From assembly GCF_013449685.1 (NCBI RefSeq), contig NZ_JACDSF010000016.1, positions 63,751 through 127,750 of the forward strand: a stretch of DNA of 64,000 bases, written 5' to 3'. Made by a program: the position numbers and the translations under genes. Below, piece by piece: positions 1 to 64,000 of the stretch (the first letter of the stretch is position 1; each line of letters begins with the position of its first letter). Source of the DNA: Pectobacterium brasiliense. Its GTDB lineage: Bacteria > Pseudomonadota > Gammaproteobacteria > Enterobacterales > Enterobacteriaceae. Under the pieces are notes generated by a model. The model did not search any database. It was not told the DNA's origin and saw only the letters and a list, made by a program, of their open reading frames with translations.

Positions 1-5
1 GTGAG

Positions 6-287
6 TTAGATCTCGCCCTGATTGCTGCTATCCCTCGCTTCTGCACGTATTGCGGCATCATTCAATTGCCGTGCCAGCGACGATACGCTGCTTTTATCTT
101 TTGTTGTTGATTCATTTGAGGAGACGGATGACGTCGTTTTGTTCGACGTGTTGCCTGTTACCGCAGATGAGTTTGTTTTTTCCGTATCTCTAACATCAAT
201 GCTTTTGGTGGCGGGAAGGTTATTTAAATTAATCATCTTCAGGTTTCCAGGTAGCAGGCTGATATCTGGGCGTTGTGTTCGTACCAT
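6..287 (-). CDS. Small Ser/Thr-rich protein, possibly FlgM-like or a truncated N-terminus
   Basis: The frame encodes up to 93 residues. A start at the internal Met 18 (MINLNNLP, about position 236) is equally possible and gives 76 residues. The middle is a low-complexity Ser/Thr/Asn/Lys stretch. The C-terminus (SLARQLNDAAIRAEARDSS) resembles the N-terminal helix of some FlgM-like or secreted enterobacterial proteins, in which the chain normally continues. Here it stops a few residues later, at the window edge. Past residue 88 an alternative frame reads SGRDLTH, which would fit a continued protein if one base had been lost. No function can be assigned. It may be a small regulator, an intrinsically disordered protein, or the broken 5' end of a longer gene lying left of the window. 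Confidence 0.4.
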   Translation of the reverse strand: MVRTQRPDISLLPGNLKMINLNNLPATKSIDVRDTEKTNSSAVTGNTSNKTTSSVSSNESTTKDKSSVSSLARQLNDAAIRAEARDSSNQGEI

Positions 288-750
288 AGGGCGGAATACA
301 GCGTCTGTGCACTGTAGCCATAAGATTCAGACAAACCGCGATATGGGTATTAGTATAAAATCGGCAATTGAATTAAATAACTTTAATTTTTTGTGGTTAT
401 TTTGAAATAGATTTATAGCCCATATTGATATATTTGGTGCGCTATTTTACTGAGTTTATTATTATTCAATTCCAGTGATGTTTCATTTTAATATAATTTC
501 CATGAAATTATATTCATGGCTAATGTTTTGATATGACTATTCTGAATGCGTTAAATTTTAGCGCACTGTCTCGTGGAGTTATTAGGGAAAAACATGGTGT
601 TGCAAACTTGTCACCGAAGCGTGATACCTGAAGCGTTTACTTGTAGACTGCTCGCACTATTCTCATTTTGCTACCCCACATCATTCGAGTGGTGAAAACG
701 TGTCTACACCACCGACCGATATGTGACGTACGTCGACAAAAGGATTTGCC
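288..750. other. AT-rich intergenic region between divergent genes
   Basis: No convincing gene is seen. It should hold the promoters of the minus-strand gene ending at 6 and of the plus-strand gene at 751. It contains a perfect 10-bp inverted repeat with a 5-nt loop at 490-514 and a short palindrome GACGTACGTC near 726-735. Confidence 0.6.
490..514. repeat. Perfect 10-bp inverted repeat, 5-nt spacer
   Basis: The left arm AATATAATTT (490-499) and right arm AAATTATATT (505-514) flank CCATG. Being AT-only and perfect, it could be an operator or a weak hairpin. No T-tract follows, so a terminator role is not indicated. Confidence 0.6.
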
Positions 751-1122
751 ATGTCCGCCCATTCCCCATCGTTAACGTTTTATCTGGCTATTGGCCTGCT
801 TCAGGGGCTGCTCCTCGTCGCGGCGCTGGAAATGAAAGAGGGCGCTCTTCAGGGAATGCTCATAACGATAGCGGTGGTTGGCGGCATCAGTCTGCAATGG
901 CTGGAACGCACTCTCTTTGTGAAAAAGACGTGGCTGTTGGCTGGCGAGTTGACCGTGCTGATGACCGCCATCAGCGGTTGGGTCCTCTGCGAAAATGGAC
1001 TATTCCGTCTGCTGGATTCCTGGGTGCTGTGTGGCATCCTCCTCGGCTATATCTGCTCAAGACGGTTAGGATCGGTGACCAGAATATGGAGATTACGTAT
1101 CCCTGATTCCACCCTACGTTAG
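751..1122 (+). CDS. Small multi-pass membrane protein, function unknown
   Basis: The gene encodes 123 residues and starts at an ATG preceded by AAAGGA at good spacing. Four hydrophobic segments are visible at about residues 8-27, 33-50, 61-80 and 88-105, followed by a basic tail. The start (LAIGLLQGLLLVAALE) is reminiscent of the N-terminus of DUF4153-type inner-membrane proteins, which are several times longer, so it could be a shortened derivative or an unrelated small protein. It lies about 95 bp upstream of ahpC in the same direction. An OxyR-like motif between them suggests separate transcription. I do not recognise a function. Confidence 0.6.
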   Translation: MSAHSPSLTFYLAIGLLQGLLLVAALEMKEGALQGMLITIAVVGGISLQWLERTLFVKKTWLLAGELTVLMTAISGWVLCENGLFRLLDSWVLCGILLGYICSRRLGSVTRIWRLRIPDSTLR

Positions 1123-1152
1123 GTATTACTTATTGATTCGATAAAGACAACG

Positions 1153-1169
1153 GATTGGTGATAACGATC
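1153..1169 (+). promoter_or_regulatory. Possible OxyR-type half site upstream of ahpC
   Basis: The sequence GATTGGTGATAACGATC has the imperfect dyad of OxyR half sites (ATAG.T...A.CTAT) and lies just before a plausible -10 (TACTTT near 1179). ahpC is a classical OxyR target in E. coli. The match is only partial. Confidence 0.3.
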
Positions 1170-1216
1170 ACGTTTCTGTACTTTAGCCACATGCGAAAAC
1201 ACATGAGGATAAAGTG

Positions 1217-1780
1217 ATGTCAGTAATCAATACCCAAGTTAAACCATTCAAAAACATGGCTTTCAAAGACGGTCAATTCATTGAGGTGACAGAGAAGAAC
1301 ATCGAAGGCAAATGGAGCGTGTTCTTCTTCTATCCGGCTGACTTTACGTTCGTCTGCCCGACCGAACTGGGTGATGTCGCTGACCACTACGACGAATTCC
1401 AACAGCGTGGCGTGGAAATTTACTCTGTTTCCACCGACACCCACTTCACGCACAAAGCGTGGCACAGCAGCTCTGAAACCATCGGCAAAATCAAATACAC
1501 CATGATCGGTGACCCAACGGGCCAACTGACGCGTAACTTTGAAAACATGCGCGAAGCAGAAGGTCTGGCCGATCGCGGTACATTCATCGTTGACCCACAG
1601 GGCATCATCCAGGCGGTAGAAATCACGGCGGAAGGTATTGGCCGTGATGCCTCTGACCTGCTGCGTAAAGTGAAAGCGGCGCAGTACGTGGCTTCTCACC
1701 CAGGCGAAGTGTGCCCAGCCAAGTGGAAAGAAGGCGAGGCTACGCTGGCACCGTCTCTGGATCTGGTTGGCAAAATCTAA
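1217..1780 (+). CDS. ahpC: Alkyl hydroperoxide reductase peroxiredoxin subunit AhpC
   Basis: This 187-residue typical 2-Cys peroxiredoxin reduces H2O2 and organic hydroperoxides in the cytoplasm and is recycled by AhpF. The peroxidatic Cys47 sits in [11 protein letters not shown] and the resolving Cys near 166 in GEVCPAKW. The protein is nearly identical in length and sequence to E. coli AhpC. The frame also has a GTG at 1214, but the ATG at 1217 matches the family start (MSVINT) and has GAGG upstream. ahpF follows after a hairpin that probably lowers its expression, as expected for the large excess of AhpC over AhpF. OxyR control is expected. Confidence 0.98.
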
Positions 1781-1810
1781 GCTGACACCTCGGAAAATAT
1801 GACTGTTTTG

Positions 1811-1835
1811 TCGGGTGCATTGCACCCGATTTTTC
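1811..1835 (+). terminator. Attenuating terminator between ahpC and ahpF
   Basis: The stem TCGGGTGC / GCACCCGA with loop ATT is followed by a T-tract. It lies 30 bp after the ahpC stop and before ahpF, so partial read-through is likely. Confidence 0.8.
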
Positions 1836-1909
1836 TGGCCCGGCTTTTTGGGGCCAGCACCCCCGCACGATTTTGTTTTTGTACCACCTTGCCTAATTAA
1901 GGACGACCG

Positions 1910-3472
1910 ATGCTCGACAATACGATGAAAGTCCAGTTGAAAGCCTATCTGGAAAAATTAACCAAACCTGTTGAGTTGATTGCGACTCTGGATGACTCTG
2001 CTAAATCTGCTGAAGTCAGAACCCTGCTGGCTGAGATTGCTGAGCTGTCCGATCGGGTAAGTTTTATTGAAAAGAATGACTTGGCAGTACGTAAGCCTTC
2101 ATTCCTGATTACCAATCCAGATTCCCAAAGTGGCCCGCGTTTTGCCGGTGCGCCAATGGGACACGAATTTACCTCCCTGATTCTGGCGTTATTGCAGGTG
2201 GGCGGTCATCCGTCGAAAGAAGCGAAAGAATTACTCGATCAAATCCGCCATCTTGACGGTTCATTCCACTTTGAAACGTATTACTCACTGTCCTGCCACA
2301 ACTGCCCGGACGTGGTGCAGGCGCTGAATTTAATGGCGGTCTTGAATCCAAATATCACCCATACCGCGATTGACGGCGGCGTGTTCCAGGATGAGATCCA
2401 AAGCCGTAATGTCATGGGCGTTCCGACCGTTTTCCTGAACGGCGAGCACTTTAGTCAGGGGCGCACGAGCCTGGCTGAGATTGTGACGAAAATCGATACT
2501 GGCGCGGTTGCCAAACAAGTTGAGAAGCTGAACCAACGTGACGTCTATGATGTGTTAATCATCGGTAGCGGCCCTGCGGGCGCAGCGGCGGCGGTCTATT
2601 CGGCGCGTAAAGGTATCCGCACCGGTTTGGTCGGTGAGCGTTTTGGTGGTCAGGTGCTGGATACCGTTGATATCGAAAACTACATTTCCGTTCCGAAAAC
2701 GGAAGGAGCCAAATTGGCAACTGCGCTGAAGAGCCATGTTGATGACTACGATGTTGACGTGATCGACGCGCAGAGCGCAGAAGCCCTAATTCCTGGCGGC
2801 GAACCGGGTAAACCGCATCAGGTGATTACCGTATCCGGTGCGACATTGAAAGCACGCAGTGTGATCATTGCGACCGGCGCGCGCTGGAGAAACATGAATG
2901 TACCTGGCGAAGATCAGTACCGTACGCGCGGTGTAACATACTGTCCGCACTGTGATGGTCCGCTGTTTAAAGGCAAGCACGTCGCGGTGATTGGTGGCGG
3001 AAACTCCGGTGTCGAAGCGGCTATCGATCTGGCTGGTGTGGTGAAACACGTCACGTTGCTTGAGTTTGCGCCGGAACTGAAAGCGGATTCGGTATTACAG
3101 GAGAAAGTACGTAGCTTGCCAAACGTTGACATCATCCTGAATGCGCAAACCACGGAAGTGAAAGGTGATGGACAGAAGGTGACGGGGCTGAGCTACAAAG
3201 ATCGTCTTACCGATACGGTGCATGATTTAGCGCTGGAAGGGATCTTCGTACAAATTGGCCTGCTGCCTAACACCCACTGGCTGGAAGGTACGGTAGCCAG
3301 AAACCGCATCGGTGAAATTGAGATCGATGCCAAGTGCGAAACCAGCGTGAAAGGGATCTTTGCTGCCGGCGACTGTACGACGGTGCCGTACAAGCAGATC
3401 ATTATCGCGACGGGTGAAGGCGCAAAAGCGTCCTTGAGCGCCTTTGACTACCTGATCAGAACCCGTGCATAA
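1910..3472 (+). CDS. ahpF: Alkyl hydroperoxide reductase flavoprotein subunit AhpF
   Basis: The 520-residue NADH:peroxiredoxin oxidoreductase passes electrons from NADH via FAD and two disulfide centres to AhpC. The N-terminal tandem thioredoxin-like region carries the CxxC in [10 protein letters not shown] near residue 130. The C-terminal thioredoxin-reductase-like part has the FAD motif [10 protein letters not shown] near 215, the redox pair in TYCPHCDGP near 345, the NADH site [10 protein letters not shown] and the terminal FAD motif GIFAAGDCT. Its length equals that of the enterobacterial family. It is transcribed with ahpC and followed by a clear terminator. Confidence 0.98.
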
Positions 3473-3546
3473 CGTCGGTCTGTTGAGGACGACGGCGGAT
3501 ATATTGGCCATCCTTCTGTTTCTCTGACGACGATCTTAACGTTCCA

Positions 3547-3582
3547 CGCGGCGATGCTTCATAGAAGTGTCGCTGCGTTTTT
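3547..3582 (+). terminator. Rho-independent terminator after ahpF
   Basis: The stem CGCGGCGA..CTTC / GAAG..TCGCTGCG (one G-T wobble and short bulges) is followed by TTTTTG. Confidence 0.75.
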
Positions 3583-3790
3583 GTTTTTGATCGTAAAATT
3601 TTTCTTTCGATCGTAAAAAGTAGATCTCAGCCCTTGCTAAAGGACAATAAGAAATTCATAATGCTCGCCGCTTTGTGCTGCTGCCCGTTTTTTACTGTCT
3701 ACATAGCATCCTATTTCGAGCGCAGGCGTTACCTCAATCCACATCATTTTTTATCAGTTAATACAAAAAATCATATTCTTCTTAACAGAC

Positions 3791-3799
3791 TTATCCACA
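3791..3799 (+). promoter_or_regulatory. Perfect DnaA box TTATCCACA
   Basis: It is an exact match to the high-affinity DnaA box, in a region without genes downstream of queG. Confidence 0.7.
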
Positions 3800-3951
3800 G
3801 GCTGTCGGTTGGTTATTTATTAATCGCGCTATGTTATTGATAAAATACTGTAGAGTATCTTATTGATATCTATTTATAAATTTTACTTATAAAACGCGAT
3901 AACTATCGCTTGTACTTTTTGTGACAGTTGATTGGCAACGGTTTTTTTTAT

Positions 3952-3960
3952 TTATTCACA
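3952..3960 (+). promoter_or_regulatory. DnaA box TTATTCACA
   Basis: It matches the TTATNCACA consensus in the same orientation as the box at 3791, 161 bp away, just past the 3' end of queG. Confidence 0.6.
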
Positions 3961-3997
3961 GCGCGCGCGACAAACTGATGACAAGAGTTTGAGTGGC

Positions 3998-5137
3998 TCA
4001 CGCATCACGCGGTAATCCTTTCTCGACTGCACGAATAAGTCGTTTTTTTTGTGTGGATTGGACGTCGATTCCCAGTGATGCACGACGTTCCAACTGCTGA
4101 TGAACTGCCCAGTGGATATGTTCATCCAACAGTTCGCTTTCACCCAGACGGGCTTGCAGCGCCAGTACGATACTATCCTGATAGGGGGCATTCCCCAGTG
4201 CGACGGCAATATTGCGTAGCCAGCGGAGATGGCCGATGCGCCGGATCGGCGACCCTTCCGTAATGCGCAGAAATTTCTCTTCATTCCAGCCGAATAGTGC
4301 CAGCAGCTCTGGCGTATGCAGCGCGGCACGCGGGCTAAAATCCGCCTCGTCGGTAAGTTGTGAAAACCGATTCCACGGGCAAATCAACTGACAGTCATCA
4401 CAGCCATAAATGCGATTACCCATTAGCGGACGAAATTCTTCAGGAATCGGGCCTTCCAATTCGATAGTCAGATAGGAAATGCAGCGGCGGGCATCAACGG
4501 TATAAGGTGCGACAATCGCGCCGGTTGGGCAGGTGGTCATGCAGGCGACACAGCGGCCGCACTGTTCTTCCTGTGGGCGATCGACGGGTAGGGGTAAATC
4601 GATCAGCAGTTCACCGAGAAAGAACCAGGAGCCTGCTTCTCTGTTCAGAATTAGTGAGTGTTTACCAACCCAGCCAAGCCCAGCTTTCGCAGCCAAAGGA
4701 CGTTCCATAATGGGAGCGGAATCGACAAAGGGACGAAAATTCAATTCACCGCAGTATTCCTGAATCTGGTCGCCGAGTTTTTTCAGACGTTGGCGTAATA
4801 GCTTGTGGTAATCACGACCGAGCGCATAGCGGCTAACGTAGCCGAGTTCTGGGTTTTTTAAGGTACTGGCGAATGCGGCTTTGGCTGGCAGGTAATTCAT
4901 ACGAACACTGATGACGCGCAGTGTGCCGGGCAGCAGCTCATGCGGACGCGCTCGTAACATACCGTGGCGCGCCATCCAGTCCATTTCCCCGTGGTATTGC
5001 TTATCCAGCCAGTCCTGAAGCCGAGGTTCTTCTGCGGACAAATCCGTGTCGCAGATGCCGACCTGCTGGAACCCCAATGCCTGTCCCCATTGTTTGATGT
5101 GTTGCGCTAATTCGTTGAGATCGTAGGGGTATGACAT
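3998..5137 (-). CDS. queG: Epoxyqueuosine reductase QueG
   Basis: The 379-residue cobalamin-dependent iron-sulfur enzyme carries out the last step of queuosine synthesis, reducing epoxyqueuosine to queuosine at position 34 of GUN-anticodon tRNAs. Two ferredoxin-like 4Fe-4S motifs are visible, CGRCVACMTTCPTGA near residues 193-207 and CDDCQLICPW near 247-256. A C-terminal HEAT-repeat tRNA-binding region follows (GNAPYQDSIVLALQARLGES). The length equals that of E. coli QueG. It is divergent from nnr with about 155 bp between the starts, the same arrangement as in E. coli. Confidence 0.96.
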   Translation of the reverse strand: MSYPYDLNELAQHIKQWGQALGFQQVGICDTDLSAEEPRLQDWLDKQYHGEMDWMARHGMLRARPHELLPGTLRVISVRMNYLPAKAAFASTLKNPELGYVSRYALGRDYHKLLRQRLKKLGDQIQEYCGELNFRPFVDSAPIMERPLAAKAGLGWVGKHSLILNREAGSWFFLGELLIDLPLPVDRPQEEQCGRCVACMTTCPTGAIVAPYTVDARRCISYLTIELEGPIPEEFRPLMGNRIYGCDDCQLICPWNRFSQLTDEADFSPRAALHTPELLALFGWNEEKFLRITEGSPIRRIGHLRWLRNIAVALGNAPYQDSIVLALQARLGESELLDEHIHWAVHQQLERRASLGIDVQSTQKKRLIRAVEKGLPRDA

Positions 5138-5256
5138 GATGGGCCACAGAAATAAACAAGACGTGCTGATGTTACCATATTCGCGCCGCAGAGCCGATGC
5201 CCGCTGAGACGTGCGGAATGCTGGCGGTCGTTTAGGTTGCTTGCTAATTTTAAGTC

Positions 5257-5283
5257 ATTGTAATGAAAAAATTGTAATGAAAA
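5257..5283 (+). repeat. 13-bp direct repeat in the queG/nnr intergenic region
   Basis: ATTGTAATGAAAA occurs twice, separated by one A, immediately upstream of the nnr start. It may be a slippage duplication or paired regulator sites. Confidence 0.6.
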
Positions 5284-5293
5284 CTAAGAGTAG

Positions 5294-6862
5294 ATGATGA
5301 CGGGTCACGACCGGAAGCGAGAGGATAAGTTGCCTGATTCGGTGTTTTACGCCGAGTGGGTGCGGCGTGAAGAAGCCAGAGCGGCTAGTGAGTCGGGGCT
5401 TTCGCTGTGGGAACTCATGCAGCGTGCGGGAGAAGCCGCGTTTCAGGTGGCTCGCCGATGCTATCCCTCAGCTCGCCGTTGGCGGGTGCTGGCTGGACAC
5501 GGCAATAACGGCGGTGATGGATATGTGGTCGCCAGTCTGGCGCTGGCGGCGGGCATAGAGATAGATGTTGTTGCCTGTGTCAGCGATAAGCCGCTGCCTG
5601 ATGAGGCTCATCTTGCGCGCCAGCGCTGGCGGGAGCAGGGTGGTCGTGTTCAGGACGTGAATGCGCAGGATGGTGATATACCGTGGCCGGATGGGATCGA
5701 TCTTATTGTGGATGGTCTACTGGGAACCGGTCTTTCTGCTGCACCGCGTGCGCCTTATGCGGCGTTAATGACGCAGGCGAATGCCTATCCCGCTCCTATT
5801 GTTTCACTGGATATTCCTTCTGGTTTAGATGCCGAAACCGGCACCTGTGCGGGCGTTGCGATTTGCGCGGCACAGACGGTGACGTTTATCGCGCTGAAAC
5901 CGGGACTACTGACTGGTCGCGCCCGTGAGCACGTCGGAACATTACATTATCATTCGTTAGGATTGCAGGCGTGGCTGGACGATCAAACCGCGCCGATACG
6001 GCGGCTGACCGCGGCGCAACTTCCCGAGTGGTTAACGCCTCGTCCAGCCGGACAGCATAAAGGTGATAACGGCAGGCTGCTGGTGGTAGGCGGTAACGTC
6101 GGCTTAGGCGGTGCGGTATTGATGGCCGCGGATGCGGCGTTACACAGCGGCGCAGGATTGGTGCGAGTGCTTACTCACAAACAGTATCAATCGGCGTTTC
6201 TCACGGTTCGGCCTGAGCTGATGGTGCAAGAATTGATGACAGAGACGCTGCGGCAGGGGCTGGAATGGGCCGATGTCGTGGTGATTGGACTCGGTTTAGG
6301 GCAGGATGAATGGGGCAAAACCGCGCTGCGTCTGGCAGAAAATTGTAACAAACCCATGTTATGGGATGCGGATGCGCTTAACCTGCTGGCAATCAATCCG
6401 CATAAGCGGCAGAATCGCGTGCTGACACCTCACCCCGGTGAGGCGGCACGTTTACTGAATTGCCGCGTCTCTGATATTGAAAGTGATCGCTTACTTGCGG
6501 CCACAAAGTTGGTAAAACGCTATGGCGGCGTTGTCGTATTGAAAGGTGCGGGAACGGTGATTGCCAGCGAGCGAGACGAGGTTGCCATTGCTGATGTGGG
6601 AAACCCCGGCATGGCGACAGGCGGCATGGGTGATGTGCTGTCGGGTATCGTTGGCGGTTTGCTGGCGCAAAAGCTCTCGCTGTATGATGCTGCCTGTGCA
6701 GGGTGTGTCGTTCACGGTGCGGCGGCCGATTGGCTGGCAGCGCGACGTGGCACCCGCGGTATGCTGGCAACCGATTTACTGCCTGTGCTGTTCCGATATG
6801 TTAATCCCGAGCGGGTGTTTCCAGAGCTGATGCTTTCAGAACCTATGTTTTTAGAACAATAG
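5294..6862 (+). CDS. nnr: Bifunctional NAD(P)H-hydrate epimerase / ADP-dependent dehydratase
   Basis: The 522-residue repair enzyme (YjeF) restores NADH and NADPH damaged by hydration. The N-terminal epimerase domain (about 1-225) has [13 protein letters not shown] and the DGLLGTGL segment. The C-terminal ribokinase-like dehydratase domain has [13 protein letters not shown], the [11 protein letters not shown] motif and the nucleotide-binding [16 protein letters not shown]. Two adjacent ATGs are possible starts. It heads a conserved operon: tsaE starts 5 bp after its stop, then amiB, mutL, miaA and hfq follow as in E. coli. Confidence 0.96.
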
Positions 6863-6867
6863 ATAGA

Positions 6868-7350
6868 ATGAAAAAAATAGTCTTACTTCTGCCGGATGAG
6901 GCAGCAACGATCTCGTTAGGTACGGCGCTGGCGAAAGCCTGTGACGGTGCTTGTGTTATCCACCTTTATGGCGACCTCGGTGCGGGAAAAACGACGTTTA
7001 GTCGCGGTTTCCTACAGGCGCGCGGTCATCAGGGCAATGTTAAAAGCCCCACTTATACGCTGGTCGAGCCCTATGCGTTATCGCCGCTGGCGGTCTACCA
7101 CTTTGATCTCTATCGACTGGCCGATCCGGAAGAGTTGGAGTTTATGGGGATCCGCGATTATCTGACACAGGATGCCATCTGCTTGATTGAATGGCCTCAG
7201 CAGGGCGCTGGCGTGCTGCCCGATGCGGATATCGAACTGCATTTACGCTATCAGGATCAGGGTCGACAGGCTGAACTGTCCGCTGTTTCTGCGGCAGGAG
7301 ACGCGATGTTACAACGTTTTTCTCTTCAGCCAGGAACAACAGGATCATGA
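6868..7350 (+). CDS. tsaE: tRNA threonylcarbamoyladenosine ATPase TsaE
   Basis: The 160-residue P-loop ATPase works with TsaB and TsaD to form t6A37 on ANN-decoding tRNAs. The Walker A motif GDLGAGKTT lies near residues 35-43, followed by [10 protein letters not shown] and the HFDLYRL motif typical of the family. Its stop overlaps the amiB start, so the two are translationally coupled. Confidence 0.95.
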
Positions 7351-9017
7351 TGAGTCGTATGGTTACGCTGTTCATCGGCGTGTGGCTGTTGCTGGCAGGG
7401 ACGGCGTGGGCGGCCAACTTGTCGGACATTAAGGTAGACAATGCCTCAGGTCAGGCCACGGTGCGCCTGAGCTTTAGCGGTCAGCCTATTTATGCTTTTT
7501 TCCCACTCAGTAACCCGGCCAGAGTGGTGATTGATATTCGTCAGACTGGCGTCATTCAAGGGCTGCCGTTGGATTTCAGCGGGCAAAATCTGATTAAGCG
7601 TGTGCGCACCAGTAACGCGCAGGACGCACAAAGCCTGCGTTTGGTGCTGGATTTGACTCAGGCGGCTAAAACGCGGGCGGTGACGCAAAAAGAAGGATCG
7701 GGTTACGTTGTGGTTTTCACCATCACTGGTGATAAAGCAAAAACGGTGCAAACCTCAGCGCCTCCGGCTTCACGTCAGCAAAATAGCGCGCCGGCAGAAC
7801 CGGCTAAAAATCCGTTTAGCAACAAATCGACTGTTGCCGTCGATACCCGTTCGTCATCTACCCGCGTGTCAGCACGACAGGGGAATGAGCGCATCGTTGT
7901 GGCAATTGATGCTGGGCACGGCGGGCAGGACCCAGGGGCGATTGGTACGAACGGGCTGCGGGAGAAAAATGTCACCATTTCTATCGCGCGTAAGTTACAA
8001 GCCTTACTGAATAATGATCCGGCCTTTAAAGGTGTGCTGACGCGTGACGGCGACTACTTTATCTCCGTCATGGGGCGCTCGGACGTGGCGCGTAAGCAGG
8101 GCGCGAACCTATTAGTGTCGATTCACGCGGATGCGGCACCGAACCGCAATGCGAAAGGGGCATCTGTTTGGGTACTGTCCAACCGTCGTGCGAACAGTGA
8201 AATGGCAAACTGGCTGGAGCAGCATGAGAAGCAGTCTGAACTGTTGGGCGGCGCGGGCGATCTACTGGCAAACAGCAGCGCGGATCCTTACCTCAGTCAG
8301 GCGGTACTGGATCTGCAATTTGGTCACTCTCAGCGGGTGGGGTATGACGTCGCGACCAAGGTGCTGCGTGAGCTCCAGCGCGTCGGGGGGCTGCATAAAC
8401 GACTGCCTGAGCACGCGAGTTTGGGCGTGTTGCGCTCGCCGGATATTCCTTCTCTACTGGTGGAAACCGGGTTTATCACCAATGTCTCGGAAGAGCGGCT
8501 GTTGGGGAGCAACGACTATCAGGAAAAAATCGCCAATGCGATTTATCAGGGGCTGGGAAGTTACTTCCAAACTCACCCGATGCAATCCCTCCCAAAGCAG
8601 GAAAGCCGCCCACTACAGTCGGCGGCAAGTGATAGAGCAACGTCGGGTGGTAACGTAACCGCAGCAAAAGCGAGTGCGGGCAGCACGCGTCATACCGTTG
8701 CACGTGGTGAAACGCTCTCTTCCATTGCCCGGAATTATGGCGTCAGCCTCGCGGCTATGCGTGACGTGAATAAGCTGAACAAGGACATCGTCTGGGTTGG
8801 GCAGCGCCTGAATATTCCGGCTACTGGGACGAGGCAGACAGCATCAACACCTGCGCCTAAAAAGGCAGTGCCGGTGAAGCATAAGGTCGTAAAGGGTGAT
8901 AGCCTGAGTGCGATTGCTGCCCGTTACGGTGTCAGCATGAAAGAGATCCAACAGGCGAATAATATGCGCTCCGGCACGGTACAACTGGGTCAAACGCTAG
9001 TTATTCCGTCTGCCTGA
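7347..9017 (+). CDS. amiB: N-acetylmuramoyl-L-alanine amidase AmiB
   Basis: This 556-residue periplasmic zinc amidase cleaves septal peptidoglycan during daughter-cell separation; in E. coli it is activated by EnvC. The N-terminal signal peptide ends near AGTAWA-AN. An AMIN domain for septal targeting spans about 25-125, and a linker rich in Ser, Ala and Pro follows. The Amidase_3 domain runs from [14 protein letters not shown] (zinc His) to the [10 protein letters not shown] region with the catalytic Glu. Two C-terminal LysM repeats start at [13 protein letters not shown] and [13 protein letters not shown]. The protein is longer than the 445-residue E. coli enzyme, through the linker and LysM part. 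Confidence 0.95.
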
Positions 9018-9068
9018 TTCTTCATGCTGACGATGTCGATAGATTGAGGATAGTAAGAGGGATACGCC

Positions 9069-11078
9069 ATGCCGATTCAGGTGTTGCCACCGCAACTGGC
9101 TAACCAGATCGCTGCCGGAGAAGTGGTTGAGCGTCCGGCTTCGGTCGTGAAGGAGCTGGTGGAAAACAGTCTGGATGCAGGTGCGACCCGGATTGATATC
9201 GACATCGAGCGCGGCGGCGCGAAGCTGATCCGTATTCGTGACAATGGCTCGGGGATTGGAAAGGATGAATTAACGCTGGCGCTGGCGCGTCATGCGACCA
9301 GCAAAATCGCCACGCTCGACGATCTGGAAGCCATCGTGAGTATGGGTTTTCGCGGCGAAGCGCTGGCAAGTATCAGTTCCGTCTCTCGTCTAACCCTGAC
9401 ATCGCGCACCGCTGAACAATCCGAAGCCTGGCAGGCCTACGCCGAAGGGCGTGACATGGCAGTGACGGTTAAACCCGCGGCTCACCCTGTGGGCACCACG
9501 CTGGAAGTGCTGGATCTGTTTTATAACACGCCCGCCCGCCGTAAATTTATGCGCACCGAAAAAACCGAATTCACCCATATTGATGAGGTGGTGCGCCGCA
9601 TCGCGCTGGCGCGTTTCGATGTCGCCATCACGCTGCATCATAACGGTAAGCTGATGCGGCAGTATCGTGCTGCGCCGGATAAAAGCCAGTATGAACGCCG
9701 TTTGGGCAGCATCTGCGGGGCGACGTTCCTGCAACATGCGCTGGCAGTGTCATGGCAACACGGCGATCTCACCATTCATGGTTGGGTGGCCGATCCGGTT
9801 GGAGCCAAGCAACTGCCTGATATGCAGTATTGCTACGTGAACCAGCGCATGATGCGTGACCGGCTGATTAATCATGCCATTCGGCAGGCCTATCAGGATC
9901 AGCTTAGTGACGAGCAGCAGCCCGCCTATGTGCTGTATCTGGAGATCGACCCGCATCAGGTGGATGTCAATGTGCATCCTGCCAAGCACGAAGTTCGATT
10001 CCATCAGGCGCGTCTGGTGCATGACTTCATCTATCAGGCGGTGATGTCCGTTCTGCAACAGGCATCCTCACCGGCGCTCGGCATAACAGAGCCGGAGACC
10101 GGGAAACCCGTGCAATGGCAGCAGGAAAACCGCACTGCCGCCGGTGAAAACCATTTTGCCCAGCCGTCACGTACCGATAGTTCGCCGTCGTATGGTGGGA
10201 AAACGCCGCGCGCGAGCCATTCTGGTCAGGCGAGAGAATCTGCTTATTCCGGCTATCAACCAGAGAATCCGTACCAGAAGAAGCAGGGTGATCTGTATAA
10301 GGCGCTGCTGCAACCAGCGGATAATGCAGCAAGTGTACCACCGTCGTCTGGCGAGCGTATTTCTGCACCGTCGAGTCACGTTATGTCGCCGGATAGGGTT
10401 GTCCCATCCACGGTATCGCATGACGTACCACCAAATCGAACCGTAACGGACACTGCAGCGAGCAATAACAGGCAACGTGCGCTGGTTGAATCACCGCTGG
10501 AAAGCCAATCAAACGGTTTTGGGCGGGTATTGACGGTTTATCCGCCGTGCTACGCGCTGCTGGAGTACCATAAGGGATTGGCGATGCTGTCGCTTTCCGT
10601 TGCTGAACGCTATCTGAAAGCGGTGCAGTTGACGCCGCCGGAAGAAGGGTTGCGGGCGCAACCGTTGCTGATTCCGCAGCGCCTGACGTTGAGTAAATCC
10701 GAGCTGAATGTTTTGTCCGCCCATCACGCTTTGCTGGCGCGTTTTGGTATTGATGTCGTGGTTGAGTCACAGCGTGCCACATTGCGTGCCGTACCTTTAC
10801 CATTGCGCCAACAAAATTTACAAAACTTGATCTCCGAACTGATAGGCTATCTGCCCGACTATCAGACGGTTGAGACACAGCAGGTGGAACCTGGCGAATT
10901 GGCGTCGTGGATGGCAACGCGATTGCAGAGTGAGCAGGAAAGCTGGAGTCATTCTCAGGCCATACAATTACTGGCGGATGTCGAGCGGCTTTGTCCGCAG
11001 TTGGCGAAAACGCCGCCGTCTGAACTTTTATATATGATGGACATCCATGATGCCATCAAGGCTTTAAAGCATGAGTGA
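9069..11078 (+). CDS. mutL: DNA mismatch repair protein MutL
   Basis: The 669-residue protein is the matchmaker between MutS and MutH/UvrD in methyl-directed mismatch repair. The N-terminal GHKL ATPase shows [17 protein letters not shown] and [11 protein letters not shown] transducer domain with [12 protein letters not shown] follows, then a long variable linker (about 340-470, rich in Ser, Gln, Pro) and a C-terminal dimerisation domain. No DQHAxxE endonuclease motif is seen, as expected for an organism with MutH. Its stop overlaps the miaA start by 8 bp. Confidence 0.97.
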
Positions 11079-11992
11079 TGTAGAAAAAGCGTCGTTGCCG
11101 CCCGCCATTTTTATCATGGGGCCAACGGCGTCAGGAAAAACGGCATTGGCAATGGCGTTACGAGAATATTTGCCGGTAGAGTTGATTAGCGTAGATTCCG
11201 CCCTCATCTATAAAGGCATGGATATCGGGACTGCGAAACCGAATGCGGAAGAGCTGGCATTGGCACCGCATCGGTTAATCGACATTCTCGACCCAGCGGA
11301 ATCTTATTCTGCGGCCGATTTTCGCCGCGATGCGCTACGTGAGATGGCAGACATTACCGCTGCCGGGCGCATTCCCCTCCTGATTGGGGGGACGATGCTG
11401 TATTTCAAGGCGCTGCTGGAGGGGCTTTCTCCTCTGCCTTCAGCCGATGCTGCCGTGCGCCAGCGTATTGAAGAACAGGCAAAAGAAATCGGCTGGGAAG
11501 CGATGCATCGGCAGCTCAGTGAGATCGATCCGGTAGCAGCAATTCGGATTCATCCAAATGATCCGCAGAGACTCTCGCGAGCACTGGAAGTTTTTTTCGT
11601 TTCAGGTAACACTTTAACTGAACTGACAAAAACGTCTGGCGACGCGCTGCCCTATCAGGTTCATCAGTTTGCTATCGCCCCGGCGACGCGTGAATTGTTG
11701 CATGAGCGGATTGAACAGCGCTTTCATCAGATGTTGGCGGCAGGTTTTGAGACAGAAGCCCGGACATTGTTTGCCCGGCATGACCTTCATACGGATATGC
11801 CCTCTATTCGTTGCGTTGGTTATCGCCAGATGTGGTCATATTTATCCGGTGAAATTGATTACGATGAGATGGTTTATCGGGGAATTTGTGCGACGCGTCA
11901 GTTAGCGAAGCGTCAAATGACCTGGCTGCGCGGTTGGGATGATGTCTGCTGGCTGGATAGCGAAAAACCAACTGAAGCACTGGATAAAGTCA

Positions 11993-12006
<14 letters not shown>
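11071..12006 (+). CDS. miaA: tRNA dimethylallyltransferase MiaA
   Basis: The 311-residue enzyme transfers a dimethylallyl group to N6 of A37 in tRNAs reading UNN codons. The P-loop [12 protein letters not shown] lies near residues 16-27, followed by [19 protein letters not shown] and the substrate segment RLSRALEV. The last codons and the stop (from about 11993) lie inside an ERIC element, so the natural C-terminus appears to have been replaced by repeat sequence; the catalytic core is intact. It is coupled to mutL, and hfq follows after the ERIC and a promoter region. Confidence 0.95.
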
Positions 12007-12119
<113 letters not shown>

Positions 12120-12250
12120 CAGGTTGTTAGTGCATAGGTTGAGTGATTGTGTACAATCGGTGAGTCTCGGCGTGCAAGTTCTTTTACACCGTTATTTTAG
12201 AGCCGTAGGGTTCTTTGTTACAAACAACATACAAATAAGGAAAATATAGA

Positions 12251-12550
12251 ATGGCTAAGGGGCAATCTTTGCAAGATCCGTTCTTGAACGCTTTGCGTCG
12301 TGAACGTGTTCCGGTTTCGATTTATTTGGTGAACGGTATTAAGTTGCAAGGTCAGATCGAATCTTTCGATCAGTTCGTGATTTTGTTGAAAAACACGGTA
12401 AGTCAGATGGTTTATAAGCACGCCATCTCTACAGTTGTTCCCTCTCGCCCAGTCTCTCACCATAGCAATAATCCAGGCGGCGGTAGCAATTATCACGGTA
12501 ACAACACGGCGGCTTCGCAGCAGTCGCAGGAAGCTGATGACGCCGAATAA
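12251..12550 (+). CDS. hfq: RNA chaperone Hfq
   Basis: The 99-residue Sm-like protein forms a hexameric ring that pairs small RNAs with mRNAs. The Sm1 and Sm2 cores are visible ([27 protein letters not shown], split around residue 24; then [17 protein letters not shown]). A flexible Ser/Asn/Gln-rich tail follows. It is slightly shorter than the E. coli protein (102). The ribosome site AAGGAAAA contains a GGA that in E. coli is a CsrA target. It has its own leader of about 130 bp after the ERIC element, and hflX follows beyond a partial terminator. Confidence 0.98.
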
Positions 12551-12565
12551 GGCGTATTGTCAATT

Positions 12566-12622
12566 CACCACGGCGCGGGAGAGCTGGACGCATCGCTCGG
12601 TTCCTTCGCTGTGGTGTTTTTT
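12566..12622 (+). terminator. Hairpin with T-tract between hfq and hflX
   Basis: CACCACGGCG (12566-12575) pairs with CGCTGTGGTG (12607-12616) with one wobble, followed by TTTTTT. Read-through into hflX is expected because the two genes are normally co-transcribed. Confidence 0.65.
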
Positions 12623-12644
12623 GCTCGTTTGAGAGGTTACTCGC

Positions 12645-13925
12645 TTGTTTGACCGTTATGAATCAGGTGAACGGGCTATATTAGTTCATATTTTCTTTTC
12701 GCAAGATAGAGATACGGAAGATCTGCTGGAGTTTGAATCTCTGGTTTCTTCTGCCGGTATTGAATCTTTGCAGGTTGTTACTGGCAGCCGCAAGTCGCCT
12801 CACCCCAAGTATTTTGTCGGGGAAGGCAAAGCTGAAGAAATTGCTCAGGCAGTAAAAGAAACGGGCGCGTTTGTCGTGCTGTTTGATCATGCGCTTACGC
12901 CTGCTCAGGAACGTAATCTGGAGCGTTTGTGCGAGTGCCGGGTGATAGACCGTACCGGACTGATTTTAGATATTTTTGCCCAGCGTGCGCGTACGCACGA
13001 GGGGAAATTACAGGTAGAACTGGCACAGCTGCGCCACCTTGCGACCCGACTGGTTCGCGGCTGGACGCACCTTGAACGTCAGAAAGGCGGTATCGGTTTG
13101 CGTGGCCCGGGTGAAACCCAGCTTGAAACCGACCGTCGTTTATTGCGTAACCGTATCATGCAGATACTGTCGCGTCTTGAACGGGTAGAAAAACAGCGTG
13201 AACAAGGGCGCCGGTCGCGGGTTCGTGCCGATGTCCCCACCGTTTCGCTGGTGGGCTATACCAACGCGGGTAAATCCACGCTGTTTAACACGATTACATC
13301 GGCGGGCGTCTATGCCGCCGATCAGTTATTTGCCACACTGGATCCAACATTGCGCCGCATTCAAGTGGATGATGTGGGTGATACGGTGCTGGCGGATACC
13401 GTAGGTTTTATCCGGCAGTTGCCCCACGATTTGGTGGCTGCGTTTAAGGCTACATTACAGGAAACACGTCAGGCCTCGCTGCTGCTGCACGTTGTTGATG
13501 CTGCCGATCCTCGTCTTGACGAGAACATTGAAGCGGTTGATGACGTATTGGCGGAAATTGAGGCGGACGAAATACCTGCGCTGTTGGTAATGAACAAGAT
13601 TGATATGCTGGATGATTTCGTTCCGCGTATCGATCGCAACGAAGAGAACCTACCGGTACGGGTCTGGCTTTCAGCACAGACCGGCGACGGTATTCCGTTG
13701 CTATTTCAGGCATTGACTGAGCGGCTTTCTGGGGAAATCGCACAACATACCTTGCATCTTCCCCCGCAGGCAGGACGCTTGCGTAGTCGTTTTTACCAGC
13801 TTCAGGCAATAGAAAAAGAATGGATTGAAGAGGATGGGCAAATTGGTTTGGTTATTCGTATGCCTATTGCTGACTGGCACCGCCTCTGCAAAAAAGAGCA
13901 GGAACTGCTGGACTATATTGTCTGA
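12645..13925 (+). CDS. hflX: Ribosome-splitting GTPase HflX
   Basis: The 426-residue GTPase splits stalled 70S ribosomes under heat and other stress. The N-terminal HflX domain contains [16 protein letters not shown] and a Gly-rich linker, [16 protein letters not shown]. The G domain has P-loop [12 protein letters not shown] near residue 205, [10 protein letters not shown] (switch II) and NKID. The start is a TTG at 12645, giving MFDRYESGE, which matches the E. coli protein, and GAGAGG lies upstream. Confidence 0.96.
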
Positions 13926-14021
13926 TTTGACTGGCATAAACAGTCTGAGCGGTGAAATAGTCTGACGGACTCTGGGATATTGAACCTGAAGAACACCTAT
14001 CATAAAGAATGGAGCTAAAAC

Positions 14022-15281
14022 ATGGCGTGGAATCAGCCCGGTAATAACGGACAAGACCGCGACCCGTGGGGGAGCAGCAGCAATAATGGCGGCAACTCTG
14101 GCGGAAATAACAATAAAGGTGGCCGAGATCAGGGGCCGCCGGATCTGGACGACATCTTCCGTAAACTGAGCAAAAAACTCGGCGATCTGGGTGGCGGAAA
14201 AGGTTCAGGCTCAAGCAACAGCGGAAATTCTGGCGGCCCAGCACTGGGTGGCCGGATCGTCGGTATCGCTGCCGTCGCTGCGGTTGTCATCTGGGCTGCT
14301 ACTGGTTTCTATACCATTAAAGAAGCGGAACGCGGTGTCGTCACGCGCTTTGGTAAATTCAGCCATTTGGTTGGTCCGGGTCTTAACTGGAAACCGACCT
14401 TCATCGATTCAGTTCGTGCGGTGAACGTTGAATCGGTGCGTGAATTGGCGACGTCGGGTGTGATGTTGACGTCAGATGAAAACGTCGTGCGCGTTGAAAT
14501 GAACGTGCAGTATCGTGTCACGCAGCCAGAACAATATCTGTTCAGTGTAACCAATGCGGATGACAGCCTGCGTCAGGCAACTGACAGTGCGCTGCGTGGT
14601 GTTATTGGTAAATACACGATGGACAAAATTTTGACGGAAGGCCGTACCATTGTGCGTACGGATACTCAGCGTGTACTGGAAGAAACCGTTCGTCCGTACA
14701 ACATGGGTATCACGCTGCTGGACGTCAACTTCCAGACCGCACGTCCGCCGGAAGAAGTGAAGGCCGCGTTTGATGATGCGATTGCCGCACGTGAAAACGA
14801 ACAGCAATATATTCGTGAAGCGGAAGCCTACGCGAACGAAGTTCAGCCGCGTGCTAACGGTCAGGCGCAACGTATTCTGGAAGAGTCTCGCGCTTATAAA
14901 ACCCGTACCGTTCTAGAAGCTCAGGGTGAAGTTGCCCGTTTTGCCAGAGTCTTACCGGAATATAAAGCTGCACCAGAAATCACCCGTGAGCGTTTGTATA
15001 TCGAAACGATGGAACGCGTACTGAGCCATACCCGTAAAGTTCTGGTCAATGACAAGGGGGGCAACCTGATGGTGCTGCCGTTGGATCAGATGCTGCGTGG
15101 ACAAGGCGGTGAAAATACGCAAAGCAATAACAGCAGCAGCGCTAACCCACTGCGTTTGCCTGGCAACAGCAGCGGTGCGACGAATAGCAATCAAACGCGC
15201 AGCAGTAACAATGGAAATATCATGGATCAGCGCAGAGCAAATGCGCAGCGTGATGACTTCACTCGAGTAGGGAGAGAATAA
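14022..15281 (+). CDS. hflK: FtsH protease modulator HflK
   Basis: The 419-residue band-7/SPFH membrane protein forms a complex with HflC that surrounds and regulates the FtsH protease. The N-terminus (about 1-75) is strongly Gly/Asn/Asp-rich, one membrane helix spans about 82-100 (GIAAVAAVVIWAATGFY), and the prohibitin domain is periplasmic. The C-terminal tail is rich in Asn and Ser. hflC starts 3 bp after its stop. Confidence 0.96.
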   Translation: MAWNQPGNNGQDRDPWGSSSNNGGNSGGNNNKGGRDQGPPDLDDIFRKLSKKLGDLGGGKGSGSSNSGNSGGPALGGRIVGIAAVAAVVIWAATGFYTIKEAERGVVTRFGKFSHLVGPGLNWKPTFIDSVRAVNVESVRELATSGVMLTSDENVVRVEMNVQYRVTQPEQYLFSVTNADDSLRQATDSALRGVIGKYTMDKILTEGRTIVRTDTQRVLEETVRPYNMGITLLDVNFQTARPPEEVKAAFDDAIAARENEQQYIREAEAYANEVQPRANGQAQRILEESRAYKTRTVLEAQGEVARFARVLPEYKAAPEITRERLYIETMERVLSHTRKVLVNDKGGNLMVLPLDQMLRGQGGENTQSNNSSSANPLRLPGNSSGATNSNQTRSSNNGNIMDQRRANAQRDDFTRVGRE

Positions 15282-15284
15282 TCG

Positions 15285-16280
15285 ATGCGTAAGCCCTTAC
15301 TATTTATCCTGATCCTGGTACTGATGGTGGTCTATGCGTCACTGTTTGTGGTGCAGGAAGGCCAGCGCGGCATTGTGATGCGTTTTGGCAAAGTATTGCG
15401 TGATGACGACAATAAGCCGCTGATCTATGCACCGGGATTGCAGTTCAAGATTCCGTTTATCGACTCAGTGAAAATGCTGGATGCACGTATCCAGACCATG
15501 GAAAACCAGGCTGACCGCTTTATCACTAAAGAGCAGAAAGACCTGATTGTCGATTCTTACCTTAAGTGGCGTATCAGCGATTTCAGCCGTTACTATCTGG
15601 CTACGGGCGGTGGTGACATCTCTCAGGCTGAAGTACTGCTGAAACGTAAGTTCAGTGACCGTCTGCGTTCTGAGATTGGTCGTCTGGATGTGAAAGGCAT
15701 TGTGACCGACTCGCGTGGTCAATTGATGTCTGACGTGCGTGAAGCGCTGAATACTGGTACCGGTGAAACGACCGAAGCCGATAATGCGATTGCTTCTGCT
15801 GCTGCGCGTGTTGAGAAAGAGACAACGAGCAACGAACCTCATATCAACCCTAACAGTATGGCTGCGCTGGGTATTGAGGTTATCGATGTGCGAATTAAGC
15901 AAATCAACCTGCCAACTGAAGTGTCTGACGCGATTTACCAACGTATGCGTGCAGAGCGTGAAGCGGTAGCACGTCGCCACCGTTCACAAGGTCAGGAAGA
16001 GGCTGAAAAGCTGAAAGCGACGGCCGACTATGAAGTCACCCGTACGCTGGCTGAAGCTGAACGTCAGGGACGTATCACCCGTGGTGAAGGGGATGCCGAA
16101 GCGGCGAAACTGTTTGCTAACGCATTCAGTGAAGATCCTGACTTCTACGCTTTCGTTCGTAGCCTGCGCGCGTATGAAAACAGCTTCAGTAATAATCAGG
16201 ACGTGATGTTGCTCAGCCCGGATAGCGACTTCTTCCGCTACATGAAGTCACCGGAAAGCAGCATGGCACCACGCCGCTGA
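15285..16280 (+). CDS. hflC: FtsH protease modulator HflC
   Basis: The 331-residue SPFH-domain partner of HflK has one N-terminal membrane helix (about 3-21, LLFILILVLMVVYASLFVV). The prohibitin core (EGQRGIVMRFGKV) and a coiled-coil rich in Ala, Glu and Arg (EREAVARRHRSQGQEEAEKL) follow. The gene pair ends with a strong terminator before yjeT. Confidence 0.96.
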   Translation: MRKPLLFILILVLMVVYASLFVVQEGQRGIVMRFGKVLRDDDNKPLIYAPGLQFKIPFIDSVKMLDARIQTMENQADRFITKEQKDLIVDSYLKWRISDFSRYYLATGGGDISQAEVLLKRKFSDRLRSEIGRLDVKGIVTDSRGQLMSDVREALNTGTGETTEADNAIASAAARVEKETTSNEPHINPNSMAALGIEVIDVRIKQINLPTEVSDAIYQRMRAEREAVARRHRSQGQEEAEKLKATADYEVTRTLAEAERQGRITRGEGDAEAAKLFANAFSEDPDFYAFVRSLRAYENSFSNNQDVMLLSPDSDFFRYMKSPESSMAPRR

Positions 16281-16303
16281 TAGTCATTCACTAACGTCTC
16301 ATC

Positions 16304-16334
16304 AAGCCCGGGTTCTTTCTCCGGGCTTTTTTTT
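16304..16334 (+). terminator. Rho-independent terminator after hflC
   Basis: AAGCCCGG / CCGGGCTT with a 9-nt loop is followed by a run of T. Confidence 0.9.
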
Positions 16335-16403
16335 GCCATTTTCTGGCAGAGACAAATCTAAGCGTTTTGTCCTGTTCGTACTTTAAGCGGGAAAGGGGGG
16401 GTT

Positions 16404-16604
16404 ATGAATTCAACGATTTGGCTGGCGCTCGGGCTGGTTTTGGTGCTCGAAGGGTTGGGGCCGCTGCTGTTCCCCCGTCTCTGGCGACGTATGATGTTGG
16501 GAATAGCGCAGTTGCCAGATACTATTTTGCGCCGTTTTGGCGGCGGAATAGTTGTTGCAGGGTGCGTGATCTACTACATGTTGCGTAGCCGGATGGGTGG
16601 CTAA
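16404..16604 (+). CDS. yjeT: Small inner-membrane protein YjeT (DUF2065)
   Basis: The 66-residue protein has two hydrophobic segments (about 4-25 and 46-60) joined by a basic stretch with the family motif LPDTILRRFGGG. Length and sequence match E. coli YjeT, which lies at the same place between hflC and purA. The function is unknown; DUF2065 proteins are thought to be membrane-embedded. An AGGGGGG run precedes the ATG. Confidence 0.9.
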   Translation: MNSTIWLALGLVLVLEGLGPLLFPRLWRRMMLGIAQLPDTILRRFGGGIVVAGCVIYYMLRSRMGG

Positions 16605-16622
16605 AATTAAGCAGAAAAATGT

Positions 16623-16638
16623 GCGCAATCGTGTGCTA
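16623..16638 (+). promoter_or_regulatory. Possible PurR operator upstream of purA
   Basis: GCGCAATCGTGTGCTA matches 11 of 16 positions of the palindromic PurR box (ACGCAAACGTTTGCGT), 66 bp before the purA start. purA is a member of the PurR regulon in E. coli. Confidence 0.4.
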
Positions 16639-16670
16639 AAAGTACTGAAAGCATCCAAATGAGATGGTAG

Positions 16671-18002
<1,332 letters not shown>

Positions 18003-18034
18003 TTTTGCCACCCTTAATGGGTGATGCGAAGATG

Positions 18035-18061
18035 AAAAGGACGGGATTCCCGTCCTTTTTG
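18035..18061 (+). terminator. Rho-independent terminator after purA
   Basis: AAAAGGACGGG / CCCGTCCTTTTT with loop ATT. It is symmetric enough to serve the convergent mpl gene as well. Confidence 0.9.
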
Positions 18062-18110
18062 CTATCTGCCGTTTGGCCGTCGTAATGTGAACGACGACGG
18101 CTTCTACCTA

Positions 18111-19496
18111 TTATTCCTGAACGTCTTTGGCCTTCTGCGCTTTGTTCTTCAGGCCATCCAGCAGCTTATTGTGGATGTTGCTGAACCCGCCGTTGCTCAT
18201 CACCAGAATGTGGTCGCCAGGCTGTGCGGTCTTGACGATGTTTTCTACCAGCGTGTCAATATCTGCGCTCCAGTGAGCGGGTTGTACGCAGGCTTCCGCA
18301 ACTTCTACCACCTGCCATGGAATATGGGCTGGCTGGAAGAGGAAAACTTCATCGGCGCGGCCTAATGACGGCGCCAGCTCGTTTTTGCACATCCCCAATT
18401 TCATGGTGTTAGAACGGGGTTCAAGCACAGCCAAAATCCGAGCCGTGCCGCCAACCTTGCTGCGTAGCGCCGACAGCGTCGCCAGAATTGCGGTAGGGTG
18501 GTGCGCAAAATCGTCATAAACCGTGACGCCGTGCTCCGTACCGCGTAACTCCAGACGACGACGTGCGTTAATAAATCCACCCAGTGCGCGGCAGGCATCT
18601 GCGGGCAGTACGCCAACGTGGTGAGCGGCAGCAATGGCCATCAGCCCGTTGTGCATATTGTGTTCGCCCACCAGTTTCCAGTGGACTTCACCGACGAGTT
18701 CTTTATTCAGGTAAACCTGATATTGGCTGGCATCGATCGCTACTTTTTTTGCCCGCCATGTGCCTTCTTCGCCAACCAGTTCCTGCTCGCTCCAGCATCC
18801 CATTCCCATCACCTGTTTGAGATTAAGGTCATTGGCTGGCAGGATGATTTTCCCCGTGCCCGGCACCAGTCGCACAAGATGATGGAACTGTTTCTGAATG
18901 GCTTTCAGATCGTCAAAGATGTCGGCGTGATCGAACTCAAGATTGTTGAGCACCAGCGTTCTTGGGCAGTAATGTACGAATTTGGAACGTTTGTCGAAGA
19001 ACGCACAGTCGTATTCATCGGCTTCAAGCACCATGAACGGGCTGTCACCCAGGCGTGCTGAAACGGTGAAGTTGCCAGGAACGCCACCGATTACAAACCC
19101 AGGCTGATAGCCACAATCTTCCAGAATCCAGGTGACCATCCCCGCCGTGGTGGTTTTGCCATGTGTACCCGCAACGGCAATCACCCAGCGATCGCGCAGC
19201 ACATAATCATGCAGCCACTGTGGGCCGGAAACATAAGGTAATCCCTGTTCCAGTACGGCTTCAACGCACGGGTTTCCGCGCGTCATCGCATTACCGATGA
19301 TGACCAAATCAGGTGCAGGGCTAAGCTGTGCCGGATCGTATCCCTGAATCAGTGTGATTCCCTGTTCTTCAAGTAAGGTACTCATGGGGGGATAAACATT
19401 TGCATCTGAGCCTGTGACGTCATGCCCCAGCGAACGAGCAAGCAGGGCAAGGCCACCCATAAAGGTGCCACAGATACCTAAAATATGAATACGCAT
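18111..19496 (-). CDS. mpl: UDP-N-acetylmuramate:L-alanyl-gamma-D-glutamyl-meso-diaminopimelate ligase
   Basis: The peptidoglycan recycling ligase attaches the recovered tripeptide to UDP-MurNAc in the cytoplasm. The Mur-ligase features are the N-terminal Rossmann segment HILGICGTFMGGLALLA, the P-loop GTHGKTTTAG, the EADEYDCAFFDKR motif and DDFAHHPTAI. I place the start at 19496 (MRIHILG, 460 residues), the family start, rather than at the in-frame codon 33 bp upstream. It is divergent from fbp as in E. coli. Confidence 0.96.
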   Translation of the reverse strand: MRIHILGICGTFMGGLALLARSLGHDVTGSDANVYPPMSTLLEEQGITLIQGYDPAQLSPAPDLVIIGNAMTRGNPCVEAVLEQGLPYVSGPQWLHDYVLRDRWVIAVAGTHGKTTTAGMVTWILEDCGYQPGFVIGGVPGNFTVSARLGDSPFMVLEADEYDCAFFDKRSKFVHYCPRTLVLNNLEFDHADIFDDLKAIQKQFHHLVRLVPGTGKIILPANDLNLKQVMGMGCWSEQELVGEEGTWRAKKVAIDASQYQVYLNKELVGEVHWKLVGEHNMHNGLMAIAAAHHVGVLPADACRALGGFINARRRLELRGTEHGVTVYDDFAHHPTAILATLSALRSKVGGTARILAVLEPRSNTMKLGMCKNELAPSLGRADEVFLFQPAHIPWQVVEVAEACVQPAHWSADIDTLVENIVKTAQPGDHILVMSNGGFSNIHNKLLDGLKNKAQKAKDVQE

Positions 19497-19665
19497 ACAT
19501 TTTCCATCTTCACAGTGAGTCTGCGTCACATTCTAACGCTATGAATCCGCCATAAGAAATGGATTTGACTAGGTACTCACTTTCTCTTTGGGCTACACTG
19601 CATGCGCAAACGTTGGCGGTGCAGAAATGAAACCGCTTTTCATCCGTAGATTCTGGAATAGTGTT

Positions 19666-20670
19666 ATGAAAACGTTAGGCGAATTTATCGTCGAAAAACA
19701 GCACGATTTCTCTCACGCCACAGGTGAGCTTACCGCGCTGCTGTCTGCTATTAAACTGGGTGCCAAGATTATTCACCGTGATATCAATAAAGCGGGTTTG
19801 GTTGATATCCTGGGAGCCAGCGGTATTTCTAATGTTCAGGGCGAAGTGCAGATGAAGCTCGATCTGTATGCCAATGAGAAACTGAAAGCGGCATTAAAAG
19901 CACGTGGTGAAGTGGCTGGTATTGCCTCCGAAGAAGAAGACGAAATTGTTATCTTTGAAGGTGATAAGGCGGAAAATGCCAAGTATGTCGTTCTGATGGA
20001 TCCGCTGGACGGCTCGTCGAATATTGATGTAAACGTCTCTGTCGGTACGATTTTCTCTATTTATCGCCGTATTACGCCGCTGGGAACGTCAGTCACGGAA
20101 GCTGATTTCTTGCAGCCGGGTAGTCAGCAGGTTGCTGCGGGCTACATCGTTTACGGTTCTTCAACCATGCTGGTGTACACCACGGGTCACGGCGTTCATG
20201 CCTTTACCTACGATCCGTCGCTCGGTGTGTTCTGTCTCTCGCATGAAAAAGTTTGCTTCCCAGAAAAAGGGAATATGTATTCCATCAACGAAGGGAACTA
20301 CATCAAGTTTCCTGTCGGCGTGAAGAAATACATCAAATACTGTCAGGAGCAGGATGAAGAGACGCAGCGTCCTTATACGTCGCGTTACATCGGTTCACTG
20401 GTTGCAGATTTCCACCGCAATCTGCTGAAAGGCGGAATTTACCTGTACCCAAGCACGGCGAGCTATCCGAAAGGCAAACTGCGTTTGCTGTACGAATGCA
20501 ACCCGATGGCGTTTCTGGCGGAGCAGGCGGGCGGTAAGGCCAGCGACGGTAAAAACCGTATTCTGGATATCACGCCGGAGAAACTGCACCAGCGTTCACC
20601 GTTCTTTGTAGGAACAGAATCCATGGTTGATGACGTTGAACGTTTCATCCGTGAATTCCCAGACGCCTAA
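19666..20670 (+). CDS. fbp: Class I fructose-1,6-bisphosphatase
   Basis: The 334-residue gluconeogenic phosphatase converts fructose 1,6-bisphosphate to fructose 6-phosphate. The metal and substrate site [12 protein letters not shown] lies near residues 115-126, with further motifs [10 protein letters not shown] and [12 protein letters not shown]. The start at 19666 (MKTLGEF) matches E. coli exactly; the longer frame upstream is leader sequence. A terminator follows, shared with the convergent ruvX. Confidence 0.97.
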
Positions 20671-20695
20671 TTACATTAATTAGTCATCAATATAG

Positions 20696-20731
20696 TCCCG
20701 TGTGGTCGGATCTTCGGCTACACGGGATTGT
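20696..20731. terminator. Terminator between convergent fbp and ruvX
   Basis: CCCGTGT (20697-20703) pairs with ACACGGG (20720-20726) with an inner TCGG..CTTCGG segment, followed by a T-rich stretch. Confidence 0.7.
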
Positions 20732-20734
20732 CTT

Positions 20735-21154
20735 TTAACGCTGTGCTTCGAACCAGCTCTCCAGAATAATCACCGCAGACGCCGCGTCTACGCTACCTTT
20801 ATCCAACGCTTTAAAACCACCGCGTTCGAAGAGATCGGCACGTGCTTCCACCGTACTCAAGCGTTCATCGTGTAACTCAATCGCGATACCAAAACGGCCA
20901 TGCAGTCGGTTAGCGAACTTCCGCGCCCGTGCCGTCAGGGGTTGTTCGGTGCCATCCATGTTGAGCGGCAGGCCGACGACGACCAGATCGGGCTGCCATT
21001 CTGACAATAGCTTCTCTACTTTTTGCCAGTCGGGTATCCCTTCCTGCGCCTTGAACGAGGTCAGTGCACGCGCTGTACCGGTAATTTCCTGACCGATAGC
21101 GACACCGATGCTTTTTGTCCCAAAATCAAAGGCAAGAAGGGTTCTGCTACTCAT
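20735..21154 (-). CDS. ruvX: Holliday junction resolvase-like nuclease RuvX/YqgF
   Basis: The 139-residue RNase H-fold protein has the N-terminal catalytic Asp motif [15 protein letters not shown] and the segment [14 protein letters not shown]. Orthologues act in 16S rRNA 5'-end maturation, and a resolvase role has been proposed. Its start overlaps the yqgE stop (ATGA), so the two genes are coupled. Confidence 0.93.
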
Positions 21155-21717
21155 CAGGCATGTCCTGCTTCAGTGGAGATATTATGAATATCGATGCCCA
21201 ACTTCCTGGCCGCTGCCCGCCAGCGTTCGGCAATCGGCGTGTGGAACAGAATGTCTTCATCGGCTGGCGTCGTCAGCCAGGCATTCTCCAGCAGTTCTTC
21301 TTCCAGTTGGCCATTCTCCCAAGCGGAATAGCCTAAGGCGACCAGCGTATTTTTTGGCTGTTTAGGCGTGCCTAACGTTTCCAGCACGTCTTTTGACGTG
21401 GTGATCATGGTGTCCTCAGAAATACTGATGCTGGAACCGAAGCCGAGGCAGGGCGTATGCAGGATAAAGCCACGGTCGTCCGCCAATGGGCCGCCTATGA
21501 AGACGGGTTTATCCAATCGAATGGTGGGATCGCGCGGTGTCGGATCTATTTTTAGCTTTTTCAGCACATTTTCCACGGAAAACTGATCCATCGGTTTGTT
21601 GATGATCAGCCCCATGGCTCCGTCTTCATTATGTTCGCAGATATAGACCACCGAACGTTTAAATACAGAGTCCTGTAGTGCTGGCATAGCAATGAGGAAG
21701 TGATGCTGTAAATTCAT
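21154..21717 (-). CDS. yqgE: UPF0301/AlgH family protein YqgE
   Basis: The 187-residue conserved protein has the family signatures [30 protein letters not shown] and the GGP..DRGFILH segment. The function is unclear, and AlgH has been linked to alginate regulation in pseudomonads. It sits between gshB and ruvX as in most gammaproteobacteria. Confidence 0.93.
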
Positions 21718-21754
21718 TGTGTATTTTTATCGATATCCGTCAGCGTTGGAGAAA

Positions 21755-21775
21755 CGGCCCGCATTGCGCGGGCCG
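21755..21775 (-). terminator. GC-rich hairpin after gshB
   Basis: CGGCCCGC / GCGGGCCG with a 5-nt loop lies between the gshB stop and the yqgE start. Only a short T run follows on the minus strand, so termination may be partial. Confidence 0.5.
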
Positions 21776-21799
21776 AGTGGTGTGTCAGGTGTTCTGGTC

Positions 21800-22759
21800 T
21801 TAGCGGGTACGTGCAGCCAGACGCTTTTCAATGGCGTCCATCAGCATGCCAGTGATGGAAACATCTGGGTAAGCCGCTTCGATTTCACGCACGCAGGTCG
21901 GGCTGGTGACGTTAATTTCTGTCAGGCGGTCACCGATGATGTCCAGACCGACGAAAATCAGGCCTTTGGCTTTTAACGTTGGTGCCACATCACGGGCGAT
22001 TTTCCAGTCACTTTCGGTTAATGGACGTGCTTCGCCGCGCCCACCGGCTGCCAGATTGCCGCGTGTCTCACCGCTTTTCGGGATACGCGCCAGGCAGTAA
22101 GGAACGGGTTCGCCATCGACCACCAGCACGCGCTTGTCGCCGTCTTTAATTGCCGGCAGATAGTTTTGTGCCATGCAGTAACGAGTCGCGTGTTCGGTCA
22201 GCGTTTCGATGATGACCGAGACGTTGGGGTCATCCTGCTTCAAACGGAAAATAGACGCGCCGCCCATGCCGTCGAGCGGTTTGAGAATGACGTCGCCGTG
22301 TTTTTCATGGAACTGACGCAGTTTGTCTGCACGACGTGTAACGAGCGTATCGGGGGTCAGATGCGGGAACCAGGCGGTGAACAGTTTCTCATTGCAATCA
22401 CGCAGGCTCTGCGGCTTGTTGACGAGCAGCGTGCCTTTCTCTTCCGCACGTTCCAGAATATAGGTGGCGTAGATGAACTCCGTATCGAACGGCGGATCTT
22501 TACGCATCAGCACCACATCCAATTCTTCCAGCGCAATATCTTGCTCGCCGGAGAAATCGTACCAGCCGTCGTAATCGTACTGGACGCTCAGGCGACGCGT
22601 TGTTGCACGCGCGACGCCCGCATGCATATAGAGATCGTTCATCTCCATATAATGCAGTTCCCAACCACGGCGCTGTGCTTCAAGCAGCATGGCAAAGCTG
22701 GTGTCTTTCTTGATATTGATGGTGTCAATCGGATCCATCACGATACCGAGTTTGATCAT
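21800..22759 (-). CDS. gshB: Glutathione synthetase
   Basis: The 319-residue ATP-grasp ligase joins gamma-glutamylcysteine and glycine. The N-terminal GSH-S domain starts MIKLGIVMDPID. ATP-grasp elements are DVILKPLDGMGGASIFR, YLPAIKDGDKRVLVVDGEP and the metal-binding GLDIIGDRLTEINVTSPT. It is 11 bp downstream of rsmE in the same direction, so probably in one operon. Confidence 0.97.
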   Translation of the reverse strand: MIKLGIVMDPIDTINIKKDTSFAMLLEAQRRGWELHYMEMNDLYMHAGVARATTRRLSVQYDYDGWYDFSGEQDIALEELDVVLMRKDPPFDTEFIYATYILERAEEKGTLLVNKPQSLRDCNEKLFTAWFPHLTPDTLVTRRADKLRQFHEKHGDVILKPLDGMGGASIFRLKQDDPNVSVIIETLTEHATRYCMAQNYLPAIKDGDKRVLVVDGEPVPYCLARIPKSGETRGNLAAGGRGEARPLTESDWKIARDVAPTLKAKGLIFVGLDIIGDRLTEINVTSPTCVREIEAAYPDVSITGMLMDAIEKRLAARTR

Positions 22760-22770
22760 TCTTTTCTCCT

Positions 22771-23505
22771 TTACCCCAAATCGCCGAAACGTACCTGTAA
22801 GGCGGTCATGGCGGTGAGTGCAGTGGTTTCTGTGCGCAAAACGCGTGGCCCCAACAGGATATCAGTGAATCCGTGTTCTGAGGTCATGGTAATTTCACTG
22901 GCGGTGAGCCCGCCTTCCGGGCCGATCAGCAGCCTGACCCGAGCGACCGGCAGTGGTAACGTATTGATGCTTTGTGTGGCGCGCGGGTGCAGATTTAATT
23001 TCAACGCGTTGTCTTGCTCCGCACACCAGGCTTCCAGCGTCATCGCTGGCCGCACCAGCGGCACACAATTGCGGCCGGACTGTTCACAGGCGGCAACCGC
23101 AATTTTCTGCCACTGGCTAATTTTTTTCTCCATACGCTCGGCATCCAGTTTGACGCCACAGCGTTCAGAAAGCAGTGGGGTAATCACATTGACGCCCAGC
23201 TCGATGGATTTCTGAATGGTAAACTCCATCTTCTCGCCGCGCGACATCACCTGTCCCAGATGTAAATGTAGGGGCGATTCTTTATCTTCCAACTTACCTG
23301 CTGTGAAGCGAACGCGCACACTCTTTTTGCCAGCCGCGATGATTTCTGCATCAAAGACATGATTGCTGCCATCAAATAGCTGCAATGACTGACCCGTAGT
23401 CATGCGTAACACGCGACCCACATGATTAGCGGCATCGTCACTCAGTTCGACTTCACCACCGTTAAGGGGGAGCGTTTCGGGATGAAAAATGCGTGGTATT
23501 CGCAT
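22771..23505 (-). CDS. rsmE: 16S rRNA m3U1498 methyltransferase RsmE
   Basis: The 244-residue SPOUT-family methyltransferase modifies U1498 of 16S rRNA in the 30S subunit. An N-terminal PUA-like domain (about 1-70) is followed by the trefoil-knot SAM site with [13 protein letters not shown] and [16 protein letters not shown]-type C-terminal residues (here [13 protein letters not shown]). It heads a small operon with gshB. Confidence 0.95.
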
Positions 23506-23809
23506 ACTGAATTAAGACCTTTGAATGAAATAGAGCGGCGCAGAAACGCCAGAAATAGGTAAAACCACCGTCGTTTAATAGTGGCCGAGTTTGCGAACAA
23601 AATACGCTGAGCGGTGATAATGGGTAGATCGTAAAGACGCTGCAAGTACGTCCTGTAAGCTCGGATTGCGCCATCCCTAGCGCAAACGCTTTACTCTTCT
23701 ATCCCATTACCACCGTTCTCGTTCTGTAAATAGGTTTGTCAACGGTCTGAACCACCGTCATCTGGCGGTGGTTTTGCTGGAAACAGATTCGCTATAGTAG
23801 GTAGACGAA
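23506..23809. other. Intergenic region between endA and rsmE
   Basis: No gene is seen. It should carry the rsmE promoter. A perfect inverted repeat ACCACCG / CGGTGGT lies at 23751-23772, 38 bp past the endA stop. On the endA strand it lacks a T-tract, so it may be a weak terminator or mRNA 3'-end hairpin. Confidence 0.5.
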
Positions 23810-24508
23810 CTAGCGCTGGCAAGCCTGTTGAACGTAGGGATTTGGGTTTCCCTGTTTTGCGGCGATGCGCTGATTGCGGGTACATTCCCACTGGGTGACC
23901 GGGTATTGCTTATCCCAGGCTTCGAACAACTGGGTTTGCTGGCTGGAAAGGCGTAACTGATAGCGGTCGCGCATATAGAAATAGGTACGCGCGATCTGTC
24001 CGCGAGCGCGAGCGGGCGGTTCTGCCAGATTATTTTTGAAATCGACCTTCATCTCACATTGACCATATTGGGATGCACCACCGTTCCATTGCCCATACAT
24101 GGCATTGCCGCGATCGCCGTTTACCTCGCCGATAGCAGGTTGCAGGTTATGCAAATCGGTTTCCATCTCGCGGTAGACAGGGTCGCTGTTACAGTTCTTT
24201 CTGCCGCCATCCTGCCAGCACTGGCGCTGGTGGCCGAACTGCCAAGCTGGCACAACATGCTCCCACTCGATACGGCTGACACGCTGTTCATTCTTCCTCA
24301 CCTGATAGCCACAGGACTCAAGGTCGGGCGTGCCTTTCTTGCCCTGCCACGTAATCTTGCAGCCACAGTAGAACGAACCTGGCGCATCGCGATTAATGTC
24401 GACAGCGGCGGCCTTTGCCTGCGAAAAATTATTGATGTTTTGACCCAGCGCGGTAGCCGAAAACAGACCCGCGCCTACGGCGGCGATAGCGAGAATTTTG
24501 CGTAGCAT
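23810..24508 (-). CDS. endA: Periplasmic endonuclease I
   Basis: The 232-residue periplasmic nuclease cleaves double-stranded DNA. The signal peptide is [17 protein letters not shown] near residues 6-22. The catalytic region is [16 protein letters not shown] with downstream N-rich motif GNAMYGQW. Eight cysteines are visible, consistent with disulfides in the periplasm. Synteny sprT-endA-rsmE-gshB is as in E. coli. Confidence 0.95.
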
Positions 24509-24604
24509 ATTCCAAATAATCCACAGGCTGTAAAGTTGGCAGACTACCGGATGTCTCGTCGGCAGGCAAATGCAAAAGCAGTTTTTAAAACTGGAAATTC
24601 CCTT

Positions 24605-25117
24605 TTAAATAGAACTTTTTACATCATGACGTAAGGTTTTCCCGCAACGACGACAGCGATATTCTGTTTCGCCGCGCAGCACCCGATTGTGCCGGCGGAT
24701 CGTCAGCTCATGCCGTTGGCAATCACACAGGTAGGTGAAGGTTTTCCCCTGTACGGATTGCACCGCAAACCGATGTGTACGTTTTGCCGGGACGTGGAGG
24801 ACGCTTTCCATCATCCAGCGCCATTCCTTGCCATGCGGTGCGACACGGCCAAAACGTGCATAAACCAGCAGATGGGCTAACTCATGGGGAACGACTTCAT
24901 CGATAAAGGTCTGCTGATTTTCCTGCAACAAGACGGGATTGAGCCGAATTTCCCAGTGTTGCAGCCAGGCCGTTCCTGCCGTTGAACCGCGTTGCTGGTA
25001 ATTCACTGTTGGCTCGGTGTAGTCCGTCTGCAAGGTGAGGTTAGCCTGCTGCAATTTATCACGCAGACAGCGCATTACAGCCTGATGGCTGGCAATGGGG
25101 ATTCGGGGTGTGTTCAT
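24605..25117 (-). CDS. sprT: SprT family zinc metalloprotease-like protein
   Basis: The 170-residue protein has the zinc motif [13 protein letters not shown] near residues 77-89 and a C-terminal zinc ribbon with CDC and CRRCGK. Its substrate in bacteria is unknown; the fold is shared with the eukaryotic DNA-protein crosslink protease Spartan. I choose the start at 25117 ([16 protein letters not shown]), matching the family. The open frame runs a further 53 codons upstream into an ERIC element, and that extension is almost certainly not translated. Confidence 0.9.
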
Positions 25118-25218
25118 TGCTGTGAGCATAAATTGAGTGGCAGGGAGACGCAATAGGCGAACCAGAGGGAAATACGGGGGAGCCGGAATGAAAAACGGCG
25201 AATTTTCATTCGCCGTTT

Positions 25219-25345
25219 TATACCCGTTATACTTCAAGCTGCATGTGTGTTGGCTTTCCTCGCTCACCCCAGTCACTTACTGGTGTAAGCTCCTGGGGAT
25301 TCGCTGTGTCGCCGCCTTCATGCAACTCGAATTATTTAGGGTATA
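25219..25345 (-). repeat. ERIC element (copy 2, inverted)
   Basis: This is a full-length 127-bp ERIC on the minus strand with both TATACCC ends and the central inverted repeat GCTCCTGGGGATTCGC. It fills the metK-sprT interval, where E. coli carries galP. Confidence 0.95.
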
Positions 25346-25365
25346 GCCTTTATTGAGTTGCCAGA

Positions 25366-26517
25366 TTACAGGCCAGCAGCTTCACGCAGCTCTGCGGCTT
25401 TGTCCGTTTTTTCCCACGGGAAATGTTCGCGGCCAAAGTGACCATAGGCTGCTGTTTCCTGATAAATCGGATGCAGCAGATCCAGCATCTGGATTAAGCC
25501 GTAAGGGCGCAGATCAAAGAATTCACGCACCAGCAGCGTCAGTTGCTCAGTAGGCACTTTCTCTGTGCCGAAGGTTTCGATCATGATAGAGGTTGGTTCT
25601 GCCACGCCGATAGCGTAGGACACCTGAATCTCGCAGCGATCGGCCAGACCAGCCGCGACGATATTCTTGGCAACATAACGTGCAGCGTAGGCAGCAGAAC
25701 GGTCTACTTTAGACGGATCCTTACCGGAGAACGCACCGCCACCGTGACGTGCCGCGCCGCCGTAGGTATCAACGATAATTTTACGGCCAGTCAAACCACA
25801 GTCACCCATTGGGCCGCCGATAACAAAGCGTCCGGTAGGGTTGATGAAATATTTGGTATTGGCAGACAGCCATTCTGCAGGCAGAACCGGTTTGATGATC
25901 TCTTCCATCACCGCTTCATGCAGATCTTTCTGGCTGATGTCTTCTGAATGCTGGGTAGACAGTACCACGGCATCGATGCCGGCAATCTTGCCATCGTCGT
26001 ACAGGAACGTAACCTGGCTTTTTGCATCCGGGCGCAGCCACGGCAGAGAGCCGCTCTTGCGGACTTCCGACTGGCGCTGAACCAGACGGTGTGCGTAAGT
26101 CACAGGTGCGGGCATCAGGACGTTGGTTTCGTTAGTCGCGTAACCGAACATTAGACCCTGATCGCCTGCGCCTTGCTCAAGCGGATCGCGGCGGTCAACG
26201 CCCTGATTAATATCAGGAGACTGCTTGCCAATCGCGCTCAGTACGGCGCAAGAGTTAGCGTCAAAGCCCATTTCAGAGTTGACATAACCGATATCACGCA
26301 CGGTACGACGGGTAATTTCTTCGATGTCGACCCAGGCGCTGGTGGTAATTTCACCACCGACTAACACCATGCCGGTCTTTACATAAGTCTCACAAGCGAC
26401 ACGCGCTTTTGGGTCTTGCTCCAGAATGGCGTCGAGAACCGCATCAGAAATCTGGTCAGCAATTTTATCAGGATGTCCTTCAGAGACTGACTCGGACGTA
26501 AAAAGGTGTTTAGCCAT
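25366..26517 (-). CDS. metK: S-adenosylmethionine synthetase
   Basis: The 383-residue enzyme makes SAM from methionine and ATP. The N-terminal motif is [18 protein letters not shown] with the metal and ATP residues. Others are [12 protein letters not shown] and the glycine-rich loop [16 protein letters not shown]. The start at 26517 ([10 protein letters not shown]) matches E. coli; the upstream six codons in frame are leader. Tandem met boxes upstream indicate MetJ repression. An ERIC element follows 20 bp after the stop. Confidence 0.98.
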
Positions 26518-26572
26518 GAGTTTCTTTACCTTCAAATCAAAGCCGTTAAGCAGTGTATCAGTTAATCAGTAT

Positions 26573-26596
26573 AGACGGATTAACATCTGGATGGCT
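26573..26596. promoter_or_regulatory. Tandem MetJ operator (three met boxes) before metK
   Basis: Three adjacent 8-mers resemble the met box AGACGTCT: AGACGGAT (6/8), TAACATCT (5/8) and GGATGGCT (5/8). They lie 56 bp upstream of the metK start. MetJ repression of metK is established in E. coli. Confidence 0.65.
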
Positions 26597-27229
26597 ATTC
26601 TAGGTCACCTTTTAGCCTCAGTGCCAGTAGTTTTTCGCATTAGCGCGCCATCGTTCTTTTATCATCGGCCGTTTTTTCTTTTACAAGAGATGACTAGCGG
26701 TAATTTTCATTTTGCTTTTCCAGCAGCATGTCGGTATAAACGGCGAGCGGTGATGCAACCCGCGACATCTTGAATTTTTTATTGATAGCTGACCGCATAG
26801 CCTGCGGCGCACGTGGAGGTGGTAGGATTAATGATCCGTTGTTTACTGAGTATATTGCGTTCGCAATATGTCCCTTTTGACGCTACCGCGTCCGCGACTC
26901 AACCCTTCTTTTCCGTTTCTCGACGTAGCCTGTCTTTAAATTCGACACAGGACTCCAGGGCTGGTTAACCTGCCTGTTATTCTTGCTGCCAGAAGCGTTT
27001 AGCGTCTTTCTGGTCACGTTCGCCCGGTGATTTTCACAACGAGTTTTATCGACCCGTAACACGGAGCCTGACAACGTGTTTTACACTAATAAGAGTAATA
27101 AAGTGACGGCATACTTCACTACGCCGGTTTTTTCACTGTCGATGCCGCATGTTGCAGGTATGTTCATGTGGGCTGTTTATTATTCAGGTACTGATGTGAT
27201 CAGTAGTCTAGAAAAAGAAGAGGTTCGTT
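26597..27229 (+). other. Long leader of speA
   Basis: About 630 bp precede speA. It holds a small hairpin CCGCA-TAGCC-TGCGG (26793-26807) and a 45-codon open frame (26831-26968). After the TAA the same frame stays open to 27106, where it ends CFTLIRVIK. A likely -10-like TACACT sits near 27082. No other gene is convincing. Confidence 0.5.
26831..26968 (+). CDS. Candidate 45-residue leader peptide upstream of speA
   Basis: The ATG at 26831 is preceded by GTGGAGGTGGTAGGA, a plausible ribosome site. The product begins MIRCLLSILRSQYVPF and includes Ser/Arg-rich VSRRSLSL. A hairpin ATATTGC-GTTC-GCAATAT lies inside it (26852-26869). Downstream of its TAA the frame remains open and ends in CFTLIRVIK, similar to the tail of E. 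coli YqgB, a small protein encoded in the speA leader. Translation is unproven. Confidence 0.3.
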   Translation: MIRCLLSILRSQYVPFDATASATQPFFSVSRRSLSLNSTQDSRAG

Positions 27230-29212
27230 ATGTCTGACGACATGATTCATCACGGCTCGTCAGCGACGGGTAAACATGAAAATTTGCGCTCTATGCAGGA
27301 GGTTGCCATGAATGACCGTAATGCCAGCGAAATGCTTCGTACTTACAATATTGCCTGGTGGGGCAATAATTACTATGACGTCAATGAGCTCGGCCATATT
27401 AGCGTGTGCCCGGATCCTGACGTACCAGAAGCTCGCGTCGATCTGGCCAGACTGGTCAAAGATATGCAGAAAGATAACCATCAGCGCCTTCCTGCGCTGT
27501 TCTGCTTTCCGCAAATCCTTCAGCATCGCCTGCGTTCTATTAACGCTGCGTTTAAACAGGCTCGCGAATCGTTTGGTTATGAAGGCGGGTATTTTCTGGT
27601 TTATCCGATCAAGGTTAACCAGCATCGTCGCGTCATTGAGTCACTGGCTAATTCCGGTGAACCGTTGGGTCTGGAAGCGGGTTCAAAAGCGGAGCTGATG
27701 GCGGTACTGGGCCACGCAGGCATGACCCGCACGGTGATTGTGTGTAACGGCTACAAAGACCGTGAATACATCCGTCTGGCACTCATCGGCGAAAAGCTGG
27801 GCCACAAGGTTTATCTGGTCATCGAGAAGATGTCCGAAATCCGGCTGGTGCTAGAAGAAGCCGAGCGCTTGAATGTGGTGCCACGTCTTGGTGTCCGTGC
27901 GCGTCTGGCTTCTCAGGGGTCGGGCAAGTGGCAATCCAGCGGCGGTGAAAAATCCAAGTTTGGTCTGGCGGCGGTCCAGGTGCTGCAACTGGTTGAGATG
28001 CTGCGTGAGGCTGGGAAGTTGGATAGCCTGCAACTGCTGCATTTCCATCTGGGATCGCAGTTGGCGAATATCCGTGATATCGCGACGGGCGTGCGTGAGT
28101 CCGCGCGCTTCTACGTTGAACTGCATAAGCTGGGCGTGAATATCCAGTGCTTCGACGTCGGTGGCGGGTTGGGCGTGGATTATGAAGGCACGCGCTCTCA
28201 GTCCGATTGTTCAGTGAACTATGGCCTGAACGAATATGCCAACAACGTGATTTGGGGCATCGGTGATGCCTGTAACGAACATGGGTTGCCGCATCCGACG
28301 GTCATCACCGAGTCTGGCCGCGCGGTAACTGCGCACCATACCGTATTGGTTTCCAATATTATCGGTGTGGAACGCAACGAGTTCAGTGACCCGACTGAGC
28401 CGGAAGAAGGCGCTCCGCGTGCGCTGGAGAGCCTGTGGTCAACTTGGAAAGAAATCAAGCAGCCGGGGAAACGTCGTTCACTGCGTGAATGGCTGCACGA
28501 CAGCCAGATGGACTTGCACGATGTGCATACCCAATACACGCACGGTATGTTGGATCTGACGCAGCGCGCGAAAGCAGAGCAGCTTTATCTGAGCATCTGT
28601 CAGATGATTCAGGAACAGCTGGATCCGAGCAACCGTGCGCATCGGCCGGTCATTGATGAATTACAGGAACGGATGGCTGACAAGCTGTATGTCAACTTTT
28701 CGCTGTTCCAATCCATGCCGGACGCATGGGGGATCGATCAGCTGTTCCCGGTAATGCCGTTGGAAGGGCTAAACAAGCCGCCTGAGCGCCGTGCTGTCGT
28801 GCTCGATATTACCTGTGATTCCGATGGTACGATCGATCATTATGTTGATGGTGATGGGATCGCGACGACGATGCCAATGCCGCCTTACGATCCAGAAAAT
28901 CCGCCGCTGCTGGGTTTCTTCATGGTCGGTGCCTATCAGGAAATCCTGGGGAATATGCATAACCTGTTTGGCGATACGTCGACCGTTGACGTGTTTGTCT
29001 TCCAGGATGGCACCGTTGAGATTGAAGAATCTGACGAAGGGAATACGGTTGCTGACATGCTGGAGTATGTGCAGCTTGACCCCAAAGTGTTGATGACCCG
29101 TTTCCGCGATCAGGTGAAAGAAACCGATCTGGATACCGAACTTCAGGCGCAGTTCCTGGAGGAGTTTGAAAGCGGGCTGTACGGTTATACTTATTTGGAA
29201 GATGAAGAGTGA
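27230..29212 (+). CDS. speA: Biosynthetic arginine decarboxylase
   Basis: The 660-residue PLP-dependent (fold III) enzyme converts arginine to agmatine, the start of the agmatine route to putrescine. The PLP lysine is in [13 protein letters not shown] near residue 127. Other motifs are [20 protein letters not shown] and the C-terminal ITCDSDG..DH. GAAGAGG precedes the ATG, and the length and N-terminal leader match E. coli. The agmatinase gene speB, next in E. coli, is absent; an ERIC element and a terminator follow immediately. Confidence 0.97.
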
Positions 29213-29213
29213 G

Positions 29214-29340
<127 letters not shown>

Positions 29341-29349
29341 TGACTGAGT

Positions 29350-29382
29350 AAAAAGGGATGCGAGTGAGCATCCCTTTTTTTC
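29350..29382. terminator. Bidirectional terminator after speA
   Basis: AAAAAGGGATGC / GCATCCCTTTTTT with loop GAGTGA. It serves speA and the convergent LuxR-type gene. Confidence 0.9.
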
Positions 29383-29391
29383 GTCTGTCGA

Positions 29392-30009
29392 TTAGATAAT
29401 CGAATGACTCATATTGATATCGGCTGCTGGTTTTGGAAGGGAATCAAATTCTTCAATGACGCTGTCTTTGAAGATAATTTTAGCAATAAGTAGTAAAGAG
29501 TTTTTATCCTGAACGCCATATTTATTCAGTAATCGTGATTTGCTGTTCAGTACAGACTTCTTATTTAGCCCGATGATGTCGGCAATCGTTTCTGCTGAGT
29601 AACCCGCACACCAATACTGGAATACGGCATATTCAGATTTTGACAGCCTGACAGGACTGAATAAACGGCGGTCGTGAAGGTGGACGAAATCGAGTAATTT
29701 ATAAAAAGAATCGATGGCGGCTGACTTTGAAATAAGAATCGTTTTTTCGTCAATGCACACGGGAGGGTGATTGGGGGAATTATTGATGATAATGAACGAT
29801 GAGGCCATATTATAAAAGTGAGTTTTTATCGACTCGTAGTATTCCTCAAAACCCTCGCTGCTACCGTCAATGATGAAAATACATTTCTTCTTTCCTTGCT
29901 GTAGCGTAAACCGGTTGACAGGTTTTATCGAGAGCATAGGGATACTCGATAGGATTTCCCGTAATCCTACCGTGGTAAAATTGCATTTACTGAAAATTCT
30001 CACATCCAT
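29392..30009 (-). CDS. LuxR/RcsA-like transcriptional regulator
   Basis: The protein has 205 residues from the chosen start (MDVRIFSKCNF); an upstream codon at 30057 would add 16. The C-terminal LuxR-type helix-turn-helix spans about 133-190 (LSKSEYAVFQYWCAGYSAET and the recognition helix region KKSVLNSKSRLLNKYG). The N-terminal part has a receiver-like alpha/beta pattern but no clear phospho-acceptor set. This is the layout of RcsA, BglJ and DctR. It is AT-rich compared with its neighbours and occupies the place of speB between speA and loiP, suggesting acquisition. The target genes are unknown. Confidence 0.75.
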   Translation of the reverse strand: MDVRIFSKCNFTTVGLREILSSIPMLSIKPVNRFTLQQGKKKCIFIIDGSSEGFEEYYESIKTHFYNMASSFIIINNSPNHPPVCIDEKTILISKSAAIDSFYKLLDFVHLHDRRLFSPVRLSKSEYAVFQYWCAGYSAETIADIIGLNKKSVLNSKSRLLNKYGVQDKNSLLLIAKIIFKDSVIEEFDSLPKPAADINMSHSII

Positions 30010-30410
30010 GATTTTTAACACATATGAGTTTATTGTCTGAAAGTGGCCATAAACCAATAATCGTTGCTGATGTTATCCAGTTATTAAGAAATCACGATCC
30101 TAAACTGCCTTTGAATCGCTAAAAGGTGGAGCCTATAGAGAAACCTGCGGGCGCGGCAACAGGTTTTATCATATATCTATATGATCAAACTGGAAAAATT
30201 TTTATTGGTTTAACATAGTATGCTTGATTTACTGGTTTATTTCTATCTTTAAATACAGGGGGTTACTCCATCATTCTTGTTTATTGCGACGTAAGTCTCT
30301 GTGCTAATCGCGATTGCCTGTTTTTCTGTATGCTGCGCATTCGCGGATTGCGGCTCCCTGCATCAGGAAATCTGCCGAGATTCGTTTCTTAAAAAGAGAA
30401 CGGAGAGTAA

Positions 30411-30491
30411 ATGCGATTGAAAATAGCTATCTATTTATATCTATTAATTCTTAAATCCTATCATTTTGAGCATAGAAGGGATTGGAGATAG
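30411..30491 (+). CDS. Candidate 26-residue small hydrophobic protein
   Basis: The ATG has GGAGAG at ideal spacing (CGGAGAGTAA). The peptide starts MRLKIAIYLYLLILKSYHF, a basic residue pair then a hydrophobic run, and ends with a basic tail. A second short frame (30497-30541, MSQLTVNMMGMIVVG, with GGAG upstream) and a hairpin follow. The layout resembles small membrane peptide genes, but no family is recognised. Confidence 0.25.
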   Translation: MRLKIAIYLYLLILKSYHFEHRRDWR

Positions 30492-30549
30492 CGGTTATGT
30501 CGCAGCTTACCGTGAATATGATGGGGATGATAGTGGTCGGATGACTAGC

Positions 30550-30576
30550 GGGCAATTGAGATTTTTTCAATTGCCC
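30550..30576. terminator. 10-bp inverted repeat, possible terminator of loiP or the small frames
   Basis: GGGCAATTGA and TCAATTGCCC flank a GATTTTT loop. There is no T-tract after the stem in either direction, so termination is uncertain. It lies 36 bp past the loiP stop. Confidence 0.45.
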
Positions 30577-30611
30577 CGTGTGTGTTCTTTGCGAGTAATC
30601 AGCGTGTGTGA

Positions 30612-31364
30612 TTATTTCTCGGCAGCGATACGCTCACGAATGTGTTTGGCGCGCCCTTCTGATGAAGGATGGGAATCGAACATGCTGCTTTCACGACCGG
30701 CATCAAGTTTGGCCAGTTTTTCAAAGCTGCTTGCCAGACCTTCCAGCTTGACGCCACGTTTCTTCAGCAGATCGAAGGAATAGTCATCTGCCTGCGTTTC
30801 CTGAGTTTGAGAGAATTGAGAATTAACCAGTTTTTCTCCCAGATCGGCGAGTTGAGATTGTGACAGGGATGCCGCTACGCCACCCGCAGAGCCAATGGCA
30901 GTACGTGCAGCCGTCGCTGCATAGGCAACCTGCATCGCTTTACGCGTGTGGCCGAGCGCAACGTGGCCAATTTCGTGGCCGAGAACGCCTTCTACCTCGT
31001 TGTCATTCATCATATCCATCAGGCCGCTGTAGACGCGGATGCAGCCGTTAGCCATTGCCCAGGCGTTAACGTCTTTTGTCAGATAAACCTTATAGTTGGC
31101 TGGTGTACCGTTGATGTCATGACCCAGCGCATCTGCAATTTTATTCAGGCGCTGTGTGTACTTGCTGTCGGCAGGGGCAATCTTTGCTTCTTTATCCATT
31201 TGTTCACAGGACTGATTGCTGAGTGATTTAACATCAGCATCGCTGAGCGTCGCCGCCTGAAATGCCTGCACGCCAGATTGCATCAAGGTATTGGTGTTTA
31301 GGTTCTGGCAGCCAGTCAGCAAGGTTGCTACACACAGCGCCAGTACAGAAGAACGAATAGCCAT
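30612..31364 (-). CDS. loiP: Outer-membrane lipoprotein metalloprotease LoiP
   Basis: The 250-residue M48-family zinc metallopeptidase has a lipoprotein signal with lipobox LLTGCQ near residues 15-20. The HEIGHVALGH active-site motif is near 128-137. The conserved ANGCIRVYSGLMDMMNDNEV region and SSMFDSHPSSEGRAKHIRER follow. E. coli LoiP (YggG) cleaves Phe-Phe bonds and lies at the same place before tktA. The start at 31364 has GGAGATG upstream. Confidence 0.95.
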   Translation of the reverse strand: MAIRSSVLALCVATLLTGCQNLNTNTLMQSGVQAFQAATLSDADVKSLSNQSCEQMDKEAKIAPADSKYTQRLNKIADALGHDINGTPANYKVYLTKDVNAWAMANGCIRVYSGLMDMMNDNEVEGVLGHEIGHVALGHTRKAMQVAYAATAARTAIGSAGGVAASLSQSQLADLGEKLVNSQFSQTQETQADDYSFDLLKKRGVKLEGLASSFEKLAKLDAGRESSMFDSHPSSEGRAKHIRERIAAEK

Positions 31365-31777
31365 AAAAATCATCTCCATACGATTAATGTTTATTTTTTT
31401 AATACCCAAAAAGCGGCTATAAGGTACCCGAAAACGATAGTGATAAATAGATCGGAAAATCTGATTTGTCTGTCTTCCTCTATCATCGTCGACGATGAAT
31501 TTCTGTTTTTGGTGTGTTCCAAAAAGGCGCGGTTGATAAAGGTGAACCTACTAGAAAACATGGTGTATGGCGCTGTAATCAACTGCCTAATTGGTAAAAG
31601 AACCGTCATTGATTCCTCAGCCGATAAATCCCTGTTTTTTGCTCACGGTTCCATGTGCATTCCCTCTGCTTTTCATGTACATTTGTAATCATATTTATTT
31701 TGTCATTCTTGTTTAAATTATTGATTTTTAATGATTATACAGGAAGGGCAGTCGTTCAATCCGATCTGGAGTCAAGC
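31365..31777. other. Intergenic region between divergent loiP and tkt
   Basis: This AT-rich region should carry both promoters. A minus-strand frame here ends DLFITIVFGYLIAAFWVLKK and could encode a short membrane peptide from 31486, but no ribosome site is seen. Confidence 0.5.
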
Positions 31778-33772
31778 ATGTCCTCTCGTAAAGAACTTGC
31801 CAATGCTATCCGCGCGCTGAGCATGGATGGGGTGCAGAAAGCCAAATCCGGTCACCCGGGTGCACCGATGGGCATGGCCGATATCGCCGAAGTGCTGTGG
31901 CGCGATTATCTTAACCATAATCCGGCCAACCCTAACTGGGCCAACCGTGACCGCTTCGTGCTGTCCAACGGCCACGCGTCCATGCTGATTTACAGCCTGC
32001 TCCATCTCTCCGGCTACGACCTGCCGATTGAAGAACTGAAAAACTTCCGCCAGCTGCACTCCAAAACGCCGGGTCACCCGGAATACGGCTACACCGCCGG
32101 CGTTGAAACCACCACCGGCCCGCTGGGTCAGGGGATTGCCAACGCAGTGGGTATGGCGATTGCCGAGCGCACGCTGGCCGCGCAGTTCAACCGCCCGGGT
32201 CATGAGATTGTCGACCATCACACCTACGCGTTTCTGGGTGACGGCTGCATGATGGAAGGGATTTCCCACGAAGTCTGCTCGCTGGCCGGCACCATGAAGC
32301 TCGGCAAACTGACTGCGTTTTATGATGACAACGGCATCTCTATCGATGGTCACGTTGAAGGCTGGTTTACCGATGATACCGCCGCCCGCTTTGAAGCCTA
32401 CGGCTGGCACGTGGTGCGCGGCGTGGACGGTCACGATGCGGACGCTATCAAACGCGCTATCGGTGAAGCCCAACTGGTGACCGACAAGCCGTCGCTGCTG
32501 ATGTGCAAAACCGTGATTGGTTTCGGCTCACCGAACAAGGCCGGTACGCACGATTCCCACGGTGCACCGCTGGGTGATGCGGAAGTAGCAGCGTCCCGCG
32601 AACAGCTGGGCTGGGCGCACGCGCCGTTTGAGATCCCTGCTGATATCTATGCTGCTTGGGATGCGAAACCGGCCGGTCAGCGTAAGGAAGCGGCCTGGGA
32701 TGAGGCGTTTGCCGCCTACGCCAGTGCGTACCCTGAGCTGGCTGCCGAGTTCAAACGCCGTACTGGCGGTGAACTGCCGGCCAACTGGCAGGCGGACGCA
32801 CAGAAATTTATCGACGATTTGCAGGCGAATCCGGCGAAAATCGCCAGCCGCAAAGCGTCACAGAACGCGCTGGAAGCCTACGGCAAATTGCTGCCGGAAT
32901 TCCTGGGCGGCTCTGCCGACCTGGCACCGAGCAACCTGACTATCTGGTCCGGTTCTGTTTCACTGGATAAAGACCACGCGGGTAACTATATCCACTACGG
33001 CGTGCGCGAATTCGGTATGACGGCGATTGCCAACGGGATTGCGCTGCACGGTGGTTTTGTACCGTACACCGCGACCTTCCTGATGTTCGTGGAATACGCG
33101 CGTAACGCCGTGCGCATGGCGGCGCTGATGAAAATCCGCAGCATTTACGTTTACACCCACGACTCCATTGGTCTGGGCGAAGACGGCCCGACACACCAGC
33201 CGGTTGAACAACTGGCCAGCCTGCGTGTCACGCCGAACATGAGCAACTGGCGTCCGGCAGACCAGGTGGAAACGGCGGTGGCGTGGAAATACGCGATTGA
33301 GCGTCAGGACGGCCCGACGTCGCTGATCCTGTCCCGTCAGAACCTGGCACAGCAGTCACGTACCGCTGAGCAACTGGCGAACGTGGCGAAAGGTGGCTAC
33401 GTGCTGAAAGACAGCGAGGGTCAACCTGAGCTGATCCTGATTGCCACCGGTTCTGAAGTTGAACTGGCTGTCGGCGCATATGACAAACTGACTGCCGCCG
33501 GCCGCAAGGTGCGCGTGGTGTCCATGCCGTCTACAGATGCGTTCGACAAGCAGGATGCAGCTTACCGTGAAGCGGTGCTGCCGAAAGCGGTATCGGCACG
33601 CGTAGCGATTGAAGCGGGTATTGCGGACTACTGGTTCAAGTACGTCGGCCTGAACGGCGCGATTGTCGGCATGACGAGCTTCGGCGAATCGGCTCCGGCT
33701 GAGCTGCTGTTCGAAGAATTCGGCTTCACCGTCGATAACGTCGTTGAAAAAGCGCAGGCACTGCTGAAGTAA
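31778..33772 (+). CDS. tktA: Transketolase
   Basis: The 664-residue thiamine-diphosphate enzyme of the non-oxidative pentose phosphate pathway moves two-carbon units between sugar phosphates. The TPP motif is [16 protein letters not shown] near residues 154-186. Further motifs are [29 protein letters not shown] and [17 protein letters not shown]. The start at 31778 ([19 protein letters not shown]) follows GGAG. It consumes the D-xylulose 5-phosphate made by the catabolic locus 6 kb downstream. Confidence 0.97.
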
Positions 33773-33799
33773 TCACGCCGCATTAATCTCTATATGAGA

Positions 33800-33830
33800 A
33801 GCCGTCAGCTAGCGCTGGCGGCTTTTTTTC
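33800..33830 (+). terminator. Rho-independent terminator after tktA
   Basis: AGCCGTCAGC / GCTGGCGGCT with loop TAGC, followed by TTTTTT. Confidence 0.9.
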
Positions 33831-33894
33831 ATCTTTAGTTTCACCTACCTCTTGATGCGCTTTGCCTGCCCCTCGATCGCGGTTTTTTCATTTT

Positions 33895-33910
33895 TATGAC
33901 GTAGGTCACT
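33895..33910 (+). promoter_or_regulatory. CRP-like site upstream of epd
   Basis: TATGA-N6-TCACT matches 8 of 10 core positions of the CRP site TGTGA-N6-TCACA. CRP control of epd-pgk is known in E. coli. Confidence 0.5.
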
Positions 33911-33966
33911 CTTCTTGTGTGTGCCAGACGAGAATATTTCTTTTATGCGTTAATTCGTTTATGCTA

Positions 33967-33981
33967 GCTGAAGCGTTTCAG
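33967..33981 (+). promoter_or_regulatory. Cra (FruR) operator upstream of epd
   Basis: GCTGAAGCGTTTCAG is a near-perfect Cra palindrome (GCTGAA.CG.TTCAGC). Cra regulates epd-pgk-fbaA in E. coli. Confidence 0.8.
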
Positions 33982-34086
33982 TTTTTGTGCTGGCGGCGTT
34001 TCTCCAGGGGTTCTCTGGTGTCTAAGAAGGGTATATCCTATGTGCTGGGTAACCCTGCCACGACACAAGGAATCACAAAGAACGCC

Positions 34087-35103
34087 ATGACGATCCGTAT
34101 TGCGATAAACGGTTTTGGCCGCATTGGCCGCAGTGTTTTACGTGCGTTGTATGAATCAGGCCGCCGAGCCGAGATTACCGTTGTGGCTATTAACGAGCTG
34201 GCGAGCGCGGAAGGTATGGCGCATTTGCTCAAGTATGATTCCAGCCACGGCCGTTTTTCGTGGGATGTGCGTCAGGAGTGCGACCAGCTTTATGTCGGTG
34301 ATGACTGTATTCGTCTGTTGCATCAGGCAGAGATTCAGCCATTGCCCTGGCGAGAACTCGGTGTCGATATCGTGCTGGATTGCAGCGGCGTCTACGGCAG
34401 CCGGGAAGATGGAGAAGCCCATCTGGCGGCGGGTGCGAAGAAAGTGCTGTTTTCTCATCCGGGAACGACGGATTTGGATGCGACGGTGGTGTTTGGTGTC
34501 AATCACCACCAGTTGGAAAGCGGGCACCGCATTGTTTCCAATGCGTCCTGCACGACCAACTGCATTATCCCGGTAATCAAACTGCTGGATGATGCGTTTG
34601 GTATCGAGAATGGGACGGTGACGACGATTCACTCGTCGATGAACGATCAACCGGTGATCGATGCTTATCATCACGATCTGCGGCGTACACGCGCCGCCAG
34701 CCAGTCGATCATTCCGGTAGATACTAAACTGTCGGCGGGGATCACCCGTATTTTTCCGCAGTTTGTCGATCGTTTTGAGGCGATCTCGGTGCGGGTACCG
34801 ACGATTAACGTCACGGCAATTGACCTGAGCGTTAGCGTCAGGAAAGCTGTAAATGTGAATGAAATTAACGCACTATTGCAAAAATCAGCGCATGAGTCGT
34901 TTCGTGGTATAGTTGATTACACTGAATTGCCGTTAGTGTCGGCTGATTTTAACCACGATCCGCACAGTGCCATTGTCGACGGCACGCAGACACGGGTCAG
35001 TGGTCAGCATCTGATTAAAACATTGGTCTGGTGCGATAACGAATGGGGCTTTGCCAACCGGATGTTGGATACAACACGGGCGATGGCGGCCAGCGGTTTC
35101 TAG
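34087..35103 (+). CDS. epd: D-erythrose-4-phosphate dehydrogenase
   Basis: The 338-residue NAD enzyme of the GAPDH family oxidises erythrose 4-phosphate to 4-phosphoerythronate for pyridoxal phosphate synthesis. NAD motif [18 protein letters not shown] is at the N-terminus, and the catalytic Cys is in [12 protein letters not shown] near residue 155. The start at 34087 matches E. coli Epd. It heads the epd-pgk-fbaA cluster. Confidence 0.96.
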
Positions 35104-35175
35104 TACGACGGTGGCGATCTGGGGTCGCTATCTCGCTCAAGCAACTTTAAAAGAGAATCAACAAGAGGATTCACC

Positions 35176-36339
35176 ATGTCTGTAATTAAGATGACCGATC
35201 TGGATCTGGCTGGTAAACGTGTTCTTATTCGTGCGGATCTGAACGTACCGGTAAAAGAAGGGAAAGTGACGTCTGATGCGCGCATCCGTGCCTCTCTGCC
35301 GACCATCGAAATCGCGCTGAAACAAGGTGCTCGTGTTATGGTCACCTCCCACCTGGGACGCCCGACCGAAGGCGAGTACAACGAAGAATTTTCTCTGCTG
35401 CCTGTCGTTGACTACCTGAAAGAAAAACTATCTTCTCCTGTGCGTCTGGCGAAAGATTACCTGGACGGTGTTGATGTCGCCGAAGGTGAGCTGGTTGTAC
35501 TGGAAAACGTCCGCTTTAACAAAGGCGAGAAAAAAGACGACGAAGTCCTGTCCAAGAAATACGCGGCGCTGTGTGATGTGTTCGTAATGGATGCATTCGG
35601 TACGGCACACCGTGCGCAGGCTTCAACCCACGGCGTGGGTAAATTTGCCACTATCGCTTGTGCAGGCCCGCTGCTGTCTGGTGAGCTGGAAGCGCTGGGT
35701 AAAGCCTTGAGCGAGCCAGCACGTCCGATGGTCGCTATCGTGGGTGGTTCTAAAGTTTCCACTAAACTGACCGTGCTGGATTCCCTGTCTAAAATCGCCG
35801 ATCAGCTGATCGTCGGTGGCGGTATCGCCAACACCTTCGTTGCTGCACAAGGCCACAACGTGGGTAAATCCCTGTATGAAGCCGATCTGATTCCTGAAGC
35901 GAAGAAGCTGCTGGAAACCTGTGATATTCCTGTACCGAGCGATGTGCGTGTTGCGTCAGAATTCTCTGAAACTGCAACGGCAACGCTGAAGTCCGTTACG
36001 GCAATCAAAGACGAAGAGCAGATTCTGGATCTGGGTGATGTATCCGCTGAGCGTCTGGCTGAAATTCTCAAGAATGCCAAGACCATCCTGTGGAATGGCC
36101 CGGTTGGCGTCTTCGAATTCCCGAATTTCCGTAAAGGAACCGAGACCATCGCCCGTGCTATCGCAGAGAGCGACGCGTTCTCTATCGCAGGTGGCGGCGA
36201 TACGCTGGCTGCGATCGATCTGTTTGGTATTGCAGATAAAATCTCCTACATTTCTACCGGTGGCGGTGCATTCCTCGAATTTGTCGAAGGGAAAAAACTG
36301 CCAGCAGTGGTTATGCTGGAAGAACGTGCCAAGCAATAA
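35176..36339 (+). CDS. pgk: Phosphoglycerate kinase
   Basis: The 387-residue glycolytic kinase makes ATP from 1,3-bisphosphoglycerate. Motifs seen are [22 protein letters not shown], the hinge [12 protein letters not shown], and the nucleotide site [17 protein letters not shown]. The ATG follows AGAGGA. It lies 72 bp after epd and 138 bp before fbaA. Confidence 0.98.
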
Positions 36340-36477
36340 TTTAAGGTAAGGGGCGCTTTTCCTCTTTCCTGTGGTTGTCTCGATAGGTGATGTTCGCAAT
36401 ATCGTGTCGAGACAACCTTGTCGATTTAACATCGATTTCTCTAACCCCTCCACGGCCAACGAAACGGGACACGTAAC

Positions 36478-37554
36478 ATGTCTAAAATTTTTGATTTCGT
36501 AAAACCCGGTGTCATCACTGGTGATGACGTTCAGAAAGTTTTCGCAGTAGCAAAAGAAAACAAATTCGCCTTGCCAGCAGTGAACTGTGTCGGTAGCGAC
36601 TCAATCAATGCTGTGCTGGAAGCCGCAGCCAAAGTGCGTGCGCCGGTAATCGTTCAGTTCTCTAACGGCGGTGCAGCATTTATCGCCGGTAAAGGCCTGA
36701 AAGCAGAAGGTCAGCAGGCGGCAATTTTGGGTGCGATTTCTGGCGCTCATCATGTGCATCAAATGGCTGAACACTACGGCGTGCCGGTGATTCTGCACAC
36801 CGACCACTGCGCGAAAAAATTGCTGCCGTGGATCGATGGCCTGCTGGATGCGGGTGAAAAACACTTTGCTGCGACTGGCAAACCGCTGTTCTCTTCTCAC
36901 ATGATCGACCTGTCTGAAGAGTCTCTGGAAGAGAACATCGAGATCTGCTCTAAGTATTTGGCGCGTATGGCCAAAATTGATATGACCCTGGAAATCGAAC
37001 TGGGTTGTACTGGTGGTGAAGAAGACGGTGTGGATAATAGCCACATGGATGCTTCTGCTCTGTACACCCAGCCAGAAGACGTTGACTACGCGTACACTAA
37101 ACTGAACGCGATCAGCCCACGTTTCACTATCGCCGCTTCTTTCGGTAACGTGCATGGCGTATACAAGCCAGGTAACGTGAAACTGACCCCGACCATCCTG
37201 CGTGATTCTCAGGAATATGTTTCTAAGAAACATAACCTGCCGCACAACAGCCTGGACTTCGTATTCCACGGTGGTTCTGGTTCCAGCGCTCAGGAAATCA
37301 AAGATTCCGTTAGCTACGGCGTAGTGAAAATGAACATCGATACCGATACCCAGTGGGCAACGTGGGAAGGTATCCTGAAATACTACAAAGAAAACGAAGC
37401 GTATCTGCAAGGCCAATTGGGCAACCCGAAAGGCGACGATCAGCCGAACAAGAAATACTATGACCCGCGTGTGTGGCTGCGTGCCTCACAGGCAAGCATG
37501 GTGACTCGTTTGGAACAAGCTTTCAAAGAGCTTAATGCTGTTGACGTGCTGTAA
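36478..37554 (+). CDS. fbaA: Class II fructose-bisphosphate aldolase
   Basis: The 358-residue zinc aldolase splits fructose 1,6-bisphosphate. The zinc ligand motif is HTDHCAKKLLPW near residues 108-119. Other motifs are ELGCTGGEEDGVD and the HGGSGSS phosphate loop. The length equals that of the E. coli enzyme. A strong terminator follows 28 bp after the stop. Confidence 0.98.
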   Translation: MSKIFDFVKPGVITGDDVQKVFAVAKENKFALPAVNCVGSDSINAVLEAAAKVRAPVIVQFSNGGAAFIAGKGLKAEGQQAAILGAISGAHHVHQMAEHYGVPVILHTDHCAKKLLPWIDGLLDAGEKHFAATGKPLFSSHMIDLSEESLEENIEICSKYLARMAKIDMTLEIELGCTGGEEDGVDNSHMDASALYTQPEDVDYAYTKLNAISPRFTIAASFGNVHGVYKPGNVKLTPTILRDSQEYVSKKHNLPHNSLDFVFHGGSGSSAQEIKDSVSYGVVKMNIDTDTQWATWEGILKYYKENEAYLQGQLGNPKGDDQPNKKYYDPRVWLRASQASMVTRLEQAFKELNAVDVL

Positions 37555-37582
37555 GTCAGACGACGTAAACATGATTTGATGC

Positions 37583-37610
37583 TAAGGCTCCTACGGGAGC
37601 CTTAATTTTT
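37583..37610 (+). terminator. Rho-independent terminator after fbaA
   Basis: TAAGGCTCC / GGAGCCTTA with loop TACG, followed by ATTTTT. Confidence 0.9.
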
Positions 37611-37661
37611 GGGGCTTTTCGTACTGATTGTTGGTGTAGTCTGCCGATATCGGCGTGTACA

Positions 37662-37796
37662 ACCAACGGCAACGCACAGGCGGTGTATTGGGATCTGCTG
37701 GAAAGCTTTAAATGCGTGCTGGATGAGCACCGTATTGCCATTCTTTATCCGCAGATGGATGTGCACCTGCATAAGGTTCAGAAACGAGCTAAATAA
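37662..37796 (+). pseudogene. mscS: 3' remnant of small-conductance mechanosensitive channel mscS
   Basis: This stretch codes for 44 residues in frame with a stop (TNGNAQAVYWDLLE, then CVLDEHRIAI, then YPQMDVHLHKVQKRAK). It matches the C-terminus of MscS (SGDLQNVYWDVLE ... PYPQMDV in E. coli). There is no start codon or channel domain; the rest of the gene is missing between the fbaA terminator and this point. In E. coli mscS follows fbaA and precedes argO, so position and sequence agree. The normally conserved Pro before YPQMDV is Leu here, consistent with drift. Confidence 0.8.
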
Positions 37797-37807
37797 TATG
37801 CTGCACC

Positions 37808-37829
37808 ACAGGGGCCGCATGGCCCCTGA
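37808..37829. terminator. GC-rich hairpin between the mscS remnant and sgbE
   Basis: CAGGGGCC / GGCCCCTG with loop GCAT lies 13 bp past the sgbE stop on the other strand. It lacks a long T-tract but is suitably placed as the end of the yia operon. Confidence 0.55.
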
Positions 37830-37842
37830 TTGATCCTTACCT

Positions 37843-38544
37843 TTACTGTCCGTAATAGGCGTTCTTCCCATGTTTACGCAGGTAGTGCTTGTCTAGCAGA
37901 ACTTGCTGCATAGTGGTAATACTCGGCGTCAACTGGCGTGAAAAAATCCCCATATAGGCTATCTCTTCTAGCACCACTGCATTATGTACCGCATTGTGTG
38001 CGTCTTTACCCCAGGCGAATGGGCCGTGGGCATTGACCAATACGGCAGGAATGTCTGCCGGGCTGATACCGCGCTGGCGGAACGTTTCTATAATGACGTT
38101 GCCCGTTTCCTGCTCATAGTGCTGCGCAATTTCGTCCTGTGTCATCAATCGCGTACAGGGGATGGCACCGTAGAAATAGTCTGCATGTGTAGTGCCCCAA
38201 GCGGGTAGATCCAACCCTGCCTGGGCCCAGATGGTGGCGTGGCGCGAGTGCGTATGAACGATGCCGCCGATCTCGGTAAAAGCACGATATAGCGCTAAAT
38301 GTGTCGCCGTATCCGAAGAAGGCTTTTTGTTACCTTCGATGGTTTGCCCAGAGGCCAAATCGACCACGACCATATCATCTACGACCATATGTTCGTACTC
38401 TACGCCTGACGGTTTGATGACCACCAGACCGCGGTCACGATCCACGACGCTGACGTTACCCCAGGTGAAAGTCACGAGATTGTGACGCGGTAAATCCAGA
38501 TTCGCTTCCAGGACCTGTTGTTTGAGCTGTTGTAACGTTAGCAT
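37843..38544 (-). CDS. sgbE: L-ribulose-5-phosphate 4-epimerase (SgbE/UlaF/AraD family)
   Basis: The 233-residue zinc-dependent class II aldolase-fold epimerase converts L-ribulose 5-phosphate to D-xylulose 5-phosphate. Substrate and metal motifs are [30 protein letters not shown] (zinc His pair) and NAHGPFAWG. Its start overlaps the sgbU stop by 7 bp. It is the last gene of the yiaK operon and closes the route into the pentose phosphate pathway. Confidence 0.93.
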
Positions 38545-39398
38545 GGCATTCCCCCTTGTTGCATTTTCTGCTCGATCCAGCGGCGCGCCTGAACGATCTC
38601 GGCGACGGGTTCATCAGCTTTTTCCGTCCACATTTCAATTAGGAAAGCACCGCGATAATTGAGAGATTTCAGCGTGCTAAAAACGGAAACGAAATCCACA
38701 CAGCCTTCGCCGAATGGCACGTCGCGGAACTGTCCTGGCGAGGTTGCGGTAACGGCTAAGGTGTCTTTTAGATGGATGGCGGCGATACGATCGATACCTA
38801 GCTGTAATTCTTGCGTGACATTGTTGCCCCAGGCGCTGAGGTTGCCGACGTCTGGGTAGACGGTAAACCACGGTGAAGCCAGGCAGGCATCCCAGGCTTT
38901 CCACTTACTGATCGAGTTCATAAAGGCGGTATCCATGATCTCCACGGACAACATCACCTGCGCGGCGGCGGCACGTTCAACCGCCCATTGCATTCCTTCT
39001 GTAAAGCGAGCGAGCGTGCTTTCATCCTGTTGCTCGTAATAGACGTCATACCCAGCTAGCTGAATGGTACGGATGCCTACGTCGTTGGCCAGTTGAATGG
39101 CCTGCTCCATGATCGTAAAGGCGCGCTGGCGTAGTGCCTCGTCATGGCTGCCGAATGGAAAACGCCGATGCCCAGATAAGCACATCGAAGGGATGCGAAT
39201 GCCGGTTTCCAGCATCGCGTTGACCAACGAAAGTCGCTGCTCTTTACTCCACAGCAGGCGAGCCAGGCGTTCGTCGCTTTCGTCTACCGACATTTCAACA
39301 AAGTCAAAACCGCAGGCTTTTGCCAGCGCGAGGCGTTCTGGCCAGGTCAGGTGTTTCGGCAGGGCTTTTTCATAAATACCTAATGGGTGTTGGCGCAT
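38538..39398 (-). CDS. sgbU: L-xylulose-5-phosphate 3-epimerase (SgbU/UlaE)
   Basis: The 286-residue TIM-barrel epimerase converts L-xylulose 5-phosphate to L-ribulose 5-phosphate. Motifs seen are [50 protein letters not shown] (metal ligand) and GEGCVDFV. The start at 39398 ([12 protein letters not shown]) fits E. coli SgbU; the frame upstream overlaps sgbH and is not needed. It begins 1 bp after the sgbH stop. Confidence 0.93.
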
Positions 39399-39399
39399 A

Positions 39400-40056
39400 T
39401 TAAGTCCTCCAGATGGCGTCAATGGCGGCACGGAATTGGCGAGCCGAGTTGACTGGGTCAGGTACATCCGCCAACGCTCGTCCGGCAATGAATGCAGTGA
39501 CGGCGATATCGCTGAATAGCGGCAGATCCGCAGGGGTAATCCCCCCAGTAATAGACAGTTCCATACCGAGGTCAGAGAGGGCTTTCATCGTGTCCAAATC
39601 CTGCTGGCCCCAGGTTTGGCCGCTGGCCTGCGCATCGCGCCCACGGTGGTAAATCGCCTGTTTGATACCTAGTGCACGCCACGTTTTGGCATCTTCCAAC
39701 GTCCAGCGACCGAATAGCTCAATTTGGATCTCTCCCCGATGACGCTCAGCCACTTCCAGTGCACTGGCCATGGTGGGAAGTGGTGCTGCGCAGATCACAG
39801 TCATCCAGCTAGCGCCGTGAGAAAAGGCTTGATCCGCCAGCGTTGCGCCCGCGTCAGCGACTTTCAGATCTGCCACCAGCACATGGTGAGGGTAGCGCTC
39901 ACGCAGTTGCCTGACAGCCTGAATACCTTCGCTGATGCACAAAATGGTGCCTGCCTCGATGATGTCAACATAAGGGTGGAGTAATTCCACGGTAGTGAGG
40001 GCGGCATCCAGTCGAGTGTGGTCGAGCGCCAGTTGTAGGCGGGGTTGCGTTGTCAT
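39400..40056 (-). CDS. sgbH: 3-keto-L-gulonate-6-phosphate decarboxylase (SgbH/UlaD)
   Basis: The 218-residue member of the orotidine monophosphate decarboxylase superfamily converts 3-keto-L-gulonate 6-phosphate to L-xylulose 5-phosphate and CO2. The signature [17 protein letters not shown] carries the metal-binding Asp and Lys. [13 protein letters not shown] forms the phosphate site. It overlaps the end of lyxK by 4 bp. Confidence 0.93.
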
Positions 40057-41561
40057 GGTTTCTCCTTACCGGCGGGTTGCAGCGCTTTTAACGCGTCGAC
40101 GAGCGCCTGATAGTGTTGGTATTTTTTGTCGTAGGCTGTGCGAACGTGTTCATCTGGGGTAAGGCGTGTAATGCGTGGTGAGAGCACCCGCTGGGCGGCA
40201 GTGAAATCGCTAAAGGCACCGCTGCCGACCATCGCCGCTATCGCCGCACCAAGACAGCCGGTTTCTTCTACCTGTGGGAGTTCGACAGGCAGGCTGCTGA
40301 TGTCCGCGAACATCTGCATCCAAGGGAGAGACTTGGCAGGCCCACCAGTAATTCGTAACGCATCCACGTTAGGGAAGCGCTGACGCATACGATTCAGGTG
40401 CGCCATGTGGCAGAACACCACGCCTTCGTAAATGGCCTGAACGAGGTGCTCTCGCTGGTGGAACGCTTGCAGGCCGTAGAAGCTGGCGCTGAGCCCTAAT
40501 CCGGCGTTGGAGCCATACAAGAACGGGACAAACAGTAGGGGGCTGCCTGCTTTAGGCAGATCCGAAACCCAGCGGTTGATCTGAGCATAATCGACCTCTA
40601 AACCGTCACTCAGCCCCCATTGTTGGCAGAACCATTCCAGATTGGCGGCAGACGTAGGGCTGGCTTCATGCACGATGTAACGGCCTGCTTCCGCATGGCG
40701 GCCATACACAAAAGGATGGTCGTAGCCATCAGCGAGCGTGTCGGTGATGCCGCTGGTAACAGACCATGTTCCCATTACAGCATTGAGTCGGGTTTCGTCC
40801 TGAAGGCCTGCGCACAGAGCGGTAGAAACCACATCGAATAATCCGCCGACGACGGGGGTTCCTGCCTGTAGCCCGGTGAGCTGTGCCGCTTCTGGGGTAA
40901 TTTGGCCTGCGATATCAGCAGAACCGATAAGCGGCGGTAAAGCATCGATGATTTCTGCAATCCCGAGCTGTTTTGCTAGTTCTGGATCGTAGCGGCCCGT
41001 ATCCATGTTGTAGAGATTGGATTCGGAGATATTGGTTTCTTCACAAGCCCGTTTTCCGGTCAGGCAAAAACGCAGATAGTCGTGTGCCATGAACAACGTA
41101 CCGATTTGTGCATAGCGTGTTGGCTGGTGGTCTTTAAGCCACCGTAGTAGCGAAACCGGATGGCCTGTCCACAGCGTCTGCCGCGTCTGAGGATAAAGCA
41201 CTTGCGGTATCCCTGCCTGCTGCCATGCCAGAACCTGTTCACGTGCGCGTTGATCGGATGACAGCATCGCATTGCCTAGCGGCTTGTCATGTTTATCCAG
41301 CAAAAATAACCCTTTACCTTGGGCAGAGATCCCTACGCCAGAAATGGCGCTGGCGGGGAGTGCTGCTCTGCTCAGCAGTTCGCGAATAACCTCAGCAGCG
41401 GTCTGCCACAGGGTGTGCATGTCGCGCTCAGCCCAACCGGGTTGCGGTGTGGTAATTGGCAGATTACGACGTGCGATGCCGTACTCTGTTCCGGTGATGT
41501 CATAGATCCCTGCTTTGATAAAGGTACCGCCGCAGTCGAGCCCCAGAAAATAGTCCATCAT
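40053..41561 (-). CDS. lyxK: FGGY-family sugar kinase, L-xylulose / 3-keto-L-gulonate kinase LyxK
   Basis: The 502-residue kinase belongs to the FGGY family: N-terminal GLDCGGTFIKAG phosphate loop, ISAQGKGLFLLDKHDKPLG, and GGLFDVVSTALCAG plus the GGPAKSLPWMQM ATP region. E. coli LyxK phosphorylates L-xylulose and 3-keto-L-gulonate, which fits this operon because YiaK makes the latter. The start is MMDYFLG with two adjacent ATGs, overlapping the transporter stop by 4 bp. Confidence 0.93.
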   Translation of the reverse strand: MMDYFLGLDCGGTFIKAGIYDITGTEYGIARRNLPITTPQPGWAERDMHTLWQTAAEVIRELLSRAALPASAISGVGISAQGKGLFLLDKHDKPLGNAMLSSDQRAREQVLAWQQAGIPQVLYPQTRQTLWTGHPVSLLRWLKDHQPTRYAQIGTLFMAHDYLRFCLTGKRACEETNISESNLYNMDTGRYDPELAKQLGIAEIIDALPPLIGSADIAGQITPEAAQLTGLQAGTPVVGGLFDVVSTALCAGLQDETRLNAVMGTWSVTSGITDTLADGYDHPFVYGRHAEAGRYIVHEASPTSAANLEWFCQQWGLSDGLEVDYAQINRWVSDLPKAGSPLLFVPFLYGSNAGLGLSASFYGLQAFHQREHLVQAIYEGVVFCHMAHLNRMRQRFPNVDALRITGGPAKSLPWMQMFADISSLPVELPQVEETGCLGAAIAAMVGSGAFSDFTAAQRVLSPRITRLTPDEHVRTAYDKKYQHYQALVDALKALQPAGKEKP

Positions 41562-42859
41562 GCTGCCTCCGTAGACTCATCGCAGCGCGGTGGTAGCATC
41601 ATGGCCAGTACAGCAGCAATCGCCAGCGAGATGGCCAAACTGTAGACACCAACGTCTTTGTTAAAGGCTGAAATCAGGACGCCGACCATATAGGGGCCGC
41701 AGAAACCACCGAGATTACCGAGCGCGTTAATGACACCGCGAGCGCCGCCAGCGACGCCGGCATCAAACAGCTTGGGAGGAATGGTCCAGAACACGCCCGC
41801 AGCCGCCTGAATGAAGACGCCACAGCCGACCAGTGCGGCATAGGACCACCAGATATGGCTTTTGAGCAAGACGGACAGCGCCATGCAGATAGCAAAACAG
41901 GCGAGCGGTAATGCGACGAAGACTTTACGCTTTCCTGAGTTATCGGACAGATAAGAGATCGTGAACATGCCGATGATCGCACCGATATAAGGCAAAATAG
42001 CCAGCATGCCGACCTGTTCCATATTGCCGTTGGTTAGCCCTTTTAGAATAGTGGGTAACCACAGGGTGTAGCCGTAAATGCCTGTCTGGTAAAAGAAATT
42101 TACCAAGATTAGCTGCCACATCAACTTTTCGCGCAGTACTCGGCTTAGGGAGGCATTACGGACGGTTTTTCCTTGCAGGGCTGCTTGTTCTTCCTGTAAC
42201 GTTTTGATCAGATAATCTTTTTCTGCCTGTGAAATCCATTTCGCTTCCTGCGGGCGGTTGCTGATGGTAAACCACCACAGCAGCATAACCACCAGCGAGA
42301 ACCCTCCCTCAACCAGAAACAGCATGCGCCAATCCCAGGTTGTGATGACCCAGCCAGAAAGCGGGGCGGTCAAAATTCCGGCGATAGGCACAAACATGAT
42401 AACAATCGCGTTGGCGCGGCCACGCTCTTTATCGGGAAACCAGTTGCTGATCATGGTGAGCACCACTGGGAGCATGCCGCCTTCAGATACCCCCAGCGCA
42501 AAGCGCAAAAACAGCAACTGATACTGATTGGTCACCAGACCGGTTAACACCGAAATGACGGCCCAGGCCAGCAATGACCAGCCGATAAACTTTTTACCGT
42601 TGCCGTGTACGGCGAGTTTGCCGCCCGGCACTTGTAAAAACAGATAGCCGATGAAGAAGATCCCGCCTGCGAGTCCTGCCATTGATGCCGTAATACCCAG
42701 TTCGTCATCCATACCGCCCGGCATAGCGAAGGCAATGTTGACTCGGTCCATATAGGAAATAATGCAGGTAATCAAAATGGGCGGAACGATCCGCAACCAG
42801 CGCAATCGAGGAGTGTTTGCCGCTGTGGGCTGGCTAGAAGAAACGGTAGCTGTATTCAT
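41558..42859 (-). CDS. yiaX2: MFS transporter of the yia locus (YiaX2-like)
   Basis: This 433-residue major facilitator (anion:cation symporter subfamily) has about 12 membrane helices. The signature MDRVNIAFAMPGG is near residue 38, and a central cytoplasmic loop follows helix 6. E. coli has the YiaMNO TRAP transporter at this place. Klebsiella has an MFS gene, yiaX2, in the yiaKLX1X2PQRS operon, which this arrangement resembles without an evident yiaX1. The likely substrate is 2,3-diketo-L-gulonate or a related sugar acid (inferred). Confidence 0.85.
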   Translation of the reverse strand: MNTATVSSSQPTAANTPRLRWLRIVPPILITCIISYMDRVNIAFAMPGGMDDELGITASMAGLAGGIFFIGYLFLQVPGGKLAVHGNGKKFIGWSLLAWAVISVLTGLVTNQYQLLFLRFALGVSEGGMLPVVLTMISNWFPDKERGRANAIVIMFVPIAGILTAPLSGWVITTWDWRMLFLVEGGFSLVVMLLWWFTISNRPQEAKWISQAEKDYLIKTLQEEQAALQGKTVRNASLSRVLREKLMWQLILVNFFYQTGIYGYTLWLPTILKGLTNGNMEQVGMLAILPYIGAIIGMFTISYLSDNSGKRKVFVALPLACFAICMALSVLLKSHIWWSYAALVGCGVFIQAAAGVFWTIPPKLFDAGVAGGARGVINALGNLGGFCGPYMVGVLISAFNKDVGVYSLAISLAIAAVLAMMLPPRCDESTEAA

Positions 42860-42932
42860 ATCACTTTACCCTTCAACATGTTGCGTTCATGGCGTGCTTC
42901 ACTTTGGGCTTTTTCACGCGTAGCGATCCCCG

Positions 42933-42952
42933 CACATGCCCGCAGGCATGTG
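42933..42952. repeat. Intergenic hairpin between yiaL and the MFS gene
   Basis: CACATGCC / GGCATGTG with loop CGCA sits in the 121-bp gap. It has no T-tract. It may tune expression or mRNA stability between the enzyme and transporter parts of the operon. Confidence 0.6.
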
Positions 42953-42980
42953 TCGTGTTACATGGCAAAATCAGAAACGA

Positions 42981-44467
<1,487 letters not shown>

Positions 44468-44512
44468 AACGCGTCTCCATGACGATAATTAGGTTGCTTT
44501 TTATTCGTCAAA

Positions 44513-44540
44513 TTTCATTATGCGAAATTGCATTTCAAAT
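44513..44540 (-). promoter_or_regulatory. Operator-like site A for YiaJ/PlaR at the yiaK promoter
   Basis: This 28-bp sequence begins TTTCATTATGCGAAA, a TTTC..GAAA dyad, followed by a second TTTCAAA. It is identical at 22 of 28 positions to the site at 49597-49624, and lies over the predicted transcription start of yiaK. Confidence 0.7.
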
Positions 44541-44542
44541 AA

Positions 44543-44571
44543 ATGCTATACCTGTACTTGCATGAAGTCAA
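44543..44571 (-). promoter_or_regulatory. Sigma-70 promoter of the yiaK operon
   Basis: On the minus strand, -35 TTGACT (44566-44571), 17-bp spacer, and -10 TAGCAT (44543-44548; an overlapping TATAGC is also possible). The predicted start is near 44536. Confidence 0.6.
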
Positions 44572-44671
44572 AACGAGAGTGTTTTAAATTTTCATTTAAA
44601 AACAGGTGGTTATTTTGATGTGGTAACTTTGTGATCGGTACCGCATTTTGGTCAGTTCGCGAAGTACAGAC

Positions 44672-44701
44672 GTGAAAAATCAGGGTGAGAGCCTCACCCT
44701 G
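44672..44701 (-). terminator. Rho-independent terminator of the ABC/SMP-30 operon
   Basis: On the minus strand a perfect stem CAGGGTGAG / CTCACCCTG with loop GCT is followed by ATTTTTC, 25 bp past the SMP-30 stop. It separates the ABC unit from the yiaK unit. Confidence 0.88.
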
Positions 44702-44725
44702 TTAGCTCCCCCCATACGCGCGGTT

Positions 44726-45571
44726 TTACCGGTACGACTCTACCCCGATACGGTAAAGTGACGTTGTTGCCGTGATGTACAGTTCATTCCCTTCTGGCCC
44801 ACCGATGGTGCAGTTGGACACGCACTCCGGTACATCAATTTTGCCGATCTGATGACCTTCGGGACTAAAAACCAGAACGCCGTCAGCGCAGCTACAAAAC
44901 AGATTGCCAGTGCGATCAACACAGAAGCCATCGGGAACGCCTGGTTCTACGCGGGCAAAAAACTGTCCCGCTCCCAGACGCTTTCCTTCCACCGGATAAA
45001 TTCGCAGATCGCGACGACCCAGTGTTGGGAAATCAATAATCGACATGTCTGCAACATATAAATATTTTTCATCTGGCGAAAAGGCCAGCCCGTTTGGGCG
45101 CTGGAGATCGCTGGCCGCGATGCTGAGTGAGCCATCGCGCGGATCGAAGCAGTAGACATAACAGCCAATGACCTGACTTTCTGATTTGTAGCCTTCGTCA
45201 TCGCTGGTAATGCCATAAGGCGGATCGGTAAACCAGATCGTGCCGTCGCTATGGATAGCCACATCGTTTGGCGAGTTGAAGCGTTTCCCGTCAATGCGGT
45301 CAACCAGGATGTGAATATCGCCATTGTGCTCACGACGGCTGATACCGCGTCGGCCATGCTCGCAGCTTACAACGCGTCCCTGCGCATCAAGTGCATTGCC
45401 GTTGGCGTAGTGGGATGGATAGCGCCAGAGCGTGACGTCGCTATTACGTGACCAGATAAACATCCGGTTTCCTTTAACATCGCTAAAGACCACAGCATCC
45501 TGTTGCGGCAACCATACTGGGCCTTCGGCCCAGATGGCGGGAGAACACAGACGCTCAAGTTGTTGTGTCAT
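44726..45571 (-). CDS. SMP-30/gluconolactonase family protein
   Basis: The 281-residue six-bladed beta-propeller hydrolase is of the regucalcin/gluconolactonase/LRE type. Likely metal ligands are Glu16 in AEGPVW, Asn in RFNSPNDVA, and Asn/Asp in RPNGLAFSPDEKYLYVAD. There is no signal peptide, so it is cytoplasmic. It follows the ABC transporter genes in one operon, 14 bp after the binding protein gene. It may open a lactone ring after import; the substrate is not known. Confidence 0.88.
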   Translation of the reverse strand: MTQQLERLCSPAIWAEGPVWLPQQDAVVFSDVKGNRMFIWSRNSDVTLWRYPSHYANGNALDAQGRVVSCEHGRRGISRREHNGDIHILVDRIDGKRFNSPNDVAIHSDGTIWFTDPPYGITSDDEGYKSESQVIGCYVYCFDPRDGSLSIAASDLQRPNGLAFSPDEKYLYVADMSIIDFPTLGRRDLRIYPVEGKRLGAGQFFARVEPGVPDGFCVDRTGNLFCSCADGVLVFSPEGHQIGKIDVPECVSNCTIGGPEGNELYITATTSLYRIGVESYR

Positions 45572-45585
45572 GTTGAGCTCTCCAC

Positions 45586-46686
45586 TTATTTCACCCCCCA
45601 GATTGCCTGATAATGGCCCTGATAATCATTTTGCGGGTCATACAGGTTGTTATTACCGCCATCGTTCGCGACGTTTTCGGCGGTCACCAAATGTGCCGGA
45701 GTGACATAGCCAGAAGGTGGTTGCTTGGCAAAGGCGCGGTTAAACTCATCCAGCAACTGCCAGCCGTGCAGCTTCAGAGGCTCAGGCACGGTGGCTGATT
45801 GGCTATCGCCGGAGCGAATACGCTGATAGGCAGAGATGGAACCATCGCCCGCCGAAATGTTGTATGGTGCGTTTTTACCGCCTTTCCCTGCTGTTTTTAA
45901 TGACGGAGCCATGAAATCAAAATACAGGTCGTTAATGGCCAGCGAATACTGGAAGCTGTCGCCGTATTTCTGCAACAGACTAAACGTCATGGCAGGCATG
46001 CGGTTTGCGGTATCGGCGAGCGGTGTATCGATGAATTCCACTACCTTGCAGCCGCTGCATTTACTGATTTCGTCTTTCATGACGTTGGCTTTATCAAGGG
46101 CGATTTGATAAAGCGAATCGGTAAAGATTAAGACATTGGCTTTTCCACCTGATTTAACGACGGCGTATTGTGCAGCAATACGGGCGACGTCATTTGAATC
46201 GGATGTCACGTTGTAGAAAATATCGTATTTAGGCAGCGGGCCAGGTTCGGGCACGGCGTGCCATGCCGTCAGAACAATGCCTTGCTGAATGGCTTTCTTG
46301 AGCGGGATTTTGGCAACGTTCGGGTTCCAGCCGCCAATCACAATGCCATCTGGCTTCTGAGCGATCGCCTGATTGAGTGAAGCCAACTGATCTTTGACCG
46401 AGCCGCCGCCGTCCAACGTTTCCAGCTTCCAGCCTGCGGCTTTGGCTGCTTCGCTTAGCCCTTGTTGCACGCCTTGAACGCCGCCATTTTTCATGTCGGA
46501 AGCAATAAAAATAATTTTCTTATTCGGTTGCAACCGCGGCCCCTGAGTTGGTCCATCCCACTGTGTGCTGCTGGCAGTCGCTTTTGCAACGGCCGCCGTT
46601 GCCTGATCGAGATAGCTGTCAGCCCACGTTGACTGGCTGCTTAATAACATGGTGGTCAGTCCTGATAACAGCAATAAACGTTTCAT
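45586..46686 (-). CDS. Sugar ABC transporter periplasmic substrate-binding protein
   Basis: The 366-residue type I periplasmic binding protein belongs to the RbsB-like Peripla_BP_4 group. The signal peptide is LLLLSGLTTMLLSSQSTWA-D near residues 4-22. A mature N-terminal extension (about 23-50) precedes the first domain (KKIIFIASDMKNGGVQGVQQ). A CSGCK segment could form a small disulfide loop. It is longer than RbsB. The gene order ATPase-permease-binding protein-lactonase is one transcription unit. The ligand is unknown. Confidence 0.88.
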   Translation of the reverse strand: MKRLLLLSGLTTMLLSSQSTWADSYLDQATAAVAKATASSTQWDGPTQGPRLQPNKKIIFIASDMKNGGVQGVQQGLSEAAKAAGWKLETLDGGGSVKDQLASLNQAIAQKPDGIVIGGWNPNVAKIPLKKAIQQGIVLTAWHAVPEPGPLPKYDIFYNVTSDSNDVARIAAQYAVVKSGGKANVLIFTDSLYQIALDKANVMKDEISKCSGCKVVEFIDTPLADTANRMPAMTFSLLQKYGDSFQYSLAINDLYFDFMAPSLKTAGKGGKNAPYNISAGDGSISAYQRIRSGDSQSATVPEPLKLHGWQLLDEFNRAFAKQPPSGYVTPAHLVTAENVANDGGNNNLYDPQNDYQGHYQAIWGVK

Positions 46687-46763
46687 AGGGGGTACTCCTG
46701 TTAGGGATGTGTCACGTTATGGTTATTGTTTTCTGGTGGCGTCTTTTTTTGATAAGAAGACTC

Positions 46764-47831
46764 CTAGTGGTGGCGCTCGGGTGTGTCAGCCTGACGGCGT
46801 TGTACGGCTTTTTGATTCAGTAAGCGACGGCGCTGGGCATAGCCTGCCAGCGTGATGGAAAGCAGCAGTGTGGCTCCGTTAAACAAGGGTTCAACCCAGA
46901 ATTCGCCGCCAAATTGCTGGATACCGGCGATGCCAATCGCAAGAATGGCGATACCGATTACTGTTCCCCAGACGTTAACTCGGCCGGGGCGAAGTGTAGT
47001 ACTGCCAAGGAATGCACCAACCAGCGCGGGCAAGAGATAATCCATACCGACGCTGGCCTGCCCGACACCTTGTTCTGCGGCGATTAACACGCCGCTAAAA
47101 CCTGTCAATACGCTTGAGACGATGAAAGCACCGATAGTAAAACGATTAACGGAAATTCCATTGAGCCGTGCTGCTGCTGGGTTGCCGCCCACGGCATACA
47201 TGCAGCGGCCAAGCGGCGTATGTTCAGTAACGAGCCATAAAACGATCGCGACAAGCAAGACATAGAAAGCCACGATAGGGATTCCACCGATCTCGGTATG
47301 GTGTAGAGCGATAAAGGCATCAGGCAGATCGCCGACGATCTGGCGGCCGCCTGAGTGCCACAGGGCTATAGCGTACAGTACGGTGCCAGAACCCAGCGTG
47401 GCGACGAAGCTATCGATATCGGCCAATGCCACCAGAATACCGTTGAGCAAGCCGTATAGCGCGGAAATGACCAGCACTGCCAGTACGGCCATCTGCCATG
47501 AGAAGCCGTATTCCACTTGAAGCGTAATTGCCAGAATGTGCCAGAGCACGATACCGAAACCGACGTTGAGATCGATTTTTCCGACGATCATAGGAATGGT
47601 CGCGGCCAGTGCCAGCAGGGCGATTTTGGCTTTGCTGGAGAGGATGGCCTGTAGCGTCAACATGGAAGCGAATGATGGCGTGGCGAGTGAAAATAGAATA
47701 ACCAGCGCGATGCACAGCAGCAGCAGGCCATAGCGGGTCAGAATTTGCATCAGCCAGGGGCCTGTACCATCTTGTGCCAGACTCACGCGTTGCTCTAGCG
47801 CCGTTGATTTTACTGATGTTTTATTAGACAT
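46764..47831 (-). CDS. Sugar ABC transporter permease (RbsC/AraH family)
   Basis: The 355-residue inner-membrane protein has about ten hydrophobic segments after a soluble N-terminus of some 30 residues. Family motifs are PMIVGKIDLNVGFG (the usual GGIDLSVG segment is altered), DSFVATLGSGTVLYA, AVGGNPAAARLNGI and the late GTVIGIAILAIGIAGIQ. It lies between the ATPase and binding-protein genes. Confidence 0.9.
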   Translation of the reverse strand: MSNKTSVKSTALEQRVSLAQDGTGPWLMQILTRYGLLLLCIALVILFSLATPSFASMLTLQAILSSKAKIALLALAATIPMIVGKIDLNVGFGIVLWHILAITLQVEYGFSWQMAVLAVLVISALYGLLNGILVALADIDSFVATLGSGTVLYAIALWHSGGRQIVGDLPDAFIALHHTEIGGIPIVAFYVLLVAIVLWLVTEHTPLGRCMYAVGGNPAAARLNGISVNRFTIGAFIVSSVLTGFSGVLIAAEQGVGQASVGMDYLLPALVGAFLGSTTLRPGRVNVWGTVIGIAILAIGIAGIQQFGGEFWVEPLFNGATLLLSITLAGYAQRRRLLNQKAVQRRQADTPERHH

Positions 47832-47918
47832 TATTTTCTTCCTTCGAACAGGTGAGGCTGTGTGAGCGTTTGAATTTTTTTACTGCTGATTCAGTTCGCC
47901 TGCGCAATAATGCGTCAT

Positions 47919-49448
47919 TCAGGCCGATGCCGTGGTTTCTCCCGCGCTGGCAGACGCCAGTTCCAATAAGTTGGCGAAAGAGACCTGCTGATTCTTGAGT
48001 TCGCCGACGACACTGCCTCGATTGAAAACCAGCGCACGGTTGCAAATGTGGGCGATCTCCTCGAAATCATTGGAGATAACCAGCACCGCGACGCCCTCTG
48101 CCAGTGACTTATTTAATAGATGGTAAATTTCGGCACGTGCACCGACATCAACGCCCGCAGTGGGATCTTCGAGGATCAGCAGCGGTGCGCCGAGATGCAT
48201 CCAGCGTGCCATCACCACTTTCTGTTGGTTGCCGCCGGACAGTGCACTAATGTCGATATTGACGTTTTTGGGGCGGACATCGAACAGTTGCACTTTCCAC
48301 CAACTTGCCCCTATCTCTTCGCGACGGCTGTAGCGGGAAAAGAGCGTGTGTCCGCTGGCGCAGGGGTTGATAAAGAGGTTCTCGCGTACGCTCATCGACA
48401 TCACCAGACTTTCATTGGTGCGATCGCCTGCGACCAGCGAGACGCCGTGAGCCATCGCCTGTTGCGGCGAACTGGCGTGGTAAGGTGCATCACGAAACTG
48501 AATTTCTCCGCTGTCGCATTGACGTAGCCCGAAGAGTAAACGACCAATTTCTTCCTGACCCGCGCCGCGCAGACCGGCCAGTGCGAGCATTTCCCCTGGT
48601 TGTAGGCTAAAGCTGACCGGTCCGATATCGCCTACGGTGACGTTTTTTACCTGGAGAACGGGGGAGGAAGGGGCAGGTAAGGGTTCACGCTGATCGCCAG
48701 GCATTGCTTCGCCCACAATCAATTGCACCAGGTCGCGCAGCGAATAATCCGCCGTTTTTCCGCCCGCAACATAGCGACCATCACGCATAACGCAGACGCG
48801 ATCGGCGATATCGATCACTTCATCCAGTCGGTGAGTGACGTAAATCATGCCAACCTTTTTCGCACGCAGTCGGTTAATCACGGAAAAAAGATGGCGGACA
48901 TCGTTTGCTGGAAGCGAAGCAGTGGGTTCATCCAGCACCAGCAGCTCGGCATTAACGGCGACGGCTCGTGCGATGGCGAGTAGTGATTTTTCTGTACGGG
49001 AGAGTTCAAATACGCGGGCATCGGGATCGAGTGCGATCCCCACATCCTGTAACGCCTGGCTGGCACGCTTACGGATCCCCCGCCAGTCAATTAATCCAAA
49101 ACGGCGTGGAAACCCCATGACCAGAGCCATGTTTTCCGCCACCGTCATCCACTCGATTAGCCCCAGATCCTGATGAATAAACGCAATAGGCTGGAGGCCA
49201 TCACTTTTTATCGCTGCGGCTGAGGCTATGCTGGTTCCACGGAATTGAATATCACCGCCATCGCGGGGGTAGACGCCCGCGAGAACTTTAATAATTGTCG
49301 ATTTCCCCGCGCCATTTTCGCCCAGCAGCGCGAGTACCTCGCCCGGCATGACCTGAAGGCTGACATCATTAACCGCAATGTTACCGCCAAAGCGTTTAGT
49401 AATGTGTCTAAGCGCAAGTATGGGTTGATCCGCATTGATTTGATTCAT
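47919..49448 (-). CDS. Sugar ABC transporter ATP-binding protein (RbsA/MglA type)
   Basis: This 509-residue protein has two fused ABC domains. Domain 1 has Walker A GENGAGKST at 43-51 and Walker B LLVLDEPTASLP; its signature region reads LSRTEKSLLAIARAV instead of the usual LSxGQ. Domain 2 has the typical degenerate P-loop GLRGAGQEEIGR, signature LSGGNQQKVVMARW, and LEDPTAGVDVGARAEIY. I prefer the ATG at 49448 to the GTG at 49472, which has no better ribosome site. The first gene of its operon, it sits 150 bp downstream of operator-like site B. Confidence 0.9.
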   Translation of the reverse strand: MNQINADQPILALRHITKRFGGNIAVNDVSLQVMPGEVLALLGENGAGKSTIIKVLAGVYPRDGGDIQFRGTSIASAAAIKSDGLQPIAFIHQDLGLIEWMTVAENMALVMGFPRRFGLIDWRGIRKRASQALQDVGIALDPDARVFELSRTEKSLLAIARAVAVNAELLVLDEPTASLPANDVRHLFSVINRLRAKKVGMIYVTHRLDEVIDIADRVCVMRDGRYVAGGKTADYSLRDLVQLIVGEAMPGDQREPLPAPSSPVLQVKNVTVGDIGPVSFSLQPGEMLALAGLRGAGQEEIGRLLFGLRQCDSGEIQFRDAPYHASSPQQAMAHGVSLVAGDRTNESLVMSMSVRENLFINPCASGHTLFSRYSRREEIGASWWKVQLFDVRPKNVNIDISALSGGNQQKVVMARWMHLGAPLLILEDPTAGVDVGARAEIYHLLNKSLAEGVAVLVISNDFEEIAHICNRALVFNRGSVVGELKNQQVSFANLLELASASAGETTASA

Positions 49449-49596
49449 GTGATGCGCCCTTGTGTTCAGCACACGCTGCGATGCGGTGCAAAATCGGTAA
49501 GTAACCTGTTCCCATTAATTCAGAGCGGATAGCGTCCTGAATGTGGTGTGGCAGGAACGAAATTAGCAATGCATTGATGTTTTAATAAACCATATA

Positions 49597-49624
49597 TTTC
49601 AATATACGAAACTTGATTTCAAAA
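49597..49624 (-). promoter_or_regulatory. Operator-like site B for YiaJ/PlaR at the ABC operon promoter
   Basis: The 28-bp sequence beginning TTTCAATATACGAAA is identical at 22 of 28 positions to site A at 44513-44540. On the minus strand its edge lies 2 bp from a TATATT -10 box (49627-49632), the same distance as at site A, so it overlaps the predicted start. Confidence 0.7.
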
Positions 49625-49626
49625 AC

Positions 49627-49632
49627 AATATA
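49627..49632 (-). promoter_or_regulatory. -10 box of the ABC/SMP-30 operon
   Basis: TATATT on the minus strand. No good -35 is seen at 16-18 bp (TTTGCT is the closest), which suggests a need for an activator. Confidence 0.45.
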
Positions 49633-49914
49633 CCGAAGATTGCGCTAAAGCAAAGGCAAAGAGGTTTTTAATTTCTTTTAAAAACAAATAGTTATTTTTG
49701 TTGTTTCGTATTTGTGACGTACTGCTCACTTCATGGACAGCGGGAAGGTTGCGTATTCGGGGTGTCATGCCGACAATGAAACGGCGTTCCACTTCACCTC
49801 ATGCAGCCCTTGCGGTAACATCGCTATTCTTAAGAGAAATGGATGGCGGCGACACACTGCGTTGCAGCAATTTCTGCGCAAGCACTGCCCAGCCCTCGAT
49901 TCTGGAGATCAGTT

Positions 49915-50733
49915 ATGAGCCCGAAAGCTGTTAATGAGAAAGACGATCAAAAAGAGAAACCGCTGGGGAGCCAGAGTCTATTTCGTGGTTTGCAGTTGAT
50001 TGAAATTCTGAGTAATTTTCCTAACGGTTGCCCACTCGCCCATCTGTCAGAGCTGGCGGGGATGAACAAAAGCACCGTACACCGGTTGCTACAAGGATTG
50101 CACACCAGTGGCTATGTCACGCAGGCACCTTCACCCGGCAGCTATCGTCTGACGACCAAATTTATCTCTATTGGGCAGAAGGCACTGTCTTCGCTGAATA
50201 TTATCCATGTCGCATCGCCCCATCTGGTGCAATTAAACCTAGAAGTGGGAGAGACGGTAAACTTTTCCAGCCGTGAAGACGATCATGTCATTCTGATCTA
50301 CAAATTGGAGCCGACGACGGGCATGATGCGTACCCGTGCTTATATCGGCCAGCACATGCCGCTTTATTGCTCCGCCATGGGAAAAATCTTTATGGCGTAT
50401 GGTAAAAGCGATTACCCTGCGTACTATTGGCAAACTCATCAAAATACTATCCAGCCTCTCACGTGCAATACCATCACCGAGCTGCCGAAGATGTATGAAG
50501 AGCTGGAGGATATTCGTCAGAAAGGGCTGGCGATGGATCGTGAGGAAAATGAACTTGGCGTATCATGTATTGCTGCGCCAGTGTTTGATATTCAGCAGCG
50601 TGTTCCTTATGCCGTCTCGGTATCGCTACCAACAGCCAAGTTACAGCAAATCGGTATGAAATCGCTGATTAAGCCGGTCATCGCGACCGCGCAGCGTATT
50701 TCTCTGGAGCTGGGTTTTGTCACGCCCAGTTGA
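49915..50733 (+). CDS. yiaJ: IclR-family repressor YiaJ/PlaR
   Basis: The 272-residue regulator has an N-terminal winged helix (SLFRGLQLIEILSNFPNGCP, then LAHLSELAGMNKSTVHRLLQ) at about 20-75. The C-terminal IclR effector domain includes AYIGQHMPLYCSAMGK and MDREENELGVSCIAAPVFD. It is highly similar to E. coli YiaJ (PlaR), repressor of yiaK-S and regulator of plant-compound genes. The start at 49915 follows CTGGAG; the longer frame upstream is leader. Transcribed away from the ABC operon, it probably controls both catabolic units. Confidence 0.93.
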   Translation: MSPKAVNEKDDQKEKPLGSQSLFRGLQLIEILSNFPNGCPLAHLSELAGMNKSTVHRLLQGLHTSGYVTQAPSPGSYRLTTKFISIGQKALSSLNIIHVASPHLVQLNLEVGETVNFSSREDDHVILIYKLEPTTGMMRTRAYIGQHMPLYCSAMGKIFMAYGKSDYPAYYWQTHQNTIQPLTCNTITELPKMYEELEDIRQKGLAMDREENELGVSCIAAPVFDIQQRVPYAVSVSLPTAKLQQIGMKSLIKPVIATAQRISLELGFVTPS

Positions 50734-50752
50734 ACATTAGCTTAGCTAATGT
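50734..50752. repeat. Perfect 19-bp palindrome after yiaJ
   Basis: ACATTAGCT-T-AGCTAATGT begins directly after the yiaJ stop, 85 bp upstream of argO. There is no T-tract after it. It may be an operator or an end mark of the accessory segment. Confidence 0.6.
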
Positions 50753-50836
50753 AGCGTTAGAATATTCAATTTCACTTATCTAATTGGCTTCCATACACTC
50801 CCCCCGCGATAACAACAAACGGTGTAGGAGAGAAGT

Positions 50837-51451
50837 ATGTGGGCGGTGTATTTACAGGGCGTTTTGTTGGGGGCGGCGATGATTTTGCCTTTGGGGCCGC
50901 AGAATGCGTTTGTGATGAATCAGGGAATTCGCCGGCAGTACCACCTGATGGTGGCGCTGTTATGTGCTTTGAGCGATATGGTGTTGATTACCGCCGGTAT
51001 TTTTGGCGGCAGCGCATTGCTCAGTCAGTCTTCGCTATTGCTGGCGGCAGTAACCTGGGGCGGCGTTGCGTTCCTGCTCTGGTTCGGTTGGGGAGCGATG
51101 AAAACGGCCTTCAGCAAGAATATTGTCTTCGCCAGCGCCGAAGTGATGAAACAAAGCCGCTGGCGCATTATTGCTACCATGCTGGCGGTGACCTGGCTGA
51201 ATCCGCATGTCTATCTGGATACCTTTGTGGTGCTAGGGAGTCTGGGGAGCCAGTTTGCTGATGATGCCCGAAGTTGGTTTGCGCTGGGGACGATGACGGC
51301 TTCCTTCACCTGGTTCTTTGCGCTGGCGCTATTGGCCTCCTGGCTGGCGCCGTGGTTGAACACGCCACGGGTACAGCGGGTCATCAGCTTTTTTGTCGGT
51401 GTCGTGATGTGGGGCATTGCCTTGCAACTGGCGCGTCACGGTTGGCAATGA
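50837..51451 (+). CDS. argO: L-arginine exporter ArgO
   Basis: The 204-residue LysE-family inner-membrane exporter has about five to six membrane helices. Family motifs are [19 protein letters not shown] and the late [24 protein letters not shown] lies before the ATG. In E. coli argO is activated by ArgP in response to arginine; argP is 1 kb away here. It marks the right flank of the accessory segment, since in E. coli it follows mscS. Confidence 0.95.
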
Positions 51452-51592
51452 TGGTTGGAAATAAATAACCTCACCTTACGCTGTGTTTCAGAAATTCACC
51501 TATATTGTGTGGAGTTGGTAATGCGTTATGTTGGTCGGTAAAGCAATCCGTCTTGTCTCTTTCATTCTGGAAGATACCGTGTTGGCACAGAT

Positions 51593-51643
51593 AATCTATT
51601 GATACGGACAATCTATTGATACCGACGATCTATTGATACAGGT
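51593..51643 (+). repeat. 17-bp tandem repeat, three copies
   Basis: AATCTATTGATACGGAC (51593), AATCTATTGATACCGAC (51610) and GATCTATTGATACAGGT (51627) are adjacent, followed by a partial AATCTGCG. It lies between argO and yggE. Confidence 0.85.
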
Positions 51644-51688
51644 AATCTGCGAGCGGCATGCGTGACGAAACATAAGTAAGGAGAGAGT

Positions 51689-52429
51689 GTGAAGCGAGGT
51701 ATGATGAAGCTCAATGCACTGGCGTTGGCCGCTGCGATAGGACTTGGCGGTGTGTCGATAGTCGCACAGGCTGCGGAATTGCCGGATGGCCCACATATCG
51801 TGACTTCAGGGACATCCAGCGTCGATGCGACACCGGATATCGCGCGTCTGGCGATTGAAGTGAGCGTGTCATCAAAGGATGCGGCGGAAGCGAAAAAGCA
51901 GGTCGATGCTCGCGTTGCACAATATTTTGATTTTCTCGGTAAAAATGGCATTGAGAAAAAAGATATTAATGCCGCCAATTTACGTACGCAGCCAGAATAT
52001 GACTATCTGAAAACCGGTGGCTCGGTGCTGAAAGGTTATCGTGCGGTGCGTCAGGTGGAAGTCACGCTGCGCCAGTTAGACAAACTGAACGAGCTGCTGG
52101 ATGGGGCGCTGAAATCGGGGCTGAATGAGATTCGCACGGTAGAATTAGGCGTTGCTAACCCAGAAACCTATCGTGATGAAGCGCGTAAGAAAGCCATCGA
52201 GCAGGCGACGAATCAGGCGGCAGCGCTGGCACAGGGCTTTAACGCCAAGCTGGGGCCGATCTACAGCGTTCGCTATCACGTTGCCAACTATCAGCCGATG
52301 CCAATGGCACGGATGTTTAAAACGGCAGATGCCGCGGTGCAAACTGAAGCGGCACAAACCTATGAACAGCAAACCATTCACTTTGACGATCAGGTGGATG
52401 TGGTGTTTGAGTTGCAGCGCACGCCGTAG
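51689..52429 (+). CDS. yggE: Periplasmic SIMPL-domain protein YggE
   Basis: The protein (246 residues from the GTG at 51689, or 242 from the ATG at 51701) has a signal peptide ending near AQA-AE. The SIMPL/DUF541 domain shows HIVTSGTSSVDATPDIARLAIEVS, LRTQPEYDY and YRAVRQVEVTLRQLDKLN. E. coli YggE lowers oxidative stress by an unknown mechanism. AAGGAG precedes the GTG, and a strong terminator follows, shared with argP. Confidence 0.92.
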   Translation: MKRGMMKLNALALAAAIGLGGVSIVAQAAELPDGPHIVTSGTSSVDATPDIARLAIEVSVSSKDAAEAKKQVDARVAQYFDFLGKNGIEKKDINAANLRTQPEYDYLKTGGSVLKGYRAVRQVEVTLRQLDKLNELLDGALKSGLNEIRTVELGVANPETYRDEARKKAIEQATNQAAALAQGFNAKLGPIYSVRYHVANYQPMPMARMFKTADAAVQTEAAQTYEQQTIHFDDQVDVVFELQRTP

Positions 52430-52470
52430 CGAGAACCTTAAGCCATTGTGGTGTAAACCGTGATGAAAAC

Positions 52471-52503
52471 AACAGGCCTGCTTAGTCAGGCCTGTTGTTT
52501 TTT
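52471..52503. terminator. Terminator between convergent yggE and argP
   Basis: AACAGGCCTG / CAGGCCTGTT with a 6-nt loop, followed by GTTTTTT. Confidence 0.9.
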
Positions 52504-52548
52504 ATCATGACTTCAGTATCACTACTTCAATCTCATCTTCTCAGTACG

Positions 52549-53442
52549 TTATGACTGCCGCAGTACCTGATGGCCGTGTGCGAGCAGGGCGTCCGTCACT
52601 TTTCTCATCATCCGGCTTTCCGGCGCAAAGCGGTGCCAGTAGAGCATCCGACGCTGAAACAGCCCCGGCGTCAGATCGACTAACTCGTTATTGGCCAGTT
52701 CTTTCTCGATTTGCAGATGCGGGATCATGCAGCAGGTCGTACCTTGTCGAGCCAGTTGTACAAAGGCTTCTGACGAATTCACGATGTGGCAGGGAACGCT
52801 GCCAGGTGACAAATCAAAATTCTGCTGTAAAAAGGCCTGATGCATATCATCCAGATGGTCGAAGGCGACCGCCGGTGCACGCAGCAACGCCGAGCGCGTC
52901 ACGCCATTCGGGAAATAGCGGGCGGCAAAGGTCGGCGATGCGACAAACAGATAGTCCAGCGCACCCAGTTTATCTACCAGACAGCTTGGCAGCGGCTGGG
53001 ACTGAATACTCACCGCACCGACCACTTCACCCCGGCGTAGCCTTTCCTGCGTGCGCGTTTCATCTTCTACCTGCAAATTAAGCCGAATCGGCGAATCAAC
53101 CAGCACCGGTTGTAACGCAGGCAGCAGCCAGGTTGCCAGACTGTCGGCGTTCACCGCCAGCGACAGCAGCAGCGGGATATCGCTGTTGGTTTCATTGCCC
53201 AGCCACTCTTCTTCCAGCAGTTCGACCTGATGAAGCAGAGCCAGCAGTTTCTGCCCTTGTTCCGTAGGACGAGGCGGGATGGTTCTGACTAAGAGCGGCT
53301 GGCCGAACAGGTTTTCCAACTGTTTAATACGCTGTGAAACGGCAGATTGGGTAATACACAGTTTTTGGGCAGCGCGTTCAAAACCACGCTCGCGGATGAC
53401 GGCATCCAGAGCCTGAAGCGTTCGATAGTCCGGGCGTTTCAT
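52549..53442 (-). CDS. argP: LysR-family regulator ArgP (IciA)
   Basis: The 297-residue regulator activates argO and lysine/arginine-responsive genes. It has an N-terminal helix-turn-helix with [20 protein letters not shown] near residues 20-40 and a C-terminal co-inducer domain. The start at 53442 ([15 protein letters not shown]) and length match E. coli ArgP exactly; the longer frame upstream is leader. It is divergent from rpiA. Confidence 0.96.
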
Positions 53443-53682
53443 GAAAGTCAAAATCCTCTGAATGAGTCTGTTTTTTTTCACTATGCCACATTTTGCAGAT
53501 TTGCCATGCAGAAATCTTATTTTGGCTGTTGTGTGCAATCACGATTCAGCACGGTAGGTGTGAAAGGGTACGCATGAAATAATGCATCGGCGGTGAAGTG
53601 AATTTGCACGCTTTCCCCAACGTGCATGTTCTATAATACGCACACGTTTTCGTATATCGATTCTACAGGCCAGAAGCAGATT

Positions 53683-54342
53683 ATGACGCAAGATGAACTG
53701 AAAAAAGCAGTGGGATGGGCAGCGCTCGACTACGTCCGTCCCGACACCATTGTGGGAGTAGGAACCGGATCGACGGCAGCTCACTTTATTGATGCGCTGG
53801 GTTCGATCAAACATCAAATCAAAGGCGCGGTTTCCAGCTCGGATGCCTCAACGGAAAAGTTGAAAAGTCTGGGTATCCCCGTTTTTGACGCTAATGATGT
53901 GGATTCGCTGGATGTTTATGTCGATGGCGCGGATGAGATCAACGGCCACATGCAGATGATCAAAGGCGGTGGTGCAGCGCTGACCCGTGAGAAAATTATT
54001 TCGGCACTGTCGCGCCAGTTCATTTGCATTGTCGATGCATCTAAACAGGTTGATGTGCTGGGTAAATTCCCGCTGCCGGTTGAAGTTATCCCGATGGCGC
54101 GGTCTTACGTGGCGCGTGAACTGGCAAAGTTGGGCGGGCAGCCAGTCTATCGTCAGGGCGTACTGACGGATAACGGCAACGTCATTCTGGATGTACACAA
54201 CCTGAATATCATGGATGCGATCGCGGTAGAAAACCACATTAATGGCATCCCTGGTGTCGTAACCGTTGGGCTGTTCGCCAACCGCGGTGCGGATGTCGCG
54301 TTAGTCGGTACGGCTGAGGGTGTAAAAACCGTCGTTAAATGA
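53683..54342 (+). CDS. rpiA: Ribose-5-phosphate isomerase A
   Basis: The 219-residue isomerase interconverts ribose 5-phosphate and ribulose 5-phosphate. The substrate loop is [15 protein letters not shown] near residues 24-38. Further motifs are [25 protein letters not shown] with catalytic Asp and Glu, and PVEVIPMA. The start at 53683 ([15 protein letters not shown]) matches E. coli. Confidence 0.97.
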
Positions 54343-54353
54343 GTGCGCGATCG

Positions 54354-54389
54354 TTCTGGCGTGGTGAACCCCCACGTCAGAAATTTTTT
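54354..54389 (+). terminator. Rho-independent terminator after rpiA
   Basis: TTCTGGCGTGG / CCACGTCAGAA (one wobble) is followed by ATTTTTT. Confidence 0.8.
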
Positions 54390-54636
54390 AGCTAAAAAAA
54401 TCCATTTAGTTAACGGCTCATTTTTGGTACTTAATATCACATTTTCTTATTTTATTTATCGTCGATATGGCGATGCACATCTTTGGCAATATTTTTTGCC
54501 ATAAATCAGGCGCGCTCCTGTGTGGCGCGATTTGGGCGAAGCAATCGTTTGTATTGCTGACTGCGTAATTTTTGTTATGTTGGCAGAAGCTATTGAGCAC
54601 TCTGTCACATTTGAAGTCTGAAAATAAGGTCGGGAA

Positions 54637-55869
54637 ATGGCAAAGGTATCATTGGAAAAAGACAAGATTAAGTTTCTGTTAGTGGAAGGCGTGCATCAGA
54701 GCGCGCTGGATAACCTGCGTGCAGCGGGTTACACCAACATCGAGTTCCATAAAGGTGCGCTGGAGCCTGAGGCGTTGAAAGCCTCCATCCGCGATGCGCA
54801 TTTTGTGGGTATCCGCTCGCGTACCCATCTGACAGAAGAGATTTTTGCTGCTGCGGAAAAACTGATCGCGGTAGGGTGTTTCTGTATCGGGACTAATCAG
54901 GTTGAGCTGTCGGCCGCGACCAAGCGTGGTATCCCGGTATTTAACGCACCTTTTTCCAATACCCGATCCGTGGCAGAAATGGTGATCGGCGAAATGCTGC
55001 TGATGCTGCGCGGTATCCCAGCGGCCAACGCGAAAGCGCACCGTGGTATCTGGCACAAACTGGCTGTGGGCTCGTTTGAAGCGCGCGGTAAAAAGCTGGG
55101 GATCATCGGCTACGGCCATATCGGTACCCAGTTGGGGATTCTGGCTGAAAGCCTAGGGATGCACGTTTACTTCTATGATATCGAAAGTAAATTGCCGCTG
55201 GGTAATGCTCAGCAGGTGCGTCATCTGTCCGACCTGCTGAATATGAGCGACGTGGTGAGCCTGCACGTGCCGGAAAATGACAGCACGCAGAATATGATGG
55301 GAGCGGAAGAGCTGGCGCTGATGAAGCCGGGTTCAATCCTGATTAACGCTGCCCGTGGCACGGTGGTTGATATCCCTGCATTGTGTGACGCATTGAGAAG
55401 CAAGCATTTGTCCGGTGCGGCGATTGACGTATTCCCACAGGAACCAGCAACCAACAGCGATCCATTCCTGTCGCCGCTGTGCGAATTTGACAACGTGCTG
55501 CTGACGCCGCACATCGGTGGTTCCACACAGGAAGCGCAGGAAAATATCGGTGATGAAGTCGCTGGAAAACTGGCGAAATATTCAGACAACGGTTCTACGC
55601 TGTCTGCGGTGAATTTCCCTGAAGTGTCGCTGCCTGTCCATGGCGCACGCGCCAGCCGCCTGCTGCACATCCATGAAAACCGTCCTGGCATGATTACCAA
55701 AATTAACCAGATCTTTGCTGAGCAGGGCATTAACATTGCCGCGCAGTATCTGCAAACGACACCTGAAATTGGTTATGTGGTCATTGATGTCGAAACTGAC
55801 GGTGCGCAAACGGCACTGCAACTGATGAAAGCCATTCCTGGCACCATTCGTGCCCGTCTGCTGTTCTGA
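54637..55869 (+). CDS. serA: D-3-phosphoglycerate dehydrogenase
   Basis: The 410-residue first enzyme of serine synthesis is feedback-inhibited by serine. The NAD-binding site is GIIGYGHIGTQLGILAESLG near residue 155. Catalytic-region motifs are NAARGTVVDIPAL and LTPHIGGSTQEAQENIG with the active-site His. The C-terminal ACT domain (about 335-410) includes RPGMITKINQIFAEQGINI. It is 294 bp downstream of rpiA, as in E. coli. Confidence 0.97.
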   Translation: MAKVSLEKDKIKFLLVEGVHQSALDNLRAAGYTNIEFHKGALEPEALKASIRDAHFVGIRSRTHLTEEIFAAAEKLIAVGCFCIGTNQVELSAATKRGIPVFNAPFSNTRSVAEMVIGEMLLMLRGIPAANAKAHRGIWHKLAVGSFEARGKKLGIIGYGHIGTQLGILAESLGMHVYFYDIESKLPLGNAQQVRHLSDLLNMSDVVSLHVPENDSTQNMMGAEELALMKPGSILINAARGTVVDIPALCDALRSKHLSGAAIDVFPQEPATNSDPFLSPLCEFDNVLLTPHIGGSTQEAQENIGDEVAGKLAKYSDNGSTLSAVNFPEVSLPVHGARASRLLHIHENRPGMITKINQIFAEQGINIAAQYLQTTPEIGYVVIDVETDGAQTALQLMKAIPGTIRARLLF

Positions 55870-55891
55870 TTCGTTTTAATCAGTGAATAAA

Positions 55892-55924
55892 CAGCCAGCC
55901 CCTTTTGGGGCTGGCTGCGTTTTT
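55892..55924. terminator. Terminator between convergent serA and the MDR oxidoreductase gene
   Basis: CAGCCAGCCCC / GGGGCTGGCTG with loop TTTT, followed by CGTTTTT. Very strong. Confidence 0.93.
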
Positions 55925-56924
55925 AAAGCGCGATAACGATCTTTCCGCGCATATGCCCTTCCAGCACTTTACCGTGAGCCTGCTTCAGCGTATCTACCGT
56001 TAACCCTTGTAGCGTTTCGCTGGCGGTTCCCTGAAGTTTTCCTGCATCAACCAGTTGTGCGACTTCGTGCAAAATATTCCCCTGTTCCGCGATATCCGGT
56101 GTAGTGAACATGCTGCGGGTAAACATGAGTTCCCAGTGCAGCGCCGCGCTCTTGAGCTTCAGCGCCGTTTGGTCGAGCGGATTTTTGTTTTCCACGATGG
56201 TGCAGATGTGGCCCATCGGCGCGATCAGTTTGCTGATGGCATCCCAGTGGCCGTCCGTGTCGTTCAGGCAGAAAATGTAATCGACCTGTTTGATCCCTTC
56301 TTTTTCCAGAGACTCGACCAGATTACGGTAATCCACGACCTTATGGGCACCGCGCTGGCGGCACCACGCTGCTGAGTCAGGCTGTGACGCACTGGCGATA
56401 ATATTTACCGAACTGCGCAATGCCGCCAGAGAAATCGCGAGAGACCCTACGCCGCCTGCACCGCCGATAATCAGCAGCGTTTTGTTGCTGTCGGCCTGCT
56501 GTATTTTCAAATGCTCGAATAAGCCTTCCCAGGCGGTCAGCGCCGTGAGCGGCAGTGCGGCCGCCGCTGCCCAGTCCAGAGACACCGGCTTGCGCGCTAC
56601 GATACGTGAATCAATTAACTGATGGGTGGTGTTGCTGCCGGGGCGGGTGATATCGCCGGCGTACCAGACTTCATCACCGACCTGAATGTTGTTAACCGCG
56701 CTGCCGATTTTCAGCACGACGCCGCTGGCATCCCAGCCGAGAATTCGTGGCTGCTGTAATCCATTCTGACGTAACCCAGCATGAACTTTGGTATCCACCG
56801 GATTGACGGAAATGGCTTTTACACCGACCAACAGATCGTATTCACCGGGCTCGGGAATATCCTGCGTGATGGCAATGAAATTTTCTGGCTGTTGTGGATC
56901 AACAGCTATCGCATGAGCGGTCAT
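55923..56924 (-). CDS. Zinc-independent MDR-family alcohol dehydrogenase / quinone oxidoreductase
   Basis: The 333-residue medium-chain dehydrogenase/reductase has a GroES-like N-terminus (VGVKAISVNPVDTKVHAG), the segment ILGWDASGVV, and a Rossmann site IIGGAGGVGSLAISLA near residue 153. The Cys/His zinc ligands of true alcohol dehydrogenases are not seen, so a quinone oxidoreductase-like role is likely. The start at 56924 follows GAGGAA. It is a single gene, with substrate unknown. Confidence 0.85.
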   Translation of the reverse strand: MTAHAIAVDPQQPENFIAITQDIPEPGEYDLLVGVKAISVNPVDTKVHAGLRQNGLQQPRILGWDASGVVLKIGSAVNNIQVGDEVWYAGDITRPGSNTTHQLIDSRIVARKPVSLDWAAAAALPLTALTAWEGLFEHLKIQQADSNKTLLIIGGAGGVGSLAISLAALRSSVNIIASASQPDSAAWCRQRGAHKVVDYRNLVESLEKEGIKQVDYIFCLNDTDGHWDAISKLIAPMGHICTIVENKNPLDQTALKLKSAALHWELMFTRSMFTTPDIAEQGNILHEVAQLVDAGKLQGTASETLQGLTVDTLKQAHGKVLEGHMRGKIVIAL

Positions 56925-57339
56925 GGTCTGTTCCTCATTAATTTTCAGAATACGGTCTTGTGAATAAGACATGTTTTTGAATAAAACCCATTGTAGAGCA
57001 AAGAGATAGGGCTGATAAGATGGACAATAAATAATGCCGTATCGCGCGCTGGATGATTACTCAACGTTTTTGCAGAAGCCGCAGTGATAGTCATGCCCAT
57101 AATATTTTTGTTTCATTTTTTTAGGTATTTTTCAATTTTTATTGAAACGTGATTGGCATCAACTTATTTTAGGTACGTATTGGATTGGAAATGCCGATAA
57201 CTCCCCTTGGTTCCTTTTGACTTTTTTATGAAAGGTTTGTCCTGCGTGGCATTATTGTCACAGTGATATCTGGGCTCTGCCGCACCAGCAATGGCAGAGA
57301 TAATGTAGACCAGTGATGGTGAAAATGAGAATGCAATCG
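56925..57339. other. Intergenic region upstream of the chemoreceptor gene
   Basis: No gene is seen. It contains a perfect flagellar sigma factor -10 element (listed separately) and AT-rich sequence. Confidence 0.5.
57193..57200 (+). promoter_or_regulatory. Possible sigma-28 (FliA) -10 element
   Basis: GCCGATAA is the exact FliA -10 consensus. The sequence 11 bp upstream (TACGTATT) matches the -35 TAAAGTTT poorly. The position about 140 bp before the chemoreceptor start is reasonable. Confidence 0.4.
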
Positions 57340-59043
57340 ATGTCTGTTAAAAAAGAGAAGTTGAGTTATATCAACAATATACGTCTCGTTTCGTTATTTA
57401 TTACTCTTTTTTCAATTATCCTGATTTTATTTGCGCTTTCTATTGGCACAGCGAGCTATTTCTTAAAACAAAGTAATGATTCATTGGATAAGGCTAATGA
57501 GTTGTCTGACATTCGGGCTGGTATCAACAGCAGTCTCGATCAACTGCGCGTTGCCAGATTGTTGCTTATTCAAGCGGGTGCAGCAAACCGTATTAGCGAT
57601 CATGAAGTCTTTAAATCCGCTTCAGACCAGGCAATTGGTCGAATCAGAGCCTCACAGAAGCGTCTTGATGAATACCTCGCGCGTCCAGACAAACTGGAGA
57701 GTGAAAGCGCGCTGGATGACGAGATTCTTAAGGCATACGCCAACTACCGTGATAACGCGATTCTGGCTATGCAGAAAGCGACAAACGACGGGGAATTTGA
57801 AGATACGATCACGTTGGAAAGTACGCTAGCCCGTCAGTTAGATGAAGCGTTCAGTGTTCCAGTACGCAAGAAAGTGAATGAACTCACGCAAGCTGCGCAG
57901 GATATCAATCATCGTGCGGCGGATAATGCCAAGCTGGGTTACTGGATGATGGCGGGTTCGTTTGTCCTGTCTATCATTATGGCGATCATGGCCTACATTA
58001 TGGTGCGCAATGTGATTCTCGCGCCGGTCAACAGACTGGTTGATCGTATCCAGAAGATCGCAGCGGGTGATTTGACGCAGCCGCCGATGGTGATGGGACG
58101 TAATGAAATCGGTATTCTGGGAACGAATATCCAGAACATGCAGGCAGAGCTGACGGATACGGTGACGATCGTGCGCGAAGGTGCGGATTCGATTTATCAA
58201 GGGTCGTCAGAAATTACGGCGGGTAACGTCGATCTCTCTTCGCGTACCGAGCAGCAGGCGGCCGCGCTGGAGGAAACCGCCGCGAGCATGGAACAACTGA
58301 CCGCGACGGTGAAACAGAACTCTGACAATGCCCACCACGCCAGCCAATTGGCGAAAAATGCCTCTGAAAAAGCGGAGAAGGGCGGGCAGATTGTGAAGAG
58401 CGTGGTGGACACCATGCAGGATATTGCGACCAGTTCACGCCGTATTTCCGAAATCACATCCGTCATTAATAGCATCGCTTTCCAGACCAATATTCTAGCG
58501 CTGAACGCGGCGGTAGAAGCCGCGCGGGCAGGTGAACAAGGGCGTGGTTTTGCTGTGGTGGCGGGTGAAGTCCGTAGCCTGGCACAGCGCAGCGCACAAG
58601 CAGCGAAAGAGATTGAAGGGCTGATTGGCGAATCGAGTCAACTGGTGGATACCGGGTCTGGGCTCGTGTCTCAAGCGGGTACGACTATGGGTGAGATTGT
58701 CCGCGCGGTTGTCAGCGTGACCGACATCATGGGAGAAATTGCCTCCGCTTCTGACGAACAGAGCCGTGGCATTGGGCAGGTGAGTCAGGCCGTGTCTGAA
58801 ATGGATAGCGCGACGCAGCAGAATGCGGCGCTGGTACAGGAAGCCTCGGCGGCTGCCGTTTCACTTGAAGAACAGGCTGCACGTCTAACGCAGGCTGTCG
58901 CGGTATTCAAGCTGGCTGGCGTGTCTCAGAGACTGGAATCGTCCTTACCGAAGGCGGCACCGCAATCGCGCTTAGCGCCAGCGATGGCCCTCGCCGGAGC
59001 CAGTAGCAAAGGCAGCGATAGTCAAAACTGGGAAACGTTCTGA
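57340..59043 (+). CDS. Methyl-accepting chemotaxis protein with C-terminal NWETF
   Basis: The 567-residue transmembrane chemoreceptor (start [10 protein letters not shown]; in-frame starts from 57313 would add up to nine residues) has TM1 at about 16-41. A periplasmic four-helix-bundle ligand domain of about 160 residues follows, then TM2 near 204-227 ([20 protein letters not shown]), HAMP, and a cytoplasmic signalling domain. The hairpin tip includes [20 protein letters not shown]. The last five residues NWETF are the CheR/CheB-tethering pentapeptide, so this is a major, high-abundance-type receptor. The ligand is unknown. Confidence 0.93.
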
Positions 59044-59072
59044 TCGAGTAAGTGAAGCCGTATTGGAAAGAA

Positions 59073-59099
59073 AAATGGCCCGCAAGTTGCGGGCCATTT
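59073..59099. terminator. Terminator between convergent chemoreceptor and ettA genes
   Basis: AAATGGCCCGCAA / TTGCGGGCCATTT form a long stem with a very short loop, flanked by A and T runs on both sides. Confidence 0.85.
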
Positions 59100-59121
59100 G
59101 TTTATCACGTTCGATGACGGC

Positions 59122-60789
59122 TTATTTAGCGATCTTTTTGTATTTGATGCGGTGTGGTTCCAGCGCATCGGCACCCAGCGTACGCTTCTTGTACTCTTCG
59201 TATTCGGTAAAGTTACCTTCGAAGAATTCCACTTTACCTTCATCCTGATAATCCAGAATGTGTGTTGCGATACGGTCGAGGAACCAACGGTCATGCGAGA
59301 TCACCATGGCACAGCCTGGGAATTCCAGCAGGGCGTTTTCCAGCGCGCGCAGGGTTTCGATATCCAGGTCGTTGGTCGGTTCATCGAGGAGCAGCACGTT
59401 GCCGCCGACCTGCAACAGCTTCGCCAGATGCAGACGACCGCGTTCACCACCGGACAGCTCGCCAACGCGTTTACCCTGATCAACCCCTTTGAAGTTGAAA
59501 CGGCCAACGTAAGCACGACTTGGCATTTCGGTGTTGCCGATACGCATGATGTCCTGCCCGCCAGACACTTCTTCCCAGACGGTTTTGCTGTTGTCCATCG
59601 CGTCACGGAACTGGTCAACTGACGCCAGTTTCACCGTTTCACCCAGCTCAATCGAGCCGCCATCCGGCTGTTCCTGACCCGACATCATGCGGAACAGCGT
59701 TGATTTACCGGCACCGTTCGGGCCGATAATACCGACAATCGCGCCTTTCGGTACGGAGAAAGAAAGCCCGTCGATGAGCTGACGTTCGCCGTAAGACTTG
59801 CTGAGGTTGGTGACTTCCACCACTTTATCGCCGAGGCGAGCACCTGGTGGAATAAACAGTTCGTTGGTTTCGTTACGTTTCTGGTATTCGGTGTTGTTCA
59901 GCTCTTCAAAGCGTGCCAGACGTGCCTTACCTTTCGACTGACGGCCTTTCGCGCCTTGACGCACCCACTCCAGCTCTTTCTCAATGGATTTACGGCGTGC
60001 CGCTTCCTGAGAGGCTTCCTGTGCCAGACGCTGATCTTTTTGCTCCAGCCAGGAAGAGTAGTTGCCTTCCCACGGAATCCCTTCGCCGCGGTCCAGTTCC
60101 AGAATCCAGCCTGCGACGTTATCGAGGAAGTAACGGTCGTGAGTAATCGCCACCACGGTGCCCTCGAAGTCGTGCAGGAAGCGCTCCAGCCAGGCTACCG
60201 ATTCGGCATCCAGGTGGTTCGTTGGTTCGTCGAGCAGCAGCATGTCCGGCTTTTCTAACAGCAGACGGCACAGTGCCACGCGGCGACGTTCGCCCCCAGA
60301 CAGAGTGGCGATTTTCGCATCCCACTCCGGCAAGCGCAGCGCATCGGCGGCACGCTCTAACTGGTTGTCCAGATTATGGCCGTCGTGCGCCTGAATGACT
60401 TCTTCCAGTCGGCCTTGTTCGGCGGCCAATTTATCGAAGTCTGCATCCGGGTCGGCATACAGCGCATAGACTTCATCAAGGCGCTTCAGCGCGGTGACGA
60501 CTTCAGACACCGCTTCTTCCACGGATTCACGGACGGTATGCTCCGTGTTTAACTGCGGCTCCTGCGGCAAATAGCCGATTTTGATTCCAGGTTGTGGGCG
60601 AGCTTCGCCCTCGATGTCCGTATCAATGCCAGCCATAATACGCAACAGCGTTGATTTACCGGCTCCGTTCAGACCCAGCACGCCGATCTTGGCACCGGGG
60701 AAAAAACTGAGGGAGATGTTTTTCAGAATGTGACGCTTCGGCGGTACGACCTTACCGACGCGATGCATGGTATAAACATATTGAGCCAC
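59122..60789 (-). CDS. ettA: Energy-dependent translational throttle protein EttA
   Basis: The 555-residue ABC-F ATPase binds the ribosomal E site and gates translation initiation according to the ADP/ATP ratio. It has two ABC domains with Walker A GLNGAGKST near 40 and GPNGAGKST near 357, signatures LSGGERRRVAL and LSGGERGRLHLAK, and Walker B LLLDEPTNHLD and LLLDEPTNDLD. A P-site tRNA interaction linker rich in Arg, Lys and Glu lies between them. It is divergent from slt, as in E. coli (yjjK-slt). Confidence 0.96.
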   Translation of the reverse strand: MAQYVYTMHRVGKVVPPKRHILKNISLSFFPGAKIGVLGLNGAGKSTLLRIMAGIDTDIEGEARPQPGIKIGYLPQEPQLNTEHTVRESVEEAVSEVVTALKRLDEVYALYADPDADFDKLAAEQGRLEEVIQAHDGHNLDNQLERAADALRLPEWDAKIATLSGGERRRVALCRLLLEKPDMLLLDEPTNHLDAESVAWLERFLHDFEGTVVAITHDRYFLDNVAGWILELDRGEGIPWEGNYSSWLEQKDQRLAQEASQEAARRKSIEKELEWVRQGAKGRQSKGKARLARFEELNNTEYQKRNETNELFIPPGARLGDKVVEVTNLSKSYGERQLIDGLSFSVPKGAIVGIIGPNGAGKSTLFRMMSGQEQPDGGSIELGETVKLASVDQFRDAMDNSKTVWEEVSGGQDIMRIGNTEMPSRAYVGRFNFKGVDQGKRVGELSGGERGRLHLAKLLQVGGNVLLLDEPTNDLDIETLRALENALLEFPGCAMVISHDRWFLDRIATHILDYQDEGKVEFFEGNFTEYEEYKKRTLGADALEPHRIKYKKIAK

Positions 60790-61125
60790 GTTGCGACTTC
60801 GCCTCTCTCTTATCTCTATGATTTGTCACCATAAGCGGGTGACCATATGTAGCACTACGCTACTTAATACTCAGTGATGCCGCCAGAGAAATACCCCAGC
60901 AGCGGATCGATTATTCTAAGTATGAAGTGTAGCGGGTTTCAGCCCGCGATCCCAGCTATCCGGCGACTTGCCATGGCCGATCTGAGACGTAGACCGCGTG
61001 ATGAATTTCAGAATCGGTTTGCGGATCGGCATATCGTTGTCTGGCATGATGTGCCACACTGGATCTGCCCGATAGGATAGGGGGATCGATACGATGAAGG
61101 ACGCCGATAGCAAGTTCGATAACGG
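60790..61125. other. Intergenic region between divergent ettA and slt
   Basis: No convincing gene is seen. It has a small hairpin GCGGG-TTTCA-(G)CCCGC near 60931-60946 and a short repeat GTAGC-ACTAC-GCTAC near 60848. It should carry both promoters. Confidence 0.5.
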
Positions 61126-63069
61126 ATGAGGTTAATGCAGGTGATAAAAGCGGGTCATTGGTGGTACGCCGTTTCGGCGATATGTCTGGCTGGGATTTCC
61201 AGCCATGCGCTGGCGGATTCTCTGGACGAACAGCGTCAGCGCTATCAGCAGGTTAAGCAAGCATGGGACAGCAACCAGATGGACACGGTCGCACAGTTGA
61301 TGCCGACACTGCGCAGTTACCCACTTTATCCTTATCTTGAATATCGCTCGCTCACGCAGGATCTGAGTCAGGTCAGTGCGACGCAGGTGAAGCAGTTTAT
61401 GGCAACGCACCCGACGTTGCCGCCCGCCCGTAACCTGACGACCAGCTTTGTGAATGAACTGGCGCGTCGTCAGGACTGGATTGGGCTGCTGGCATTTAGC
61501 CCTCAGCCGCCGAAGCCGGTCAGCGCCCGCTGTAACTTTTATTACGCCCAGTGGGCAACCGGTCAGCGCCAGGGCGTGTGGGAAGCCACGCGTGATATCT
61601 GGCTGACAGGGCGTTCGCTCCCTACCGTGTGCGATAAACTCTTCTCCGTCTGGCAGCAGGCCGGCGAACAGACGCCGCTAACGACGCTGGAACGCGCGCG
61701 TCTGGCGATGGACGAAGGCAGCGGCAGTCTGGTGAGCTATCTCCTCAAGCAGTTACCCGACGATTATAAAACGATGGGCGATGCGCTGCTAAAACTCCAG
61801 AACGATCCGAATTCGCTGGAGAGCTTTGCTCGTACCGTTGGGCCAACGGATTTTACGCGTAAAGTCACGCTGTCGGCCTTTACACGCACAGCGCGTCAGG
61901 ATGCGGATAATGCCCGTTCGATGCTGCCGGTCATTGCCCGTTTGCAGAAAATGAGTGCGGCAGAACGTCAGGAGATGGAAGAAACGATAGCCTGGCGTTT
62001 TATGGGCAACGATGCCACGCCAGAGCAGGCGCAGTGGCGGGATGGCGTTGTGCGGCAGAGCACGTCGACCACGTTGCTAGAACGCCGCGTACGTATGGCG
62101 CTGGGAGACGGCGATCGTCAGGGGCTAACGAGCTGGATGGCGCGTTTGCCCGCGGATGCGTTACAGAAAGACGAATGGCGCTACTGGCGTGCGGCGGTGC
62201 TGTTGGATCAGGGCAAACGGCAGGAAGGCGAGACGCTATTACGCAGCCTGATGCAGGATCGCGGGTTCTATCCTATGGCGGCGGCGCAGAAACTGAACGA
62301 GCGCTATCCCATGACTGTCATGACGGCGGTGAAGCCGGACCCTTCTTTGTCTCAGCTACCAGAAATCACCCGCGTGCGGGAGTTGATGTTCTGGCAGATG
62401 GATAATCTGGCACGTAACGAGTGGGTTGGGCTGGTGGGGAATCGCAGCAAACCGCAGCAGGAAGCGCTGGCTCGCTATGCATTTGAGCAGCGCTGGGCGG
62501 ATTTGAGCGTGCAGGCGACGATTGTTGCGAAGCTGTGGGATCATCTGGAAGAGCGTTTCCCGCTGGCCTGGAACGATGAATTCCGCCGTGAAACACAGGG
62601 GAAAGGCATCAGCCAGAGCTATGCAATGGCGATTGCTCGTCAGGAAAGTGCCTGGAATCCGAAAGCGCGTTCCCCGGTTGGCGCATCGGGCCTGATGCAG
62701 TTGATGCCCGCGACGGCACAGCATACGGCTAAAATGAGTAATATCACGTTCTATACGAACAGCAGCCAACTGTTCGATCCCGAAACCAATATCCTGTTGG
62801 GAACGAATTACCTGGAGTACGTGTACCAGACATTCGGCCGTAACCGCATTCTGTCTTCCGCGGCTTACAATGCCGGGCCGTCGCGTGTGAATACCTGGCT
62901 AAGGAACAGCGCTGGGCGCATCGATCCTGTTGCGTTTATCGAAAGTATTCCGTTCTCGGAAACACGGGGCTACGTGAAAAATGTGCTGGCGTATGACGTC
63001 TTCTATCGCTATTTCCTTAATCAGCCAGCCAGTGTGCTGACGGATGCGGAATGGCAGCGGCGTTATTGA
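61126..63069 (+). CDS. slt: Soluble lytic murein transglycosylase Slt70
   Basis: The 647-residue periplasmic exolytic transglycosylase cleaves peptidoglycan to anhydromuropeptides. The signal peptide ends near SHALA-DS. A long alpha-helical U/L superhelix (about 32-470) is followed by the lysozyme-like domain with catalytic Glu in AIARQESAWNPKARSPVGAS, then GLMQLMPATA and SAAYNAGPSRVNTWL. The ATG at 61126 gives the longer form; the ATG at 61135 is an alternative. trpR follows, as in E. coli. Confidence 0.96.
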   Translation: MRLMQVIKAGHWWYAVSAICLAGISSHALADSLDEQRQRYQQVKQAWDSNQMDTVAQLMPTLRSYPLYPYLEYRSLTQDLSQVSATQVKQFMATHPTLPPARNLTTSFVNELARRQDWIGLLAFSPQPPKPVSARCNFYYAQWATGQRQGVWEATRDIWLTGRSLPTVCDKLFSVWQQAGEQTPLTTLERARLAMDEGSGSLVSYLLKQLPDDYKTMGDALLKLQNDPNSLESFARTVGPTDFTRKVTLSAFTRTARQDADNARSMLPVIARLQKMSAAERQEMEETIAWRFMGNDATPEQAQWRDGVVRQSTSTTLLERRVRMALGDGDRQGLTSWMARLPADALQKDEWRYWRAAVLLDQGKRQEGETLLRSLMQDRGFYPMAAAQKLNERYPMTVMTAVKPDPSLSQLPEITRVRELMFWQMDNLARNEWVGLVGNRSKPQQEALARYAFEQRWADLSVQATIVAKLWDHLEERFPLAWNDEFRRETQGKGISQSYAMAIARQESAWNPKARSPVGASGLMQLMPATAQHTAKMSNITFYTNSSQLFDPETNILLGTNYLEYVYQTFGRNRILSSAAYNAGPSRVNTWLRNSAGRIDPVAFIESIPFSETRGYVKNVLAYDVFYRYFLNQPASVLTDAEWQRRY

Positions 63070-63112
63070 GACGTGGCGTTGCGCTCGTGGCCTGAAATTG
63101 TGTTATGCTGCC

Positions 63113-63130
63113 GTACTAGTTAAATAGTAT
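63113..63130 (+). promoter_or_regulatory. Trp repressor operator of trpR
   Basis: GTACTAGTTAAATAGTAT matches the Trp operator (GAACTAGTTAACTAGTAC) closely. It lies just after a TATGCT -10 box and 12 bp before the trpR ATG, fitting autoregulation as in E. coli. Confidence 0.85.
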
Positions 63131-63141
63131 GGCAGCCCGTT

Positions 63142-63489
63142 ATGACTCCGTTATCGCTTATCGACCCGGCACTTTCTGAACAAGACAATGAGCATTGGTT
63201 ACGCTTTGTTGCGCTATTGCAGCAGTCTATCGCAGAGGATCTTCAATTGCCGCTGCTTCAACTCCTGCTGACGCCGGATGAGCGTACAGCGTTAGGAACG
63301 CGGGTGCGAATTATACAGGAGCTCATGCGGGGTGATATGAGCCAGCGTGAGCTGAAAAGCGAGTTAGGTGCGGGAATTGCGACGATTACGCGCGGTTCAA
63401 ACAGTCTGAAAGCCGCGCCCCCCGCGTTAAAAAGCTGGCTGGAAGCGCAGTTGCTGTCGGCAGATAAGCCGTTGAGTGGCGACGCGTAA
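63142..63489 (+). CDS. trpR: Trp operon repressor TrpR
   Basis: The 115-residue all-helical repressor is activated by tryptophan. The DNA-binding helix-turn-helix is [25 protein letters not shown] near residues 70-94, split here around the turn. The tryptophan-binding region includes [14 protein letters not shown]. The C-terminus is slightly longer than in E. coli (108). It is autoregulated through the operator at 63113-63130. Confidence 0.96.
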
Positions 63490-63492
63490 CGA

Positions 63493-64000
63493 TTACTGTT
63501 TCGCTGTCTGGACGGGAATCTGATAGATCGGATTATGGAACGGCACCAGCGCCAGCAGTAGCGCCTGATGGTACACGCTGGTGCGTGACAATTTGCCGTC
63601 GGTAAAAACGCCGATGGCACCACCTTTATGTTTGATATTCTGAACGCCCGTCAAACGCTCCATTTCATCGCCTAATTCCCGCCCTTCACGGATACCATGT
63701 AATATACTTTCTGGAAGAACCAGGCTTGCAGAACGTGATTCGCCACGCAGGTGGGCGTTTTCGATCACCATCCAGGCGAACGTCATGCTTTCTTCAATGC
63801 CTGCTTCGACACCGACCCAAAAATCGGCTTCCGGCCGCACTTGGTGTGCCATCATGACGCGGTTTCTGGCACCCGTACGGGTTTCGAGAGAGCCGAGAGG
63901 CTGGCGCGGGACGCCACTGTCGACGTCAACGCCTTCGATGCGGCAGTTTTCTGCACCAAAGACATCGGTAAATGCCAGAGTAATAGCCTTAATCTTTGCC
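63493..64000 (-). CDS. yjjX: Inosine/xanthosine triphosphatase YjjX (5' end outside window)
   Basis: The reading frame runs from the stop at 63493 to the window end, and the true start lies beyond 64000. The visible 169 residues begin [15 protein letters not shown] and include [49 protein letters not shown] and [20 protein letters not shown]. This matches E. coli YjjX, a house-cleaning phosphatase for non-canonical purine nucleotides. Its stop lies 3 bp past the convergent trpR stop. Internal ATGs at 63852-63855 are not the start, because conserved sequence continues upstream. Confidence 0.93.

Follow-up and report, generated by a model that had tools for sequence, protein, structure and literature searches.

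Organization of the yia locus

The window, the whole 64,000-nucleotide stretch of Pectobacterium brasiliense DNA that was analysed, contains two operons on the minus strand and a divergent regulatory gene. The yia operon begins with yiaK (43469-44467), whose product scores above the cut-off of the NCBIfam model for 3-dehydro-L-gulonate 2-dehydrogenase. The remainder of the operon (37843-43493, minus strand) comprises yiaL, an MFS permease gene, a lyxK-like kinase gene, and ulaD-, ulaE- and ulaF-like genes; the names lyxK, ulaD and ulaE were assigned by position and by similarity to E. coli genes. The second operon starts with a gene for an ABC sugar-transporter ATPase identified by family searches (47919-49472, with a start at GTG 49472 or ATG 49447). 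It continues with an ABC permease gene (46764-47831) and a periplasmic binding protein gene of the Peripla_BP_4 family (45586-46686), also recognized by family searches, and with a gene for an SMP-30/gluconolactonase-family protein (44726-45571; Pfam SGL) whose nearest solved relatives are named gluconolactonases. On the 3' side of the SMP-30 gene lies a terminator-like hairpin of 9 pairs followed by ATTTTTC (44681-44701, minus strand). The scan found 1 such hairpin where 0.4 were expected, and its RNA fold has a z-score of −1.96, with 10 of 200 shuffled sequences folding equally well.

The divergent gene, on the plus strand (49915-50733, with an alternative in-frame ATG at 49843), encodes an IclR-family regulator of the YiaJ/PlaR type. 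The protein has the HTH_IclR and IclR_C Pfam domains, is 75% identical to E. coli PlaR, and is encoded beside yia genes; phylogenetically it belongs to a clade sister to, and distinct from, that of E. coli PlaR. Between this gene, yiaJ, and the promoter of the ABC operon is a conserved KdgR-like/IclR-type box, TGAAACGGCGTTCC (49777-49790, plus strand), with 3 mismatches to a slightly relaxed KdgR consensus.

Two predicted operators with three half-sites

The initial annotation placed two near-identical operators at 44513-44540 and 49597-49624, and the analysis bears out both their coordinates and their likeness: compared base by base, the full 28-mers have 22 of 28 bases in common. As predicted operators, both read on the minus strand, the first is assigned to the yiaK operon and the second to the ABC/SMP-30 operon. 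Each has the architecture TTTC-N7-GAAA-N5-TTTC, with half-sites on the plus strand at 44513-44516 (TTTC), 44524-44527 (GAAA) and 44533-44536 (TTTC) for yiaK, and the same three at 49597-49600, 49608-49611 and 49617-49620 for the ABC operon. A degenerate 27-mer pattern, allowing up to 3 mismatches, matches twice in the window and never in any of 100 shuffles. The genome scan that had been proposed for the motif was run with this 27-bp pattern at the same threshold, and across the 4.67-Mb genome it returned those 2 sites only; a backward control of the pattern gave 0 matches in the same whole genome.

The three half-sites alternate in direction and all are conserved, as in the three-box sites that are a known design of the IclR family. 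One source lists 32 predicted groups with such sites, with PcaU as a demonstrated case, and describes alternating half-sites with one pair of each of two consensus types (PMC8222616). The sites in the window differ from other three-box sites in having TTTC/GAAA half-sites and spacers of 7 and 5.

The two promoters

A promoter-like sequence, TTGACT-17-TAGCAT, precedes yiaK (44543-44571, minus strand); the promoter scan found 2 in the stretch where 0.6 were expected. Its −10 element, at 44548-44543 on the minus strand, is 2 bp from the operator. At the ABC operon the promoter scan found no match (0 found, 0.8 expected), so the assignment of a −10 element there relies on position and on alignment with relatives. 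The probable −10 is TATATT at 49632-49627 (minus strand), which as read from the sequence also lies 2 bp from its operator and has no good −35. The initial claim that each operator sits 2 bp from its −10 box is thus borne out by the scan at yiaK, and at the ABC operon by position and alignment, with no scan match. The claim of a shared geometry holds with a tolerance of 2 bp: the alignment reveals a GGTATA common to both promoters, at distances of 5 and 7 bp from the operators. Taking transcription start positions inferred from the −10 elements, both operators would cover the predicted start.

Each promoter also has a CRP-like sequence approximately 100 bp upstream of the start, TGCGG-N6-TCACA for yiaK (44630-44645, minus strand) and TGAGC-N6-TCACA for the ABC operon (49713-49728, minus strand). 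Both are predicted sites, agreeing by hand count with TGTGA-N6-TCACA at 8 of 10 positions, and both are conserved in an alignment of 27 promoters. In E. coli, yiaK is under CRP control.

The DNA upstream of the two operators is also alike, a feature absent from the initial annotation. The similarity score is 65, while the maximum was 40 in 2000 shuffles and 39 against 264 oriented stretches from other intergenic DNA. These data support promoter duplication as the origin of the pair in the window. They could also be taken to mean that the operators are alike only through recent copying of a promoter, with the copy at one operon lacking a regulatory role. This would account for likeness that extends beyond the operator; however, relatives keep the sites although their upstream DNA is less alike (scores of 18-59 in 30 loci). 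Moreover, when promoter classes from different genera are compared, agreement is 81-97% in the boxes and 17-67% in the spacers, as against 28-35% in the flanks. The contrast between boxes and flanks argues that the predicted operator is under selection at both operons, and leaves copying without function with almost no probability.

Comparison with E. coli PlaR

The spacer between plaR (yiaJ) and yiaK in E. coli K-12 contains the same sequence, matching the ABC site at 26 of 27 positions and the yiaK site at 23 of 27. This spacer is the strongest target of PlaR in E. coli, and yiaK is derepressed in cells lacking PlaR (PMC6958661). The parallel extends to the regulator, with its 75% identity, to the place of the site in the promoter, and to yiaK as the first gene. 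The proposal that YiaJ/PlaR is the binder is therefore supported by comparison, a near-identical operator lying in the strongest PlaR target; by analogy, YiaJ would recognize both sites in the window. There are also differences between the systems. In E. coli, yiaJ faces yiaK with one operator found and no ABC/SMP-30 operon between them, whereas the window has two operators for two operons. E. coli PlaR is reported to bind 18 spacers (PMC6958661), whereas the P. brasiliense genome has only two operator-type sites. The published PlaR box covers two of the three half-sites, the one left outside being box 1, and the operator described here is longer. The printed PlaR consensus, ATnTGAAACnnnGTTCAnTT, has 6 and 5 mismatches to the window sites but does not discriminate, since the yiaK site of E. 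coli itself also has 5.

When a profile was built on the 15 distinct sites of the E. coli type and no others, the two window sites ranked first and second (36.4 and 34.9), and the next match scored 8.9. In all 39 other ABC-bearing loci, the site at the ABC promoter was among the top two.

Alternatively, the regulator may be correctly named but switch on transcription, at one of the two promoters or at both. Two points speak for this: the ABC promoter lacks a good −35, and activators and dual regulators occur among IclR-family proteins (PMC8222616). Against it, both operators cover the predicted start and DNA downstream of it, as expected of a repressor, and E. coli PlaR represses yiaK from a box over the promoter (PMC6958661). 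Activation is accordingly judged highly improbable.

The identity of the binder has a second candidate in KdgR, the IclR-family repressor of the pectin pathway. If KdgR were the main binder, the likeness to PlaR sites would reflect the similarity of the boxes. KdgR and PlaR boxes are indeed similar, and some E. coli targets are common to both regulators (PMC6958661). The KdgR boxes of pectinolytic enterobacteria are palindromes, GAAAC-N3-GTTTC, of the same kind as the operator core, GAAA-N5-TTTC, and KdgR-like sequences are numerous in the genome (147 matches at up to 3 mismatches, with 46 for a backward control). The window sites, however, differ at 6 and 7 positions from a slightly loosened form of the KdgR consensus printed in PMC8222616. 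A third half-site at the operator spacing was found at 0 of 14 KdgR-like boxes (12 of 20 loci inspected), and yiaK is not among the genes reported as raised in an E. coli kdgR mutant (PMC6958661). Given the mismatches and the missing third half-site, KdgR is very unlikely to be the principal protein bound at these sites.

Conservation of the operators in relatives

The same predicted operator recurs in many relatives from the gut and from plants. Of the 80 named loci, 79 carry a site with a score of at least 22 that lies upstream of yiaJ, towards the operon facing it; over 3.17 million positions that exclude the two promoter regions, the highest score was 10.9. Genome-wide scans took in 49 + 11 of the 80 named genomes. 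In the 49, a relaxed pattern gave 75 matches, 72 of them within the yia locus (coordinates compared by eye), so the operator by itself is specific enough to identify members of the regulon. An order-wide pattern scan allowing up to 3 mismatches, which matched 48 of 295 genomes, was set aside as mostly noise, as a backward control matched dozens.

Of 25 Pectobacterium genomes, the same 10 have the pair of sites, yiaJ, yiaK and the gene for the ABC binding protein. This comparison supports the suggestion that a single regulon includes both operons, with the ABC operon as a predicted member. Co-occurrence alone cannot name the binder, because yiaJ, the operons and the sites form one linked cluster. 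Rouxiella keeps yiaJ, the ABC operon and the site without any yiaK; Dickeya oryzae has yiaJ, neither operon, and no site. Prodigiosinella was considered as proof that one regulator serves two distant places and was rejected, since it has two YiaJ paralogues, one at each operon.

Many loci of Erwinia and Pantoea have a weaker site on the yiaK side. By a strict count, six loci with a short gap between the SMP-30 gene and yiaK appeared to lack the second operator. Five of them carry weaker three-box sites in a GGAA form, with E. coli-type profile scores of 3.0 to 15.2 (L116, L132, L135, L145) and 2.1 (L122), so that absence is limited to Yersinia massiliensis (L089), where no yiaK-side site was found.

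Proposed mechanism of regulation

The best explanation of the data as a whole, and one we regard as very probable, is that both sites are operators of the YiaJ/PlaR type, through which the regulator would repress both operons until released by an inducer. What was computed here is where the sites lie, how far they are conserved and how they are linked to yiaJ; binding, repression and ligands are taken from E. coli. Without inducer, the regulator encoded at 49915 would occupy each operator, over the start just downstream of the −10 element, and so block the yiaK operon and the ABC/SMP-30 operon, which are probably transcribed separately. The three half-sites would allow two ways of pairing, or the binding of more than one dimer. 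An inducer would then free the regulator; the E. coli protein is released from DNA by L-ascorbate and galacturonate (PMC6958661). CRP probably activates both promoters from approximately 100 bp upstream. Import by the ABC transporter and ring opening by the SMP-30 lactonase probably act on a lactone, perhaps dehydroascorbate, and the opened product would enter the pathway at 2,3-diketo-L-gulonate, the substrate of YiaK.

A possible exchangeable uptake-lactonase module

The arrangement of ABC genes with SMP-30 occurs in Pectobacterium, Serratia, Erwinia and Pantoea. In Klebsiella indica and Pantoea sp. 1.19, the operator precedes a different transporter. In K. indica, SMP-30 is paired with an unrelated transporter, a GPH-type symporter, behind the same operator. 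In Pantoea sp. 1.19, SMP-30 adjoins yiaJ and the symporter is elsewhere in the genome, with the same operator at each. The predicted operator thus stays with the lactonase gene when the transporter changes. A tentative extension, which we consider possible and somewhat short of an even chance, is that the operator marks an exchangeable uptake-lactonase module whose lactonase would convert dehydroascorbate, or a related lactone from plants, into 2,3-diketo-L-gulonate by ring opening, with the KdgR-like box adding control by the pectin regulator.

Implications for soft-rot and related bacteria

Literature searches, judged mostly from listings, returned no paper recognized as treating this ABC operon. 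RegPrecise reportedly holds YiaJ predictions, and an earlier database prediction of the ABC link is possible. With this analysis, the predicted operator of the YiaJ/PlaR group is precisely defined and extends beyond the published box. For soft-rot bacteria and their relatives, the analysis links sugar-acid breakdown of the ascorbate type to an uncharacterized ABC transporter and to a lactonase of the SMP-30 family, and it leads to the prediction that species without ABC genes at the locus have another transporter for this pathway. In this soft-rot bacterium, one repressor probably controls both an importer of sugar and a pathway that breaks down sugar acids. If the exchangeable module is real, plant-associated bacteria would gain a regulated route into vitamin C, and the KdgR-like box beside yiaJ would put the pathway under the pectin regulator.

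Two matching sites precede the yiaK and ABC/SMP-30 operons

As reported in the initial annotation, the two 28-bp sites lie 5′ of two minus-strand operons: 44513-44540 before yiaK, and 49597-49624 before an ABC sugar transporter operon encoding an ATPase, a permease, a binding protein and an SMP-30/gluconolactonase protein. The yiaK operon (yiaK, yiaL, an MFS permease, and lyxK-, ulaD-, ulaE- and ulaF-like genes) follows the ABC operon, which is faced by a plus-strand IclR-family gene, yiaJ (49915-50733), whose product is 99% identical to the Pectobacterium polonicum regulator, which assigns the window to Pectobacterium. The sites share 22 of 28 bases, as claimed. A scan of the window with the site pattern gave these two matches, versus none in 100 shuffles, and the proposed genome scan found them to be the only matches with ≤3 mismatches in the 4.67-Mb genome. 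The claimed 2-bp distance to a −10 box held for yiaK, which has a promoter-like match (TTGACT-17-TAGCAT) stopping 2 bp short of its site. The ABC operon has TATATT at the same distance from its own site, but a promoter scan found no promoter there.

A hairpin scan placed a terminator-like hairpin 3′ of the SMP-30 gene (44681-44701, minus strand; fold z −1.96, with 10 of 200 shuffles equally good), so the ABC/SMP-30 and yiaK operons are probably separate transcripts. In a rough scan of relatives, such hairpins were found in 17 of 30 with a long SMP-30-yiaK gap and in none of six with a short gap. The two promoters are also alike outside the operator: their upstream-only score is 65, as compared with ≤40 in 2000 shuffles and ≤39 for comparisons with 132 control stretches in both orientations, and in 30 relatives it runs from 18 to 59. 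The simplest origin of this likeness would be a copied promoter. Both promoters have a CRP-like sequence ~100 bp upstream, which aligns across 27 promoters; E. coli yiaK is reportedly under CRP control.

The likely binder and the form of the operator

Evidence that YiaJ recognizes both sites came from comparison with E. coli, whose YiaJ, PlaR, is 75% identical to the window regulator over 265 residues. A 27-mer in the E. coli K-12 plaR-yiaK spacer matches the ABC site at 26 of 27 positions and the yiaK site at 23. According to one study, PlaR binds most strongly in this spacer, its box overlaps the yiaK promoter, yiaK expression is higher when plaR is mutated, and PlaR is released by L-ascorbate and galacturonate (PMC6958661). 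Together with the comparisons below, this supports, with qualifications, the earlier reading of two predicted YiaJ/PlaR operators joining two operons in one regulon. The printed PlaR consensus is a loose guide, since it has five mismatches even to E. coli's own yiaK site, and six and five to the window sites.

Across promoter classes from different genera, agreement is 81-97% in three boxes, 17-67% in the spacers and 28-35% in the flanks. This pattern defines the operator as TTTC-N7-GAAA-N5-TTTC, of which the published E. coli PlaR box covers only the right-hand palindrome. In a study of IclR-family proteins, 32 groups are predicted to have three-box sites, and PcaU requires the third box (PMC8222616).

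KdgR, the IclR-family repressor of the pectin pathway, was considered as an alternative binder. Both window sites fit a slightly relaxed KdgR pattern poorly (six and seven mismatches), and inspection of 14 KdgR-like boxes in the same genome found no third half-site at any of them. A conserved KdgR-like box, TGAAACGGCGTTCC (49777-49790; three mismatches), does lie beside yiaJ, between it and the ABC promoter. Boxes of this kind occur in 24 of 36 ABC-yiaK loci (that of Yersinia massiliensis, L089, differs in form and position), one of three ABC-only loci, one of two others, and none of 39 loci where yiaJ directly faces yiaK. KdgR, or YiaJ itself, may control yiaJ through this box; in E. coli, plaR mRNA is reported to increase when KdgR is absent (PMC6958661).

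Conservation and specificity across relatives

Exactly two sites were found in 10 of 25 Pectobacterium genomes, the same 10 in which yiaJ, yiaK and the gene for the ABC binding protein were detected; one of the remaining 15 has a single three-mismatch match, and 14 have none. Among 80 sampled loci with a relative of the window regulator, yiaJ faces yiaK in 39, yiaJ, the ABC operon and yiaK occur together in 36, three have the ABC operon with no yiaK nearby, and two have neither on the stretch. A profile built from all 61 distinct sites, and thus trained on the sites it scores, gave ≥22 in the DNA upstream of yiaJ for 79 of the 80 loci; away from the two promoter regions, no score over 3.17 million positions exceeded 10.9. 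With a fairer profile, from 15 distinct E. coli-type sites only, the ABC-promoter site was one of the two best matches in all 39 ABC loci (20.7-47.2). The yiaK site likewise ranked among the two best, scoring ≥14.2, in 30 of 36 loci; the highest unrelated match in ABC loci was 15.5. In five of the other six, the yiaK-side boxes take a weaker GGAA form. The profile scan of the Yersinia massiliensis locus did not find a yiaK-side site. Three further relatives scored 31.9, 39.4 and, for a site on the opposite strand, 25.2.

Allowing ≤1 mismatch, a relaxed operator pattern matched 75 times in 49 of these genomes, and the reversed control pattern three times. Coordinates compared by eye placed 72 matches inside the yia locus already fetched, one on a separate contig of a fragmented assembly, and two at a second Klebsiella indica yia locus. 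With ≤2 mismatches, matches occurred in 10 of 11 additional genomes (control, 3).

In an 84-sequence regulator tree, the window regulator belongs to a clade of 39 members, of which 35 have the ABC operon; the opposite clade of 45, which contains PlaR, includes five such members. The ABC label needs six changes, at least five of them forced by well-supported branches, so the link between regulator and ABC operon arose or disappeared repeatedly.

Loci with missing or exchanged genes

Two Rouxiella species have yiaJ and the ABC operon and keep the site; a search of their genomes for yiaK (E 1e-60) found none. In Rouxiella badensis, yiaK's place beside yiaJ-ABC-SMP-30 is taken by a second ABC system for sugars and a gene resembling sugar isomerases/epimerases (L105, 3704-4720 and 25-3620), which may hint at another ABC/SMP-30 substrate. 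The Dickeya oryzae yiaJ locus has neither operon and no operator; yiaJ stands alone (L137, 9860-10801), resembling an orphan regulator, followed as in the window by SIMPL-type, argP-like and rpiA-like genes, identified from translations.

At the second Klebsiella indica locus (L221), operators at 8754 and 12378 (39.7 and 39.2) lie one at yiaK and one before a GPH-type symporter and SMP-30 operon, the symporter replacing the ABC transporter as SMP-30 partner. The Pantoea sp. 1.19 yia cluster gave no ABC or MFS match, and a strong unlinked site (L188, 9015-9041; 36.7) lies 5′ of a GPH-type symporter (PF13347) 72% identical to that of Klebsiella indica. These cases argue that the operator goes with lactonase and transporter despite the change of transporter family. 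Prodigiosinella confusarubida counts against the simple story: the ABC/SMP-30 and yiaK operons are at two places (L110 and L189), and a separate YiaJ paralogue lies beside each, along with the same kind of operator. Cross-control between the paralogues is possible.

Proposed function

The repressor would sit over the transcription start at both operons and leave on binding inducer. Read from enzyme names, the yia operon would convert 2,3-diketo-L-gulonate to pentose phosphate. Because the solved proteins nearest to the SMP-30 protein are gluconolactonases, we infer lactone uptake and opening by the ABC/SMP-30 operon: the ABC system would import a lactone, perhaps dehydroascorbate, which the SMP-30 protein would open. 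Through the candidate KdgR box, pectin sensing could possibly be linked to the yia pathway.
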